NCBI RefSeq assembly: GCF_017357825.1
Contig: NZ_CP046072.1
Coordinates: forward strand, 2,666,001-2,730,000
Origin: Sulfurimonas aquatica
Lineage (GTDB): Bacteria; Campylobacterota; Campylobacteria; Campylobacterales; Sulfurimonadaceae
Length of the DNA: 64,000 nucleotides
Direction: 5' to 3'
In this document: positions 1 to 64,000 of the stretch, one piece after another
How positions within the stretch are numbered: position 1 is the first letter of the stretch
Layout of the letters: every line of letters begins with the position of its first letter
Notes under the pieces: model-generated
Databases searched by the model: none
What the model saw: only the letters and a program-made list of their open reading frames with translations
Told to the model about the DNA's origin: nothing
Position numbers and translations under genes: made by a program

Positions 1-49
1 TGATATACTTAGTTAATGAAAAATAATAAAACTGAGAGAATCTAATCAA

Positions 50-502
50 ATGACAGTACACTCACAAGGTAAAGTTATACAGCTTTATGTAACAAATAAA
101 GATACTACTAAAGGTAGACAGACTACAAAAAAAGTACACTTAGATGAGAAGGGTATAATTGATGACAAGTTCTATAATAAAAACCTTCAGCGCTCTATAC
201 TTATAGCCTCAATCGATAGTTACACTATAGCTAAAGAGAACGGTATAGAGATAGAAGATGGATCGCTAGGTGAAAACATTTTAATAGATATAAACCCCTA
301 CCACCTTAAAAGTGGCGATACTCTCATAATAGGTAAAAATGAGCTAAAGATAACTCAAAACTGTACAATCTGTCAAGGATTATCTTCAGTTGACTCCAAG
401 TTACCAAAACTACTAAAAAATGATAGAGGTATCTTTGCAAGATATGTAAAGGGTAATTCAGAAATAAAAATAGGTGATAGTGTCCTAATTACTAAATCTT
501 AA
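50..502 (+). CDS. MOSC-domain protein
   Basis: A 150-residue protein consisting of little more than one MOSC domain, the fold shared with the C-terminal part of molybdenum cofactor sulfurases and with YiiM-type proteins. The typical GSLGENI motif is at residues 71-77, and two cysteines (C105, C108) follow a predicted strand, where the family carries its conserved cysteine. An in-frame TGA at 17-19 limits the start, and the ATG at 50 gives the family's usual N-terminus. No SD closer than a weak GAGAG is seen. It likely binds or transfers sulfur or the molybdenum cofactor in the cytoplasm; the substrate cannot be told. No Mo-enzyme gene lies beside it here. Confidence 0.8.
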   Translation: MTVHSQGKVIQLYVTNKDTTKGRQTTKKVHLDEKGIIDDKFYNKNLQRSILIASIDSYTIAKENGIEIEDGSLGENILIDINPYHLKSGDTLIIGKNELKITQNCTICQGLSSVDSKLPKLLKNDRGIFARYVKGNSEIKIGDSVLITKS

Positions 503-562
503 TATAATTTATAGAAAAATGATGTTAGAATCTAAAACAAAATTTACTCACAAGGAATAAAT

Positions 563-1534
563 ATGAAAAAAATAATATCACTGATAATGGCTGCATTAGT
601 AGCACTATCAATAGTTGGTTGCTCAAGTGCAGAAGCTACTCCAGCAAAACCTAAAAAGATCCAAGATGTACAGGTATTCTCTACACCTAATGCAGATGGA
701 AAAATAACAACTAAGACAATTGAAAAGGCTTTTGACTCAGTTGGTCTAAGTGTGCCAGGAAACAACGATATGAATAAGCCTTTTAGTCAAAGGTTTCCTA
801 AGCTACACTACAAAGTTTATAACTTAGCAATGTATGTAAATAATGACTTAACATATAAGTTAATAAAAAAATATCCTAACTTTGGTGCTTTAACTCCGCT
901 AACAATGTCAATATGGGAAGGTAAAGAAGGATGCATGAATGTAGCAACCCTAACTATTAACGGTATGGCAAGATCAACTGGTATTCCTCTTACAGACCCA
1001 GACTTAATTGCTTATGCTGCTTTAATACATAAAGGTTTAAAAACTGCAATGCCACATGGTAGTTTTAAAAACTTAGACCATACAGTTAAGTTTCCTAATA
1101 AGACGCTAGCGACTAACTTTGAAATGGAACTTGAACTTGATGGTGAATCCCCAGAGGACTTTATAGAAAACTTTGAAGCAGAATTTGAAGCAGAAATGGA
1201 GCCATTAGGTTTCTTGATGCCAAACTATTCTAACCTTAATGAAGAAATATTTGACGAAGCTGGTTATGAAGCATATGACTTTTATCATACATATTCAATC
1301 TGTAAATTTGATGTAATTTACCCAGTCTCTGAAAAACATCCTGAAGCAGGTGCTTGGGCTCCATGTTCATTTTATCTTTATAAGAAAAAAGGTGAGAATA
1401 AAATGTACTTAGGTTTCCTTTCAGTAGATAACTGGATTACAACAATCGGAATTACAGAAGATGAAGAAGGTGCTAAAAAACTTCGTGAGGCTCAAGGTTT
1501 TATTGAAAGAATTATTAATGAGATGACTGAGTAA
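563..1534 (+). CDS. DUF302-like lipoprotein (long form)
   Basis: A 323-residue exported protein with a lipoprotein signal peptide: basic start, hydrophobic stretch, and a lipobox ending at C20 (SIVGC), so it should be anchored in a membrane facing the periplasm. The middle (about residues 85-170) resembles the DUF302 fold, with an F-G-A-L-T-P-type strand followed by a short I-W-E segment. The C-terminal part ends in a cysteine-containing APCS motif, then GENKMYLG and a conserved W. The same layout recurs in the proteins at 1640-2656 and 42324-43316, so the three are paralogues. A hairpin and a terminator follow directly. The function of the family is unknown; the DUF302 assignment comes from motif resemblance only. 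Confidence 0.75.
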   Translation: MKKIISLIMAALVALSIVGCSSAEATPAKPKKIQDVQVFSTPNADGKITTKTIEKAFDSVGLSVPGNNDMNKPFSQRFPKLHYKVYNLAMYVNNDLTYKLIKKYPNFGALTPLTMSIWEGKEGCMNVATLTINGMARSTGIPLTDPDLIAYAALIHKGLKTAMPHGSFKNLDHTVKFPNKTLATNFEMELELDGESPEDFIENFEAEFEAEMEPLGFLMPNYSNLNEEIFDEAGYEAYDFYHTYSICKFDVIYPVSEKHPEAGAWAPCSFYLYKKKGENKMYLGFLSVDNWITTIGITEDEEGAKKLREAQGFIERIINEMTE

Positions 1535-1545
1535 AATCTTTATAG

Positions 1546-1564
1546 ACCTGCCAATGTGGTAGGT
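1546..1564 (+). terminator. small hairpin after the lipoprotein gene
   Basis: ACCTGCCA, loop ATG, TGGTAGGT forms an 8-bp stem with one G-T pair, followed by TTATAATTT. It begins 12 bases after the stop codon and probably contributes to ending the transcript together with the stronger hairpin downstream. Confidence 0.5.
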
Positions 1565-1577
1565 TTATAATTTAGTT

Positions 1578-1616
1578 AAAAAACATATGAACTTACATGA
1601 AGTTTATATGTTTTTT
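1578..1616 (+). terminator. intrinsic terminator
   Basis: A 17-bp stem (AAAAAACATATGAACTT against AAGTTTATATGTTTTTT, one G-T pair) closes a five-base ACATG loop and ends in six T. It separates the two tandem DUF302-like genes, so each is probably transcribed on its own. The A-tract/T-tract symmetry means it could work on both strands. Confidence 0.75.
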
Positions 1617-1639
1617 AATTCATAACTTCAGGGGTAAAA

Positions 1640-2656
1640 ATGAGACTACTAAATCAAATACTTTCCGCAGCTGCTATTACAACAGCAATTCTAACTAATA
1701 TACAAGCACAAACACAATTTTCACCAAGTGACAATAAAAAGCTGGCAGTAGAATACACTATAAATGGGAATATTGACGATGATTTTTTTGAATTTACAAA
1801 AGATCCATTGGCGGATATTGGTTTTTACTTAAATGATCCTCACCACAATGTAAATGTCGTGTATGAACAGCAAGTAGGAGCTACATCACTTGAGCAACTT
1901 GCATTTTCATCTTTAGTAAACGATAATAAAGCAAGAGAACTTATGAATATAGATCCAAGAATAGGTGGATTTACACCTTTTAATCTTGTTATTTATAGAA
2001 AAAAGTCTAATCATCAAACCGTTATAACTCACATAATGCCAGAAGCTGCATTAGATGTTTTGCAAATTACAGACAAAGATGTTAGAAGTAAATTTGTAGA
2101 GATGTTTAAGCCCCTAGATGCAACAATCGAAGCAAAATATCCTAAAGCAACAAAAGACTACACATTGATTCAAGGATTTGCTGAGAAAACAATGATGAAC
2201 TTTGAAATTCCTTTTGAAGAGCCAGAGGATATTGATGATTTTTTTGATGAATTTCAAGAAACATTTGAATCCTCTTTTGAGACTAAAGGGTATATCATTG
2301 CTGGCTTTTATAATATGAAATACAGTCTAAATACAGAAGCAGACGTACTACCTGATTATGCACAATATGTAGTATGGTCACTCTGTCATGTACCATTCTC
2401 TTACACAATATTTGATGGAAAGAATCCTATACCTAGAGCAGCAATATTTGCACCATGTTCTATGTATGCATATATTAAACCAGGTGAGAATAAAATAGTT
2501 ATTGGAATGCCAACACTTACAGCATGGGCTTCTGCATTAGGTATTACAGATAAAGATAAGCTTGCAAAAATAGCTCAACTAGATACTGAAATTCCAGCAA
2601 TAATACACTCACTTGGTGGAATCGATACTGACAATACTAATCCTCTGGCTAAGTAG
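1640..2656 (+). CDS. exported DUF302-like protein (long form)
   Basis: A 338-residue paralogue of the preceding lipoprotein and of 42324-43316. It has a cleavable-type signal peptide (hydrophobic residues 5-22, then A-Q-A-Q) but no lipobox, so it is probably soluble in the periplasm. The shared features are GGFTPFNLVIY in the DUF302-like core, an acidic stretch rich in E, D and F (about residues 195-220), the cysteine in APCSMYAYIKPGENK and a conserved W near residue 295. SD is AGGGG eight bases before the ATG. It is closer in sequence to the 42324-43316 protein than to its immediate neighbour, which argues for family expansion in two places rather than a recent tandem copy. Function unknown. 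Confidence 0.75.
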   Translation: MRLLNQILSAAAITTAILTNIQAQTQFSPSDNKKLAVEYTINGNIDDDFFEFTKDPLADIGFYLNDPHHNVNVVYEQQVGATSLEQLAFSSLVNDNKARELMNIDPRIGGFTPFNLVIYRKKSNHQTVITHIMPEAALDVLQITDKDVRSKFVEMFKPLDATIEAKYPKATKDYTLIQGFAEKTMMNFEIPFEEPEDIDDFFDEFQETFESSFETKGYIIAGFYNMKYSLNTEADVLPDYAQYVVWSLCHVPFSYTIFDGKNPIPRAAIFAPCSMYAYIKPGENKIVIGMPTLTAWASALGITDKDKLAKIAQLDTEIPAIIHSLGGIDTDNTNPLAK

Positions 2657-2710
2657 CCTTTAATTCTATCAATCGAGGCTATTTGAATACTTAGCCTTGA
2701 TAAAGAGTCT

Positions 2711-3784
2711 TTAACTATAGTATTTTCTAACACCTTCCATATTTGAACCCATATTTAGTAGTAACATGTCAGCAATAACCAATGCAGCCATTGACTCACA
2801 TACAACTGTTCCTCTAACAGCCACACAAGGGTCATGTCGGCCCTTAAGAGAAAAATCTACCTCTTCATTTGTAGTTGTAACAGTATGTTGTTCTTTAAAG
2901 ATAGATGGAGTTGGCTTAAAATAGACATTTAAAACTATATCATCTCCATTACTAATTCCACCAAGAATACCGCCTGAGTGATTTGTCTCAAAGCCATTTG
3001 AACGAATCTCATCATTATTTTGTGAACCCAATACTCTAGAGCTGAGTACTCCATCACCTATCTCAACAGCTTTAACAGCATTTAAGCCCATCATAGCATC
3101 AGCTAATACTCCATCAAGTTTATAGTACAGAGGTTGTCCTAATCCAATGGGTACTCCCTGAATAAGAACACGAGAGACACCCCCAACAGAGTCGTGATTA
3201 TTTTTGGCTTTTAAAATTGCTTCTTTTTGTTCTTCTTCTTTAGCCGAATCAAGCGCATAAATAATACTGCTTTTTGCCTTATCATAATCAAATACTTCAC
3301 TTTTAATACCTGCCACTTCACTGATACCACTTAATACGCTTATTCCCATCTTAGTTAGCATAAGTTTAGCAATAGCACCAGCAGATACACGAGCAGCTGT
3401 CTCACGAGCAGAGCTTCTACCACCACCACGATAATCTCTTATGCCATACTTATTAAAGTAGGTAAAATCTGCATGCCCCGGGCGAAAAATGTCTTTTATG
3501 TTAGTGTAATCTTTTGATTTTTGATTTGTATTATATATCAGCATTGCTATAGGTGTACCTGTACTTACACCCTCAAATACACCACTTAATATCTCTACTT
3601 TATCCGCTTCCTTGCGTGCAGTTTCAAATTCACTCTTTCCAGGTTTACGTCGGTCAAGTTCACTCTGAATATACTCTTCATCTATCTCTAATCCAGCAGG
3701 CACTCCATCCAAAAGACAGCCTATAGCTTTTCCGTGAGACTCGCCAAACGTGCTAAAACGTAATTTCATTCCAAAACTATTCAC
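2711..3784 (-). CDS. aroC: chorismate synthase
   Basis: This 357-residue enzyme converts EPSP to chorismate with reduced FMN, the last step of the common aromatic pathway, in the cytoplasm. The length matches the family. Visible motifs are FGESHGKA at residues 13-20, with the catalytic histidine, the RPGHAD segment near residue 100, the RGGGRSSARE flavin-binding signature just after it, and GRHDPC near residue 315. Its ATG overlaps the stop of rnc by one base on the same strand, so the two are co-transcribed, an order also known from Campylobacter and Helicobacter. Confidence 0.98.
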   Translation of the reverse strand: MNSFGMKLRFSTFGESHGKAIGCLLDGVPAGLEIDEEYIQSELDRRKPGKSEFETARKEADKVEILSGVFEGVSTGTPIAMLIYNTNQKSKDYTNIKDIFRPGHADFTYFNKYGIRDYRGGGRSSARETAARVSAGAIAKLMLTKMGISVLSGISEVAGIKSEVFDYDKAKSSIIYALDSAKEEEQKEAILKAKNNHDSVGGVSRVLIQGVPIGLGQPLYYKLDGVLADAMMGLNAVKAVEIGDGVLSSRVLGSQNNDEIRSNGFETNHSGGILGGISNGDDIVLNVYFKPTPSIFKEQHTVTTTNEEVDFSLKGRHDPCVAVRGTVVCESMAALVIADMLLLNMGSNMEGVRKYYS

Positions 3785-4464
3785 TACTTTTCCTTCTTTA
3801 GTAACTCTATTGTCATTTTTGCTGACTCTTGTTGCGCTATTTTTTTACTCTTTCCCGATGCCCTAGCATACTCTTTGCCTTCTATAAAGACACCGACTTC
3901 AAACTCTTTTTTATGGTCCGGGCCACTACTACTCAAAACTCTATACTCAGGAGTAATTCCAAAGCTCGCTTGCGTTAACTCTTGAAGAGTTGTTTTAAAG
4001 TCTCGAAATAGAGAATCAAGTGATATCTCATCATGATTCTTCTCTATCAAGTCAATGGCAATTTTACTAACAACCTCAAGGCCTGCTTCAAGGTAAATCG
4101 CACCCATGATAGCTTCAAAAGCATTTGAAAGAAGTGATGATTTTTCACGTCCTCCATTATTATCTTCTGCATTAGAAAGCAATATATAACTTCCTAAGTC
4201 TAAATGACGTGCTAACTTATCGAAACCTGTCTCGTTTACCAATGATGCTCTTATCTTAGAAAGTTTCCCCTCATTTGAAGTTCTAAACTTAGTAAAAAGG
4301 TACTCTCCTACTATAAGGTCTAAAACTGCATCGCCAAGAAATTCTAATCGCTCATTATCGTAGGGCTGTTTATAACTTTTATGTGTCAGCGCTTCGATAA
4401 TGAGCTTTTGATTTTTAAACTTATAATCTAGTTTTTTTTCTAAACTCTCTATATTTTTATTCAT
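3784..4464 (-). CDS. rnc: ribonuclease III
   Basis: A 226-residue double-strand-specific endoribonuclease that processes rRNA precursors and structured RNAs. The signature [13 protein letters not shown] is at residues 37-49, with the acidic metal ligands, and the catalytic domain runs to about residue 150. A double-stranded RNA-binding domain follows and ends in [10 protein letters not shown]. It is coupled to aroC. The rRNA precursor stems found at 45.7-48.8 kb and 49.2-51.1 kb in this window are the expected substrates. Confidence 0.97.
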
Positions 4465-4536
4465 AACTCCCTCTTTATAACAAATCTGTTATTCTATTTA
4501 TTTCCTACATCATACTCAAGAGCTTTAAGTAAATTC

Positions 4537-5583
4537 TTACTGAAAAGAGTTGTTCTCTTGAGTATAATCTTGATAAAAATCCTTAGATAAATGCCATTCT
4601 ACTCTTAATGTATCTAGAGAGTGGCATGATGAACATCTATTAAATGCGAAGGGATAAACCTGTTTACATCCATCACATACATATTCAAAAATAAGTGTAG
4701 CACCACCCTTGTTTTGAAGCTTTATCAAAACATTTAATTCAAAAATAGAACTCGATTTTGAAAGTGCAATATCACCTCTGGCACTATATAAATCGCGTAA
4801 ATAACCATTTTGTGAAATTATATCTAAATTCAACTCTTTGGTATCTATAGCCCAGAAAATGTCACTAAGGAGTTCGCTTTTTGAGCTATCTAAGTTTTGC
4901 CAAGCAAGCTTAGGGTTTACTCTAAACAAGTACTCAAATATCATATAGGTTAATTTATGAGTTTCATTATGTATTGCTAAGAGTTTATCCGCTTTTTTAT
5001 CAATGCTTATGTCACTCCTACTTAAGATATGCATAACTTTTAAATATGCACTCTCGAGTGCGACATCCTCGTGAAGTTCATCTAATGGCTCGAGTACATC
5101 TAACGCGGAGTTATAATCTCTCATATACTCATATACTAGCAAAAGATAATGTAGTGCTTGAGGAGTTCGTGGGCTCTTTTTTAGTATCTCCAAAAAGATT
5201 TGTTTGGAACGTTCTAAAAAACCTGCTTTAAAGTATGTTTTACCTAAAAGAAACATTGTCTCTTTAGTGTTTGAGCTACTCTTTATCTTTAGAAGTTCCT
5301 GATAGATCTCAATACTTTTTTCATAATCTCCACTCTTGTAATAAGAGTTTGCTAGAAGCAGCCAGGACTTTTCAGACAACTCGCCACTAGAAATAAGAAC
5401 TTCTAGTTCATTTTTTGATGGAAGTGAGTTAAACTGTTTTAGAAATCTATCGAGATATTTTGAGTCCTCTTTGCGTTTATATCGCCCCCACCAATAAGAA
5501 AAAAATGTAATCATAAAAATAATTGTAAAAAATATTATAATTGAGAAAAGGGGATCGCGGAACTCTATAAAAAATGTATTCAT
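4537..5583 (-). CDS. membrane-anchored TPR protein, LapB/YciM-like
   Basis: 348 residues with one N-terminal membrane segment (about residues 12-30), a run of tetratricopeptide repeats in the middle, and a C-terminal rubredoxin-like metal-binding knuckle with CxxC pairs at C303/C306 and C317/C320. This arrangement is that of LapB (YciM), which in enterobacteria controls LpxC turnover and lipopolysaccharide synthesis. Whether that role holds here is inference. Its start overlaps the stop of the upstream gene, so the two are coupled; rnc follows after 72 bases. Confidence 0.75.
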   Translation of the reverse strand: MNTFFIEFRDPLFSIIIFFTIIFMITFFSYWWGRYKRKEDSKYLDRFLKQFNSLPSKNELEVLISSGELSEKSWLLLANSYYKSGDYEKSIEIYQELLKIKSSSNTKETMFLLGKTYFKAGFLERSKQIFLEILKKSPRTPQALHYLLLVYEYMRDYNSALDVLEPLDELHEDVALESAYLKVMHILSRSDISIDKKADKLLAIHNETHKLTYMIFEYLFRVNPKLAWQNLDSSKSELLSDIFWAIDTKELNLDIISQNGYLRDLYSARGDIALSKSSSIFELNVLIKLQNKGGATLIFEYVCDGCKQVYPFAFNRCSSCHSLDTLRVEWHLSKDFYQDYTQENNSFQ

Positions 5584-6050
5584 CAGTCGTAAACCACCAC
5601 TCCATAGTCATCTTTTAATCTATAGTAAGTCGAATCAAGTGTAATTTCTAAATCTTTTGCTTTGCCAAGTTGAATGATAGAATTTTTAGAGACCTTAATG
5701 CCATTCTCTTTAAAGAACTTTCTAATATTGACAAACTTAACGTCTTCTACAAACTTATACTCAAACTCTCTATAAAGTCTCATTTTATCATAAGAGAATA
5801 TATGCTCATTTACATGAAGTTGGTCTGATGCGTATTTTATAGGAAGATATCCGGAGAGGTCTGTTAATATCTTTTCTACATGTTCGTGCTTAGGCGGTAG
5901 CGTCTCTTTTTTAATAAAAATATACTTATTATTGAGTTTTAGACTTGGTGTATTTTTCCAGTACTTGTATGCTGGATTTGATACGCCAAGTTTTGAAGAG
6001 ACTTCTCTCCAAAGCCAAAAGGAGTTAAGTGTGCTAGGTAGATGAGACAT
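5583..6050 (-). CDS. conserved hypothetical protein
   Basis: A 155-residue soluble protein that I do not recognise. It starts with MSHLPSTLNSFWLWREV and contains a segment resembling a helix-turn-helix (about residues 15-35, then a tyrosine- and lysine-rich strand region) and a lysine-rich C-terminal half. There is no signal peptide or membrane segment. It is translationally coupled to the LapB-like TPR gene (TGATG overlap), which suggests a linked function. An AT-rich promoter region with ATTATATAATTT lies at about 6080-6095. Confidence 0.6.
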   Translation of the reverse strand: MSHLPSTLNSFWLWREVSSKLGVSNPAYKYWKNTPSLKLNNKYIFIKKETLPPKHEHVEKILTDLSGYLPIKYASDQLHVNEHIFSYDKMRLYREFEYKFVEDVKFVNIRKFFKENGIKVSKNSIIQLGKAKDLEITLDSTYYRLKDDYGVVVYD

Positions 6051-6139
6051 GGCGTTTAACTCCTTTGGCAGTATTTTAATAAATTATATAATCTTTTATG
6101 TCATAGTGCCCTTAAAGAGGTTTTTGTAAAAGTATATCC

Positions 6140-7150
6140 TTACAATAGACTAATAAGTAAGGCACTAAATATCAACTGTAGAGCAAATAAAAGTGATGAG
6201 ACTTTAAACGCCGTTCCAGCAGTTTTAACAATTGTTCCAAAGTGAATCATTAAACCTATTGCACTCATCGCTATAAGAGTAATATAGTGACTAACAGAGC
6301 CAATAACTGCTTCAAGTTCTTTTGGTAACCATCCAAGTGAAGCTACAACAGAAAAACCTACAAACCAAAGTATAAAAGACGGTACTCCTACCTTTGCTGT
6401 TCCCGTTACTTCATCAGCGTTCTTTAAACTCTCCCTTTTTGCAATATATATTAAGATAAGCACTAGTGGAACAAGTAATAAAACTCTTCCCATTTTCACA
6501 ACAGTCGCATAGTGACCAGATTCAGCAGAGATGCTAAATCCTGCTGCAACGGCTTGTCCAACCGCCTGAAGGGTATTTCCTGTAAAAACACCCGCTTGAA
6601 TATTACTAAAACCAATAAGATGTGCTAAAGCAGGTGCTAAAAATATACCTATAGTTCCCATAAGGTTTACAAGTGCTATACTCACGCCAACATCAGCACT
6701 TTTAACTTTTGCAATTCCAGACGTAGCCGCGATAGCAGAACTTCCACATACACCATTTCCTATTCCTATCATAAGTGAAAGTTTAGGATTTAGTTTAAAA
6801 AGTTTTCCAAGAAGTAGACCCATAAAAATTGTAAACGCCATCCCTAAAACAATAATCAAAATAGTTTTAAAACCTAGGTTTGCAAGCATTGTAAAGTTAA
6901 GATTTATTCCCATAAGAGCAATAGCAAACATTAAAAGATCTTTTTCTGCCCACTTCACACCACTTTTATACTCAGACTCATCTGAATGAAAAGTACTATA
7001 AAAATAATTTCCTACTATCATTCCAAGTATGATTGCTACGGTTGCTGTACTAAAAGAGATAAAGTGAGTGATGATACTAGCTACAATAGCCACTGCAATA
7101 CTAGCTAGCAGACCTTTTGTATATGTTTTATATTTAGATATGTTGAACAT
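6140..7150 (-). CDS. YeiH/UPF0324-family membrane protein
   Basis: 336 residues, almost wholly hydrophobic with about ten membrane segments. The glycine-rich MIGIGNGVCGSSAIAAT stretch (about residues 127-143) and the GVFTGNTLQAVGQAVAAG region are typical of the YeiH family (conserved hypothetical protein 698), proposed to be inner-membrane transporters of small anions or sulfur compounds. The substrate cannot be read from the sequence. It stands as a single gene, 44 bases downstream of the DUF748 gene on the same strand. Confidence 0.85.
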   Translation of the reverse strand: MFNISKYKTYTKGLLASIAVAIVASIITHFISFSTATVAIILGMIVGNYFYSTFHSDESEYKSGVKWAEKDLLMFAIALMGINLNFTMLANLGFKTILIIVLGMAFTIFMGLLLGKLFKLNPKLSLMIGIGNGVCGSSAIAATSGIAKVKSADVGVSIALVNLMGTIGIFLAPALAHLIGFSNIQAGVFTGNTLQAVGQAVAAGFSISAESGHYATVVKMGRVLLLVPLVLILIYIAKRESLKNADEVTGTAKVGVPSFILWFVGFSVVASLGWLPKELEAVIGSVSHYITLIAMSAIGLMIHFGTIVKTAGTAFKVSSLLFALQLIFSALLISLL

Positions 7151-7193
7151 CTAAGTCCTTTGTATTTTATAAGTATCGAATTATACCAAAAAG

Positions 7194-10100
7194 CTATTTT
7201 ACTTCTATCTCCATCTTTACTTTTACAATATTTTCTTCTGAATCATCCACTGTTACAACTTTAGACTTACTAATACGAGCAACAGAAATCGACTTCTCCT
7301 GTGTTAGATAGCTCACTATTGCCTCAGCTCTAGACTCTGCTAAAGCACTCATCTCCTCTATCGTTACAGGTTGGATTTCCCTGCATAGTTTAAGGAGTCG
7401 AGTATGATACTCGCGTTTAATCTCATCATCTTCATACTTATCTCTTAAGCTCTCTTTGAGTTCATCAAGCTTATCATCATCTTTAGACTCTTCATATATA
7501 TCTTCTAGAATTTCTATACTCTGAGCACTCACATTTTCATTTATATTTTTTATATCACTTTTTTGCATAACCAGCTTACTTAACTTCTCTTCTCTGAGAG
7601 CTCTCAAATCTGAACTTGCATCATATGCAGGAGTTACCTTTAGAGATATTTTTGGTCGTTTCATCATCATTGTATATATCTGATCGAGTTTTTCACGTTC
7701 TGTCGCTTCTATCATACTTTTTGATGCTTCAAATTCCAAGAACTCAAGAGAGTCAGCATCTATTCCCATAAGTGCACCTAAAAATTTAAAAGGTGCTGTA
7801 ACGGCTTTTGTAATGACTCCTACAACAGTTTTAAAAACTAGTTCTCCATACTTAAAGTCAGGCTCATCTACATTTCCTTCTACTGGCATATCTATATCGA
7901 TAACTCCATCATTATCCTCTAGTAAAGCAATTACAAAACCTAACGGAAGTACAGTTATATTTTCATCTTCGACCTCATCACCTAGCTCTATATTTTTGAT
8001 TATTATCTTATTACTCCCCTCTAAATCAGAGTTGAGCATTTTATAGCCAAGGTCAAGGTATAGTTTTCCGGAATCTATCTCATGTCCTGCAAAAGATGCA
8101 CTGTATCCGCTAAGAGAGTTAAGATCTAAGTTTTTAAAGTTAAAGTTAATATCTGTGTATGCCTTGGGGTCTGAAGCATCAAGACTACCCTCTAACTTTG
8201 TTGAACCATACCTGTCTACTTCCCCGCTTATATCCACATAGCTTGTCTCCCCTGGAGTGTTTGATATAGAGTAGATAACGCCATTTAAATCATGAATATG
8301 TGTATGGAATTTAATAGGTATGGAGTAGTCTGCAAACTCAGCACTTCCAAGTGATACATTTACTTTTGCTATCTTGATAGGAAAAGAGCTCTCTTTTGAA
8401 CTATTTGATTCATTCCTTACTTCGGGCTTATCTTCTTTCTCTATTTTTGTTGTTTTTGACAACTCGGAAAAGTTTATTACCTTATTCTTATCTATCTTAG
8501 CATTCAGATAGAAAGAGTCCACATCTATTTCATCCACATAGAGACGATTTGGAAACATTTCAAAAGTAAATGACTTTACATCTACATCATTTAAAGAGAG
8601 GAGTAGTGCATCTTTTTTAGTGTCATTTACAAATAGCGAGCTTAAATTTAGTGAGCTTTTAACTCTTAAATCTGCACTAGAAGATGATTTAGCATACTGT
8701 GTAGTTCCTTTTAGAGAAAGTTTTCCACTCTCAATTTCAAGGTATGTGCTCTCTTGAAGATACGGTGTTATGCTTTTAAGAGGTAGATTTTTAATTTGAA
8801 ACTTCCCTCTTTGTTTTAACGGAGTGTGTCTTAGTTTTCCATCTGCGTTTATATAACCCTTTTTGTTCACTCTCGCTAAAAGGTCATACTCCAGCCAACT
8901 CTTCTCTTTGATATCTATGTTATAAGCATTCAAGTTAATCTTATCTAGAGTGTTTTGTGCTTCTTTTTCTAAAGAGTAGTCTCTGAAATCTACCTTTGCT
9001 TGACTAAGTGTAAACTTCTTTAAATTTACCTCATAAGGAAGCTCTTGCTTAGTCTTTGCAGCTTTTATCTTTTTCACTTTTTCTTTTTTAGCCACAAGTA
9101 GGTTTTCTAAATTTAATCTGCCATTTTTAAATTTCTTCACATCTACTTCAAGATTTTTTAACTCCGTAGCGTCTATTAAGATTTTTCTACTCTGCATATC
9201 TAAATTTATCCCAGAGATTTTCAACTCTTTAAAGCTAACAAGTTTTTTAGCGCCACTGCGTTTACTTGCCTCAAATGCTTCAAGTGTAATATTTGTATCT
9301 TTTACTTTTGCAAATATTTCATTCTCTATATCAATAATATTTACTTTAGCATCCACTCCAAACAGACTCTTTTGTAATTTTAAATCATATAAGGCAAGAG
9401 ACTCTTTAGCAAGCTCATCAATATAAGGTCTATAATGAATAACATCGAACTCTTTGCAGCTTATGTTTGTATCTATATCTATCTGCTTATGTCTAATATC
9501 TCCATCCACACTACATCTCATTCTATCATTGAGTAATATATTCATCTGATAACTAAATGGTTTTTCTCCCAGCAGAGTAATATCTTGAGCAAAAATATTT
9601 AATTCGTTTATCTCACTTTTAACATTGGGTGATATTGCTCTGTCATCAAAACTTACTCTTATCTTTTCTAGTGCAACATCCTCAACCCTAACACTCCAGT
9701 TAGTTTGCTCTTTCTTTGTGCCATTTTTATCTGTTGAATTATTGTCGCCACCCTCTACTTGTATGTACCCTAGCCAGTCTATGCTTTTATTTTTATTGCG
9801 TTTACTCTTTATATCTAACTCTGCAATACCCATGTTTTTAATATGCAAACTCTTTTGAAATGGCAACAGCGTTGCATCCCTAAGATAGAATGATTTTAGA
9901 TTTAAAATATCTTGATCTTTATTTTTAGGCTTTATTCTTAACTTCTCAAGAGAAATATTAATCGCATCTATTTTTGTAGCATTTATCTCATCCAAATCAA
10001 AGTGATAATTTGAACTAAAGGAGATTTTTCCATCTGCCACTTCAAGATTGAGAATATCTTTAAAATATTTCCACTGTGTATAAAGTTTACTTGCCTCAAA

Positions 10101-10751
10101 GTCTAAGCTTCCCTCAACTACAAATGGTTCAAATCCAACTACCCGACTTTTAAAGTCTATAAAACCACCATCGCCTAGGTGTGAATAAAAACGGAGTTTT
10201 GCTTCACTCGTATTTACATCATCTGTATCCACATCCTTAAGCCTAAAACCTATATCATCAAAAGAGAACTCAAAAGGCTCTTTTTTGGTATAGTCCACAT
10301 ATTTAACACTACCCTCTACTATCTCCATAGCGTCAATAATAACTCTTGGCAGTTGAGACTCTTGAGGAACAGTCTCATCTTGGCTTTTTTTCTCTTTTAA
10401 AATTTTCAAAAGATTAATTGAGTTATCCCTCTCATGTACTAAGGAGATTTGAGGAGAAGTTAACGTTAAGTTTTTTAAATGGATAGCCGCTCTTAATAGT
10501 GAGTAAACCTCAACGTTTAAAAGAAGCGAATCAAACGTAACTAGGGAATTGTTCTCTAAATCTTTTAACGCCACACCACTAAGTTCAAGTTTAAAAATAA
10601 AAGGATTAAAGTAAACACTATCTATCTCTATCTTGGCGTTTAGTGCTTTATTTGTATTGCTAATTATTTGTGATTTTAAGATATATGGCAAGGCTACAAA
10701 GCCAAAGAGGGTATAAAAAAGAAGAGTATATAGAATTATTTTTTTGTACAT
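7194..10751 (-). CDS. very large AsmA-like / DUF748 protein
   Basis: About 1185 residues. An N-terminal membrane helix is followed by a long periplasmic region of repeating beta-strand segments of the AsmA/DUF748 kind, including the SLFGVDAKVNI-type and SGKLYLDLGYK strands. A short hydrophobic loop near residue 990 and a charged helical C-terminal part resembling an OmpA-like domain (RAEAIVSYL) complete it. Proteins of this superfamily span the periplasm and are implicated in phospholipid transport or outer-membrane assembly. The start is set at the ATG at 10751, which has GGAG seven bases upstream; a GTG 12 bases earlier overlaps that SD and is less likely. Confidence 0.8.
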   Translation of the reverse strand: MYKKIILYTLLFYTLFGFVALPYILKSQIISNTNKALNAKIEIDSVYFNPFIFKLELSGVALKDLENNSLVTFDSLLLNVEVYSLLRAAIHLKNLTLTSPQISLVHERDNSINLLKILKEKKSQDETVPQESQLPRVIIDAMEIVEGSVKYVDYTKKEPFEFSFDDIGFRLKDVDTDDVNTSEAKLRFYSHLGDGGFIDFKSRVVGFEPFVVEGSLDFEASKLYTQWKYFKDILNLEVADGKISFSSNYHFDLDEINATKIDAINISLEKLRIKPKNKDQDILNLKSFYLRDATLLPFQKSLHIKNMGIAELDIKSKRNKNKSIDWLGYIQVEGGDNNSTDKNGTKKEQTNWSVRVEDVALEKIRVSFDDRAISPNVKSEINELNIFAQDITLLGEKPFSYQMNILLNDRMRCSVDGDIRHKQIDIDTNISCKEFDVIHYRPYIDELAKESLALYDLKLQKSLFGVDAKVNIIDIENEIFAKVKDTNITLEAFEASKRSGAKKLVSFKELKISGINLDMQSRKILIDATELKNLEVDVKKFKNGRLNLENLLVAKKEKVKKIKAAKTKQELPYEVNLKKFTLSQAKVDFRDYSLEKEAQNTLDKINLNAYNIDIKEKSWLEYDLLARVNKKGYINADGKLRHTPLKQRGKFQIKNLPLKSITPYLQESTYLEIESGKLSLKGTTQYAKSSSSADLRVKSSLNLSSLFVNDTKKDALLLSLNDVDVKSFTFEMFPNRLYVDEIDVDSFYLNAKIDKNKVINFSELSKTTKIEKEDKPEVRNESNSSKESSFPIKIAKVNVSLGSAEFADYSIPIKFHTHIHDLNGVIYSISNTPGETSYVDISGEVDRYGSTKLEGSLDASDPKAYTDINFNFKNLDLNSLSGYSASFAGHEIDSGKLYLDLGYKMLNSDLEGSNKIIIKNIELGDEVEDENITVLPLGFVIALLEDNDGVIDIDMPVEGNVDEPDFKYGELVFKTVVGVITKAVTAPFKFLGALMGIDADSLEFLEFEASKSMIEATEREKLDQIYTMMMKRPKISLKVTPAYDASSDLRALREEKLSKLVMQKSDIKNINENVSAQSIEILEDIYEESKDDDKLDELKESLRDKYEDDEIKREYHTRLLKLCREIQPVTIEEMSALAESRAEAIVSYLTQEKSISVARISKSKVVTVDDSEENIVKVKMEIEVK

Positions 10752-10807
10752 GATAAACTCCACACAATATATAGTGTGAGTTTATCTCATTTGGTGTTAA
10801 AGAGGCT

Positions 10808-12253
10808 TTATTTTGACTCTAGTAGAATGCTTTTTTTAGGAAAAACAAATGTTGAATCTCTAAATACAGAGATTCTCTCGCTCTTTTTCCCATCTTTATC
10901 TAATGCATAAGCATGAATAGTAATAGGGATAATAGTGTTTTTTCTATCATCATCAACCAGTACTTCCGTTGTTCTAAGTGTAACTATTTTCTTCTTTTTA
11001 CTTCCAGGTACAACAGTAAATGCTTTAGTTGGCTTAGCTATAGTTATCTTTCCTTCCATACCTTTTGGAGGAATGATGTCGAAGAAAAACTTCATCTTCT
11101 CGTTTTCAGTGTTTTGAAGTAAGAAAATGTATGAGTTATCTACTCTTACTCTTCCATCAGGAAGACGTTTATCTGAAAAGAGTCTATTCTCTTTATTGAT
11201 ATTTAAAAGCATATGCTCTTTTGTACTTCCCATAAATCCCAGTGCAACCGTAATCCCGACAAGAAGAACGATATAAGCAATAATCTTAGGACGGAAATAC
11301 TGTGTTTTACCTTTTTGATCTATTATCTCATACTCACTAGACCATGTTACAAGCGATGGCTTACCAAGTTTACCCATAACGGTTGTACAAGCATCTACAC
11401 ACTCCAAACAGTTGATACACTCTAGCTGAAGACCTTTACGGATATCTATATGAGTTGGACAAACAGTAACACATGACTCACACGTAGTACACTCAGCCGC
11501 TGGCTCAAAAGCTTGTAAATCTTTTTGTTTTGTAAAGTTTTTATTATGCTCTTCATCGTAGATATCTCCACCTCTATTTGTATTGTAGAGTGCCATTACA
11601 GTATGGTCGTCATATAAAACAGACTGTATACGAGAGTATGGACAAACATAAGCACAAAAATCCTCTTGTAAAAAAACGATATCATAGACTAAAAAGAGAG
11701 CAACACCGACCCAAATACCAATAAGTGCCCAGTGGTTACTATAATCCATCGCATAAGGTATAAAATCTTCCGGTGGAACAAAAAACCATAAAAAGTCTGC
11801 TGCGGCTAAATGAGCAAGAACAATAGCCATAACAAGTGCTATGGCCTTTTTAATCTTGTTCTCCATTTTAGTCATATCAGGCTCAATCTGTTTGTTTTTT
11901 ATACGTTTACGTAGACCAAGAATTTTTGTCTCTATCAGATCACGATAAGAAGCACGAAATACTGTCTGAGGACAAACCCAACCACAAAACACGCGACCGC
12001 CCAACACAGTCATACCAAAAACACCTAGAAAAACTAGCATCAAGATAAATGGCATAAGATACAACTCTTGCATATCAAACTGAATAAACGCAAGGTGTAG
12101 TTTAAGTTTATCAAAACTTAAAAGAAAGAAGTGATTCCCATCTATTTGAATCCATGGCAAAGCCAATGTAAACAGTGTTGCAAACATAAACACTACATAG
12201 CGTTTATATCTCCATGGCATTGGTATTTTAAAATCCGTTGTTTTTGTACTCAT
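10808..12253 (-). CDS. ccoG: cytochrome c oxidase accessory protein CcoG
   Basis: A 481-residue membrane iron-sulfur protein needed for copper delivery to and assembly of cbb3-type oxidase. Five or six membrane helices are visible. VFCGWVCPQTVF and FCAYVCPYSRIQ carry the CxxxCP motifs, and a ferredoxin-like stretch around residues 255-290 has two CxxCxxC..CP-type clusters for [4Fe-4S] centres. The C-terminal periplasmic part (about residues 345-470) is the Ig-like FixG domain. It lies 16 bases downstream of the resolvase-like gene and is presumably transcribed with it. No cbb3 subunit genes are in the window. Confidence 0.96.
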   Translation of the reverse strand: MSTKTTDFKIPMPWRYKRYVVFMFATLFTLALPWIQIDGNHFFLLSFDKLKLHLAFIQFDMQELYLMPFILMLVFLGVFGMTVLGGRVFCGWVCPQTVFRASYRDLIETKILGLRKRIKNKQIEPDMTKMENKIKKAIALVMAIVLAHLAAADFLWFFVPPEDFIPYAMDYSNHWALIGIWVGVALFLVYDIVFLQEDFCAYVCPYSRIQSVLYDDHTVMALYNTNRGGDIYDEEHNKNFTKQKDLQAFEPAAECTTCESCVTVCPTHIDIRKGLQLECINCLECVDACTTVMGKLGKPSLVTWSSEYEIIDQKGKTQYFRPKIIAYIVLLVGITVALGFMGSTKEHMLLNINKENRLFSDKRLPDGRVRVDNSYIFLLQNTENEKMKFFFDIIPPKGMEGKITIAKPTKAFTVVPGSKKKKIVTLRTTEVLVDDDRKNTIIPITIHAYALDKDGKKSERISVFRDSTFVFPKKSILLESK

Positions 12254-12269
12254 TTTACTTCTCCTAATG

Positions 12270-12905
12270 TTAGTCTGGACAAGTAATCGTATTAATTACT
12301 TGATTCTCAGCATCTTCAACTGGTTGTGGTAGTAGTGAACCAAACGCCACTTGCTTTAACTCGCGTGACTCAATAAAGTCTTTGAGGGAGCTTCTGCTCA
12401 CACCTAAGAGTCGTGCCATCTCACTGACACTTTTTTTCTCCTTAATAAAGGAGAGTATTTCATTAACATATTTATCAAACTTAGAGTTTGATTTACTTCC
12501 CTTAGGTCTACCAATAACTTTTTTAGCATCATCTTGTATGGTCTGTCTAAGCTGATCTATTAATCCACAAATTAACATAGGATTACTCTCTCTACTCATC
12601 ACAACTGATTGCTTTATGAAGTGAACTTGAAAGTTATTTTTCATTAAACAGCTAAACATCTGCACTAAGTCTTCCATATTAGTACTCAGAACCCATGTGT
12701 CATATATTAAAAGCGTTGCATTCTCTTTTGGTTGTAAAAAAGACGTTACATTTTGGCGTTGAGATAAGCGTTTGTTTTGAGAGAGGTGGTCTATAAGCTC
12801 TTCATCAATAGACATATCGTGAGAAATTGCATAAGAGTTTATATGTTGGAGTTGTTCATGAACAGAGTCAAAATTTTTATCTGGACGTATGTATGTTATT
12901 ATCAT
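12270..12905 (-). CDS. resolvase-like DNA-binding protein, probably a regulator
   Basis: 211 residues. The N-terminal 120 resemble the serine recombinase (resolvase/invertase) fold (MIITYIRPDKNF), but where active enzymes have Y-x-R-V-S-T the sequence has Y-I-R-P-D-K, so the catalytic serine is absent. A linker GRPKGSKSNSKFDKYV (about residues 138-153) leads to a helix-turn-helix (VSEMARLLGVSRSSLKDFI, about 159-177), like Hin-type C-terminal domains. I infer a DNA-binding regulator rather than an active recombinase. It is first in an operon with ccoG, and its promoter sits in a perfect palindrome. Confidence 0.75.
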   Translation of the reverse strand: MIITYIRPDKNFDSVHEQLQHINSYAISHDMSIDEELIDHLSQNKRLSQRQNVTSFLQPKENATLLIYDTWVLSTNMEDLVQMFSCLMKNNFQVHFIKQSVVMSRESNPMLICGLIDQLRQTIQDDAKKVIGRPKGSKSNSKFDKYVNEILSFIKEKKSVSEMARLLGVSRSSLKDFIESRELKQVAFGSLLPQPVEDAENQVINTITCPD

Positions 12906-12945
12906 TTTAACGATTAAACCTCACTATTAGTTAAATTTCACCGTC

Positions 12946-12988
12946 ATTATAGCAACTATTGACGATGAAAGTCAATAGTTGCTATAAT
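12946..12988. promoter_or_regulatory. palindromic promoter/operator of the resolvase-like gene and ccoG
   Basis: A perfect 18-bp inverted repeat (ATTATAGCAACTATTGAC and its complement) with a 7-base centre GATGAAA. On the minus strand each arm supplies one promoter element: TTGACT as -35 and TGCTATAAT, an extended -10, with an 18-bp spacer. The predicted start is about 35 bases before the ATG at 12905. The plus strand holds an equivalent TTGACG-18-TATAAT. A dimeric protein bound here would block the promoter. A hairpin terminator for the upstream gene is the other reading, but no T-run follows. Confidence 0.7.
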
Positions 12989-13001
12989 TATTTCGTCATA
13001 A

Positions 13002-14177
13002 TTACCAGCCGATACCTAATTTAGCCATATATCTTCTATCAGGATTACTAGCTGTTCCTGTCCCTACTTCCTCTTGGTATGTAGCAACATTTAATTTAAA
13101 AAGTAAGAATTCTAAGTCTATACCTGCTGTATATGCACCTTGATAGATACCACCACTTAATGCTAAAGATAAGTACGTACTATCTAAAACACCTAGATTA
13201 GCACCTAGTCTTAGTCTCTTTTTCATATCTGACTCATCTAAATCTGCATCAACATTTCCATTAATATCATAAAATCTTACTTTATTAGCATTTAGCATAT
13301 CAACATAATCAACTGCTAAAGTGAAACTCTCTAGCACAGGAACTTCAGGCGAGATAGACATACCAATATTAAGTGTCATTGGCTGCCTACCATAATTATC
13401 ATCCATACCCATTGAACCGATATTTAAGATACTAATTCCAACTGCTGGATGTAAAGAGCTTTCTGCAAATGGAAAGAGTGTCGCACCAATATCTCCACCA
13501 AAGCCTGTGCTCTCTTTTTTATACTTATCTTCTAACCTAGTCGCGATATCATCACTTGCTAAGAGATCATTAATAGTTAATCCTCCCTCAAAAGAGATCT
13601 GTTTAATAAACTTAAGCCCAACACCAACATCTAAGCGACCAATATCAGTCGAGTATGATTTTGCAGCGCCCAGTAAAACACCACCGTATGTTCTACTGCT
13701 CGTTTCTAAAAATGAAGATCCACCATTTGCATGAACCTTATAGTTAATATCTGCAGCTGCCAATAAACCTACAGACCAAGCAAATAAATCAGAATTTTTT
13801 GAGATTGCACTATAGTTATCTACACCCATATGAAAATGCTCACCCGAGTATTTTTTCAAAACATCTATCATGTCGTTGGTAGCATTAGGATTAGAAGAGC
13901 TTGTATCTACATCGCCCATATCTTTGATAAACTCCGTTGTTTTTTCACTAACAGAAACACCAAGACCTAAGAGATCAAAAACAAATCCATGCTCTTTTTT
14001 AATACTTGCAAGACCTGCGGGATTAGAAAAAACAGAAGTAGAGTATCCCCCTACTGCAACATTTGCTCCACCCATACCCATAATGCGAGGATCTTTATAA
14101 AGATATGCATGTTCTCCATCAAGTGCCATTAGTGATGTTGTTGCACAGATTAGTGCTAAAGATATTATTTTTTTCAT
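13002..14177 (-). CDS. outer-membrane beta-barrel protein, TraF/PorV-like
   Basis: 391 residues with a signal peptide (MKKIISLALICATTSLMA) and then YLYKDPRIMGMGGANVAVGG and FSNPAGLASI, the N-terminal signature shared by TraF_2, PorV and FadL-like barrels. The rest alternates amphipathic strands and ends in an aromatic-flanked strand (YMAKLGIGW), as outer-membrane proteins do. Its ATG overlaps the stop of the upstream lipoprotein gene by 4 bases, so the two form a unit. The cargo or role is unknown; conjugation is not implied, as no transfer genes are present. Confidence 0.75.
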   Translation of the reverse strand: MKKIISLALICATTSLMALDGEHAYLYKDPRIMGMGGANVAVGGYSTSVFSNPAGLASIKKEHGFVFDLLGLGVSVSEKTTEFIKDMGDVDTSSSNPNATNDMIDVLKKYSGEHFHMGVDNYSAISKNSDLFAWSVGLLAAADINYKVHANGGSSFLETSSRTYGGVLLGAAKSYSTDIGRLDVGVGLKFIKQISFEGGLTINDLLASDDIATRLEDKYKKESTGFGGDIGATLFPFAESSLHPAVGISILNIGSMGMDDNYGRQPMTLNIGMSISPEVPVLESFTLAVDYVDMLNANKVRFYDINGNVDADLDESDMKKRLRLGANLGVLDSTYLSLALSGGIYQGAYTAGIDLEFLLFKLNVATYQEEVGTGTASNPDRRYMAKLGIGW

Positions 14178-15127
14178 TTGATCTCTCCTGCTAAGTAATT
14201 TGCTATTGCTTCAGCTGTAATATTTCCATCAGAAGCAATCTCTTTTCTAAACTCTTCTATATCTTTTTTCATATCTTCGGGAGCAATCGTAGCTAAAGTA
14301 TCAAAAGAGTTGTTTAAAGTATCAACAAGAGCTTTAGATATTGTCGTCACATTTCCATCTATTAAAATTGGTGCAGTATTACTATCTTTATAATCTGTCA
14401 AAAGCATCTCTTTTTTAGCGGGGTCGGCAAACTTCAATCTATAGTAAATTGCAGTACTAGCAATATCTGAAATAGAAATTTTTCTATAATCACCATCTAT
14501 TCCTCCATCTGTAATAGAAAATCTAGTACAATAAGTTGGTAATCCGCTAGTTGAATATACATATGAAATAGCACATGCCGAAGCTAATATATTTGGGTCA
14601 TCCGTTGTAGTGTCCCCTAGTTTTTGCACATCACCAAGATAACTTAGCACTACCGTGGCCTTAGTCATATAAGCTAAACTTAAAAAGAGATCTCTATCTC
14701 CCGTAGTAGTTGAGGGATTTGCAGAAGCTTTATATGCAGGAGCAGCAGTAACCGAAGTTCCAGTTATTGCTTCATAGTAACTTATTGCCTTTTGTAGATT
14801 AGCTAAAGTCTCAGGATTTTTTTTCTTCTCAATCTCTTTTGCATAATTTGCAAAACTTTTATTATCATTTGTGCTGTTTGCATTAGAAACTAATGCAACT
14901 GTATCTGTAAAACTAAGACCAGCCTTTCCCATATATGCAGAAGCTAGTAGCATATAATCTTCAGTAGTCTTAACCGATTTACTTTCTAAGTTTGAGATTG
15001 TAGTTGAAAAATCTCCTTTATCCAGAGCTTGTTGTGCACTTAGTCTATCTTCAGCATTATTTTCACCACAACCACTAAAAAGCAGAGCTGATGCGACAAG
15101 TGAACTTGCAACTATTTTCTTTATCAT
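14174..15127 (-). CDS. outer-membrane-type lipoprotein
   Basis: 317 residues with a lipoprotein signal peptide and lipobox LFSGC (C20). The mature part is helical and begins with a TPR-like pair (AQQALDKGDFSTTISNLES, then YMLLASAYMGKAG), followed by a serine/threonine-rich region and no clear catalytic motif. It precedes and overlaps the barrel gene by 4 bases. I infer a periplasm-facing partner of that barrel; I do not recognise a family. Confidence 0.65.
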   Translation of the reverse strand: MIKKIVASSLVASALLFSGCGENNAEDRLSAQQALDKGDFSTTISNLESKSVKTTEDYMLLASAYMGKAGLSFTDTVALVSNANSTNDNKSFANYAKEIEKKKNPETLANLQKAISYYEAITGTSVTAAPAYKASANPSTTTGDRDLFLSLAYMTKATVVLSYLGDVQKLGDTTTDDPNILASACAISYVYSTSGLPTYCTRFSITDGGIDGDYRKISISDIASTAIYYRLKFADPAKKEMLLTDYKDSNTAPILIDGNVTTISKALVDTLNNSFDTLATIAPEDMKKDIEEFRKEIASDGNITAEAIANYLAGEIK

Positions 15128-15156
15128 GAGTACCCCTTTTATTTCTTATCTGAAAT

Positions 15157-15162
15157 ATTATA
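15157..15162 (-). promoter_or_regulatory. extended -10 promoter of the lipoprotein-barrel operon
   Basis: On the minus strand TGCTATAAT lies 30 bases before the ATG at 15127. No good -35 is visible, consistent with an extended -10. The same TGCTATAAT occurs in the palindromic promoter at 12946-12951. Confidence 0.55.
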
Positions 15163-15277
15163 GCACAAAGAATACTAGAAACCATTAAAAGCTATTTAGG
15201 CTTTTTTTGACAGCAATAATTATGTTCATTTTTGATAAAATAACTCCAACTATATTTAAAATAAAAGATTTTATACG

Positions 15278-18200
15278 ATGAATACAAAACAGTACATATT
15301 AGAGACAATTAAAAAACGCCCACTTATTATAGATGGTGCGATGGGTACACAACTCCAACAACGCGACGATAAGATACCTAAAGAGGCTTGGGAAGATAAC
15401 GAAGGGTGTAACGAACTTCTTAATGTTACTTGTCCCGAAGTTTTAAGTGAAATATTTTCCGCTTACCTTAAAGCTGGTGCCGACTTTATCACTACAAATA
15501 CTTTTGGCTCATTTTCGTGGGTACTTGATGAGTACCAGATTGGTCATCGTGCATATGAACTTACAAAGGCTGGAGCAGCACTTGTAAAAAAAGAGTGCGA
15601 AAAATTCTCAACTCCAGAGCATCCGCGTTTAGTTCTAGGTTCAGTCGGACCAGGAACTAAACTACCTTCACTTGGACACATTACTTACGATGAAATGTAT
15701 ACGGGCTATACAGAGTTTTGTAAGGCACTTATTGATGGAGGCGTTGACGTCTTTTTACTTGAGACATGCCAGGATCCTCTTCAGATAAAAGCAGCGCTTC
15801 ACGCCTGCCAAGAAGCTAACCGTGAGAGAGAAGTAGAGATTCCCATTATGGTCTCCGTAACGATTGAGCTTAGTGGGACTATGCTTATAGGTACGGATGC
15901 GCAAACAATTGCAACTATTTTAGAGCCTTTTGACATTATCTCTCTTGGATTTAACTGTGGAACGGGACCTGAACAAGTTTTAAAACATGTAAAAACTCTC
16001 AGCGAGCTTTGGCACAAGCCTATCTCCGTTCACGCAAACGCAGGTCTTCCACAAAATCGTGGTGGTTATACTTACTATCCAATGGGACCAGACGAGTTTG
16101 TAGAGCAGCAAGAAAAGATGCTAGCCTATGATGGCGTTTCATTTTTAGGTGGATGTTGTGGGACTACTCCTCAGCATATTCGTGCACTTACAGACGCAGT
16201 TACAACACAAACGCCAAAAGTGCCAAGTGGTTCACATGAAAACTCAATAGCTTCACTTTTCAACACTGTTCCTCTTATGCAAGAGCCAGCCCCTCTACTT
16301 GTAGGTGAACGCTCAAACGCGACTGGTTCAAAGGCCTTTAGAGAACTTCTTTTGGCTGAAGACTATGAGGGAACACTTAGCGTTGCGCAACAGCAAGTTC
16401 GTGCAGGTGCCCACTTGGTAGACGTTAACGTTGGTTTTGCAGGTCGGGATGAGACAAAAGACATGACGGAAGTTATGGCTATGTATGCGCAAAAAATTGC
16501 CCTACCTCTTATGCCAGACTCTACACAGACTACAGGACTTGAGACAGCACTCAAGCACATCGGTGGAAAACCAATCCTTAACTCAGTCAATCTTGAAGAT
16601 GGCGAGCCAAAATTTGATGCGGTATGCGCCTTAGCTAAAAAATACGGTGCAAGTCTTGTATGTTTAACTATCGATGAAGTAGGAATGGCTAAAACCGTAG
16701 AAGAGAAACTAAAAGTTGCAGATCGTATCATCGACCTTGCCACTAATCGTCACGGAATAAAGAAAGAGGATTTAGTGTTTGACGTGCTTACGTTTACACT
16801 TGGTTCAGGAGATGAAGAGTACTTTGACGCAGGGATAAATACCATAGAAGCTATTCGTCAACTTCGCATCAAGCATCCAGAAGTTGGAGCAATACTCGGC
16901 CTTTCAAATATCTCATTTGGACTCGATAAAGACGCTAGACCATACCTTAACTCTATGTTTTTGCACCACTGTATCCAGGCCGGAATGACATCCGTTATCA
17001 TTAATGTAAAACATATAATTCCTCTTAACAAAATATCAGAAGAAGACCAAAAAATCTGTGACGACTTGATTTTTAATCGTCTTCCAAATGGAGAAGCACT
17101 TTTCGCATTTATAGAGCACTTTTCAACAAAAGAAGCAGTTGATAACGATGCGGTCGATGAAGCGTATCTAGCTATGAGCGATGAAGAAAAGATCGCTCAG
17201 CTTCTTATGGATGGAGATAAAGACAGAATGATTCCTCTTGTGGAAGAGGCTCGTCACAAAATCGCTCCCGAAGTCATAGTAAATGAGATTCTCATTGACG
17301 CGATGAAAGTCGTTGGTGAGCTTTTTGGCTCAGGCCAGATGCAACTACCGTTTGTACTTCAGTCTGCTGAGACTATGAAAAAAACGGTTGACCATCTTAA
17401 CCCATACCTTCCAAAGGTAGAAAAGACAGTTGATACTACTCTAGCTCTAGGGACTGTAAAAGGCGACGTGCACGACGTTGGTAAAAACCTTGTAGACATC
17501 ATTCTCTCAAACAATGGTTATAAAGTGCAAAACCTTGGGATAAAAGTAGAACTTGACCGCTTTTTAGAAACTATGGAGCAAGGTCATATTTCAGCTCTAG
17601 GTATGAGTGGCCTACTTGTAAAGTCAACGCAAGTCATGCTTGAAAATCTCAATATCTTAAAAGAAAAAGGGATTACCATTCCGATTCTTTTAGGTGGCGC
17701 CGCGCTCACTCGCGCTTTTATTGACGACTTTTGTCGCCCAGCTTATGATGGTCCCATCTTTTATTGTAAAGACGCTTTTGATGGCGTTACGGCGATGAGC
17801 CGCATAGAAGCTGGTAACTTTGACACAAATCTGCATCCTGATGCTCCTGAGATAGAGAGAAAAGAGAAAAAAGAGGTAATCATACCTCCATTTTCTGAGC
17901 TTAAAATGCCCTCTCGAGATGTGAAAGTTCCTACTCCTCCATTTTGGGGAAGACGTGAGATTAAACTCACACAGCAGCAGATAGAGATGGCGTTTGAGTG
18001 GATAAACCATAAGATACTTTTCAAATCTCGTTGGGGTTATAGCTCTAAGGGAATGGAAAAAGAGGCTTATGAAAAGCAACTTGAAGAAGTCGTTTGGCCG
18101 GCTTATGAGCGACTCAAGTCTGAATTTTTAGATAAAAAACTATTTGAACCCACTATTATTTATGGTTACTGGCCTTGTAGGAGCGATGATAACACTTTAC

Positions 18201-18766
18201 TTATTTTTGATGAGAGTGAAGGGTACAATTCTCTCAGCGAAGTTAATACCGAACCACTTGATCATGTAATGGGAAGAGCTGTAAAACAGTTTACGTTTCC
18301 TAGACAAACAAAACAACCACATCGTGCGTTAAGCGACTTCTTTCATAACGATAGACATGACGTTATAGCACTAACATGCGTTAGCGCTGGAGCTAAACTA
18401 AGTGATGCTGAAAGAGTTATTTACGATGAAGGAAATTATACTGAGTACTATCAGTTTCATGGACTTGGCGTTGAGTTAGCGGAAGCTCTTGCAGAGATAG
18501 TACATAAACAGATACGACTTGACTTAAACATTGCAGAGAACGAAAAACCAACCTTAGCGGATGTTCAAATGAATAAATATCAAGGTTCACGTTATAGTTT
18601 TGGTTATGCGGCTTGTCCTGATTTAGAACTTAATCGTCCACTCTTTGACCTACTCAAACCAGAAGAGTTTGGGATAGAGCTTAGTGAGACTTTCCAAATT
18701 CATCCCGAGCAATCAACTTCTGCGTTAGTTGTATATCATCCAAACGCTACATATTATAATATCTAG
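15278..18766 (+). CDS. metH: cobalamin-dependent methionine synthase
   Basis: This 1162-residue enzyme transfers a methyl group from methyltetrahydrofolate to homocysteine through methylcobalamin. The domains are in the standard order: a homocysteine-binding barrel (about 1-320, with GGCCGTTP for zinc), a pterin-binding barrel (about 340-600, GERSNATGSKAFRELL), a B12 cap and B12-binding module (about 640-870, with DVHDVGKNLVDIIL supplying the cobalt-ligating histidine), and an AdoMet reactivation domain (about 900-1162, with YGYWPCRSDD and RYSFGYAACPD). The domain order and length are those of full-length MetH. No cobalamin riboswitch is seen upstream. The SD is weak. A possible TTGACA -35 is at 15207-15212, but no matching -10 is convincing. 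Confidence 0.98.
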   Translation: MNTKQYILETIKKRPLIIDGAMGTQLQQRDDKIPKEAWEDNEGCNELLNVTCPEVLSEIFSAYLKAGADFITTNTFGSFSWVLDEYQIGHRAYELTKAGAALVKKECEKFSTPEHPRLVLGSVGPGTKLPSLGHITYDEMYTGYTEFCKALIDGGVDVFLLETCQDPLQIKAALHACQEANREREVEIPIMVSVTIELSGTMLIGTDAQTIATILEPFDIISLGFNCGTGPEQVLKHVKTLSELWHKPISVHANAGLPQNRGGYTYYPMGPDEFVEQQEKMLAYDGVSFLGGCCGTTPQHIRALTDAVTTQTPKVPSGSHENSIASLFNTVPLMQEPAPLLVGERSNATGSKAFRELLLAEDYEGTLSVAQQQVRAGAHLVDVNVGFAGRDETKDMTEVMAMYAQKIALPLMPDSTQTTGLETALKHIGGKPILNSVNLEDGEPKFDAVCALAKKYGASLVCLTIDEVGMAKTVEEKLKVADRIIDLATNRHGIKKEDLVFDVLTFTLGSGDEEYFDAGINTIEAIRQLRIKHPEVGAILGLSNISFGLDKDARPYLNSMFLHHCIQAGMTSVIINVKHIIPLNKISEEDQKICDDLIFNRLPNGEALFAFIEHFSTKEAVDNDAVDEAYLAMSDEEKIAQLLMDGDKDRMIPLVEEARHKIAPEVIVNEILIDAMKVVGELFGSGQMQLPFVLQSAETMKKTVDHLNPYLPKVEKTVDTTLALGTVKGDVHDVGKNLVDIILSNNGYKVQNLGIKVELDRFLETMEQGHISALGMSGLLVKSTQVMLENLNILKEKGITIPILLGGAALTRAFIDDFCRPAYDGPIFYCKDAFDGVTAMSRIEAGNFDTNLHPDAPEIERKEKKEVIIPPFSELKMPSRDVKVPTPPFWGRREIKLTQQQIEMAFEWINHKILFKSRWGYSSKGMEKEAYEKQLEEVVWPAYERLKSEFLDKKLFEPTIIYGYWPCRSDDNTLLIFDESEGYNSLSEVNTEPLDHVMGRAVKQFTFPRQTKQPHRALSDFFHNDRHDVIALTCVSAGAKLSDAERVIYDEGNYTEYYQFHGLGVELAEALAEIVHKQIRLDLNIAENEKPTLADVQMNKYQGSRYSFGYAACPDLELNRPLFDLLKPEEFGIELSETFQIHPEQSTSALVVYHPNATYYNI

Positions 18767-18775
18767 GAGTTTATT

Positions 18776-19594
18776 ATGGGATTTGAATCTATAGTTGAGA
18801 GAGTAAAAGCTATTCCGCCACTACCGGCATCGGTTGTGAAAATGGAAGAGCTTTATGCAAGAGGAAATCCCGAACTCAAAAAACTTGTAAAAATAGTAGA
18901 AGAAGATCCTGTTTTAACTGCAAATATCTTAGCCGCAGTTAACTCCCCTCTTTACTCCTTTAGTCATAATGTCATTACAGTCCATCAAGCAGTCACTCTC
19001 TTTGGAATGTCCTCTGTTCGTGGTTTTGTTCTCTCCTCTGCTAAAAAAAGTACTTTTGATTTGGATATGTCTCCCTATGGCATCACCAATGAGGAGTTCC
19101 AAAACATCTCAACGCTTCAAAGCATGCTTATGTTTCAATGGTATATGAGTATCGACGTCGAAAAAGCAAACCTGCTTGTTCCCATCGCTTTTTTAATGGA
19201 TATTGGTCAAATTATCATCGCTAAAGAAGTTTCTCAGAGTGACTACAAAGATGAGTTTACAAGAATGATACAAGAAGAGGCCTCCATTTCTCAAACAGAA
19301 AAACTCTTTACTGGAATGAGCTCCGCAGAAGTGACTGCGTTACTATTTGAACACTGGAACTTTAATGAAACTTTTGTTGAAATAATTAGAAATAGTGATG
19401 AACCAAGTTTGGCTGATAGAGAGTATCAGCAGTACTGTGAAGCAGTGGACGTTGTCAAAACTTGCATAAACATTCAAAATAAAATAAGTGATAAAAGCTT
19501 TAAAAACTCAAAACTTAAAGCCCTCTCTTATGGTTTTAAAGTAGATAGATATATAAAAACCGTTGAGCGAATAAGGGACAAAGCCAACTTATAA
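18776..19594 (+). CDS. HDOD-domain protein
   Basis: 272 residues. Residues about 10-205 form an HDOD domain: IPPLPASVVKMEEL, LVKIVEEDPVLTANILAAVNSPLYSF and the LFGMSSVRGFVLS segment are diagnostic. HDOD proteins are HD-like signalling proteins without the metal-dependent phosphodiesterase residues, and none are seen here. There is no second recognised domain. It starts 9 bases after metH with a good AGGAG, so it is read from the metH transcript, though a functional tie to methionine synthesis is not apparent. Confidence 0.88.
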   Translation: MGFESIVERVKAIPPLPASVVKMEELYARGNPELKKLVKIVEEDPVLTANILAAVNSPLYSFSHNVITVHQAVTLFGMSSVRGFVLSSAKKSTFDLDMSPYGITNEEFQNISTLQSMLMFQWYMSIDVEKANLLVPIAFLMDIGQIIIAKEVSQSDYKDEFTRMIQEEASISQTEKLFTGMSSAEVTALLFEHWNFNETFVEIIRNSDEPSLADREYQQYCEAVDVVKTCINIQNKISDKSFKNSKLKALSYGFKVDRYIKTVERIRDKANL

Positions 19595-19605
19595 TCTTTC
19601 AAACT

Positions 19606-19619
19606 GACCAACAGTCAAT
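19606..19619 (-). promoter_or_regulatory. operator-like site 1 of the TetR efflux locus
   Basis: Read on the minus strand the sequence is ATTGACTGTTGGTC, a one-mismatch copy of the site at 19661-19674 in opposite orientation. It lies upstream of the predicted -10 of the TetR gene. Confidence 0.5.
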
Positions 19620-19648
19620 CATTTATTTCCCCTTAAGCCAAACTCTAA

Positions 19649-19674
19649 TATAATTCCTTAATTGACTGATGGTC
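19649..19674 (+). promoter_or_regulatory. TetR-gene promoter with operator-like site 2
   Basis: A consensus -10 TATAAT occupies 19649-19654. Immediately downstream is ATTGACTGATGGTC (19661-19674), extended to GGTCGGTCA, which reads as a GACYGA-type palindrome of the kind bound by TetR-family repressors. A repressor bound here would cover the transcription start. Confidence 0.6.
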
Positions 19675-19699
19675 GGTCATTATATTTTAAGGAATCATT

Positions 19700-20296
19700 T
19701 TGGCGATAATCGTAGACAAAATACAAAAGAAAAAAGATATAGCACTCTCGTGTAAAGAGCTTTTTGTGGAAAATGGCATCAACAACTTAACCATTGCGCA
19801 AGTTGCAAAAACTGCTGGAGTAGGTAAAGGGACTATATATGAGTACTTCAACAACAAAGAAGATATTGTTTTTGAAATTATAAACATCCTTTTACAAGAA
19901 CATAACGTTAAAAAACATGCCAAACTTGAGTCCCTTAGTTCATCAAAAGATAAGATAAAAACATTCTTTCATACCTTTTATGAAGAAGAGGGTGAACACC
20001 TTCGTAAACTCTATAAAGAGTTTATCTCTATCTCTTTGATGAATAGAAATCAGGAGATGGTAGATTTTCAAACAAAATGTTCAAAAACTTATTTCCAATG
20101 GTTTGAGACAATAATCCAAGAAGGAATTGACTCTAAAGAACTTATTCCAAACGCTATCAAGCTCTCTCGAGGTCTCTTTGTTCTTGGAGAGGGCATGTTT
20201 ATACTTAACGAGACAACGGACGCCATTGAAAATATCGAAGAAGAGTTTGATATTTTCTTTGAAACGCTATTTCAAATTATAGAGGTACAACAGTGA
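19700..20296 (+). CDS. TetR-family transcriptional regulator
   Basis: 198 residues. The N-terminal helix-turn-helix (about 25-50, LTIAQVAKTAGVGKGTIYEYFNNKEDIV) is unmistakably TetR/AcrR. The ligand-binding C-terminal domain is divergent and helical. The start is TTG at 19700, preceded by AAGGA at a spacing of 7. It overlaps the TolC-type gene by 4 bases and leads the efflux operon, so it most likely represses that operon through the two sites upstream. Confidence 0.92.
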   Translation: MAIIVDKIQKKKDIALSCKELFVENGINNLTIAQVAKTAGVGKGTIYEYFNNKEDIVFEIINILLQEHNVKKHAKLESLSSSKDKIKTFFHTFYEEEGEHLRKLYKEFISISLMNRNQEMVDFQTKCSKTYFQWFETIIQEGIDSKELIPNAIKLSRGLFVLGEGMFILNETTDAIENIEEEFDIFFETLFQIIEVQQ

Positions 20297-21537
20297 TAAA
20301 ACTAAAACACCTACTCATTTTAACGCTTCCCCTACTCTCTTATGGGGATACGCTTAAAGAACTTCTTAACTATGCTACTATAAACAATAACTTAGTAGTG
20401 GCAAAGCAGTATACTCAAGACGCCGCTAAAAAAGAGTTAGATTTTAAAGAGAGTTCTTTTTATCCAACTATAGATATAGGCGCAGCTTATAAACGCGACG
20501 ATGACGTCTCTCCGTTTCAAGCGGGGGACACTCTTAACGCATTTGCAAAAATTGGATTTGACATATACGATGGCGGTAAAACTTCTGCAAATATTAACCA
20601 AGCAAAAGAGTCTCTAAAATCATCTGAATTTGACGCCAAAGCGTATAAAGAGTCGCTCTCTTTAGAGATTGTTCAGGATTTTTTCAATATTAAAAGTTTG
20701 GAGTCGTCTTTAAACGCAAAGAGAGAAGCCCAAGAGACGCTAAAAGCTCAACTCCAACGCATTAAAAAGTTTTACGCAGCAAAGCTTGCAACGCAAGACG
20801 CCATCGATAGAGTTCAAGCTGATTTTGACACAAATAGATACGCTATGGAGTCAACAAAGTTTCAAATTCTCTCATTAAAATCATCACTAGAGTTAAAAGT
20901 CGGCAAGAGAATAAGTTCACTCACGGACTCTACATTTAAAAAAGAGTTATCCACAGAGTATGAAGTTCAAGATAGCATAAAAGCCCTTATCTCACAAAAG
21001 GGCTCTATCAAATATGCGGCTGAAGCGGTAGATAGTTTTTACTATCCTAATATTAAAATTGAAGATACCTATAACCTCTATAGTTTTGATCGATTAGCAA
21101 TTCCCCCAGGGCTCAACGCCGAGCCTTTGGAAAATCAAAACACCCTACTTTTAAGTCTGAATTTTAGAGTTTTTGACTTTGGTGAAATCTCTCAAGTAAA
21201 AGAGGCAACCCTTCTTAAAGCAAAAGCGTTAGAGTCACAAATTGCTTACAAAACAAAAGCTCAAGAGCTTCAGTATGAGCTCTCTAAAAGAAGAATAAGC
21301 ACTACCCTAGCAAAGATAAATAGCGCAAAGAGCGCTTTAATAGCGGCAAAAAGCGCGTTTGAGACCATAGAAAAAAAATATAACGCAGGAATAGTTGACT
21401 ATATCGTCTATCTTGACACGCTTACAAAAAAGACAGGCTCTCAAGCTTTGTATGAGAGTAGCTTAAATGAGTTAGAGATCGCTTATGCCATACTCTACTA
21501 TAACAGTGCAAAAAATTTACAAGAGGAACTAAAATAA
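20293..21537 (+). CDS. TolC-family outer-membrane efflux protein
   Basis: 414 residues with a short signal peptide and two repeats of long coiled-coil helices, as in TolC/OEP proteins (for example the helix around SLEIVQDFFNIKSLESSLNAKREA and the repeat near AALIAAKSAFETIEKKYNAGIVDY). YNAGIVDYIVYLDT matches the usual Y..G..s..d.L motif. It forms the outer-membrane exit duct for the pump encoded downstream. Its stop codon region overlaps the adaptor start by one base. Confidence 0.92.
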   Translation: MIKLKHLLILTLPLLSYGDTLKELLNYATINNNLVVAKQYTQDAAKKELDFKESSFYPTIDIGAAYKRDDDVSPFQAGDTLNAFAKIGFDIYDGGKTSANINQAKESLKSSEFDAKAYKESLSLEIVQDFFNIKSLESSLNAKREAQETLKAQLQRIKKFYAAKLATQDAIDRVQADFDTNRYAMESTKFQILSLKSSLELKVGKRISSLTDSTFKKELSTEYEVQDSIKALISQKGSIKYAAEAVDSFYYPNIKIEDTYNLYSFDRLAIPPGLNAEPLENQNTLLLSLNFRVFDFGEISQVKEATLLKAKALESQIAYKTKAQELQYELSKRRISTTLAKINSAKSALIAAKSAFETIEKKYNAGIVDYIVYLDTLTKKTGSQALYESSLNELEIAYAILYYNSAKNLQEELK

Positions 21538-22247
21538 TGAAAAACATAATCCTAACCACCATACTACTCCTAAGTTTTGCCGACGCAAAAGAGATATACG
21601 CGACTTTTAGCGTTGAGCCGTACAAAGACGCAAAGTTGGCGTTTATATCTAGCGGTATTGTAGAGTCTGTAAACACAGATATTGGCTCATTTGTAAGAAA
21701 AGGCGAAGTAATAGCCGAACTTGAAAATAGCGATATAAACGCGATGCTTGAAGTCTCAAAAACAGCTTATAAATACTCTAAAAAAGATTATGAACGCCAG
21801 ATGAAGATTAAAGAGCTTATCGATGAAGGAAAGTTCGACATCGCAGCGAACAAATATGAGAGTGCAAAGAATCAACTTGCATACCAGCAAGCGCTTTACA
21901 ATAAGACATTTTTAAAAGCTCCATTTGATGGCGTTATTTATGACAAAGAGCTTGAAGTGGGAGACGCCGTAAGCGGCATGATGCTCAAGACCGTATTTAA
22001 AATCCAGAGTAAATCACAAAGAAAACTTGTCATAGAGTTTGATCAAAAAAACTATAAAGATGTAAAAGTAGGAAATATTTTTACTTATAAAGTTGATGGA
22101 GACACTGCTTCTTATAAGGGGAAGATTTCTAAAGTATATCCGCACGCAAGTAGAGAAAACAGAAAAATAAAAGCTGAAGTATTGGCAAAAGATTTTCTTC
22201 CAGGTCTGTTTGGCGATGGTTATATAACTACAGCAGGTAAAGAGTAG
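21537..22247 (+). CDS. RND efflux periplasmic adaptor
   Basis: 236 residues with a signal peptide (about 1-17), then a split biotinyl-lipoyl domain (VNTDIGSFVRKGEVIAELEN, and APFDGVIYDKELEVGDAVSG) around a short helical hairpin, and a C-terminal beta-barrel. This is a membrane-fusion protein joining the RND pump to the TolC-type channel. At 236 residues it is short for the family, with a short coiled coil, and seems to lack the membrane-proximal domain. Confidence 0.9.
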   Translation: MKNIILTTILLLSFADAKEIYATFSVEPYKDAKLAFISSGIVESVNTDIGSFVRKGEVIAELENSDINAMLEVSKTAYKYSKKDYERQMKIKELIDEGKFDIAANKYESAKNQLAYQQALYNKTFLKAPFDGVIYDKELEVGDAVSGMMLKTVFKIQSKSQRKLVIEFDQKNYKDVKVGNIFTYKVDGDTASYKGKISKVYPHASRENRKIKAEVLAKDFLPGLFGDGYITTAGKE

Positions 22248-22251
22248 CTTT

Positions 22252-25200
22252 ATGTATAAAATATCCATAAACAGACCCATAGCGACGCTCATGTACGTTA
22301 TAACGTTAGTTATATTTGGCTACATGAGTTTTAAGTCTATGCCATCCGCTCTATTTCCAAATATTGACTTTCCTATTGTTACAGTTAAGACTATCTATCC
22401 AGGCGCAGAGTCAGCTACGGTTGAGTCTCAAGTAACCGACAAGATAGAAGAGGCGCTATCGCGTATTGGCGGGGTTGACAGTATTACCTCAACAAGTAGT
22501 GAAGGCGCTTCCGTCGTCATAGTAAAGTTCTTTTTAGAACGCGAAATAAACGAGGCGACAAATGACGTGAGGGACAAGGTGTCGGCCGTGCTTCTTCCTC
22601 GTGAAGCTAAAACGCCACTTGTTAGTAAGTTAGACATAGGTGGTGCGTCGGTCGTTAACGTTTTTCTAACTGCAAAAAATGACACTGTTGCAAATCTTAT
22701 GTTATTTGCAGATGAAAAAGTAAAACCAACTCTTCAAAAAATCAATGGCGTTGGTGGAATAAATATCATTGGCTACAAAGATAGAGAGATAAAAATCTAT
22801 CCAGACGTAAACTTGCTCAATAAGTTTGGTATTACCATCACTGAACTAAACGCAATTGTAGCTCGTGAAAACGTAAAAATCGGCGGAGGAAAACTCGTTA
22901 CCGCGACAAATGAGTTTACGCTAAAAACAAAAGCGGACGCGCTAAGCGTAGATGAGTTAAAAAACATACAGATAAAAGACAACCTCAGACTCAAAGACGT
23001 TGCAAGAGTACAAGATACGCTCAGCGACGCAAAGAGTTATGCCTCATATAATGGAGTGGAGGGGATTATGCTCGAAGTGCAAAAAATCTCTGGCACAAAT
23101 ACTATAGAGATTATACAAAGAGTAAAAGAGGCTCTGCCTGGCTTAGAAAAACTTGCAGGAGATAGATTTGGCGTTCAAGCTCTTCAAGATACTTCTCCTT
23201 TTATTGTAAGCTCATTGGAGCAAGTTGAATTTGACCTTCTCTATGGTACGTTTCTAGCAGTTATCATTATCTTCGTTTTTTTACGTAACTTTACCATTAC
23301 CATCGTCTCCGCTCTGTCTATTCCAGTCTCTATCTTTGGAACTATTGCGCTGATGAACTACATGGGTTTTGATTTAAATAAAATGACGCTTATTGGTCTT
23401 ACTCTCTCTATAGGTATCATCATAGATGACGCCATCGTTGTACTCGAAAACATCTACAAAAAGATGGAAGCGGGCATGGGAAAATTTGAAGCTGCATTTG
23501 AAGGGACTAAAGAGATGGCGTTTGCCATTCTTGCTATCTCCGCTATGCTCCTAGCTGTTTTCATTCCAGTAGCAAATATGAGCGGTATAGTAGGAAAGTT
23601 CTTTGAGAGTTTTGCTATGACCGTTGGCTTTGCAGTTGTTATCTCTTTTACTATCGCTATGACGCTTATGCCAAGCATGAGCGCTAGAGTTCTTCATAAG
23701 GGAGAGAGTAGGTTTTATAACGTTACTGAGCCATTTTTTAAACTACTCGAGAAAATCTATGACGTTCTACTAAAGTTGGTTCTGAGATTTAAAATTATTA
23801 CTCTTATTTTAGTTATTGGCATATTTGTTGGGAGTTTGAGTCTTTTTCCAAAAATCGGTATGGACTTTATTCCTAAAGAGGATAAAGCGGAGTTTGAAGT
23901 TCAACTAAGAGCTGCTGCAGGTATCTCTTTAGAGGAGATGATAGTAAAGTCTAAAAAGATTGAAGAGCTTATCCAAGAAGATAAAACAGTGGCATTTACA
24001 ACTCTTAGCGTTGGATATAACAGTGTTGCAGAGAAAAATAAAGCACTCATCTATGTAAAACTTGTTGATAAAAAAGATAGAGTGCTTAATCAAGAGCAGA
24101 TTATTCAAGATTTTAGAGATAAGTTTAAACCCTATCAAAAAGATCTATTTATAACTGCGGCACAGATTCCAAACATAAAAGGCGCTGGCGTTTCCGTTCC
24201 TTATCAGATAATCCTAAAATCTGACTCATTTGATGATTTAGCGGTTGCGACTAAAAACCTTACTGAGTATCTTGCACAGAAAAAGGGTTTTGTGGACATT
24301 GACACAAATCTTGATGAGGGAAAACCCCAAATTGACATAAACATCATCAGAGAAAATGCAAATCGTCTTGGCGTTTCCGCTTCACAGATCTCGCAAGCCA
24401 TCTCTACCGCGTTTTCAAGCGATTTAGAGATTTCATACTTTGAAGAGAATGGTAAGCAGTACAACATTACCCTGCGTTTTGATGATGAAAACAGAGTAAG
24501 CATAGAAGATATCAAGAAGATTCAACTTCGCGCTTCAAATGGCCAACTTGTATATCTAGATGGTTTAGTGAAGTTTACGCAGACTAAATCTTTAGCGTCT
24601 ATCTATCACTTCGATAGACAACGCCAAGTTACTGTATATGCTGACCTTTTTGGGCTTGACCTTGGAGGTGCTGTAAACTATACAAATGAGAAGATAGATT
24701 CTCTTATGCCTGCTGGCGTTATATATAGATTTACAGGTTTTGCCGAAGAGATGGTAAAAACGGGTCAAGCGTTTGGAGCTGCCATTGGTCTCTCAGTTAT
24801 ACTAATGTTCATCATTCTTGCAGTTTTATATGAGTCGCTCATACAGCCTATCATTATTATGATGGCGTTGCCTCTGAGTATTATTGGAGTTATGCTCGCG
24901 TTATACATAAGTGGGCAACAATTTAGTCTTTTTGTTATGATTGGATTTATGCTTCTAATGGGTATGGTTGGTAAAAACGCCGTACTACTTGTTGACTTTG
25001 CCAATACGGCGATTAAAGATGGTAAAGACGTAAATGAAGCGCTTCTTGAAGCGGGTGAAAAACGTCTTCGTCCAATCCTTATGACAACGATGGCAATGAT
25101 ATTTGCGATGATACCACTTGCAATGAGTACAGGTCTAGGAAGCGAGACAAACGCGCCAATGGCGATATCTGTTATAGGTGGGCTTATAAGTTCTATGATA

Positions 25201-25293
25201 CTTACTCTTCTTGTAGTGCCAGCCATATATAAGCTCATCAACCCTATAGATAGATGGCTAAGAAAATGGTATGAGTCAGGTAAGGTAGAGTAA
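22252..25293 (+). CDS. RND multidrug efflux permease (HAE1 type)
   Basis: 1013 residues, the standard size for AcrB/MexB relatives. It starts with a membrane helix (INRPIATLMYVITLVIFGY), then two large periplasmic loops, each between membrane helices. GIIIDDAIVVLENI (about 390-403) holds the paired aspartates in helix 4 that carry protons, and GMVGKNAVLLVDFAN (about 902-916) is the matching helix 10 motif. It is a proton-driven exporter of hydrophobic drugs or metabolites. The substrate is unknown; no metal-binding signature suggests a CzcA/CusA role. Confidence 0.95.
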   Translation: MYKISINRPIATLMYVITLVIFGYMSFKSMPSALFPNIDFPIVTVKTIYPGAESATVESQVTDKIEEALSRIGGVDSITSTSSEGASVVIVKFFLEREINEATNDVRDKVSAVLLPREAKTPLVSKLDIGGASVVNVFLTAKNDTVANLMLFADEKVKPTLQKINGVGGINIIGYKDREIKIYPDVNLLNKFGITITELNAIVARENVKIGGGKLVTATNEFTLKTKADALSVDELKNIQIKDNLRLKDVARVQDTLSDAKSYASYNGVEGIMLEVQKISGTNTIEIIQRVKEALPGLEKLAGDRFGVQALQDTSPFIVSSLEQVEFDLLYGTFLAVIIIFVFLRNFTITIVSALSIPVSIFGTIALMNYMGFDLNKMTLIGLTLSIGIIIDDAIVVLENIYKKMEAGMGKFEAAFEGTKEMAFAILAISAMLLAVFIPVANMSGIVGKFFESFAMTVGFAVVISFTIAMTLMPSMSARVLHKGESRFYNVTEPFFKLLEKIYDVLLKLVLRFKIITLILVIGIFVGSLSLFPKIGMDFIPKEDKAEFEVQLRAAAGISLEEMIVKSKKIEELIQEDKTVAFTTLSVGYNSVAEKNKALIYVKLVDKKDRVLNQEQIIQDFRDKFKPYQKDLFITAAQIPNIKGAGVSVPYQIILKSDSFDDLAVATKNLTEYLAQKKGFVDIDTNLDEGKPQIDINIIRENANRLGVSASQISQAISTAFSSDLEISYFEENGKQYNITLRFDDENRVSIEDIKKIQLRASNGQLVYLDGLVKFTQTKSLASIYHFDRQRQVTVYADLFGLDLGGAVNYTNEKIDSLMPAGVIYRFTGFAEEMVKTGQAFGAAIGLSVILMFIILAVLYESLIQPIIIMMALPLSIIGVMLALYISGQQFSLFVMIGFMLLMGMVGKNAVLLVDFANTAIKDGKDVNEALLEAGEKRLRPILMTTMAMIFAMIPLAMSTGLGSETNAPMAISVIGGLISSMILTLLVVPAIYKLINPIDRWLRKWYESGKVE

Positions 25294-25303
25294 ATATAAA
25301 ATC

Positions 25304-26470
25304 ATGAGAAAAATAAAAACTGGCACAAAAATAATGCTACTCTCACTCTCAATGTTGACTATCATGTCAAATGTAGCGGTAGTTACTATGCTACCTCATT
25401 TGAGTGACGTTTTTTCTTATGAACCAAACATAGAGCTTTATTCAAGACTTATGATAACGCTGCCCTCTCTTGCCATAGCTCTACTTGCACCTTTTTTAGG
25501 TCATCTAATCCATAACTTTGGCAAAAGAAGAGCGGCTATCTCTGCGCTTCTTGCATTTACTCTCTTTGGAACGGCAGGTCTCTACTTAGAGACCATATAT
25601 GAACTCCTTATTTCACGATTTTTCTTTGGTATCTCCATAGCTGTTTTAATGATAGTCTCAACGTCTCTAGTCGGTGATTATTTCTCAGCACAGACGCGCC
25701 ATAAGTTTATGGGTATGCAGAGTGCTTTTATCTCTCTTGGTGGAATAGTATTTATAGTGGGAGGAGGCATCCTCTCAGATATAAACTGGCGTTACCCATT
25801 TTCTATATACTTTTTAGGGCTCTTAGTCCTTATATTTGTTATTGCTTATCTTGTAGAGTTTAAAGGGAGTCACACTCAAGAGAGTGAAGATAAAAACATC
25901 AATAGCAATCTCTTTTTCATCTATCTCCTAGCGTTTGCGTTTATGCTTGTGTTTTATATCTTACCAACGCAGATGCCTTTTTTAATGATAGATGTTTTTC
26001 ATGCGAGTGGTTCTATGACAGGGCAGATAATCGCCACGGCATTTGTTTTTAACGCCCTTGGAGCACTAAGTTTTTCAAAATTAAAAAACTATTTTAACTT
26101 TAGCACTTTATATATTTTGGGACTCTCTATAGTCGGTATTGGTTTCTTCGCCATAGGTCAGGTTAATGATATTAGATTTTTCTTTCTAACCTCGCCTATC
26201 GTTGGTTTTGGAGGGGGAATACTCATGACAAATACAACTGCGTGGATGCTAAGTAAAGCCCATAGTACAAAGCGAGTTAAAGCTTCTGCTTATCTGACTA
26301 GCTCTCTGTTTTTAGGACAGTTCCTCTCACCACTAGCTACTATGCCTATAGTACACCATTATGGAGTTCAAAACTTTTTTAGTATATGTGGTATCACTAT
26401 TTTAGTTTTAATACTCTTGTTTAAAGTATCTCTTTATTTATTATCAAGTTCATCTTTTAAAGTACGGTAA
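25304..26470 (+). CDS. MFS transporter
   Basis: 388 residues with about 12 membrane segments. The motif GHLIHNFGKRRAA, between helices 2 and 3, is the MFS motif A. It starts 10 bases after the RND gene on the same strand, so it is probably the last gene of the efflux operon. Its last 37 bases overlap the tail of a convergent MerR gene, so the two transcripts are antisense there. The drug-proton antiporter group is likely; the substrate is unknown. Confidence 0.88.
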   Translation: MRKIKTGTKIMLLSLSMLTIMSNVAVVTMLPHLSDVFSYEPNIELYSRLMITLPSLAIALLAPFLGHLIHNFGKRRAAISALLAFTLFGTAGLYLETIYELLISRFFFGISIAVLMIVSTSLVGDYFSAQTRHKFMGMQSAFISLGGIVFIVGGGILSDINWRYPFSIYFLGLLVLIFVIAYLVEFKGSHTQESEDKNINSNLFFIYLLAFAFMLVFYILPTQMPFLMIDVFHASGSMTGQIIATAFVFNALGALSFSKLKNYFNFSTLYILGLSIVGIGFFAIGQVNDIRFFFLTSPIVGFGGGILMTNTTAWMLSKAHSTKRVKASAYLTSSLFLGQFLSPLATMPIVHHYGVQNFFSICGITILVLILLFKVSLYLLSSSSFKVR

Positions 26471-27114
26471 AGTACTTTATATGTGGAGCGATTAAATATA
26501 TACTCTTTAGTATTAAAAAGCGTATCAAACATTATTTTCCAAAGGGTTGAAAAGTTGGCTTCATCTTTTTTGTCACACAACTGTTTTTGCATTTGAAGCT
26601 CCAGTTCTGCTAACTTTGTAGCTTGCTTTACATACTCTTTGAGTATCTCATAATCAACGCCAACCTCTTTAAAATTTTCTATGAGAGTAATGACTGAAGC
26701 CTCTTTTTGCGTAAAATCATCTTCAGATAAAGGCATTAAAATCCGCTCTTGAAGTAACTCCTCAAGTAAAACTTCATCAATGTCAAAATACTCTATAAAC
26801 TCTTTTTTACAAAAGTGTTGAGAGTTAACAGGTATACTACTTAGAGTCTGCATAAGAGGAGCGAGCATTGTGTATGAGCTAGAAAATGAGTTGTTTTTCT
26901 GTTTAAGAGCTATTTTGATATGCTCATTAGTACTTCCCATCTCCTCTTTCATGTATTTTATATACTTGATGAGTTCTAGATGCTCATCATTGTATCTATG
27001 CACATTTGACTTTAACTTTTTTGCCTTTGGTAAAAGACCCTCTTTTATATAATATAATATGGTCGATTTTGGTGTACCACTCTTAGCTACAAGTTCAGAG
27101 ATTTTAAATTCCAC
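26434..27114 (-). CDS. MerR-family transcriptional regulator
   Basis: 226 residues. The N-terminal winged helix (MEFKISELVAKSGTPKSTILYYIKEGLLPKA, residues 1-31) and YNDEHLELIKYIKYM match the MerR DNA-binding domain. A helical region follows without the cysteines of metal sensors, so an organic ligand is more likely. The gene is convergent with the MFS gene, overlapping it by 37 bases, and divergent from the 63-residue gene 87 bases away; either neighbour could be its target. Confidence 0.88.
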   Translation of the reverse strand: MEFKISELVAKSGTPKSTILYYIKEGLLPKAKKLKSNVHRYNDEHLELIKYIKYMKEEMGSTNEHIKIALKQKNNSFSSSYTMLAPLMQTLSSIPVNSQHFCKKEFIEYFDIDEVLLEELLQERILMPLSEDDFTQKEASVITLIENFKEVGVDYEILKEYVKQATKLAELELQMQKQLCDKKDEANFSTLWKIMFDTLFNTKEYIFNRSTYKVLYRTLKDELDNK

Positions 27115-27201
27115 ATTAGCACCTTGTTAATAATTGATTAAGGATTATATCATATAATTCAAAACGACAAGTAGCACTTTACATTTTAAAGGAAATAGAT
27201 T

Positions 27202-27393
27202 ATGAATTATATTTGGAAGATATTTGTAAAAATAGTTAAAGGCATTTGGGACGTTCTCTCATACTTTTTTGGTTTTCCCTATGAAGCTCAAGCAAATAAG
27301 ATAGACTCGGAGAAGATAGATCCGCTCTTTAGAGGTCCCGAAAATGAAAAAAGTGATCAAAAAATATATAGAGCTAACAAAGTTAGTAATTAA
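27202..27393 (+). CDS. small membrane-associated protein
   Basis: A 63-residue protein with a strong SD (AAAGGA) and spacing of nine. The first half (about residues 3-27) is hydrophobic and aromatic with basic residues (IWKIFVKIVKGIWDVLSYFF), suited to lie in or on the membrane. The second half is charged and polar. It ends 12 bases before the thioredoxin-like gene, so it probably belongs to the same operon. I do not recognise the family. Confidence 0.65.
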   Translation: MNYIWKIFVKIVKGIWDVLSYFFGFPYEAQANKIDSEKIDPLFRGPENEKSDQKIYRANKVSN

Positions 27394-27405
27394 CAAGGAA
27401 TCTTC

Positions 27406-28233
27406 ATGTTTCAAAAAAAAACTATTCTCTTAGGCTTTTTTCTACTTAGCACTTTACTAAATGCTTCAACAATGTACTCTCTATCTGGCGTCAAGAAAGT
27501 CTATCCAGTAGTAGAAATTTCAGCTAGAAGCGTCCCTGCTGAGTACAAAGCGTTAGCACAAAATGAAATTATTGCCATTGCAAAAGAGTTAAACATTGAT
27601 ACAAGTGGTTATGATTCAACATCTTTAGCGCTTTTAGTTAATGAAAAAAATATTAACGATACAACTCTAATAAGCATGAGGTTGCTTATTGGTGAAACGG
27701 TTATAAGAGCTTCAAACAAAGAGAATATTTTTGCGCTTACTTACGATAATAAAGAGAGCTTTATACTTGAGGAGATCGATGAGATAGAAGATAAGTTTGA
27801 AGATACTCTAGATAGTCTTCTAACAAAGTTTTCCGAGCAATACAAAGAGGAGAATAAGCCCTCAATCAAAACAACTATATCCGAGCATGACTTTGCGTCA
27901 CAGATGCGGTATGAAACTAACTATGACGAGGCTGTAAGAAAAGCAAAAAAATATCACAAAAACATTATGTTTGTACTTGTATCTAACTACTGTCCTTGGT
28001 GTCGTAAATTTGAGCAAAAAGTTTTGATGAATCCAAAAGTAGATAAAACTATACAATCTAAATATATTCCTCTTATTCTTAATAAAGAAAAAGACAAGTT
28101 TCCACAAAAATTTAACAGCTCATTTACTCCAATAATGAACTTTTTAGATTACAAAACGCTAAAAAGTTATAAAAATATCATTGGATACAATAATAAAGAT
28201 GAGTTTACTTACTTTATAAAAAAAGACAAATAG
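27406..28233 (+). CDS. periplasmic thioredoxin-like protein
   Basis: 275 residues: signal peptide (about 1-19), an N-terminal domain of about 130 residues that I do not recognise, then a thioredoxin-fold domain with the active site NYCPWCRKF (about residues 194-202) and the cis-proline loop FTPIMNF (about 245-251). CPWC differs from the CGPC of thioredoxin and suits an exported thiol oxidoreductase. The start has AAGGA at suitable distance, and the next gene begins 2 bases after the stop. Its substrate is unknown. Confidence 0.83.
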   Translation: MFQKKTILLGFFLLSTLLNASTMYSLSGVKKVYPVVEISARSVPAEYKALAQNEIIAIAKELNIDTSGYDSTSLALLVNEKNINDTTLISMRLLIGETVIRASNKENIFALTYDNKESFILEEIDEIEDKFEDTLDSLLTKFSEQYKEENKPSIKTTISEHDFASQMRYETNYDEAVRKAKKYHKNIMFVLVSNYCPWCRKFEQKVLMNPKVDKTIQSKYIPLILNKEKDKFPQKFNSSFTPIMNFLDYKTLKSYKNIIGYNNKDEFTYFIKKDK

Positions 28234-28234
28234 G

Positions 28235-28690
28235 ATGAATAACATAAGACTTATATGTCTCATTCTAATTCTATTTCTAAGCAATGTAAATGCTAGTGAG
28301 TACAAGTCAGTCTTTGACTGTAGCTCTTCTGACGCACAGTATATTGCAAGTCGCATCTCCCTTATTGACAAAACAATAGATATGATAGAGAATGATGGCG
28401 ACAGTATTAAAGTTGCGCTAACGCTTCATGGGGCATGTGTAGCGATGGTTTCAAGCTCCTATGAAGATATAACTGCAGATGAAGATTTAAAGTATATTCA
28501 AAAAGCCCAAGAGAGGCTAATCTCTCTATCTAAAAGAAAAAATGTTGAAATAGTAGCTTGCGCAATGTCCCTAAACGCCAACGCAATAGAAAAAGAAGAA
28601 GTTCTTCCATTTATACATATCTCTAAAAATAGCTTTATTGACACCATAAAGTATCAAAATCATGGCTATGCTTTGATGACGTTCAAGTAA
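28235..28690 (+). CDS. periplasmic DsrE/DsrF-like protein
   Basis: 151 residues with a signal peptide (about 1-20, ending N-V-N-A). The mature part follows the DsrE fold: a strand with VALTLHGACVAMV, the helix RLISLSKRKN, then VEIVACAMSLNANAI and VLPFIHISKNSF, ending in GYALMTF. C54 and the conserved C110 in ACAMSL may be active or ligand residues. It is directly downstream of the thioredoxin-like gene, so a joint role in sulfur or thiol chemistry is inferred. Confidence 0.82.
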   Translation: MNNIRLICLILILFLSNVNASEYKSVFDCSSSDAQYIASRISLIDKTIDMIENDGDSIKVALTLHGACVAMVSSSYEDITADEDLKYIQKAQERLISLSKRKNVEIVACAMSLNANAIEKEEVLPFIHISKNSFIDTIKYQNHGYALMTFK

Positions 28691-28707
28691 TCTAGAGGAA
28701 CTCTTTT

Positions 28708-30216
28708 TTAGCGTTTTCTATAACTCAAGGCCTCTAGTATATGTGCCTTTTGTATAGTCTCGCTTTCATCTAAATCTGCAATGGTTCGTGCAAGTTTTTG
28801 TACCTTTTTAATCCCTCTAAACGTTAGAGTAAATCTCTCTACCGCCATTGTTAGGGTTTCATCTGCTTCTTTAGATAAAATACAATATTTTGATATATCA
28901 CTATCTTCTATATGCGCGTTGAATGTATTTTGCCCTCTTTTTTTAGAAAATATGTGCGCTGCGACTACCATCTTATGCATCTCTTTAGAACTTATGGTAG
29001 AAATGTCACTTGCACTTACATTTTGCATCACCACATTCATATCTATCCTATCTAAAAAAGGATCTGAGAGTCTATTTTTATACCTCTGTATTTCAAGTTC
29101 GTTACATCGGCACTCTTTATTGGCATTAAGCAAGTTGCCGCATGGACATGGATTCATAGCACCTACAAACAAAAAGTTTGCAGGATACTCTACTTTTGAG
29201 TTTACCCTAGATATTCTTATCTTTTTATCTTGCATAGGCTCCCTAAGAGACTCCAAAACACTCTTAGAAAAGTGAGGTAGCTCATCGAAAAAAAGTATTC
29301 CATTATGAGATAGTCCCACTTCGCCAATTTTTGCCTTATGGCTTCCACCTCCAAACACACTTGCTGAAGTAGATGTATGATGTACACTCTGCATAGCTCT
29401 TTGAGGTTTAAAATCAGCCTCTTTTGAATCTAGCACCTGTAGTTTAGCTAAGTCTAGTATTTCACTTGTCGTCATTGGTGGGAGTATATATCTTAAACGA
29501 TTTGCTATCATACTTTTTCCACAACCTGGACTCCCTTCATATATTATGTTATGAAATCCAGCAGCAGCTATAAGTGCTGCTCGTTTTGCTACTTCTTGCC
29601 CTTTCACATCTATAAAATCATAGTCATACTCTTTGATATAAAAATATTTCTCTTTATTTATTTCATAGAAGGGGTGCTCTATTTCGCTAGAAGCAAAGCT
29701 TGGAGTTGCACTCTGCTGGTTTTTTAATATATCTACGGCTTCTTTTATATGTTTGATGCCATAAAACTCTATATTAGGTATCTTAGAGAGTTTAGCAAGA
29801 GCTTCATAAGGTACGATAGCCTTTTTAATAAGGCTTTGATTTGCTAGTGATAAAAGAAGTGGATAGAGCTGTACATTTTCTTTGACGTTTCCATCTAGGC
29901 CTAGTTCGCCAAATATGAACCATTCTTGTAAATCTATGTCGGCATCATTAAGCAAAATTAGAAGGGCTATGCTCAAATCAAACTGACTGCCTGACTTTGT
30001 TAGTTCAGAAGGAGCAAGCGAGAATGTTATGCGTTTAGGAGGAAAAGAGAAGTCGTTACTTAAGAGTGCGGATTTAACTCTCTCTTTAGACTCCGTTATA
30101 GCGGTAGAGGCCATCCCAACTATAGAAAAAGAGGGAAGACCCTTAGTTAGAGTAGACTCCACTTCAACTATCTTTGCGTCAAAACCTTCATATGTAGCAC
30201 AGTAGACAGACTTCAT
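28708..30216 (-). CDS. comM: YifB/ComM family Mg-chelatase-like ATPase
   Basis: 502 residues: an N-terminal ChlI/Lon-protease-like domain (about 1-165), a AAA+ ATPase with Walker A GSPGCGKSM and GVLFFDELPHF-type Walker B (about 205-390), and a C-terminal Mg-chelatase segment (about 400-500). This is the YifB/ComM group; ComM is a branch-migration helicase used in natural transformation. Whether this strain is competent cannot be seen here. The gene convergently faces the DsrE-like gene with 17 bases between. Confidence 0.93.
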   Translation of the reverse strand: MKSVYCATYEGFDAKIVEVESTLTKGLPSFSIVGMASTAITESKERVKSALLSNDFSFPPKRITFSLAPSELTKSGSQFDLSIALLILLNDADIDLQEWFIFGELGLDGNVKENVQLYPLLLSLANQSLIKKAIVPYEALAKLSKIPNIEFYGIKHIKEAVDILKNQQSATPSFASSEIEHPFYEINKEKYFYIKEYDYDFIDVKGQEVAKRAALIAAAGFHNIIYEGSPGCGKSMIANRLRYILPPMTTSEILDLAKLQVLDSKEADFKPQRAMQSVHHTSTSASVFGGGSHKAKIGEVGLSHNGILFFDELPHFSKSVLESLREPMQDKKIRISRVNSKVEYPANFLFVGAMNPCPCGNLLNANKECRCNELEIQRYKNRLSDPFLDRIDMNVVMQNVSASDISTISSKEMHKMVVAAHIFSKKRGQNTFNAHIEDSDISKYCILSKEADETLTMAVERFTLTFRGIKKVQKLARTIADLDESETIQKAHILEALSYRKR

Positions 30217-30277
30217 AACTCTAACCTTCTTTAAGATTAGAGTATGATAACTCTTTTATTGCTCTTTTACTTGAAAA

Positions 30278-30292
30278 ATGACATATTGTCAT
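30278..30292 (-). terminator. short hairpin after def
   Basis: The palindrome ATGACA-TAT-TGTCAT, 8 bases past the def stop on the minus strand, is followed there by TTTTTC. It could be a weak terminator or a repressor site in front of comM. The stem is only 6 bp and AT-rich. Confidence 0.4.
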
Positions 30293-30299
30293 ATTTAAA

Positions 30300-30815
30300 T
30301 TATTTTTTCTCTTTTAACATTCTTTTATACTCTTTTTCAAACTTTTTTCGTCGTGAGTATGAAAGCTTGTCTATAAAAAGAATACCCTCTAAATGGTCTA
30401 TCTCATGCTGTATTGCTATACTTAGGAGTCCATCTGCTTCAAGAGTTTTTGTGTTTCCATCTCTATCTTGATAGTTGATAACAATATTTTCATATCTTGA
30501 AATATCTTCGTAGAACTTTGGCACGCTTAAACAGCCCTCTTGATATACCGTTTCACCAGATTTGTGAGTAATTATGGGATTTATTATCTCTAGAAGATTT
30601 TCATATGGCTGTTCGCCGTCATCATCAGGTATATTTAAAATAAGTGCGCGAATTGGTTTTGCTACTTGAATAGCGGCTAATCCTATCCCATTTGTATCCA
30701 TCATAACTGGATACATTGCATCTAAAAAATCATGAAGTTTTTTATCAAATACTTCTACATCGGTAGATTTTTGACGAAGTCTTTTATCTGGGTATTCTAC
30801 TATGTTTAATTTCAT
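30300..30815 (-). CDS. def: peptide deformylase
   Basis: About 171 residues; removes the formyl group from new proteins, with a metal ion. The three motifs are present in order: GIGLAAIQ, EGCLSVP and QHEIDHLEG, with the metal ligands C, H and H. The start is placed at the ATG at 30815, giving the family's normal MKLNIVEYPDKRLR opening; a TTG at 30833 overlapping the stop of the upstream gene is possible but adds a non-conserved extension. It is the last gene of the tig-clpP-GGDEF-def group on the minus strand. Confidence 0.97.
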   Translation of the reverse strand: MKLNIVEYPDKRLRQKSTDVEVFDKKLHDFLDAMYPVMMDTNGIGLAAIQVAKPIRALILNIPDDDGEQPYENLLEIINPIITHKSGETVYQEGCLSVPKFYEDISRYENIVINYQDRDGNTKTLEADGLLSIAIQHEIDHLEGILFIDKLSYSRRKKFEKEYKRMLKEKK

Positions 30816-30829
30816 GCTATAACTCTTTA

Positions 30830-31876
30830 TCAAGACCTAAGAGATACAAAATAATCTTTATCTTCAGCAAGGTATGCTTTTTCAATGCCATCCATGGATG
30901 ACACAACAATTTCTTCAACAGAAAGCGTAGAATCAACGTCCGTTATACCAATAGATATCTTTAAGAGTATCTCTCTATCTGCTAAGAAGAAGTTAGAGCT
31001 AGCAACTAAGTCACAAAGTCTTTCACTCGCTTTTTTTGCGCTCTCTATGTCTGTATGTTTTAAAAGCATAGAAAAGACGCCATTGCCATAATGAGCAACA
31101 ATATCGCTTCGTCTTGAAGTTTTTAGCAGAAGCCTAGCAATAGTTCTAGTCATAAGAGTTATCGCTTTTTCGTTCTTTACGCTTGCTTTTAAGTCACGTG
31201 AAAGTTCAATCATAATAAGAGAACTCTGGTGATTAAACTCACTAATAAGCCCTATCTCTTGCTCTATTTTTGTTAAAAGGTAGCGTTTGTTATAAACGCC
31301 ATATTGATTATCAAATATCGTCTCATTCTCAACGTTTTTAACAATTTTAGCGGTATCGTCATAGATACTCTTCATCTTAGAGCTTTGCGTTCTAAGAATG
31401 CTATTGAGCTTAGATACATCACCTTCAAGCGTTCCCACTATTGCCAATGCGTCTTTGAGTTCTGGATTATTACTAAGTTCATTCTTGCGTTTATCTAAAA
31501 TCTTTGTCATTAAAGACATGTTTTTGTAAAGTGTCGCCGTAACGTTTAATATACTTTTTACCGATGTAAAGCCTTGTTTTAAACTCTGCTCTAAAAGTAT
31601 TGTATTTTCAGCGTCATTACTCTCTTCTAGTTCTAGCATAGAGTGAATCTGTTTACGTAAGTTGTCACTTTTCTCTTCTAAAAGTCTATCAAAATAGAGA
31701 GAAAAGTTATTTGGAGTAGGAGGTAGATTATCAGCTATAAGAGAGTGTAAAACCTCTTTAGAGTAGAGTTCAATATCACTAGACGGAGCATCCATATTTA
31801 AGGCGTTAACCATTGGATCTTCTGTTATTTCACCCTCTTTAGTAATATTTCTTCTACTTCTAGCTGAGTCTGACAT
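30830..31876 (-). CDS. degenerate GGDEF-domain protein
   Basis: 348 residues. The first half is helical and unknown, probably a sensory or coiled-coil region. The second half (about 185-345) is a GGDEF fold, recognisable by DNQYGVYNKRYLLTKIEQEI (the D.LTGL.NR.. position) and RRSDIVAHYGNGVFSMLL. The catalytic GGDEF is changed to GNGVF, so diguanylate cyclase activity is unlikely; c-di-GMP sensing or a protein-binding role is inferred. It lies between clpP and def and its stop overlaps the upstream start region of def. Confidence 0.8.
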   Translation of the reverse strand: MSDSARSRRNITKEGEITEDPMVNALNMDAPSSDIELYSKEVLHSLIADNLPPTPNNFSLYFDRLLEEKSDNLRKQIHSMLELEESNDAENTILLEQSLKQGFTSVKSILNVTATLYKNMSLMTKILDKRKNELSNNPELKDALAIVGTLEGDVSKLNSILRTQSSKMKSIYDDTAKIVKNVENETIFDNQYGVYNKRYLLTKIEQEIGLISEFNHQSSLIMIELSRDLKASVKNEKAITLMTRTIARLLLKTSRRSDIVAHYGNGVFSMLLKHTDIESAKKASERLCDLVASSNFFLADREILLKISIGITDVDSTLSVEEIVVSSMDGIEKAYLAEDKDYFVSLRS

Positions 31877-31887
31877 TTTACTGCTCC

Positions 31888-32478
31888 TTACTCTTTATCT
31901 TTCTTTGTAAGCACTTCATCTATCATACCATAAACTCTAGCCTCTTCAGCACTCATGAAGTTATCGCGATCTGTGTCTTTTTCAACTTGCTTTATGCTTT
32001 TGCCCGTATTTGCAGCGATAATAGCATTTAACTCAGCTTTCATACGTTGTATTTCGGCAGCTTGAATCTGAATGTCAGAAGCTTGACCTTGCGCGCCACC
32101 TAGAGGTTGGTGAATCATAATACGTGCGTGAGGAAGAGCGTAACGCTTACCTTTTTCTCCTGCTGTTAGTAAAAAAGCACCCATAGAAGCAGCTTGACCT
32201 ATACAAATAGTTGCAACATGTGGACGAATATAATTCATAGTGTCAAAGATAGCCATTCCAGCAGTTACTACTCCACCTGGAGAGTTAATGTAGAAGTAGA
32301 TATCTTTTTCAGGATCTTCAGCTTCAAGAAAAAGAAACTGTGCAACTATAGTAGAAGCAACTTGATCATTTACTTCTCCACTAAGCATAACAATTCTATC
32401 TTTTAAAAGACGAGAGTAGATATCATAAGAACGCTCACCGCGTCCCGTCTTTTCAACTACATAAGGAATATAGCTCAT
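31888..32478 (-). CDS. clpP: ATP-dependent Clp protease proteolytic subunit
   Basis: 196 residues, the usual length. The catalytic triad is visible: S98 in GQAASMGA, H123 in MIHQPLGG and D172 in DTDRDNF. ClpP forms the barrel-shaped protease that works with ClpX or ClpA to degrade regulatory and damaged proteins. It is 3 bases downstream of tig. Confidence 0.98.
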
Positions 32479-32481
32479 GAT

Positions 32482-33783
32482 TTATGCTTCTAACTTTTCG
32501 TTTAAAAGAGTTGTAAGAACTCTATCTTCTACCATTGACATTTGAATTGCAGGTAAGTATCCAGCGTCTTTATACTGTTCATATGCTTTTTGAGGATCTT
32601 GACCTGTCTGCATTGCTTCATAGTATATAGTTTGCATAACTTCTTGCTCTTCTATCTTAACGCCTTTGTCTTGAGCTAAAGAGTCTATGATAAACGTAGC
32701 TCTAACGCTTCTAGAAGCGTCATCACGGAAAGTTTCACGAAGTGAAGTTAATTTATCTGCGTTTTCACGTAGTTCTTTAATCTCATCTTCACTCATAGTT
32801 CCAGCTTTTTTGTTTAACGCCATGTCAATCTCTTGCTCAACTACAAATTCTGGTAAGTCAAATGATAGAGTATTTACTAACTTCTCTAAAAGTTGAGGCT
32901 TTAAATCTTCGTTATAAACTTTTGAAAGCGCTTCATTTTCAAGTTGAATTTTTACTTGTTTTTTAAGCTCTTCAACTGTAGCGTTTTCTTCACCTGGAAG
33001 CATTTTTTGAGCAAATTCATCGTTAATTTCAACTTCTGCTTTTACTTGAATCTGATTTACTTTTACTTTGAACTCCGCATCTTTACCTGAAAGTGCTTCT
33101 GAACCGTAATTTTCTGGGAAAGTAACTTTGATTACTACTTCTTCATCACGTTTTACGCCTATTAGTTGATCTTCAAAACCTGGAATAAACTGATTTGAAC
33201 CTAAAGTAAGTGCGAAGTTTTTACCTGTACCGCCCTCAAAAAGAACGCCATCAATAGAACCTTCAAAGTCAATAACGGCTACATCGCCCTCTTTCATTTT
33301 ACGATTACGTTTAATATCTTCAAGTGGAGCTTGGTTTTGAGCGATATCTTTAAGTCTAGCGTCAACGTCTGCATCGCTAACAACTGGTTTTTCAAAATCT
33401 GGAACCATAGAAGCATACTCACCTAAATCAATAGCTGGACGCATAGCAACTTTTACAGCAACTTCTATTTTATCATCAGATTTTTCAAACTTAGAAATAT
33501 TTGGCTCACCAATTAAAGACTCATTAGAGATTTCTAATTCTGCTAAACCACTACTTAAAACCTCACGTAAAGACTCAGACTCAGCGTCTTCTACAAGCTT
33601 CTGACCATACTGTTTTTTAACTATAGCTACAGGTACTTTACCTTTACGAAAACCTTGAACGTTAGCTGTTTTAGAAAGTTGCTTAGCAATTTTTTCTATA
33701 TTTTTATTTACCTCATCCATTGAGATTGTTGCTTCTATTAAAGCGTTAGCACTGTCGATTTTAGTTGATTTGATTTCCATCAA
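32482..33783 (-). CDS. tig: trigger factor
   Basis: 433 residues, a ribosome-bound chaperone and prolyl isomerase for nascent chains. It has the N-terminal ribosome-binding domain with FRKGKVP (about 42-48), the FKBP-type isomerase domain (about 155-245, GDVAVIDFEGSIDG), and a long helical C-terminal chaperone domain. The start is an ATG shifted by one codon from a possible second ATG (M-M-E-I), so the exact start has 3 bases of uncertainty. It leads the clpP cluster. Confidence 0.97.
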   Translation of the reverse strand: MMEIKSTKIDSANALIEATISMDEVNKNIEKIAKQLSKTANVQGFRKGKVPVAIVKKQYGQKLVEDAESESLREVLSSGLAELEISNESLIGEPNISKFEKSDDKIEVAVKVAMRPAIDLGEYASMVPDFEKPVVSDADVDARLKDIAQNQAPLEDIKRNRKMKEGDVAVIDFEGSIDGVLFEGGTGKNFALTLGSNQFIPGFEDQLIGVKRDEEVVIKVTFPENYGSEALSGKDAEFKVKVNQIQVKAEVEINDEFAQKMLPGEENATVEELKKQVKIQLENEALSKVYNEDLKPQLLEKLVNTLSFDLPEFVVEQEIDMALNKKAGTMSEDEIKELRENADKLTSLRETFRDDASRSVRATFIIDSLAQDKGVKIEEQEVMQTIYYEAMQTGQDPQKAYEQYKDAGYLPAIQMSMVEDRVLTTLLNEKLEA

Positions 33784-33859
33784 TTTCCTTTATTTATATT
33801 ACATTTATCTAGTTATAGAACTATTATTTTGAGCAATAATACCAAAAATCTGCTTTTAT

Positions 33860-34315
33860 CTAGCTTTTACAAATATGCGGTTTAAAATTTAAAATAAGTA
33901 TCCACAATACTGCTACGTCTATCATTACGTCTGCAAAATTAAAAACTGCAAAATTAAATCCACAGTGCCAGTAGACCATATCTACTACGCCCTCATGAAT
34001 AAACCTATCATATATGTTTGAAAATGCTCCGCCAAGAAGTATGCCTACGGGGAATGCGTAACAGAGTTTATTTAAGTAAAAGATATAAAAAACAACGCCA
34101 CTTACTATTAGTAATTGTAAATATTTCAAGTACTCATCTAAAAACGCAAACATTGAAAACGCCACGCCCTTATTGTATACAAGTATCAAGTCTATACACT
34201 CCGTGTAGTATCGAAATCCATCCACAAAAAGCATTTTTATATTTTGATCAATAATAAAAATCCCTACAAGTGAAAAAAGAAGTATAACTCCTAAACGCAA
34301 CCTATGATTAGCCAT
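33860..34315 (-). CDS. lspA: lipoprotein signal peptidase (SPase II)
   Basis: 151 residues, an inner-membrane aspartic peptidase that cleaves lipoprotein signal peptides. Four membrane segments are seen. The catalytic aspartates are in the NIYDRF and NFADVMID motifs. It overlaps glmM by 8 bases on the same strand. The lipoproteins at 563 and 14174 are among its expected substrates. Confidence 0.95.
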
Positions 34316-35648
34316 TAAGCGCCGCTTGCAAAAAATCTACCATTTCATCCATTCTTTTATTCATCAACTTACTGTCTTTTGCTTCTAAAAGAATTCTAAG
34401 TTTGTTTTCTGTTCCTGAGTATCTTATTAAGTGGCGAATACTTTCTTTATCCAATGCTTCAAGTTTCTCTTTTAAGCCAACTATTTCAGCTAATGGAAGC
34501 TTATTCTTTATGCGAATATTAACCAATTTTTGAGGATAGAGAGAGAATGGACGCAATAATTCTGATGCAGGCTTTTTCTTATCTATTAAAAGTGCTAAAA
34601 CTTGTAAAGCGCTTACAAGCCCATCTCCAGTTTTTGCATAATCATTAATGATTACATGACCACTCTGTTCACCCCCGAAGTTGATTCCCTCTTTTTTCAT
34701 AATTTCTAAAACATGTTTATCGCCAACATTTGAGCGAAAGAGCTTAAGTGAATTTGCATTCATATAATCTTCAAGGCCTTGGTTACTCATAACAGTAGCA
34801 ACAATACCTCCACCTTTTAGTGCTTTTCTCTCATGAAGATAAACGCCCAGAGCACCTAAAAGCTGGTCACCATCTACTACCTCGCCTTTTTCATCTACAA
34901 CTACGAGTCTATCTGCATCACCATCAAGAGCAATACCTAAGTCTGCTCTGTATTTTCTAACGCAATCACTTAAATCTTTGGGATGAAGAGCACCACATCC
35001 CTCATTTATATTAAAGCCATCTGGTTTATTATGTAACACTATAACATCAGCTCCTAACTCTTCAAGCACAGTTGGACCAACCTTATATGCAGCGCCATTT
35101 GATGTGTCAAGCACTATTCTTATACCTTGAAGTGTCATGTGAACCGGAAATGAGTTTTTAAGCTGCACTATATAACGACCTATTACATCATCTATACGTT
35201 TTGCTTTTCCAATGGATCTTGCAGTAACTTGTGCATCTTGAATTAACTCTTCATTATAATAAATCTCTTCGATTTTTGCTTCAACTTCAGTAGTAAACTT
35301 ATCTCCATGAGCATTAAAAAACTTTATTCCATTATCTTCAAAAGAGTTATGTGATGCGCTTATCATTATTCCAGCGTCACAACGCATATTTTCAGTAATA
35401 AATGCGATAGCAGGAGTTGGCATAGGACCAATTTCAATTACGTCATACCCTATCGCAGTCAAGCCGCTCACTATTGCATTTTCTATCATATAACCGCTTC
35501 TACGCGTATCTTTTCCAACAAGAATCTTGTTTGTAAGCGCAGTGGGTTTTAGGTATATGCCCGCAGCCATAGCGATTTTCATAGCCATTTCAGCGCTTAA
35601 AAATGAGCCTGCCTCTCCGCGAACTCCATCTGTTCCAAATAGTTTCAT
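34308..35648 (-). CDS. glmM: phosphoglucosamine mutase
   Basis: 446 residues; converts glucosamine-6-phosphate to glucosamine-1-phosphate for UDP-GlcNAc. The phosphoserine loop [19 protein letters not shown] is present (the S of ISASHN is phosphorylated), as are the metal-binding DGDADR motif and the C-terminal SGTENKLRI phosphate loop. The start is the ATG at 35648, with AGGA seven bases upstream, which gives the normal [11 protein letters not shown] start; an upstream start would add 10 residues. Confidence 0.97.
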
Positions 35649-35668
35649 CTTTCTTCCTATTAGTAGTT

Positions 35669-35805
35669 TTAAAATCACTAAAAGAAAATTCTTTTTAGCA
35701 TAGTTTTTATAATGGTATTAAAAAAGAGACTCAGACCAAAGGGAGGATTTGCTCTCTTTTTTAATGCCATTATGAAGATGGTAACATCTAATATAGTGAT
35801 TTTAA
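35669..35805. other. nested inverted repeats, possible small RNA or leader
   Basis: Between the divergent glmM and rpsT genes lies a compact set of repeats. The outer arms TTAAAATCACTA (35669-35680) and TAGTGATTTTAA (35794-35805) are perfect complements. Inside them AATGGTATTAAAAAAGAG (35711-35728) pairs with 35754-35771 with one wobble. Two small hairpins, near 35680-35695 and AGATG-GTAA-CATCT at 35777-35790, fill the rest. On the minus strand the long hairpin has a CCTCCC-containing loop and ends in TCTC plus six T, like a Rho-independent terminator. Confidence 0.45.
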
Positions 35806-35848
35806 TGCATTTTACCACCCTTTAACTTAATTTTAATTATCTTTAAGC

Positions 35849-35854
35849 TATTAT
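35849..35854 (+). promoter_or_regulatory. probable -10 of rpsT
   Basis: TATTAT about 30 bases upstream of the rpsT ATG, preceded by T-rich stretches and no clear -35, as is common in this group. The 5' UTR would be only about 25 nt and would exclude the inverted-repeat element upstream. Confidence 0.35.
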
Positions 35855-35884
35855 TGCGCACTTAAATTCCAAAAAGGACTAATA

Positions 35885-36145
35885 ATGGCAAATCACAAGT
35901 CATCAATTAAGAGAATTCGTCAAACTATCGTTCGTACAGAGCGTAACCGTTTTTACAGAACTCGTCTTAAAAACATAGTAAAAGACGTTAACTCTGCAGT
36001 TGAAGCGGGTAACAAAGAAGAAGCAACTGCTGCATTTAAAGTAGCTAACCAACAAATTCACAAGTTTGTAAGCAAAGGTATTCTTAAAAAAGAGACTGCA
36101 GCTAGAAAAGTAAGTCGTCTACACAAATCTGTAAACGCTATATAA
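35885..36145 (+). CDS. rpsT: 30S ribosomal protein S20
   Basis: 86 residues, basic and helical; [13 protein letters not shown] is the S20 start and [12 protein letters not shown] the conserved end. It binds 16S rRNA in the small subunit. The SD AAAGGA is 7 bases before the ATG. prfA follows after 15 bases, an order common in this phylum. Confidence 0.98.
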
Positions 36146-36160
36146 TTAGAGCATAAAAAT

Positions 36161-37228
36161 ATGCTCTCAGATAAACTAACTCCGTTTATCAACCGCTATA
36201 ACGAACTTAGCGACTTGCTAAGTTCACCTGACATTACTTCTGACATCAAACGTATGACAGACCTCTCAAGAGAACAATCAAATCTTTTACCTATTGTTGA
36301 AAAAGCAAAAGAGTATAAAACTCTTATTCAAGATATCACTGATACAAAAGAGATGCTTGGTGATTCTGAGATGGGTGATATGGCAAAAGAAGAGCTCAAA
36401 GAACTTGAACCTCAGATAGCGCTTTTAGAAGAAGATATCAAAATGCTTCTTCTTCCAAAAGATCCAAATGATGATAGAAATATCATTGTGGAACTTCGCG
36501 CTGGAGCTGGTGGAGATGAAGCAGCTATATTTGTAGGTGACCTGTTTGACGCATATACTCGTTATGCCGACCTTCGTGGTTGGAATATTGAAATTATGAG
36601 CACATCGCCATCTGACGCAGGTGGATACAAAGAGGTAACTGCGCTTATAAAGGGCGACCAGGTATATAGTAGGTTGAAATATGAAGGTGGAACACATCGT
36701 GTACAACGTGTTCCAGCAACAGAATCTCAAGGTCGCGTTCACACGTCAGCTATAACAGTAGCAGTAATGCCTGAAGTAGATGATGTTGAAATTAACATTG
36801 ACGAAAAAGATTTAAAGATAGACGTTATGCGTTCTTCTGGTTGTGGTGGCCAATCTGTAAATACTACAGATTCCGCCGTTAGAATTACTCACTTGCCATC
36901 TGGTCTAGTAGTAACCAACCAGGACCAAAAATCACAGCATAAAAACCGTGAAAAAGCGATGAAAGTTCTTAAAGCTAGACTTTATGATCAGCAAATGCAA
37001 GAGCAACAGTCTGAAAACGCGGCAGAGCGTGCAGCACAAGTAGGAAGTGGGGATAGAAGTGGTCGTATTCGTACATATAACTATCCACAAAACCGCATAA
37101 GCGATCATAGAATAAATCTAACGCTCTACAGACTTGGTGAGATTATGGGAAGTGGGCTTCTAGATGAAGTTGTTGAACCTCTTATAGCTGACCATCAAGC
37201 AAAAATAGTTGAAGCAGCTGGACTCTAA
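36161..37228 (+). CDS. prfA: peptide chain release factor 1
   Basis: 355 residues; recognises UAA and UAG stop codons and releases the finished peptide. The GGQ motif is in [20 protein letters not shown] (near residue 230); the codon-reading loop, here [12 protein letters not shown], is also present. Length and order are normal. A terminator hairpin follows. Confidence 0.98.
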
Positions 37229-37282
37229 TATTGATTTTCTGCCTCGATAGAGGCTAGCTTTAGTGCCTTAGCGGCTAGCGAA

Positions 37283-37314
37283 ACTATATGGGCTTTTGCT
37301 CATATAGTGTTTTA
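37283..37314 (+). terminator. intrinsic terminator of rpsT-prfA
   Basis: ACTATATGGGC, loop TTTT, GCTCATATAGT: an 11-bp stem with one G-T pair, followed by GTTTT. It lies between convergent prfA and dapF. A smaller GCCTC-GATA-GAGGC hairpin at 37241-37254 precedes it. Confidence 0.75.
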
Positions 37315-38076
37315 AATAGTAGTTTCCCACTCAGTAATAAAAGTATTTTTCACTAATCCCTTAAATGTAATAGTTCTATCATTCATCCCCAAGTATAAAG
37401 TCTCTCCACTCGTAGGATAAACCTCTATATTATTACCTACTAAACCTTCTTGTAGCGCTCTATAGAAACATGCAGCCATTCCCGTGCCGCAAGCGAGTGT
37501 CTCATCCTCAACGCCACGCTCATATGTGCGAACTCTGAGATTTTCTCCATCTACACAAGCTATGTTCACATTTGCATCATACTTATAACGCAGCTCCCTG
37601 AGCTCCTCTATATCAAACTCTTCCACACTCTCTCTAAAATTTACCAGATGAGGAACGCCTGTATTTAAATGCCACCAAGATCTTCCATTAAAAGTTATCT
37701 CTTTGTCTATGATAATAGGAGGCGTTAATTCACTTAGAACAATTCCGCTCTTTTCATCTGACTCTTCAACTCTCGCTTTTATAACGCCAGCTCCCGTTAA
37801 AAAGCTCATTTCCTTAGGAGCCAGTTTATTTATAAACGCATAATGGGCAGCTGCTCTAGAAGCATTTCCACACATATCGGCATGACTTCCATCAGAGTTA
37901 TAAAATTGCCACTCAAAATCATACTTATCACTTGGTAAAAGTACCACAAGACCATCTGCACCAATTCCATGCTGGCGATGACATAATATTTTGGTTAACT
38001 CCGTTCTGTCTTCTTTAATATCTGCGTGAAACATAACAAAGTCATTCCCACTAGCACTATATTTTGCTATTTTCAT
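37312..38076 (-). CDS. dapF: diaminopimelate epimerase
   Basis: 254 residues; interconverts LL- and meso-diaminopimelate for lysine and peptidoglycan. The two catalytic cysteines lie in DMCGNASRAAAHY and LACGTGMAACFY. The start overlaps the stop of coaE by 4 bases. Confidence 0.97.
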   Translation of the reverse strand: MKIAKYSASGNDFVMFHADIKEDRTELTKILCHRQHGIGADGLVVLLPSDKYDFEWQFYNSDGSHADMCGNASRAAAHYAFINKLAPKEMSFLTGAGVIKARVEESDEKSGIVLSELTPPIIIDKEITFNGRSWWHLNTGVPHLVNFRESVEEFDIEELRELRYKYDANVNIACVDGENLRVRTYERGVEDETLACGTGMAACFYRALQEGLVGNNIEVYPTSGETLYLGMNDRTITFKGLVKNTFITEWETTI

Positions 38077-38666
38077 AAATACTTAGCCTTAATTTTTTCT
38101 ACAAAATCTTCACACTCTTGCTGAAGATGTTTTAAGTCTTTTGAATTATCTATTACCCATGTTGCACGATCGCGTTTTTCATCTATGGGAAACTGAGTTG
38201 CTATTCGCTTTAAAGATTCCTCTTTTGAGTAACCATTACGTTGCATAAAACGCTCAAGTTGAACATCTGCGGGAGTGTATACGACAACGCTATCTTTTAT
38301 ATCATAGTTATTATTTTCAAAAAAGAGGGGTATGTCTATGAGGTAGGGAAATTTTAATCTATCTTGTTTTTCACTGCGTTTAAGAATTTCAGCACGAATT
38401 TTAGGGTGTAAATAATCTTCTAAAATCTTTTTTGCATCTTCATTTGCAAATATATATTCGCCAAGTTTAGGTCTATCAACCTTTGCTAGTCTTATATATT
38501 TTGAACCAAATGTCTCCTCAACCCAAGAAACCGAAGCATCAAGAATTTCATGACTTATGGTATCTGCGTCAATAATCCGCATTCCATTAAGAGCCATAAG
38601 CGAAGCAACAGTACTTTTTCCAGTAGCTATGCTACCAGTTAAAGCTATAGCATATTGAAATGCCAT
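38073..38666 (-). CDS. coaE: dephospho-CoA kinase
   Basis: 197 residues; adds the 3'-phosphate in the last step of coenzyme A synthesis. The P-loop is GSIATGKSTV near the N-terminus, followed by the typical DADTISHEIL motif; a LERFMQRNGY segment lies in the lid. It is coupled to the SpeE-like gene upstream (one-base overlap) and to dapF downstream. Confidence 0.96.
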   Translation of the reverse strand: MAFQYAIALTGSIATGKSTVASLMALNGMRIIDADTISHEILDASVSWVEETFGSKYIRLAKVDRPKLGEYIFANEDAKKILEDYLHPKIRAEILKRSEKQDRLKFPYLIDIPLFFENNNYDIKDSVVVYTPADVQLERFMQRNGYSKEESLKRIATQFPIDEKRDRATWVIDNSKDLKHLQQECEDFVEKIKAKYL

Positions 38667-39211
38667 TAGTTTTTAATGATGCCTAAGTACTCTTTACGCA
38701 CATTGTTACCCATCGCAAATGCTGCAGGATGAACGTCGCAGTTATAGTAATCTAAGTTATCAAGCATATCAGCACGATGAAGTATAATATCTGCAGTTGG
38801 ATGATACTCTTTAGAAGCTAAAAGAGCAGTCTCGCCATTACCAATGTTAAAAGGCATGATTACTTTAGTGTAACGACCAAGTATTTCCATAATAGCCTTA
38901 TTCTCATCTGTATTATCTAAAGATGGATGTGTAGTAACTAAGAGGCCATCCTCTTTTAGTACACGGTTGTGGTGAGCAAGTATCGCTGCATCGGAATCTA
39001 ACTCTGATATAACAACATCATAACTACCATCAGTTAACTCACGTAATTTACTTAGGTCAGCACCGATAACATCAAATGGGATGTTATCATGCTTTTGAAC
39101 TTCAGCAACTAATGCATCTGCATTATCACTCACAATTAAAATATTCTCAGGGTTCTTGTTTGTACAAAGTGCAACATGTACCATCATTTCGTTATATATA
39201 AAATCTTTCAT
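38666..39211 (-). CDS. shortened spermidine-synthase-like protein
   Basis: 181 residues, matching the C-terminal two-thirds of SpeE: YNEMMVHVALCTNKNPENIL is the Y-H-E-M-..-H segment. The N-terminal beta domain of about 75 residues is missing, and there is no room for it upstream. The glycine-rich AdoMet motif GGGDGG is replaced by SDNADAL. Position next to coaE matches the speE-coaE pair of Helicobacter. From memory the Helicobacter enzyme also lacks the canonical motif, so activity cannot be excluded. Start ATG at 39211 has AAGGA nine bases upstream. Confidence 0.75.
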   Translation of the reverse strand: MKDFIYNEMMVHVALCTNKNPENILIVSDNADALVAEVQKHDNIPFDVIGADLSKLRELTDGSYDVVISELDSDAAILAHHNRVLKEDGLLVTTHPSLDNTDENKAIMEILGRYTKVIMPFNIGNGETALLASKEYHPTADIILHRADMLDNLDYYNCDVHPAAFAMGNNVRKEYLGIIKN

Positions 39212-39316
39212 ATTAATTTATCCTTATTTATTAGTGCGATTTTATCCAGTTTTGGATTAATTTTACTTAATATAGATATAATTGCAAAATATTTATAAAA
39301 ACATAAAGGTAACTCC

Positions 39317-39532
39317 ATGGATATTAATTTTTACAAAATAAGAAGAAATTGTAGAGTATTTCGTATAATACTTGGTGCTGTATTAATAGTTGCAGCATTT
39401 ATAGTTGAGGCTAGCTGGTCAAATTGGTTATATCTAGGTGTATTACCTCTAATTGCGGGATTAGTAAACTTTTGTCCATTATGTTTAATAACAAAAAAAT
39501 GCGATTTACCTGAAGCATCGGAAAAAAACTAA
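39317..39532 (+). CDS. small DUF2892-type membrane protein
   Basis: 71 residues with two hydrophobic segments (about 14-30 and 37-55) and paired cysteines CPLC near residue 57. It resembles the YgaP/DUF2892 type of small inner-membrane protein found near rhodanese-like proteins. The stop codon overlaps the purM start by one base. Function unknown. Confidence 0.75.
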   Translation: MDINFYKIRRNCRVFRIILGAVLIVAAFIVEASWSNWLYLGVLPLIAGLVNFCPLCLITKKCDLPEASEKN

Positions 39533-40527
39533 TGAGTCAAATTAGTTATAAAGATGCTGGAGTAGACATAGATGCTGGAAATAGCTTTATAGAAAATATT
39601 AAACCTTTAGTTAAAGCTACAAAAATTCCAGGCGTTATGGGTGGAATTGGCTCATTTGCCGGTGCATTTGAACTGCCAAAAGGATTTAAAGAGCCTGTTA
39701 TGCTTGCAGCCACTGATGGCGTTGGAACAAAGCTAAAGCTAGCTATAGATAGCGGTATTCACCATACAGTTGGAATTGATTTGGTTGCTATGTGTGTAAA
39801 TGATTTACTCTGTAATTTTGGAACTCCATCTTTTTTCCTAGATTACTATGCTACTGGTAAACTAGATGTTAAAAATGCCACAAATGTAGTGGCAGGGATA
39901 GCTGAGGGATGTAAACGTAGCGAGTGTGCACTTATTGGTGGAGAAACTGCTGAAATGCCAGGAATGTACTCTGAAGATGATTATGACTTAGCTGGATTTG
40001 CTGTAGGTGTCGCAGAAAAATCAGAAATGGATAGAGTATCTCTGGTTAGAGCCGGTCATAAACTTATAGCGCTACCTAGTTCTGGTCTTCACTCAAATGG
40101 CTTCTCGCTTGCAAGAAAAGTTCTTTTTGAAAAAATGAATATGAAATTTGAAGATGACTTTAATGGTAAACCTTTAATCGAGACCCTGCTAGAGCCTACT
40201 ACCATTTACGTTAAAACATTTAAAGCCCTTAGAAATGAGATAGTAGCGATGGCGCATATTACAGGTGGTGGAATAGTAGAAAACTTACCTCGTGTGCTAC
40301 CTGAAAACCTTATGGCGGAAGTTCAAAAAGATTCAATAAAGGTCCTTCCAATATTTGAGTTAATGGCGGAGCATGTTGATCGTGATGAGATGTTTAGAGC
40401 ATTCAATATGGGTGTTGGAATGATACTAGTTGTTGAAGAGTCTAATGTCGAATCTGTACTCTCTAAGACTGATGGTTATTTAATAGGTGAGATAAAAAAG
40501 GGTAAACGCGAAGCTAAAATGATATAA
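39532..40527 (+). CDS. purM: phosphoribosylformylglycinamidine cyclo-ligase
   Basis: 331 residues; makes AIR from FGAM with ATP in purine synthesis. Motifs such as YKDAGVDIDAGNS, MLAATDGVGTKLKLA, CALIGGETAEMPGMY and ITGGGIVENLPRVLP are all present. Standard length. Followed by a strong hairpin. Confidence 0.98.
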   Translation: MSQISYKDAGVDIDAGNSFIENIKPLVKATKIPGVMGGIGSFAGAFELPKGFKEPVMLAATDGVGTKLKLAIDSGIHHTVGIDLVAMCVNDLLCNFGTPSFFLDYYATGKLDVKNATNVVAGIAEGCKRSECALIGGETAEMPGMYSEDDYDLAGFAVGVAEKSEMDRVSLVRAGHKLIALPSSGLHSNGFSLARKVLFEKMNMKFEDDFNGKPLIETLLEPTTIYVKTFKALRNEIVAMAHITGGGIVENLPRVLPENLMAEVQKDSIKVLPIFELMAEHVDRDEMFRAFNMGVGMILVVEESNVESVLSKTDGYLIGEIKKGKREAKMI

Positions 40528-40544
40528 GTTTCAGAGTTTATATC

Positions 40545-40571
40545 ATCAAGTATTTCAAAGAAATACTTGAT
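40545..40571. terminator. bidirectional terminator hairpin
   Basis: ATCAAGTATTT, loop CAAAG, AAATACTTGAT: a perfect 11-bp stem between convergent purM and the DUF302-like gene. The C and G of the loop can also pair. No long T-run follows, so termination strength is uncertain. Confidence 0.6.
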
Positions 40572-40582
40572 TGATTACTAAA

Positions 40583-41392
40583 CTATTTAAATGGTTTAGA
40601 TAAATCTTTTTTAATTGCACCTGGAACAGATGCAATCGTAGTAAATTCACCCATACTTAAAAGTGGATATGAAAGTGCTAGATAGTACTTTGCTTCAAGT
40701 GACTTAGCCTCACCATTTTCAATACTAATACAGTATGGTAACACAGCACCATTGGCACGTCCAATCTTTTTAACAAACTTCTTTGTTCTTCTTCCCAAAT
40801 CATAGCCTAAAAGTGTACTATTATCTGATAGCTTGATTTCAAAAAGAAGAAGTTTACCTTTTTTATACGATTTAGCTTTTGCAAGAAGTTCTTCATTAGA
40901 ACCTTTTGCTAAAGTATCATAATCTTCATAATAAGGCATTCCCATCATAAAGTGGTATCCAGCGATATCATCATCTTCCAAGATATCTTTTGAACCTTTT
41001 AAGCCTCGGAACTCTTTATTTATAACTTTAAGTTGAGACTCAAATACGGAAGCTTTGTAATCATCTTGCATATATGCTATACCAAAATACTCAGGGTTAG
41101 TAAAACTAATCATCTTATCTTTAGCATCAACAAAAACACGTAAAACTGCAGCAAATGCTCTACCCTCTTTTGCAGCCTCTTTCTTCAGTGCAGAGTTAGT
41201 AAAAACAATAGTAGTACCTTTTTTTACACTCTCATAACTCGCTACTACCTCGAAGCCTGCATTAGCAAGCTTCTCTTTTACACTCTTCTCATCAATATAC
41301 TTACCAGTTAAATAAGCACTAATATCTTTTGCGAATGAACTTGTTGCAAAAGCCAAAAGAGTTATAAACGATACTAAAAATAATTTTTTCAT
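40583..41392 (-). CDS. exported DUF302-like protein (short form, copy 2)
   Basis: 269 residues with a signal peptide (about 1-21, ending S-F-A-K). It is a tandem copy of the upstream gene: VKKGTTIVFTN, ISFTNPEYFG, GYHFMMGMPYYEDYDTL, GKLLLFEIKLSDNSTLLGYDLG, RRTKKFVKKIGRANGAVLPYC and YPLLSMGEF all match it. C241-type cysteine after ALPYC/VLPYC is shared. The domain differs from the long form but the operon context is the same. Function unknown. Confidence 0.75.
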   Translation of the reverse strand: MKKLFLVSFITLLAFATSSFAKDISAYLTGKYIDEKSVKEKLANAGFEVVASYESVKKGTTIVFTNSALKKEAAKEGRAFAAVLRVFVDAKDKMISFTNPEYFGIAYMQDDYKASVFESQLKVINKEFRGLKGSKDILEDDDIAGYHFMMGMPYYEDYDTLAKGSNEELLAKAKSYKKGKLLLFEIKLSDNSTLLGYDLGRRTKKFVKKIGRANGAVLPYCISIENGEAKSLEAKYYLALSYPLLSMGEFTTIASVPGAIKKDLSKPFK

Positions 41393-41409
41393 CTTAATTT
41401 CCTAAAGGA

Positions 41410-42327
41410 TTATTTGAATATTTTCTCTAAATCTTTAACAACTGCACCTGGTACTGTCATAATTCCCATAAAACCATTCATATCAAGAAGTGGGTAAGAA
41501 ATAGCGATGTAATACTTTGCACTTAATGCTGTAGCCTTGTTATCTTCAATAGTTACACACCAAGGAAGGATTGCTGCATTTGCACGGCCTACTTTTTTAA
41601 CAAACTTGCTTGTACGTTTACCAAGAGCATATCCTAAAAGAGTACTAGTATCAGAAAGCTTAAGTTCAAAAACAAGTTGTTTACCTTTTTTATACTTTCT
41701 AGCTTTTTCTAAAAGTTCAGCATTTGGACCTTGATCTAAAGTATCAACATCTTTATAATAAGGCATACTAATCATAAAATGATAATCTGCTAGACCATCA
41801 AAATCCCACACATCTTTAGAAGGCTTAAGCCCTGGAAATGCACTGTTAATACTTACTAAAGCACCGTTAAATACAGAGTGGTCATACTCCTCTTGCATAA
41901 ATGCTTTTCCAAAATAAACTGGATTAGTGAAACTAATCATTTTATCTTTGTCATCAACAAATAGACGTAAAACAGCAGCATTCGCACGCATAGGTTTAGC
42001 AGCTTCAGCTTTAAGTGCATCATTTGTAAATACAATAGTTGTACCTTTTTTTACAGACTTATAGTTTGCAACTATTTCAAATCCAGCAGCTTTAAGTTTC
42101 TCTTCTGCAGCCTTAACTGATACATGTGCACCAGTAAGGTAAGTATTAACCTTAATACCTTCTAATCCGGTTTTCATTTCAACTTTAACTGTAGCTGGAT
42201 CTATTTTTGTAAAAGCTTTTGCTCCAACTGAATCTTTCGGATTATATGGTAAAAAATTAGTTTCTGCAAAACTATTTGAAAACATAACTATCGATAACGA
42301 TAGAATACTGAGTATTAATTTTCTCAT
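41410..42327 (-). CDS. exported DUF302-like protein (short form, copy 1)
   Basis: 305 residues with a signal peptide (about 1-21). An extra 35-residue N-terminal stretch compared with copy 2 precedes the shared domain (GAHVSVKAAEEKLKAAGFEIV, VKKGTTIVFTND, MISMPYYKDVDTLDQGPN, LPWCVTIED). The start overlaps the stop of the long-form gene upstream by 4 bases (ATGA), so this is operon position two. It and copy 2 arose by tandem duplication. Confidence 0.75.
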   Translation of the reverse strand: MRKLILSILSLSIVMFSNSFAETNFLPYNPKDSVGAKAFTKIDPATVKVEMKTGLEGIKVNTYLTGAHVSVKAAEEKLKAAGFEIVANYKSVKKGTTIVFTNDALKAEAAKPMRANAAVLRLFVDDKDKMISFTNPVYFGKAFMQEEYDHSVFNGALVSINSAFPGLKPSKDVWDFDGLADYHFMISMPYYKDVDTLDQGPNAELLEKARKYKKGKQLVFELKLSDTSTLLGYALGKRTSKFVKKVGRANAAILPWCVTIEDNKATALSAKYYIAISYPLLDMNGFMGIMTVPGAVVKDLEKIFK

Positions 42328-43316
42328 TTTTCAACTCCTCCTAAATCTTTCATAATTCCAATAATCTCAACATCTAAGTCCATTGCGGATTTTATTTTAT
42401 CTTTGTCCGTTATCTTCATAACATGTAACCAAGTCTCTAAACGTGGCATACCAACTACCATCTTATTTGAGCCGGGCTTGATGTAAAAGTACATAGCACA
42501 TGGAGCTAAAGCGCCAGCATCTGGACGACCCTTATTGAAAATACCATACGAGTATGTAAAGTGACAAAGACCATATACAAAAAACTGGTCATACTCTTCA
42601 AAATCCATTTCTAAATCTTCTTCATATGTAGATTTAAAGTTTTTGAATCCAGCGATAATATATTTTTTTTCTTCAAATGCAGCTTCAAATTCCTCTTGAA
42701 ATCCTTCAGCCCACTCTACGATATCACCTTCTCTATCTACTTCAAACTCAAAAGTCATCATAGGTTTTGCAGGAAGTGTATCATACTCACTAATTACAAC
42801 TTTACCCCCAAAAGTATCAGTAGTCCATTTATCTAATGGCTCATACATTTTAATATATGCTTCTCTAACTGCTTTATCTTTTACGCCTGTAACATCTAGC
42901 ATTAAAGCTGGGTCAAGGTGTCCAACATAAGTTTTATCTTCAGCTACATATTTATAAATATGGTAGTTAAAAGGTTGAAAACCTGCTGCTTGTGGTGCTT
43001 TTTTCAAGATGTCATAAAGTGCTTTATCATTTGCAATTGAAAAGAAGCCAAGGTTATCTAAGTTTGTTGTCCAAGCCTTATCATAATCAGGGTCTTCAGG
43101 GTTACCATAACGCTTTGAATAAGCATCATTGATTTTTTCATGTGGATCAGAAACACCAAATCCAGTATCTTCATTTAAAGTTCCGCCAAGAACTAACTCT
43201 TCGAACTTATCTTCTATATCTCCAGGTACTACATTAAAACGTACTGCTGGCGCTGCAAATGCAACTGAAGCCACTAGAGATAACGCAACTGTTGATTTTA
43301 TCAGTTTATTTATCAT
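42324..43316 (-). CDS. exported DUF302-like protein (long form)
   Basis: 330 residues; the third long-form paralogue. Signal peptide about 1-21 (LVASVAFAAP). Shared features are AGFQPFNYHIYKY, an acidic region with many E and F, a cysteine in ALAPCAMYFYIKPGSNK and a W near residue 305. First gene of an operon with the two short-form proteins. The recurring APCxxYxYxKPGxNK motif suggests a conserved ligand site, but what it binds is unknown. Confidence 0.75.
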   Translation of the reverse strand: MINKLIKSTVALSLVASVAFAAPAVRFNVVPGDIEDKFEELVLGGTLNEDTGFGVSDPHEKINDAYSKRYGNPEDPDYDKAWTTNLDNLGFFSIANDKALYDILKKAPQAAGFQPFNYHIYKYVAEDKTYVGHLDPALMLDVTGVKDKAVREAYIKMYEPLDKWTTDTFGGKVVISEYDTLPAKPMMTFEFEVDREGDIVEWAEGFQEEFEAAFEEKKYIIAGFKNFKSTYEEDLEMDFEEYDQFFVYGLCHFTYSYGIFNKGRPDAGALAPCAMYFYIKPGSNKMVVGMPRLETWLHVMKITDKDKIKSAMDLDVEIIGIMKDLGGVEK

Positions 43317-43424
43317 TTTTATTTCCTTATTAAAGACAGATGGAATTATTTTATCATAACTATTATGAGTTTTATATTTTATTATTCATCAAGTAGGTTT
43401 TTTTTTAATTTGTGTGAATAATAG

Positions 43425-43448
43425 GATGTCGCCAAGAGAGGCGACATC
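43425..43448. terminator. hairpin between the FadL gene and the DUF302-like operon
   Basis: GATGTCGCC, loop AAGAGA, GGCGACATC: a perfect 9-bp GC-containing stem just downstream of the porin gene on the minus strand. No T-run follows on the minus strand, so it may be an mRNA 3' stabiliser or a Rho-linked end. Confidence 0.55.
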
Positions 43449-43479
43449 AAAGTGTAAGAAGGTCTATTTAACTCTTAGA

Positions 43480-44919
43480 CTAGAATTTGTATGTCATTGC
43501 AATGTTAACACCCATTTGTGAGTGAGTAACATCTGCTGATGAAGCTGCAGTTTGCCCAGCTATTGCTCCCGCTAACATATCTGTAGGAGTTCCAGTATAT
43601 GGTGTTGCACCACCAGCTAATTGATATGCTGCTCCTTCAGTAAGACCAGATGTATCATAAGAAAGAGTAACTTCTGGTGCATATATGAATGCTGCATCTA
43701 GAGATAATGAATCTGAAAGATTTATACCACCACCAACTGTCATATGGCTTTCAACTACACCTGGGAAGCCTGAAAGATTAAAAAAGTTTTTAACAGCACC
43801 AACATAGTTTTCACCAGGTTGAGTAGTACCTTTTGCTCCATTTTGTTCTGTTATAGGATTAGTTCCATGGTTATAACCAATACGAAATGCCCAGTTATTT
43901 TCTGCATATTCGTAACCAACTGCAATTACAGTTTGATCTTCCCAACCAAAGTCGCTGTATCCAGCTGCATCACCCCAAGCTATTTGCTTATAATCTAATG
44001 CGATTGTGTTTCCATCAGTAGTGTAAGAAATACCTAAACCAATTTCAGCTGGTTGAGCAAGGTGATCCCCAGATGTAATTGCATCATTTACACCAAATAT
44101 AGTAGTAGAAGCTGAAATTACATTTTCATATTCCATATCAATCTTAGACTTATATACAGCACCAAGTGTTAAACCATCAACACCGTCTACATCATATGCT
44201 AAACCAACTTCATAACCGAAGCTTGTATCATCAGCTAAAGGACTTTTTTGTGGTGCTGCAGGATTAAATGTATCATGAGCCATTTGAAGAGAACCATACT
44301 GAAGAATTGGTGTTACACCTAATGTCAATCCAGATGTTATATCAATAGCTAAAGGTGTAGCTACTTTTAAAAGTGCCAAGCTAGTGTACATAGAAAATGA
44401 TCCATTTGTTTTACCTGTATAATCAGTTCCCATTCCAGCAGTACCAGTCATTGATACACCCCATACAACACTATCGCTTATTCTGCTAGCAAATGCAATT
44501 TCAGGAATAATGCTGAAATTTGCTAAAGAGTCAGAAGATGTAATTGCTGCACTAGGACCAGCAACTACATCGGCTGGGTTTCCAGTTGCAAATGCACTAC
44601 CTGCAACTGGAGGAGTTGAAGTACCTTGGTAGCCATTTGCTCCAAAAGCTTGATTAATATTATCACCAGCATTAGAACCAAAAGCTACATTTGGCATAAA
44701 AAAAGTAACAGCACCAGTAACTTCCATATCTTTAACAGTAGAGATTAAAGCAGGATTTGCAAGGCCTGATTCAGCACCGAAAGATTTAGCAATACCAACT
44801 CCACCCATCGAACGTGATTTAGCACCTTGACCAATCATAACATCACCATTAGTTGCGAATGCAGATGTTGAGCCTAAAGCTAATGCAGCTACTACTGCTA
44901 ATTTAATCGTTTTTTTCAT
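43480..44919 (-). CDS. FadL/OmpP1-family outer-membrane porin
   Basis: 479 residues with signal peptide (about 1-22, TSAFA). The mature start MIGQGAKSRSMGGVGIAKSFGAESGLANPA carries the N-x-P-A motif that opens FadL barrels; the sequence ends in a strand with aromatic C-terminus (VNIAMTYKF). It is expected to carry hydrophobic compounds across the outer membrane; substrate unknown. SD GAGGAG lies close before the ATG. A TATAAT -10 is at about 44975-44980 on the minus strand. Confidence 0.9.
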   Translation of the reverse strand: MKKTIKLAVVAALALGSTSAFATNGDVMIGQGAKSRSMGGVGIAKSFGAESGLANPALISTVKDMEVTGAVTFFMPNVAFGSNAGDNINQAFGANGYQGTSTPPVAGSAFATGNPADVVAGPSAAITSSDSLANFSIIPEIAFASRISDSVVWGVSMTGTAGMGTDYTGKTNGSFSMYTSLALLKVATPLAIDITSGLTLGVTPILQYGSLQMAHDTFNPAAPQKSPLADDTSFGYEVGLAYDVDGVDGLTLGAVYKSKIDMEYENVISASTTIFGVNDAITSGDHLAQPAEIGLGISYTTDGNTIALDYKQIAWGDAAGYSDFGWEDQTVIAVGYEYAENNWAFRIGYNHGTNPITEQNGAKGTTQPGENYVGAVKNFFNLSGFPGVVESHMTVGGGINLSDSLSLDAAFIYAPEVTLSYDTSGLTEGAAYQLAGGATPYTGTPTDMLAGAIAGQTAASSADVTHSQMGVNIAMTYKF

Positions 44920-45462
44920 TTTCTCTCCTCAGAGTAATTGTTTATCGAAATAGACTTTGCTATTTCTACTGCAGGTATTATATGTGAGTTATTTTTAAAC
45001 GAAACTTAAAATAATTTCATTAATGATAACTTTTACTTATATAGTTTATTTTTATAGATTTATCTATTATAAAATAATATAAATATTATAAATATAACTC
45101 TTGATAGTAGTAAAAAAGGGCTTTAAAAGGGTATAAATAAATAAAAATAAATATATAATAATTTATATAATTAAAATTATGCTTTATTATAAAATATCTT
45201 ATATGTGAATATAAGTAACATTCTTAATTCATAAGCTCCTAAAACATTCTATTAATTACTTTTGTACAGGGCAATATCATCTATATCATTAGCTTATAGG
45301 AAACAAAAATATAAAAAGTATAGGTGATGTTAATAATTGTATTGTATATAAAGAGTGTAAAGTAAATGTAAAATGGAATATTGATAAGAATAATATAAGC
45401 AAAAAAGGTTAAAGCCAATAAATAAAGTAATGATTAGAAGTAAAAAAGAAGAAATAACGATT
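44920..45462. other. AT-rich gap between the rRNA operon and the porin gene
   Basis: Very AT-rich. It holds the porin promoter on the minus strand and the downstream end of the rRNA transcript. No gene, tRNA or strong terminator is convincing; a short T6 run on the minus strand near 45400-45410 follows only a weak stem. Confidence 0.5.
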
Positions 45463-45580
45463 AACTAGGCAGCGACCTACGTTTCCAATCCTGAAAGGAT
45501 AAGTATTATCAGCGATGAGGGGCTTAGCTTCTGGGTTCGGAATGGAGCCAGGCGTTTCCCCCTCTCTATAGCCACCTAGA
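45463..45580 (-). rRNA. rrf: 5S ribosomal RNA
   Basis: On the minus strand the 5' CTAGGTGGC pairs exactly with 3' GCTGCCTAG (helix I), and the internal CGAACCCAGAAGCTAAG is the conserved loop. Ends are estimated from helix I. It follows the 23S gene. Confidence 0.92.
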
Positions 45581-45690
45581 CAATCAAAGCTAAAGACATC
45601 ATCTGTACTCCACTTACGCTTTAGCGACGGGAGTATCGGCATTTAGTGCCAGATGTTCTTAACTTTGACTGTAAAAGTCAGTTAAAAGGG

Positions 45691-45795
45691 TAAATTGTAA
45701 TTGTTAAAGTCAACAGAGCTAAATGCTCTAACTAAATAACTAATTCAGATATTCTATATTAATGTAATTGTTTACACTAAATAAGGTAGTGAACG
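45691..45795 (-). other. 3' half of the precursor-23S processing stem
   Basis: Three segments complementary to the region before the 23S gene: 45691-45714 against 48813-48836 (22 of 24), 45730-45742 against 48776-48788 (13 of 13) and 45778-45795 against 48716-48733 (18 of 18). Together they give a long duplex closing the 23S precursor, the normal RNase III target. Confidence 0.75.
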
Positions 45796-45814
45796 AATTG
45801 TGTTCATTTAAGAA

Positions 45815-48710
<2,896 letters not shown>

Positions 48711-48715
48711 ATTTG

Positions 48716-48836
48716 CGTTCACTACCTTATTTAATGTATCTCTACACTTCAATAAGATGAATGATCTGTTTATTGTAGTTATTTAGTTTAATTATATTTC
48801 TATAATTAAGTTGTTGACTTTAACAATTGTAATTTA
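48716..48836 (-). other. 5' half of the precursor-23S processing stem
   Basis: Pairs with 45691-45795 in three blocks as described for the 3' half. Between 48716 and the tRNA-Ile gene nothing else is recognised, apart from a local repeat CTTTAAAAGG / ACTTTTAAAG at about 48922-48975. Confidence 0.75.
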
Positions 48837-48990
48837 ATGAACTTTTTGGTTTAAAAACCAAATATAAACTTTCTATTTAAAAGCTTATATTTAATTTTAA
48901 AACTTGTTTTTGTGCTAGTTGTGCTTTAAAAGGTGACGAAGCATCCTTGAGGATGTGAGTTAACTTTTAAAGTGCAAATAGTGCAAAAAA

Positions 48991-49067
48991 TGGTGGGCCT
49001 ACCAGGACTTGAACCTGGGACCTCACCCTTATCAGGGGTGCACTCTAACCAGCTGAGCTATAGGCCC
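48991..49067 (-). tRNA. tRNA-Ile (GAT)
   Basis: A 77-nt cloverleaf with encoded CCA. On the minus strand it begins GGGCCTATAGCTCAGCTGG; the anticodon GAT is at 49031-49033 in the loop CTGATAA, and the T-arm has GGTTCAAGTCC. It lies in the 16S-23S spacer. No tRNA-Ala accompanies it. Confidence 0.97.
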
Positions 49068-49187
49068 TAAAGTGTCTATTAATAGTCCGATTAAGGAATG
49101 AAATCCCTTTATCTCGCTTGGACCGCTGTGGTCACTAAAGCTTAACTCTAAAGAGTTAGAATACTAATTTCTATTTCAAATGAACAT

Positions 49188-49220
49188 AGATCACTGAAGA
49201 CTAAGCAAGTAGAAGAACTA
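49188..49220 (-). other. 3' half of the precursor-16S processing stem
   Basis: Complementary in 27 of 33 positions to 51078-51110 on the other side of 16S, including an unbroken ACTAAGCAAGTA core. Pairing would enclose the 16S precursor for RNase III. Confidence 0.7.
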
Positions 49221-49285
49221 AATAATAACATCTCTCGTGAGATTTTCTTTGTAAGATAAACAATCGAATGTTTACTCTTTACTCT

Positions 49286-50801
<1,516 letters not shown>

Positions 50802-51188
50802 TGTTGTCCGAAGACTTGATTATGTAAAGATCACATTGCTGTGATTATTTACTGATCTTTTGCCCAAGAATTAAATTCATTGGCTTTGTTTTTACTCGTA
50901 CTAATCTGCTTAAAGAATTAGTCAGAGCTTCTAATACTAGTTAAAGTATTAAAGTATAGTTATCTACACTATTGGGAAACCATAAAAGCTATAAAACTAA
51001 TGTGGATTTCAAAATAGAATAGACGGTTGTTGTTATATTAGTTATTTCTAAGTAATACCAACTGATTCGTTAAAATCTAGTCTTCTTACTTGCTTAGTTT
51101 TCAATGATCTTCAAACAATCTCTTAACTCTTCAACATGAAGTGTTCGTATCCTCGTTTTAAACAAGGTGTCTCTGTTTGTGGATGGGA
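50802..51188 (-). other. rRNA leader
   Basis: Leader between the rRNA promoter and 16S. It contains the 5' half of the 16S processing stem (51078-51110) and a GTTTGAAGATCATTGAAAACT stretch that faintly resembles boxA antitermination sites. No gene is seen. Confidence 0.6.
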
Positions 51189-51217
51189 ATTATAGGAGAT
51201 TAAACCTTTAATGTCAA
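51189..51217 (-). promoter_or_regulatory. rRNA operon promoter
   Basis: Minus strand: TTGACA (51212-51217), 17-bp spacer, TATAAT (51189-51194). Both hexamers are perfect sigma70 consensus. The discriminator TCCCATCC is C-rich, as expected for a ppGpp-sensitive rRNA promoter, and upstream of -35 lies A/T-rich DNA suited to an UP element. Confidence 0.88.
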
Positions 51218-51407
51218 TAGTAATCTAAAAGAATTTATATATTCTTTTTTGGATGTTTCATTTAGGGGTAATAATGTTATTAATCATTTATGAATATAGA
51301 AACTCTATTATATGTAAGTCATTATGTGTTGCTATTGATTTACTCTTTACATATATTATTCTATAAATTAATGGTGTCTTCTATAGACACTTATAAAGGA
51401 ATTAATT

Positions 51408-52106
51408 ATGGGATTATATGATCGTGATTATGCAAGAGGCAACTCGTTTACTTCTGGTGTACAAAGTCGTGATGATTCACAAATAGTATCGTTTGTTAAA
51501 GAAACATACAAACTATTTGCTGCTTCTATGATGGCTGGTGCCGTTGGTGCTTATGTTGGTGTTCCTTTAGCTGGAACCATAGCAGCTTATTTTTGGCCGC
51601 TATTTGCTTTAGAAATTGGACTATTAATAGGCTTACAGTTTGTTAAACATAAACAAGGGATAAACCTTATGGTTATGTTTGGTTTTGTTTTTATGACAGG
51701 ACTAATGCTTGCTCCTTTGCTTGCTCGTACACTTGGAATGAGTGGAGGTGCTAGTATTATTGGTAATGCGTTTGCTATGACTTCTGTCGTTTTTGGTGCT
51801 ATGAGCTTTTATGCTATAAAAACTACTAAAGATTTTACAAGCTATGGAAAACCATTAATGATTGCTCTTTTTGTAATCATCGGTTTTTCTATTCTTAATA
51901 TCTTTATTGGTAACCCAATGCTTCATGTTATTATCTCTGGAGCTGTTGTTGTACTTTTTAGTATCTTAGTTATCTATGATACACAAAATATTATGAGAGG
52001 TGCTTATGAAACACCTATTGATGGAGCTATTGCTCTTTATTTAGATTTTTTAAATATCTTTACTGCGTTATTACAACTATTTGGTATCTTTGGTAGTGAC
52101 GACTAA
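51408..52106 (+). CDS. Bax-inhibitor-1 / YccA-family membrane protein
   Basis: 232 residues. After a soluble 35-residue N-terminus it has about seven membrane segments; YDTQNIMRG and the last helix DGAIALYLDFLNIFTALLQLFG carry the acidic residues typical of the TMBIM/YccA family, inner-membrane proteins linked to FtsH control or calcium leak. SD AAAGGA is near the ATG. Its 3' end overlaps the next gene. Confidence 0.9.
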   Translation: MGLYDRDYARGNSFTSGVQSRDDSQIVSFVKETYKLFAASMMAGAVGAYVGVPLAGTIAAYFWPLFALEIGLLIGLQFVKHKQGINLMVMFGFVFMTGLMLAPLLARTLGMSGGASIIGNAFAMTSVVFGAMSFYAIKTTKDFTSYGKPLMIALFVIIGFSILNIFIGNPMLHVIISGAVVVLFSILVIYDTQNIMRGAYETPIDGAIALYLDFLNIFTALLQLFGIFGSDD

Positions 52107-52506
52107 TTCGCTCTCACCCGAACTCTTTCGGGTGGTAGATGCAAACCTTAACCGCTTAAAAGAAGGCATACGTGTCGTCGAAGACATCATGCGTTACCGA
52201 GACAACAACAAAGAGCTCTCATCAAAACTCAAATCACTCAGACACAAAGCAAGAGTAAAAGAGACAAAAGAGCTTCTTATGCATAGAGATAGCATTAATG
52301 ACGTACTTCGTGCTTCTATGCAAAGTGAACTTAACCGTAGCGATGTGTCAAGTATACTAACAGCTAACTTTAAACGCGGACAAGAGTCTGCAAGAGTATT
52401 AGAAGAGCTTTATAAACTTGAAAACATAGAATATAGTGAAAACTTCAAATATATACGCTACGAACTTTACAATCTAGAAAAAGAGATACTTCTCCAAGAA
52501 AAATAA
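52081..52506 (+). CDS. stand-alone ThiD2-like thiamine synthesis protein
   Basis: 141 residues at most, with RVVDANLNRLKEGIRVVEDIMRY and LKSLRHKARVKE, the pattern of the ThiD2 domain that precedes ThiE in some fused enzymes. ThiD2 acts as HMP-phosphate kinase. The start is unsure: TTG at 52081 overlaps the previous gene by 26 bases, GTG at 52096 is an alternative, and a GTG at 52132 lies after an 8-bp hairpin. No clear SD is visible, suggesting coupling to the upstream gene. Confidence 0.75.
   Translation: MVSLVVTTNSLSPELFRVVDANLNRLKEGIRVVEDIMRYRDNNKELSSKLKSLRHKARVKETKELLMHRDSINDVLRASMQSELNRSDVSSILTANFKRGQESARVLEELYKLENIEYSENFKYIRYELYNLEKEILLQEK
52115..52134 (+). other. stable hairpin at the start of the ThiD2-like gene
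   Basis: CACCCGAA, loop CTCT, TTCGGGTG: a perfect 8-bp stem starting 9 bases past the upstream stop. No T-run follows (GTAGATGC), so it is not an ordinary terminator. Placed over the N-terminal codons, it could control translation of the ThiD2-like gene. Confidence 0.5.
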
Positions 52507-52620
52507 TAAACTCTAAATATATTATAAGATTACATTAATAAGTATTTCTTATATATATTTCACAATTTCTTCATCTTAAGTTGATACAATTAAAACTGAA
52601 TTTTTACTAAAGGAAATTGT

Positions 52621-54480
52621 ATGCAAAAGTTTATTAAGGTTTTAACATCTCTCATTGCCCTATTTGGGTTAACATTATCCGCTGAAAACACAAGTTTTAC
52701 AACTGCTCACTTTAACGGGTCTGGAACTTGTGTGCAATGTCATGATGGTTTAAGTGACAGCATAGGAGAAGATGTTTCAATTGTAAAAGAGTGGAGCTCT
52801 TCAATGATGGCAAACGCCACTAAAGATCCACTATGGAAAGCAAAAGTAAGAACTGAGATAAACAGAAACCCTCAGCTTGAGAGCATAATCAATGATAAGT
52901 GTACAAAATGTCATGCGCCAATGGCAAATACAGAAGCACACGCTGATGGTAACACTGTAAAACTCTTTGATGACGGTTTTTTAAATCCAAATAATCAGTA
53001 TCATGATGCGGCCATGAATGGCGTTAGCTGTACGTTATGCCACCAAGTCAGTGACAATGGAAAATTAGGAACGCTTGCCGGCACGTCTGGAAAATATGAA
53101 GTAAATGAAAATAGAATCATTTATGGCCCATATGACAATGTCAACGCAGGACCAATGAGAAATAATGTAAACTACAATATTCAATTTAGCTCACATATAA
53201 AAGATTCGAAAATGTGTGCAACATGTCATAATCTAAAAACTCCATACGTAGATGAAAATGGGAATATTTTAAGTACTACTCCTGAGAGCGAATTTGCTGA
53301 GCAGATGCCGTATAGTGAGTGGGAACATAGTGATTATAAAGATACGAAAAGCTGTCAAGATTGTCACATGCAAAGAACCGATGGCGTTAAAATATCTACT
53401 AGACCTCGTAATCTTCCAAGAAGAGATGGTTTTGCGCGACATGTATTTATTGGTGCAAATAAAACAATGTTAAGCATCCTTAATGATAACAAAACGGCAC
53501 TTGGCGTTAACTCTAATAACTTTGAAGCTACGTTAGCAAAAACAGAGACTATGCTAAGAGGATCTGCTTCTCTTGAAATTGTAAATGAGTCCTTAGCCAA
53601 TGGAGAACTTGAAGTTACATACAAAGTAAATAGTGCAACTGGGCATAAATTACCTACAAGTTTTCCATCTCGTCGCGTTTTCTTGCATACAACTGTAAAA
53701 GACAGCCAAGGCAATATAGTTTTTGAATCTGGTAAAGTAAATGCCAATGGAAGTATTGTAGGAGCTGATTCAGACATAGACAATACTACGTTTGAGCCTC
53801 ACTATGACCTGATTACATCAGAGGATCAAGTACAAATCTATGAGACTATAATGGCAGATAACTTAAACAATGTTACATATACGCTTCTTCGTGCATTAGA
53901 TTATAAAAAAGACAACAGACTTTTACCAACTGGTTTTGATAAAACGACTGCTATTAACGATGTAAAAGTTGCTGGTGGCGCTTACAATGATGCAAACTTC
54001 GTTGGGGGAAGTGATACAATTACTTATAGAGTGGCTAATTTAGGTGACACTGCATACAGTGTTGAAACTGAGCTACTCTACCAAACTGTAGGGTTTAACT
54101 TTGCGACAGATCTGTTTTCTGATAATTCTAGCGAAGTAGCGGAATTTGAAAGTATGTACAATGCATCCAATATGAAAACATCTCAGATTGGGGCTGTGTC
54201 AACAACTTTAACGCAAAATGGCGGAGTTACACCACCTCCACCAGCACCAATGGCATGTAACGATGGGCTAGACAATGATGGTGACGGACTTGTTGATTTA
54301 AATGATCCAGGATGTACTGATATCAACGATAATGACGAGTTTAATGAAATCATACCACCAACGCCTACATTTGAGTGTAACGATGGAATCGATAACGATG
54401 GTGATGGTAGAATCGATATGGCGGATAGTGGATGTAGCAGTCCCGAAGATAACACTGAGTTTAGAAGAGGAAGACGTTAA
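52621..54480 (+). CDS. five-haem cytochrome c with calcium-type C-terminal repeats
   Basis: 619 residues. Signal peptide (about 1-20), then five CxxCH haem motifs: CVQCH, CTKCH, CTLCH, CATCH and CQDCH, all in the first 250 residues. A beta-rich region without haems follows. After a PPPPAP linker come two repeats (about 545-584 and 585-619) of the form CNDGxDNDGDGxxDxxDxGC, calcium-binding-type loops, and the protein ends in RRGRR. It is likely a periplasmic or surface redox protein; electron partner unknown. Confidence 0.88.
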   Translation: MQKFIKVLTSLIALFGLTLSAENTSFTTAHFNGSGTCVQCHDGLSDSIGEDVSIVKEWSSSMMANATKDPLWKAKVRTEINRNPQLESIINDKCTKCHAPMANTEAHADGNTVKLFDDGFLNPNNQYHDAAMNGVSCTLCHQVSDNGKLGTLAGTSGKYEVNENRIIYGPYDNVNAGPMRNNVNYNIQFSSHIKDSKMCATCHNLKTPYVDENGNILSTTPESEFAEQMPYSEWEHSDYKDTKSCQDCHMQRTDGVKISTRPRNLPRRDGFARHVFIGANKTMLSILNDNKTALGVNSNNFEATLAKTETMLRGSASLEIVNESLANGELEVTYKVNSATGHKLPTSFPSRRVFLHTTVKDSQGNIVFESGKVNANGSIVGADSDIDNTTFEPHYDLITSEDQVQIYETIMADNLNNVTYTLLRALDYKKDNRLLPTGFDKTTAINDVKVAGGAYNDANFVGGSDTITYRVANLGDTAYSVETELLYQTVGFNFATDLFSDNSSEVAEFESMYNASNMKTSQIGAVSTTLTQNGGVTPPPPAPMACNDGLDNDGDGLVDLNDPGCTDINDNDEFNEIIPPTPTFECNDGIDNDGDGRIDMADSGCSSPEDNTEFRRGRR

Positions 54481-54495
54481 ACTCAAAGGTAGCTT

Positions 54496-55179
54496 TTATG
54501 AATAAATAAAAGCTACTTCAAACTCTAAATAACCCAAGGGGTATTCGCTCATAAGTTTTTTCATCTCTTTGTAGCTGAGTAGATTTCTAGAGCCACTTAC
54601 CCCACTGCGTTTAATATATACAAACATATCTCTCACGCTCTCAAAATCTAGTCTATACTTTAAAACTTCAAACTGAGCGTTAAAGTACTTTTTCTGAAGC
54701 TTTTCTATCTCTTGAGCGGAACGAAGAAGAGGCTTGATAGACGCTGTTTCATTAAGCGTCTTAAAAGTTCCCGAGGTAAAAAGAGCTAAAGACATAGGGG
54801 CCTTTAACTTTGAGATAGACTCAAATACGCTTTCTAGGTTTACTGCCCACTGTAATGAAGATGCTGAGAGGATATAATCATATTCACGTGTTTGCAAGTT
54901 CTCAAACAGTAAAGAATCGTTAAAATTTCCATTAATGCACTCTATTTTTTCTGATTTAGGATGCAGCTCAAGCATTCCTGGCGCAAAATCCACACCAGTA
55001 AAATTCTCATAATTCCAATTTATACTCTTACAGAGCACTCCACTGCCACACCCTAAATCTAAAATATGTTTAGGATGAGACTTAACAAGCGAAAGTAATT
55101 TCTCTGCAACAAGCTTTTGAACTGTATTATGCTCCTCATAATGAGTAGCGTGTTTTGAGAACTCTTTGCTAATTTTCAT
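54496..55179 (-). CDS. bioC: BioC-like methyltransferase
   Basis: 227 residues, class I AdoMet methyltransferase: HILDLGCGSGVLCKSI (about 40-55) is motif I, and YDYILSASSLQWAVNL matches the BioC consensus SSLALQW segment. BioC methylates malonyl-ACP to begin pimelate and biotin synthesis. It is the last gene of the metal ABC operon (4-base overlap), an unexpected setting, so the symbol is tentative. Confidence 0.75.
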   Translation of the reverse strand: MKISKEFSKHATHYEEHNTVQKLVAEKLLSLVKSHPKHILDLGCGSGVLCKSINWNYENFTGVDFAPGMLELHPKSEKIECINGNFNDSLLFENLQTREYDYILSASSLQWAVNLESVFESISKLKAPMSLALFTSGTFKTLNETASIKPLLRSAQEIEKLQKKYFNAQFEVLKYRLDFESVRDMFVYIKRSGVSGSRNLLSYKEMKKLMSEYPLGYLEFEVAFIYS

Positions 55180-55976
55180 TTTTTGTTGATAATAAGCGAG
55201 AGTATAAAGATAAAGATAATACTCAAGACTATCGTTGCGCCAGAAGGAAGTGAAAAGTAAAAAGATATGCTCATTCCCGCTATAACGCTAAAAAGCGCAA
55301 AAAAGAGCGATATAAGCATAGTATTTCTAAATCCCACTCTATACTGAAGAGCAGCAACGGTAGGTATGACCATAAGCGCTCCGACTAAAAGGCTTCCGAC
55401 AACACGAATAGAAAGCGCAATGATTATGGCTACAACGGTTACAAGAAGGAAGTTTAAAAATTTTACTTTGAGACCACTAGTTTTTGCAACCTCCTCATCA
55501 TAAGCTATAAAATACAACTCTTTTGAAAATAGAAGTAAAAATGCTAAAGAGAGACTTCCAAAAAAGAGAATAGTCATAACGTCTTCGCTACTTACAGAAA
55601 GAATGGAGCCGAAGAGATAAGAGAATAAGGAGTTATTAAACGCACCACCTAAAGATACTATAATAACTGCAATGGCAAGAGAGCCTGAGAGAATAATAGA
55701 GAGTATCGCATCCGAATAAAGAGAGAAGGCACTTCTTAAATACTCAATAAGCCAAGCTGAAAGTATGGCAACGACAACTGCCATCCACAGAGGGTTATAT
55801 CCTGCGACAAGTCCAACGGCAACTCCCACAAGCGCAGAATGAGCCAATGTTTCACTCATTAAAGAGTAGCGTTTAAGCACTATAAACGTTCCACTAATAG
55901 AAGCGAGAGTTGCAATGAAAAGACCGGCTATAAATGCTCTTTGCATAAAATCATATTCAAACATTTCAAACATCAT
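55176..55976 (-). CDS. znuB: zinc-type ABC transporter permease
   Basis: 266 residues, with about eight membrane helices of the ABC-3 family (MQRAFIAGLFIATLASISGTFIVLKRYSLMSETLAHSALVGVA, LLVGALMVIPTVAALQ). It forms the membrane channel with ZnuC and ZnuA. It lies between znuC (6 bases) and the bioC-like gene (4-base overlap). Confidence 0.9.
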   Translation of the reverse strand: MMFEMFEYDFMQRAFIAGLFIATLASISGTFIVLKRYSLMSETLAHSALVGVAVGLVAGYNPLWMAVVVAILSAWLIEYLRSAFSLYSDAILSIILSGSLAIAVIIVSLGGAFNNSLFSYLFGSILSVSSEDVMTILFFGSLSLAFLLLFSKELYFIAYDEEVAKTSGLKVKFLNFLLVTVVAIIIALSIRVVGSLLVGALMVIPTVAALQYRVGFRNTMLISLFFALFSVIAGMSISFYFSLPSGATIVLSIIFIFILSLIINKK

Positions 55977-55982
55977 ATATTC

Positions 55983-56753
55983 CTAATGCTCATGTTTATG
56001 GTTATGAATAAGATGTGCGTCAATTCCATAAAGTTGTGTCATATCCTCACAACTCATAGCCTCTTTTGGATTATTGCATATCGTTGCGTTTTCATTTATA
56101 GTAAAAAGTCTACCTATGTCATCTGCGATAACGCCAATGTCATGAGTGATAAAAACTATAGTAATATTGTCTTCTTTATTGAGTTTTGAGAGCAGTTTAT
56201 AAAAACGCTGTTGTGAGACGATGTCTACTCCGGTATTTGGCTCATCAAGGATTAGTATTTCAGGTGATGAAGCTAATGCTCGAGCAATCATGGCGCGTTG
56301 GCGTTGGCCTCCTGAGAGTGTGCCGACCATCTTATTTTTAAGATGTACTATATCCATTTTAAGCATTGCGTCTTCTACCATTTTTGCATCTTCAAGGCTA
56401 AATGTAGAAAACATCCCGCGTTTAGCCACCCTACCCATCTTTACTATGTCTTCTACCGTAGCAGGAAAATTTGCGTCTACTAAAGAGGCACGCTGGGGAA
56501 CATAACCTATTTTATACCACTCTTTAAAGTTTTTTATCTTTTTACCAAATATTTTCACGCTACCGCTTGTAGCTTTTTCTAATCCTAATAAAATTCTAAT
56601 TAGTGTCGTTTTTCCTCCACCATTAGGACCTATTATAGCTATATACTCACCATTAAAAATCTCTAAAGAGATGTTTGAAAGTATATCAACCCCTCTAACG
56701 CTAAAGTTAAGATTTTTTACATCAAAGATAGGAACTTTAAACTTTAGTTGCAC
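55983..56753 (-). CDS. znuC: zinc-type ABC transporter ATP-binding protein
   Basis: 256 residues: Walker A GPNGGGKTTLIRIL, signature TLSGGQRQRAMIARAL, Walker B ILILDEPNTGVD and a switch histidine in FITHD. The C-terminus is histidine-rich (HLIHNHKHEH), compatible with a zinc role. It overlaps znuA by 10 bases. Confidence 0.93.
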   Translation of the reverse strand: MQLKFKVPIFDVKNLNFSVRGVDILSNISLEIFNGEYIAIIGPNGGGKTTLIRILLGLEKATSGSVKIFGKKIKNFKEWYKIGYVPQRASLVDANFPATVEDIVKMGRVAKRGMFSTFSLEDAKMVEDAMLKMDIVHLKNKMVGTLSGGQRQRAMIARALASSPEILILDEPNTGVDIVSQQRFYKLLSKLNKEDNITIVFITHDIGVIADDIGRLFTINENATICNNPKEAMSCEDMTQLYGIDAHLIHNHKHEH

Positions 56754-57679
56754 TCAAGAACCTTAGACAATTTTTCTAAGTTTGTGTACATGATATCTTC
56801 ATAGCTTAGATTTTGGTCCGCTTCATCCGGTGTGATATTTCCTAAAGAGTGCAGTGAGTCAATTTTTATATTTTCATCTTTCGCTATACTTTTTATGACA
56901 CTATTATTTACAAAGTTTTCAAAAAATATTGTTTTTACGCCATCTTTATCTATCTCTTTTATAATTCTTTTAATATCACTTGCTGTAGGCTCTGCTTCGG
57001 GAGTTAAGCCACTTAAAGATTTTGTCTCAAAGTTATATTTATGCGCTAAATAACTTATTGAGTTATGGTTAATAATAATAGTATTTAGTCTACAAAGAGA
57101 AAGATCCTTTTTAAACGCATTGTCAAGTTTTTTAAGTCCATTGAGGTATTTGTCTCGATTTTTTTCATATTTTTCTTTGTGCTCTGGCTGAAGATTAATA
57201 AGTTCATCAGTTATCAACTTTGTTGCTTTTTGCATATTTTCAAAATCAAGCCAGTAGTGTGGATCAAGCGTTCCGTGCGCGCACTGCTCATCATGATGCT
57301 CATGAAATTCAAACTCGTCTGATTCAAGTTCTCTTAATTTAACGTGTTTGCTTACGTCAAGCGCTCTGTTTTTAAACTCCATATTCTCTATCCAGTGCTC
57401 AAGTCCAACGCCACTATAAAAGAGCAAAGAACTATCTTCTATCTCTCCCATCAGTTTGGGACTTGGCTCAAAACTGTGAGGGTTAGAACCAAAAGGAATG
57501 ATATTCACAATCTTAATACTTTCTCCAGCAATGTGTTTTGCTATATCGTAAAGTGCAAAAGTACTTACTGCTATACTTTTTTGCGATGGCTTAGTCTCTT
57601 TTTGGGAGTTAAAAATAAAAAATTGTAAAATAGCCAAAAGAGCTATTAATATTAGTGCTACTATCTTCAAATTTTTCAT
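56744..57679 (-). CDS. znuA: zinc-binding periplasmic protein
   Basis: About 311 residues of the cluster A-I metal-binding proteins. N-terminal hydrophobic signal; a His-rich loop HEHHDEQCAHG (about 115-125) followed by DPHYWLD, and later NHNSISYLAHKY, all metal-site motifs of ZnuA. Start placed at the ATG at 57679 with GGA seven bases upstream; two in-frame ATGs up to 57691 are possible. Zinc is more likely than manganese because of the His loop. No clear Zur box was found. Confidence 0.88.
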   Translation of the reverse strand: MKNLKIVALILIALLAILQFFIFNSQKETKPSQKSIAVSTFALYDIAKHIAGESIKIVNIIPFGSNPHSFEPSPKLMGEIEDSSLLFYSGVGLEHWIENMEFKNRALDVSKHVKLRELESDEFEFHEHHDEQCAHGTLDPHYWLDFENMQKATKLITDELINLQPEHKEKYEKNRDKYLNGLKKLDNAFKKDLSLCRLNTIIINHNSISYLAHKYNFETKSLSGLTPEAEPTASDIKRIIKEIDKDGVKTIFFENFVNNSVIKSIAKDENIKIDSLHSLGNITPDEADQNLSYEDIMYTNLEKLSKVLECN

Positions 57680-57691
57680 GTGCATATCCAT

Positions 57692-57873
57692 ATATTATAA
57701 GTTTTTAGATTTCTTTAAATAGTTTTAATTATGAAATTATACCTTTTTTTCTCCTCCTTTATAATTAAGCAATCATTTGAGAGAGTAAAAAACATTCGAC
57801 TCAAGAGTAGTAAAGTTTGATAATATAAGTTTTTTCAGATATAATTCGCCACTTTTAACTTAGGAAATTATAT
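57692..57873. other. divergent intergenic region between znuA and secG
   Basis: AT-rich promoter region for both genes. A Zur site was sought, but no convincing palindrome of that type is seen. Confidence 0.4.
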
Positions 57874-58209
57874 ATGACAACTAGTTTATTACTTATAGTG
57901 CAAATTGTTTTAGTCATCATTTTGGTTATACTTGTATTACTTCAAAAGAGCTCAAGCATCGGTCTTGGTGCTTATAGTGGCTCAAATGAATCAGTATTTG
58001 GAGCGAAGGGTCCAGCTAGCTTTTTAGCAAAGGCTACTTTTAGTATTGGTTTCTTATTTGTTGTAAATACAATCACTTTAGGCTACATGTATTCACAAGC
58101 TTCTCAAGCGTCTGTTGTTGATGAGATGGTTGAAGACAATAACATCGTTGCGCCAGCGCCAACAACTCTTCCTACAATACCTACAAAAGAAACAAACGCT
58201 ACAAAATAG
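57874..58209 (+). CDS. secG: preprotein translocase subunit SecG
   Basis: 111 residues with two membrane helices (about 4-22 and 53-75) joined by the conserved QKSSSIGLGAYSGSNESVFG loop of SecG, then a short polar tail. It is an accessory part of the SecYEG channel. Followed by a hairpin and then frr. Confidence 0.93.
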   Translation: MTTSLLLIVQIVLVIILVILVLLQKSSSIGLGAYSGSNESVFGAKGPASFLAKATFSIGFLFVVNTITLGYMYSQASQASVVDEMVEDNNIVAPAPTTLPTIPTKETNATK

Positions 58210-58228
58210 TTGCATTTTATTGCAACTA
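58207..58228 (+). terminator. hairpin overlapping the secG stop
   Basis: TAGTTGCA, loop TTTTAT, TGCAACTA: an 8-bp perfect stem that begins with the secG stop codon, followed by CTTTAG. A second AGCC/GGCT stem with TTTT follows at 58233-58252. Partial termination or attenuation before frr is likely. Confidence 0.5.
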
Positions 58229-58319
58229 CTTTAGCCCTTAAAACAGGCTTTTAACCCCTCTTAAATTTATCTTGCTACAATGCTATAATAATTTTTACTA
58301 AACCATTAAGGATAAGACA

Positions 58320-58877
58320 ATGCTAAATGAAATTTACAGTGAATGTGAAGACAAAATGCAAAAAAGCATAGCGCATATGCAAAGAGACTTTAAAACATTA
58401 AGAACAGGTAAGGTTACGACTTCTGTTTTAGATAATGTTAAAATAGACTACTATGGAACGCCTACTCCTCTTGATCAAGTAGGCTCAGTAATAGCGACGG
58501 ACGCAACGACAATAGTTGTAAATCCATGGGAAAAAAACTTACTCGCAGATATTGAGTCGGCTATTATGAAAGCAAACATTGGAACAACTCCTAATAACGA
58601 TGGCGATCAAATCAAACTGTTTTTTCCAGCTATGACGGTTGAGCAACGTAAAGAGTCTGTAAAACAGATGAAAGGCATGGGTGAAAATGCTAAGGTTTCT
58701 CTTAGAAATGATAGAAAACACGCAAATGACCAGATAAAAAAACTTGAAAAAGAGAAAGAGATAACTGTCGATGAGTCAAAAGCTGCACAAGATGTTATCC
58801 AAAAAACAACTGACAAGTATTCAGCTAGCATCGAACAAATCCTCAAAGATAAAGAAGTAGAGATACTAAAGGTTTAA
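58320..58877 (+). CDS. frr: ribosome recycling factor
   Basis: 185 residues, standard length. Helical protein with the [24 protein letters not shown] opening and the [11 protein letters not shown] and [11 protein letters not shown] signature near the C-terminus. It splits post-termination ribosomes with EF-G. pyrE follows after 2 bases. Confidence 0.97.
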
Positions 58878-58879
58878 TA

Positions 58880-59488
58880 ATGGATGTTAAAAAAATATAT
58901 ATGGATGCAGATGCTCTTCTAGAGGGGCACTTTAAACTCAGTAGTGGAAACCACTCTCAGTTTTATTTACAATCTGCGAAAGTTTTAGAAGATCCAAAAA
59001 CTGCAAAACTTCTTGCTGAGGCATTAGCATCTCAAATTAAAGAGAGTGGCTTAGAAATCGATACTGTTTGTGCTCCTGCACTTGGTGGTTTAATCGCTGG
59101 ATTTGCACTAGCTACCGCTCTTGATGTGCGTTTCATCTTTGCTGAGAGAGTAAATGGTGAGATGAGTATTCGCCGTGGTTTTGAAGTAAGCCAGGGTGAA
59201 AAAGTCCTCATGTGTGAAGATATCATTACAACTGGCGGTTCTGCTATGGAAGCTGCTGCCGTTGTAAAAGAACTTGGTGGGGAAATCGTTGGAGCGGCCG
59301 CACTTGCCAACCGTGGTTTTTGTAAACGCGAACATAGCGATATAACTACAAAACCAAACTGTAAGCTACCTCAAGATATTCCATTTTTTGCTCTTGCAGA
59401 CTTCACATTTGAGATGTATGCGCCAGACGCTTGTCCACTCTGTAAAGATGGAAGCGAGGCTATAAAGCCTGGCTCACGTGGAAACTAA
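58880..59488 (+). CDS. pyrE: orotate phosphoribosyltransferase
   Basis: 202 residues; makes OMP from orotate and PRPP. The PRPP loop is [18 protein letters not shown] (about 110-127). The C-terminal ending [20 protein letters not shown] is typical of the longer pyrE form of this phylum. It converges on the flagellin gene with only 5 bases between. Confidence 0.96.
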
Positions 59489-59493
59489 AACTC

Positions 59494-60324
59494 TTAAGAA
59501 AAAAGTCTTGTAACATTCGAAGCCGAAGCGTTTGCTTGGGCTTGAGAAAACGAACCTATCTGAGAGAGAATGTTCTGTTTTGAAAAGTTGGCACTCTCCG
59601 CTGCAAAATCAATATCTCTAATATTTGACTCAGCTGCTGCAATATTTATCTGTGTTAAAGACGTATTTCTTATACTTGCCATGAGTGAATTTTGCGAAGC
59701 GCCTAAATCTGCACGAGTATCACTAATACTTGCCAACGCGCTATCTATAGAATCTAAACCTGTGCTACGTCCAGCTTCAGTTGTAATATCAATCGTTCCA
59801 ACCAAAGACGCAATGCTTGAATCATTAATGCTTAGATTTTGAGTACTCTGTGCATCACTACCACTTTGTGTAACAAAGGTTCCATCACCATTACTTCCAC
59901 CTGTTCCATCTAAGAGATTAATTCCATTGTAGCTTGTCTGCTTAGCTATGTCATCCGATGACTTTAAAAGCGTATCTATCTCTTTTTGAATGATTGCTCT
60001 ATCTCCATCATTTAAAATTCCATTAGATGCCTGAAGCGTTAAAGTTCTGATTCTTTGCATATTCTCTTCTATGCCACTCATCGCGCCGTCTGCTATCTGA
60101 ATCATTCCAATACTCTCATTTGAGTTTTGAATCGCTTGACCCATGCCTGAGACTTGAGCCGAGAGTTGATTTGCTATGCCTAAACCTGATGCGTCATAAG
60201 CCGCACTCGACACTGATGAACCTGAAGATAGGTTATTAAGACTACTATTTAAACCTTGATTACTTAATGTTGACTGTAGGTTTGCTCTCATTGCACTGAT
60301 ATTGCTATTTATTGAAAATGCCAT
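59494..60324 (-). CDS. short flagellin
   Basis: 276 residues: the flagellin N-terminal D0/D1 (INSNISAMRANLQST...LNNLSSGSSVSSAAYDASGLGIANQL) and C-terminal D1/D0 (AESNIRDIDFAAESANFSKQNIL...) joined by a middle of only about 45 residues. The variable D2/D3 domains of long flagellins are absent. SD AAGGAG. The upstream region has TATAAT but no sigma28 GCCGATAA or sigma54 GG-GC motif in the 90 bases examined. Its relation to other flagellar genes cannot be seen here. Confidence 0.9.
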   Translation of the reverse strand: MAFSINSNISAMRANLQSTLSNQGLNSSLNNLSSGSSVSSAAYDASGLGIANQLSAQVSGMGQAIQNSNESIGMIQIADGAMSGIEENMQRIRTLTLQASNGILNDGDRAIIQKEIDTLLKSSDDIAKQTSYNGINLLDGTGGSNGDGTFVTQSGSDAQSTQNLSINDSSIASLVGTIDITTEAGRSTGLDSIDSALASISDTRADLGASQNSLMASIRNTSLTQINIAAAESNIRDIDFAAESANFSKQNILSQIGSFSQAQANASASNVTRLFS

Positions 60325-60385
60325 AACATACTCCTTATGAATAATCCTATGTTTATATTATACGTACTTTATTTGTAGAGATTTA

Positions 60386-62011
60386 TTAATATTTTAATTT
60401 AAAATGACAGCTTGACATACGCTCTACTAAAACTCTAGCAACCTCAACCTTTCCATCAACCATGACTGCAATATTTAAATCTTTTAAACTATTTTTCTCT
60501 TCTAATGAGATTACTTTCACTATAAGGTTTACATTTTTTGTATGATTGGTTATAGCTTCACAAATAAGTCTTTTCTTCTCAGGATTGTCAAGCGTAACAA
60601 TTACAGAAGAGGCAGTATCTACATGTATCGCATCTAAAATAGAGTTTTTAGACGCATCACCAAGATATGCTTCATGTCCATCGTTTATTGCTTGCATTAC
60701 ATGTTTGTGCGAGTTATCTATTATCACATAGCTTGCACCCAAATCATCTAAAAAAGAGGTGACAAACTTTCCTACTACGCCATATCCAGCAATTATTACA
60801 TGATTTTTTCTAGCAGAGAGAGCTGACATATCTTCTACAACATCCTGCTTTCCACTAATATATTCTACAAATATACCAATTTTAGATATAAAAAATGGAG
60901 TTACCATCATGGAAAATATCACTATTAAAACAAGTAGTTGTGCCAATTCATCTTCTATGAGTCCACCCATACTTGCCAATGCAAATATAACAAATGAAAA
61001 CTCTCCAACTTGAGAGAGTGCAAGTGCCGCTTTTAAAGAACGTCTATGAGAAGACGTCATTCTAAGAAGTCCATAAATAGTTAAACTTTTAAGTATGGCA
61101 ACCCCAACAAACGCTCCTACGATAAAAAATATATTATCTATAAAAACCATCACGTCTATCTTCATTCCAACAACCACAAAAAATGTACCTAGCAGTATGT
61201 CTTTAAATGGTGCTATGTCTGACTCTACTTTATGATGGTACTTTGTCTCTGCAATAATCATCCCTGCAATAAATGCACCTAGTGAATAGGTAAAACCCAT
61301 ATAGTGCGCAAGCAAAGAAGCGGAGATAACTATAAAAAGAACAGAGCCCATAAAGAGCTCTTCCACCTCTGAAGAGGCAGAAAAGTGTAGTAGCCATGTC
61401 ATCATCTTTTTCCCAACTATAAACAATAACACTAAAACAAGTAAGACACTAAAGAGAGTATTGCTAATTATTATATAAAGGGACTCATTTGCCTCAGAGG
61501 TCATAAATCCGATAAGTATAAGTATAGGGATAACTGCGATATCTTGAAATACTAAAATTCCCGTTGATATCTGTCCATAAGGTCTATATATCTCTTTTGA
61601 ACTTTTGAGATAGCTTAAAACTACGGCAGTAGAAGATAAAGAGAAAGATAATGCAATTATAAGTGACGTTTGTAGAGGTAAGCTAAAGCCATAATAAGCT
61701 ATTAAATAGACAAGAAGCGCGGTAAATGAGACCTGCATAAGTCCGTTTCCAAATATCTCTTTTTTCATTGTTCCCATCTTGGCAAGAGATATCTCTAGAC
61801 CAATCGTAAACATCAAAAATACAATACCAAATTCACCCACCATCTCAAGGGTATGCGAGCTACTAATATCCCTCAGATCAAATGCATACACGATAATAGT
61901 ACCTGTTAATATATAGCCAATAATCTGAGAGACACCCAGTTTTTTTAGCAGTATATTCACTACTATTGAGACACCCAAAGCAGCTATAACATACAGAAGT
62001 GTTGTTTCCAT
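60386..62011 (-). CDS. KefB/KefC-type cation:proton antiporter
   Basis: 541 residues. Twelve or so membrane segments form a CPA2 exchanger domain (about 1-380), with GEFSFVIFALASM and other hallmark helices. A C-terminal TrkA-N (RCK) domain (about 405-541) with HVIIAGYGVVGKFV binds nucleotide and regulates the gate. Potassium/proton exchange is likely. A second TrkA-C domain is not seen. Confidence 0.92.
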   Translation of the reverse strand: METTLLYVIAALGVSIVVNILLKKLGVSQIIGYILTGTIIVYAFDLRDISSSHTLEMVGEFGIVFLMFTIGLEISLAKMGTMKKEIFGNGLMQVSFTALLVYLIAYYGFSLPLQTSLIIALSFSLSSTAVVLSYLKSSKEIYRPYGQISTGILVFQDIAVIPILILIGFMTSEANESLYIIISNTLFSVLLVLVLLFIVGKKMMTWLLHFSASSEVEELFMGSVLFIVISASLLAHYMGFTYSLGAFIAGMIIAETKYHHKVESDIAPFKDILLGTFFVVVGMKIDVMVFIDNIFFIVGAFVGVAILKSLTIYGLLRMTSSHRRSLKAALALSQVGEFSFVIFALASMGGLIEDELAQLLVLIVIFSMMVTPFFISKIGIFVEYISGKQDVVEDMSALSARKNHVIIAGYGVVGKFVTSFLDDLGASYVIIDNSHKHVMQAINDGHEAYLGDASKNSILDAIHVDTASSVIVTLDNPEKKRLICEAITNHTKNVNLIVKVISLEEKNSLKDLNIAVMVDGKVEVARVLVERMSSCHFKLKY

Positions 62012-62100
62012 CTTATTTTCTCACTTTGTTATAATTTTTTAATTTATATTTATTTGATTCTTATTATACTACAATTAATTACTTGCTAAATTAGGGAAGT

Positions 62101-62700
62101 GTGTTACTCATACTTTTAGCTATTGTCTTTTTTACTAAGGAGAAAAATATGCAAAGACTTACTCATACAGATAGCATACTTACATTTGGAGATAGCATAA
62201 CTTATGGGTATGGAGTACGACATGAGCAAAGCTACCCTTTTATTCTCTCTAAACTATCCAATCGCAAGATTATAAACGCAGGAGTTAATGGAGACACGTC
62301 AAAAGATGGACTTCTAAGGCTTGATAATCTACTAAAAGATGATTCCATAAAACTCATGTTACTCTGCTTTGGTGGCAATGATATTATTCAAAAAAAATCT
62401 ACTCATGCTATAAAAGAAAACCTGAGTACTATGATAAAAATTGCTAAAAATAAAAATGTTGAAGTAATTCTTATATCTGTACCAAATGTCTTCTTATTTG
62501 AGCCAACTCCTCTCCCCTTTTATAAAGAACTTTCAGATGAAGAAGATGTAAAGATTATTGAAAATTTACTCTCAGATATTCTCTCAGATGATTCATTTAA
62601 AAATGACTACATCCACCCAAATGCTGCTGGATACAAAGAGATAGCCGAGAAAATTTATGAGTATCTTTTAGTAAATGATTACTTAAGTGAAAATCCATAA
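62101..62700 (+). CDS. SGNH/GDSL esterase
   Basis: 199 residues from the GTG at 62101, or 183 from the ATG at 62149. The SGNH blocks are present: ILTFGDSITYGYGV (nucleophile S), NAGVNGDTS, FGGNDI and DYIHPNAAGYKEIA. It resembles TesA-type arylesterase/lysophospholipase. The ATG has AAGGAG six bases upstream, the stronger signal; the GTG start would add a membrane-spanning or signal segment (LLILLAIVFF). Export is therefore undecided. Confidence 0.85.
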   Translation: MLLILLAIVFFTKEKNMQRLTHTDSILTFGDSITYGYGVRHEQSYPFILSKLSNRKIINAGVNGDTSKDGLLRLDNLLKDDSIKLMLLCFGGNDIIQKKSTHAIKENLSTMIKIAKNKNVEVILISVPNVFLFEPTPLPFYKELSDEEDVKIIENLLSDILSDDSFKNDYIHPNAAGYKEIAEKIYEYLLVNDYLSENP

Positions 62701-62783
62701 ATAAAATACAACAGGCTTATATACTGATTTTAAGTGAGTATTGTATATAATCGCGGTTATAATTAATATTTGTGGAGCTAGGC

Positions 62784-64000
62784 ATGACTAAATACATTTT
62801 TGTTACGGGTGGGGTTTTAAGTTCTCTTGGAAAAGGGATAACAGCTGCTAGTATTGGTACACTTTTAAAACACTCTGGCAAAAAAGTAGGTATGCTAAAA
62901 ATAGATCCATACATAAATGTTGACCCTGGAACCATGTCTCCCCTAGAGCATGGTGAAGTTTTTGTTACAAAAGATGGAGCTGAAACTGACCTTGACATCG
63001 GAAACTATGAGCGTTTCTTAGACTCTTCATATCTTAAGTCGTCTAACTTCACAACAGGTCAAGTCTACTCGTCCGTAATAGAACGCGAACGTGCTGGTGG
63101 TTACCTTGGACAGACTATTCAAGTTATTCCTCATATCGTTGGTGAAATCGTTAAACGCATCAAAGAAGCTGGTGAAGGTCATGAAATACTTGTAGTGGAA
63201 CTTGGTGGAACGGTTGGCGACATAGAGGGTCTTCCTTTTATGGAAGCGATTCGTCAGATGAAACATGACGAAGAAGTTGAGGGTACGTATTTTGTTCATG
63301 TAACACTTATTCCCTACATCAAAGCAGCTGGTGAGTTAAAGTCTAAACCAACGCAACACTCTGTTCAAGAGCTTCGCCGTATAGGTATAACGCCACAGAT
63401 GATAATCGCAAGAAGCGAAAATGGTCTTCCAAAAACATTCAAGAAAAAGCTTGCTATGAGTTGTGACGTACATCCAGAGTGTGTTATAGAAGCACTTGAT
63501 GCAAAATCTATCTACGGAATCCCAGTTACGTTTTTAAGTCAAAATATTCTAAAACCTATCGCTAAAGAGCTTGAACTTGGTGAGCTTAATCCTGACATGG
63601 AAGAGTGGGACATACTCGTTAAAAAAATAGTACAACCAAAAAACAAAACAGTCGTTGGTTTTGTAGGAAAATATCTTGAACTTAAAGAGGCTTACAAATC
63701 TTTAACAGAAGCGCTCATCCATTGTGGCGCTCACCTTGATACAAGAGTTGAGATTAACTGGATAGACTCTGAAGAGATAGAAGAAAAAGGCGCAGAGGCG
63801 CTTCTAAGCGACTGTGATAGCGTTTTAGTTGCAGGTGGTTTTGGAAACCGTGGTGTTGAGGGTAAAATCTTAGCTATTGAGTATGCTCGCGTTAATAAAG
63901 TGCCTTATTTAGGCATCTGTCTTGGTATGCAGTTAACTCTTGTTGAGTATGCGAGAAACGTTCTTGGTCTAGAGGGTGCAAACTCCATAGAGTTTGACGT
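62784..64000 (+). CDS. pyrG: CTP synthase (partial, cut by window end)
   Basis: First 405 residues of an enzyme of about 545, forming CTP from UTP and glutamine. The start is ATG at 62784 (SD GGAG). The amidoligase domain has [17 protein letters not shown] and the ATP/UTP region; the glutaminase domain begins near residue 285 and includes [10 protein letters not shown] and the nucleophile cysteine in LGICLGMQL. The catalytic His/Glu lie beyond the window. It is on the same strand as the SGNH gene but with its own AT-rich promoter region. Confidence 0.97.

Follow-up and report, generated by a model that had tools for sequence, protein, structure and literature searches.

A serine recombinase-like protein without catalytic residues, probably a transcription regulator, is encoded upstream of ccoG in Sulfurimonas aquatica and other Campylobacterales

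The gene upstream of ccoG

The window, i.e., the 64-kb stretch of S. aquatica DNA analyzed here, contains directly upstream of ccoG a gene for a serine recombinase-like protein, further called reg. The two genes are presumed to belong to the same operon, of which a DUF748 protein gene is a possible third member:

12270..12905, minus strand: reg, putative regulator gene (dead serine-recombinase fold plus GRPKG/HTH DNA-binding domain), 211 aa, with conserved Cys86 and Cys209
10808..12253, minus strand: ccoG, cytochrome cbb3 oxidase assembly factor (TIGR02745, 439 bits, cutoff 316.7), directly 3' of reg
7194..10763, minus strand: DUF748 protein gene, 44 bp after ccoG

A DUF748 gene also follows ccoG in three relatives (L031, L032, and L035). 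Preceding reg on the same strand, positions 13002-15127 encode a TraF_2-like protein (PF13729, at its cutoff) and a putative lipoprotein, a pair found between metH and reg in some relatives only.

A first-pass annotation of this DNA had assigned a recombinase fold and an HTH to the gene before ccoG. Both are borne out, the former by the Pfam Resolvase N domain profile (PF00239; E 1.7e-5, 25.4 bits, above the cutoff of 23.3), which supports descent from serine recombinases, the latter by the GRPKG motif and HTH at the C-terminal end. The resolvase HTH_7 model gives 15.2 bits, under its cutoff of 23.8, and all of the several HTH models that match do so below cutoff. The NCBIfam profile of the master DNA invertase Mpi (NF009949) scores 49 bits, far below its cutoff of 272, and at E 0.001 it matched 58/58 members. 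With the single reg sequence as query, a PDB search returned a designed repeat protein and weak matches. The S. aquatica genome holds one reg match, and the protein of another Sulfurimonas sp. (L031) is 70% identical to it.

Loss of catalytic residues

We found YIRPDK in reg at the place where recombinases carry YxRVS. In a profile alignment Asp9 of reg falls on Ser9 of Sin (structure 2r0q), the nucleophile, and the serine of four plasmid recombinases shares this column. The alignment of 67 orthologues (50 rows from the family, of which L001 is S. aquatica, plus 17 of more distant origin; the set contains two identical pairs) has Ser at this position in none, with a serine one residue earlier in three rows and one residue later in three others. 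The claim of the first-pass annotation that the catalytic serine is missing thus withstood an alignment to Sin that could have placed a serine there. For the active-site arginines R8, R45, R68, and R71 and for helix E we adopt the numbering and name of the recombinase literature. Arg is absent from both the R68 and the R71 columns in all 67 orthologues (Val and Thr in S. aquatica, as aligned with the plasmid recombinases), while the equivalents of R8 and R45 are retained in 63/67 and 66/67, respectively. The presumed helix E of the regulators lacks 10-12 residues, including the AEIER segment, and a few more are absent before GRPKG; in an alignment with six recombinase-like proteins, two of which (L142 and L143) show partial degeneration of their own, 12 gap columns mark this stretch in all six regulators compared. 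Hence, neither the nucleophilic serine, nor the full arginine set, nor a full-length helix E is present in reg. The best-kept parts of the regulators are the near-invariant DNA-binding end (GRPxG, SxSKFD, and SRSSLKDYIESR) and two cysteines.

Cys86 is kept in 67/67 orthologues and Cys209 in 66/67, the exception being L140. Both lie outside the DNA-binding motif, as would fit a thiol sensor, and reg perhaps acts, judging by these residues, as a thiol-based switch. Cys209 sits in a C-terminal tail peculiar to the regulators; since Cys also occupies the Cys86 column in two of the four plasmid recombinases (L262 and L263), this tail cysteine alone distinguishes the regulators. L142 and L143, recombinase-like proteins from another family of the same order, have neither cysteine. 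Both also lack R68, and L143 lacks the serine, so they possibly represent a second case of lost catalysis.

Promoter and operator array

The region between reg and the gene preceding it carries the following elements:

12946..12975, minus strand: reg promoter, TTGACT (12975-12970), 18 bp, TATAAT (12951-12946), TG before the -10; letters conserved
12960..12998, minus strand: operator 1 (boxes A and B), 39-bp inverted repeat TGACGAAATAA-N17-TTTCATCGTCA, spanning the -35
12908..12946, minus strand: operator 2 (boxes C and D), 39-bp inverted repeat TGACGGTGAAA-N17-TTTAATCGTTA, from the last -10 base to 2 bases before the ATG
12946..12988, no strand: 18-bp palindrome, perfect arms 12946-12963 and 12971-12988, 7-base centre
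12959-12988, plus strand: mirror promoter made by the palindrome

We determined that four boxes, arranged as A> <B C> <D, are conserved in the form TGACGAaAtAA, TTTaaTCGTCA, TGACGATGAAA, and TTTaATCGTTA, with A and D less strict. Pairs A/B and C/D form 39-bp inverted repeats of the type TGACG-N4-AA-N17-TT-N4-CGTCA, whose starts are 52 bp apart. The array covers the -35, the -10 and the start region, TTGACT running into box B and TATAAT abutting box C, and it is kept in register across 48 promoters. Thus, a conserved candidate operator lies in the regulator's own promoter, as autoregulation would have it. In the S. aquatica genome the pattern TGACG-N4-AA-N(14-20)-TT-N4-CGTYA occurs at operators 1 and 2 only. 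At up to 3 mismatches, the 39-bp pattern matches the window five times, against 0.12 for shuffled sequence, with four of these matches at the two operators, and the genome contains five more places, each with 3 mismatches (reversed-pattern control: 1 and 1), one of which is in metH. A second copy of the reg-type C-D operator was seen at a contig end in one relative (G030:C110:71-109), which may reflect duplication of the promoter or an error of assembly.

An RNA switch formed by boxes C and D was considered and rejected: the start predicted by the -10 would leave most of box C untranscribed, and folding of the 35-nt leader is no stronger than that of its shuffles. This assumes that transcription starts where the -10 puts it; a longer stretch of 91 nt does pair C with D.

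As for the palindrome, its description in the first-pass annotation as a perfect 18-bp inverted repeat with a 7-base centre, each arm holding an extended -10 for one strand, is accurate. Both strands read TTGAC[T/G]-18-TATAAT with TG before the -10, matching 11/12 consensus bases, and the 91-nt minus-strand region that holds the palindrome and operator 2 folds with z = -8.1, a value reached by 0/200 shuffles, so the palindrome is not due to chance. The same annotation took the repeat for the regulator's binding site and proposed to look for it upstream of orthologues. Among 49 reg promoters, it reaches 18 bp in S. aquatica only, and a different repeat is the conserved one. Arms around the same centre are perfect over only 4 to 7 bp in 44 of the 48 other promoters, and the core is absent from four. 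This conserved core, TTGAC-N7-GTCAA, includes box B and was enlarged by 13 extra paired bases in S. aquatica; a one-step hairpin-templated mutation may have done so. The palindrome lies across the conserved operator and is not the operator itself, a role for which it was rejected.

Distribution and descent

In its own family, reg has matches in 148/228 genomes at E 1e-3, 140 of which are strong. In a phylum sample of 397 genomes, 138 match at E 1e-10; below 1e-30 there are 98, comprising 34 from the own family and 64 from eight other families of Campylobacterales, and the scores then leave a gap down to 3e-19. The gene adjoins ccoG in 50/50 family loci fetched (L002-L051; L031 repeats L018, and L016 is close to L015) and in 17/17 loci fetched from among the 64 distant orthologues (L125-L141; the ccoG match of L135 is only 33% identical). 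In 11/17 of the distant loci, an SQR-like gene comes after ccoG. In one of them, ccoG and the SQR-like gene flank a homologue (L131:1377-1553; 39% identity) of a 63-aa membrane protein, an arrangement that joins two of the putative targets described below in one operon.

In a tree, 45/45 regulators fall on one side of a branch (98/94) that separates them from L142, L143, and four plasmid recombinases, with a warning from the program about long branches. Plasmid records matching reg number 73; the 15 listed show about 25-28% identity, and the four that were fetched keep Ser, R68, and R71. No match to the reg protein was found in the phage records searched, on which ground spread of reg by phages was rejected.

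Sites at other genes in relatives

Sites of the reg type are not confined to its own promoter in relatives. A list for genomes G001-G039, allowing 14-20 bp spacing and including own-promoter sites, holds 85 sites, 71 of them with exactly 17 bp between the arms (hand count). We fetched 82 sites beyond the own promoter in 80 loci; 80 have the 17-bp spacing, partly by selection, as most listed places with other spacings were left out. A few come from incomplete genomes where the regulator gave a weak match or none (G001, G025, G028, and G166). A gene start lies within 250 bp of 75/82 sites, and four sites are inside a reading frame. The neighbors are as follows:

63-aa membrane protein heading an M48 peptidase-prmC-DUF4149 operon: 40 sites, the commonest
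divergent small membrane protein: 18 sites
SQR-like flavoprotein (PF07992; 71 bits to the SQR model, cutoff 525): 15 sites
ketopantoate reductase: 6 sites
cytochrome c: 6 sites
msrA: 5 sites
SLAC1: 3 sites (DUF302 behind SLAC1 in L063)
dinitrogenase-cofactor-like proteins: 2 sites, plus similar ones in L084 (Pfam) and L088 (by eye)
TusA-like protein (Pfam E 0.007, sub-cutoff), DUF6858, and rhodanese: single sites
rubredoxin: 245 bp from a site

Rhodanese-like proteins are also close to sites in L071, L091, and L256 (by eye). The M48 peptidase-prmC-DUF4149 operon is itself conserved (L061:3209-5970 and homologues); the 63-aa protein at its head has no Pfam match. Relative to possible -10 elements, judged by eye, the placement of sites is mixed: they lie over the -35 for reg and SQR-like genes and about 70 bp upstream of the likely start in several M48 promoters, where reg may act either as a repressor or as an activator. 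In S. aquatica, the M48 site (L094:1142-1180) has an intact left arm and a decayed right one (score 10.1), and intact sites are found only at reg's own promoter.

The first-pass annotation had also proposed control of cbb3 oxidase assembly and a search for the repeat before ccoNOQP. The link of reg to the cbb3 oxidase is through ccoG only. The conserved operator is absent upstream of ccoN in 18 regulator-bearing genomes (17 stretches of 830 bases and one of 237 ending at a contig end), with a best score of 0.4 vs. 27.5 to 34.8 at real sites; the structural genes ccoNOQP were therefore rejected as targets.

Genomes without the regulator

In the 228 genomes, regulator and pattern occur together in 133, the regulator only in seven, the pattern only in 12 and neither in 76, a table inflated by the sites at the regulator's own promoter. 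Of the 12 pattern-only genomes, eight are <90% complete and five are without an exact 17-bp match. Pattern matches total 567 in regulator genomes (61 for the reversed pattern) vs. 28 in regulator-less ones (33 reversed).

A cleaner test is offered by the M48 promoters, with the reservation that related species are not independent. Among 34 nearly complete regulator-less genomes, ccoG and M48 are each present in 33, and 30 loci of each were examined. No operator was found at the M48 promoters (0/30; best score -1.2), while 20/22 M48 loci compared score 27.5 to 34.8 with a score trained on positive-set sites, two of these 20 (L067 of G025 and L085 of G166) being from incomplete genomes where the regulator is not secure. 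The remaining two are S. aquatica (10.1) and L060, whose site lies outside the scored stretch. Hence, operators at unlinked genes are absent where the regulator is absent. The ccoG promoters of these genomes likewise have no operator (0/30; none above -5.7). In 19/30 of the regulator-less loci metH is upstream of ccoG, as it is beside reg in many relatives.

We found a different box in the ccoG promoters of regulator-less genomes. Palindromes like TTATAATNATTATAA precede ccoG in the set L145-L174 (e.g., L148, L150, L155, L159, and L161); 17/30 promoters have one at up to 1 mismatch (0.3 expected by shuffling) and 25/30 at up to 2 (2.9 expected), vs. 1/49 reg promoters (0.92 expected) and 0/30 M48 promoters at the latter threshold, all counts being from related species that are not independent. 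The PerR box consensus is given as TTATAATnATTATAA in PMC11631912. Such a PerR-type box, distinct from the operator of reg, stands before ccoG in the regulator-less relatives, and our guess would be that PerR binds it. An open-access literature search on PerR with ccoG in Campylobacter found nothing. A search for the exact box in 12 genomes (eight without and four with the regulator) gave 15 loci, read by eye: five at ccoG, three at 180-230 bp upstream of a flavoprotein gene (G092, G217, and G128; L213, L215, and L219; PF07992 for one of the three), one before DUF6858 in a regulator-bearing genome, three by a chemotaxis-like or radical-SAM-like gene and three by no clear gene. In another species (L076), DUF6858 is preceded by reg's own operator, so overlapping gene sets may be served by one regulator in some lineages and by another in others.

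Discussion

In these genomes the catalytic residues of reg are lost, its operators are conserved, sites stand before the same genes in relatives, and regulator and operator are absent together. We put at roughly three in four the probability that reg is a domesticated dead recombinase, which would act as an autoregulated, perhaps thiol-modulated transcription factor binding 39-bp repeats, with a small regulon in relatives. From the sequence evidence we infer binding of the operators by reg, repression and a signal. Against this reading count the seven regulator genomes without a pattern match and the 12 regulator-less genomes with one, as well as the lack of a second intact site in S. aquatica, the occurrence of Cys86 in plasmid recombinases and the long spacing between the arms. 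The autoregulation suggested in the first-pass annotation survives in part: a dead recombinase beside ccoG very likely works on inverted repeats of its own promoter; the palindrome as its binding site has to be given up.

In recombinases, the HTH lies at the outer ends of the site and the GRPKG-type part inward. With a DNA-binding end of this type and probably a dimerising N domain, reg would bind the 39-bp repeats as dimers, with 17 bp separating the inward-facing TGACGA-type arms, the HTH contacting the outer TGACG ends and GRPKG the AT-rich inner part. The two sites in its own promoter are 52 bp, or about five helical turns, apart, so two dimers might touch on one DNA face. Together the sites extend over the -35 and the regions of transcription start and ribosome binding; hence reg most likely represses itself and ccoG, while at some other promoters the position of the site would suit activation as well. 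In relatives, reg would also control the M48-peptidase operon, the SQR-like flavoprotein and sulfur and redox genes, and a thiol reaction at the two cysteines outside the HTH may alter binding. The content of this regulon and the two cysteines appear to favor sulfur or redox sensing over oxygen; the signal, at a guess, would be sulfane sulfur, an oxidant, or a metal. CcoG has been described as a cupric reductase that serves cbb3 biogenesis, and Campylobacter jejuni lacking it had its oxidase activity lowered by about half (PMC8267372). Speculatively, sulfide or oxidants could disturb the CcoG step so that more CcoG is needed.

Several other readings were weighed. That an unrelated regulator binds the 39-bp repeats, with the dead recombinase a downstream passenger or in another role, would agree with S. 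aquatica having intact sites at reg's own promoter only. We consider it unlikely, given that nearly complete reg-less genomes lack the operator even at the unlinked M48 operon (0/30) and that the DNA-binding end is the most conserved part of reg. The original proposal, with the 18-bp palindrome as binding site of the dead recombinase and an oxygen-responsive control of cbb3-oxidase assembly, is right about the gene, the repeat, and the adjacency to ccoG; it is very improbable as a whole, with the palindrome in one of 49 promoters, another repeat conserved and 18/18 ccoN stretches without operator.

We also give little credence to the palindrome as a device, either a bidirectional promoter or a terminator of the upstream gene. 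Speaking for it are promoters close to consensus on either strand, a plus-strand call that resembles a terminator, and a strong hairpin; yet it is a feature of one species among the 49 promoters, the strand of the upstream gene has no terminator call, the plus-strand promoter faces the tail of a convergent gene, and a one-step templated enlargement of the TTGAC-N7-GTCAA core would be explanation enough. Virtually no weight is left for a still working site-specific recombinase with the repeats as res-like sites. The fold family fits, and two tandem 39-bp sites resemble res subsites, but Ser, R68, and R71 are lost in 67/67 orthologues, the helix-E stretch is shortened, and relatives have single sites upstream of various genes. 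The operators were accordingly rejected as recombination sites on the ground of the lost residues.

The domesticated-recombinase reading has partial parallels among known systems. With resolvases and invertases such as Mpi (NF009949), Sin (2r0q), and gamma-delta resolvase (1gdt), reg shares the N-terminal fold, mostly R8 and R45, GRPKG with an HTH, and inverted-repeat sites; unlike them, it is without Ser, R68, and R71, has a helix E shorter by 10-12 residues and a Cys-bearing tail, and its promoter sites have 17 bp between the arms, a spacing longer than is usual for resolvase sites. Gamma-delta/Tn3 resolvase represses its own promoter at res as a by-product of an active recombinase. Like reg, it is a recombinase-fold protein placed over its own promoter via paired inverted repeats; in reg, by contrast, catalysis is gone and unlinked genes of relatives carry sites. 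SqrR and CstR are thiol-based sulfide/persulfide repressors of a group with ArsR/CsoR folds. BigR is likewise a thiol-based sulfide/persulfide repressor (PMC5823870). These proteins resemble reg in their two conserved cysteines and similar targets (SQR-like, rhodanese, and TusA-like) and differ from its recombinase fold, in which the thiol chemistry is putative.

Searches of an open-access library showed, by title and abstract, no serine recombinase that has lost catalysis and become a dedicated regulator with its own regulon, and a search there on ccoG, Sulfurimonas, and recombinase found nothing. The accessible part of one review (PMC8987985) covers invertase exchange and Xre-type factors and has no dead-recombinase regulator. 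That of a review on how respiration is regulated in Campylobacterota (PMC6682613) contains none of the words resolvase, recombinase, and CcoG, and it describes knowledge of regulation in free-living members as little.

A fuller account would have the family, which spans nine families of Campylobacterales, arise once from a DNA invertase, lose catalysis and gain a Cys tail for a two-cysteine thiol switch that senses sulfane sulfur or oxidants and sets ccoG and a sulfide/redox regulon, the lineages without it using a Fur-family-like box at ccoG and a flavoprotein gene. We regard it as tentative, with the odds somewhat against it in this complete form.

To judge from sequence comparison, in sulfur-oxidising Campylobacterota a dead recombinase probably now serves as a gene switch before a respiratory assembly gene and, in relatives, before sulfur and redox genes. 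If this is right, these bacteria would gain an operator and a testable regulon, and genes labelled recombinase by family profiles may turn out to be regulators.
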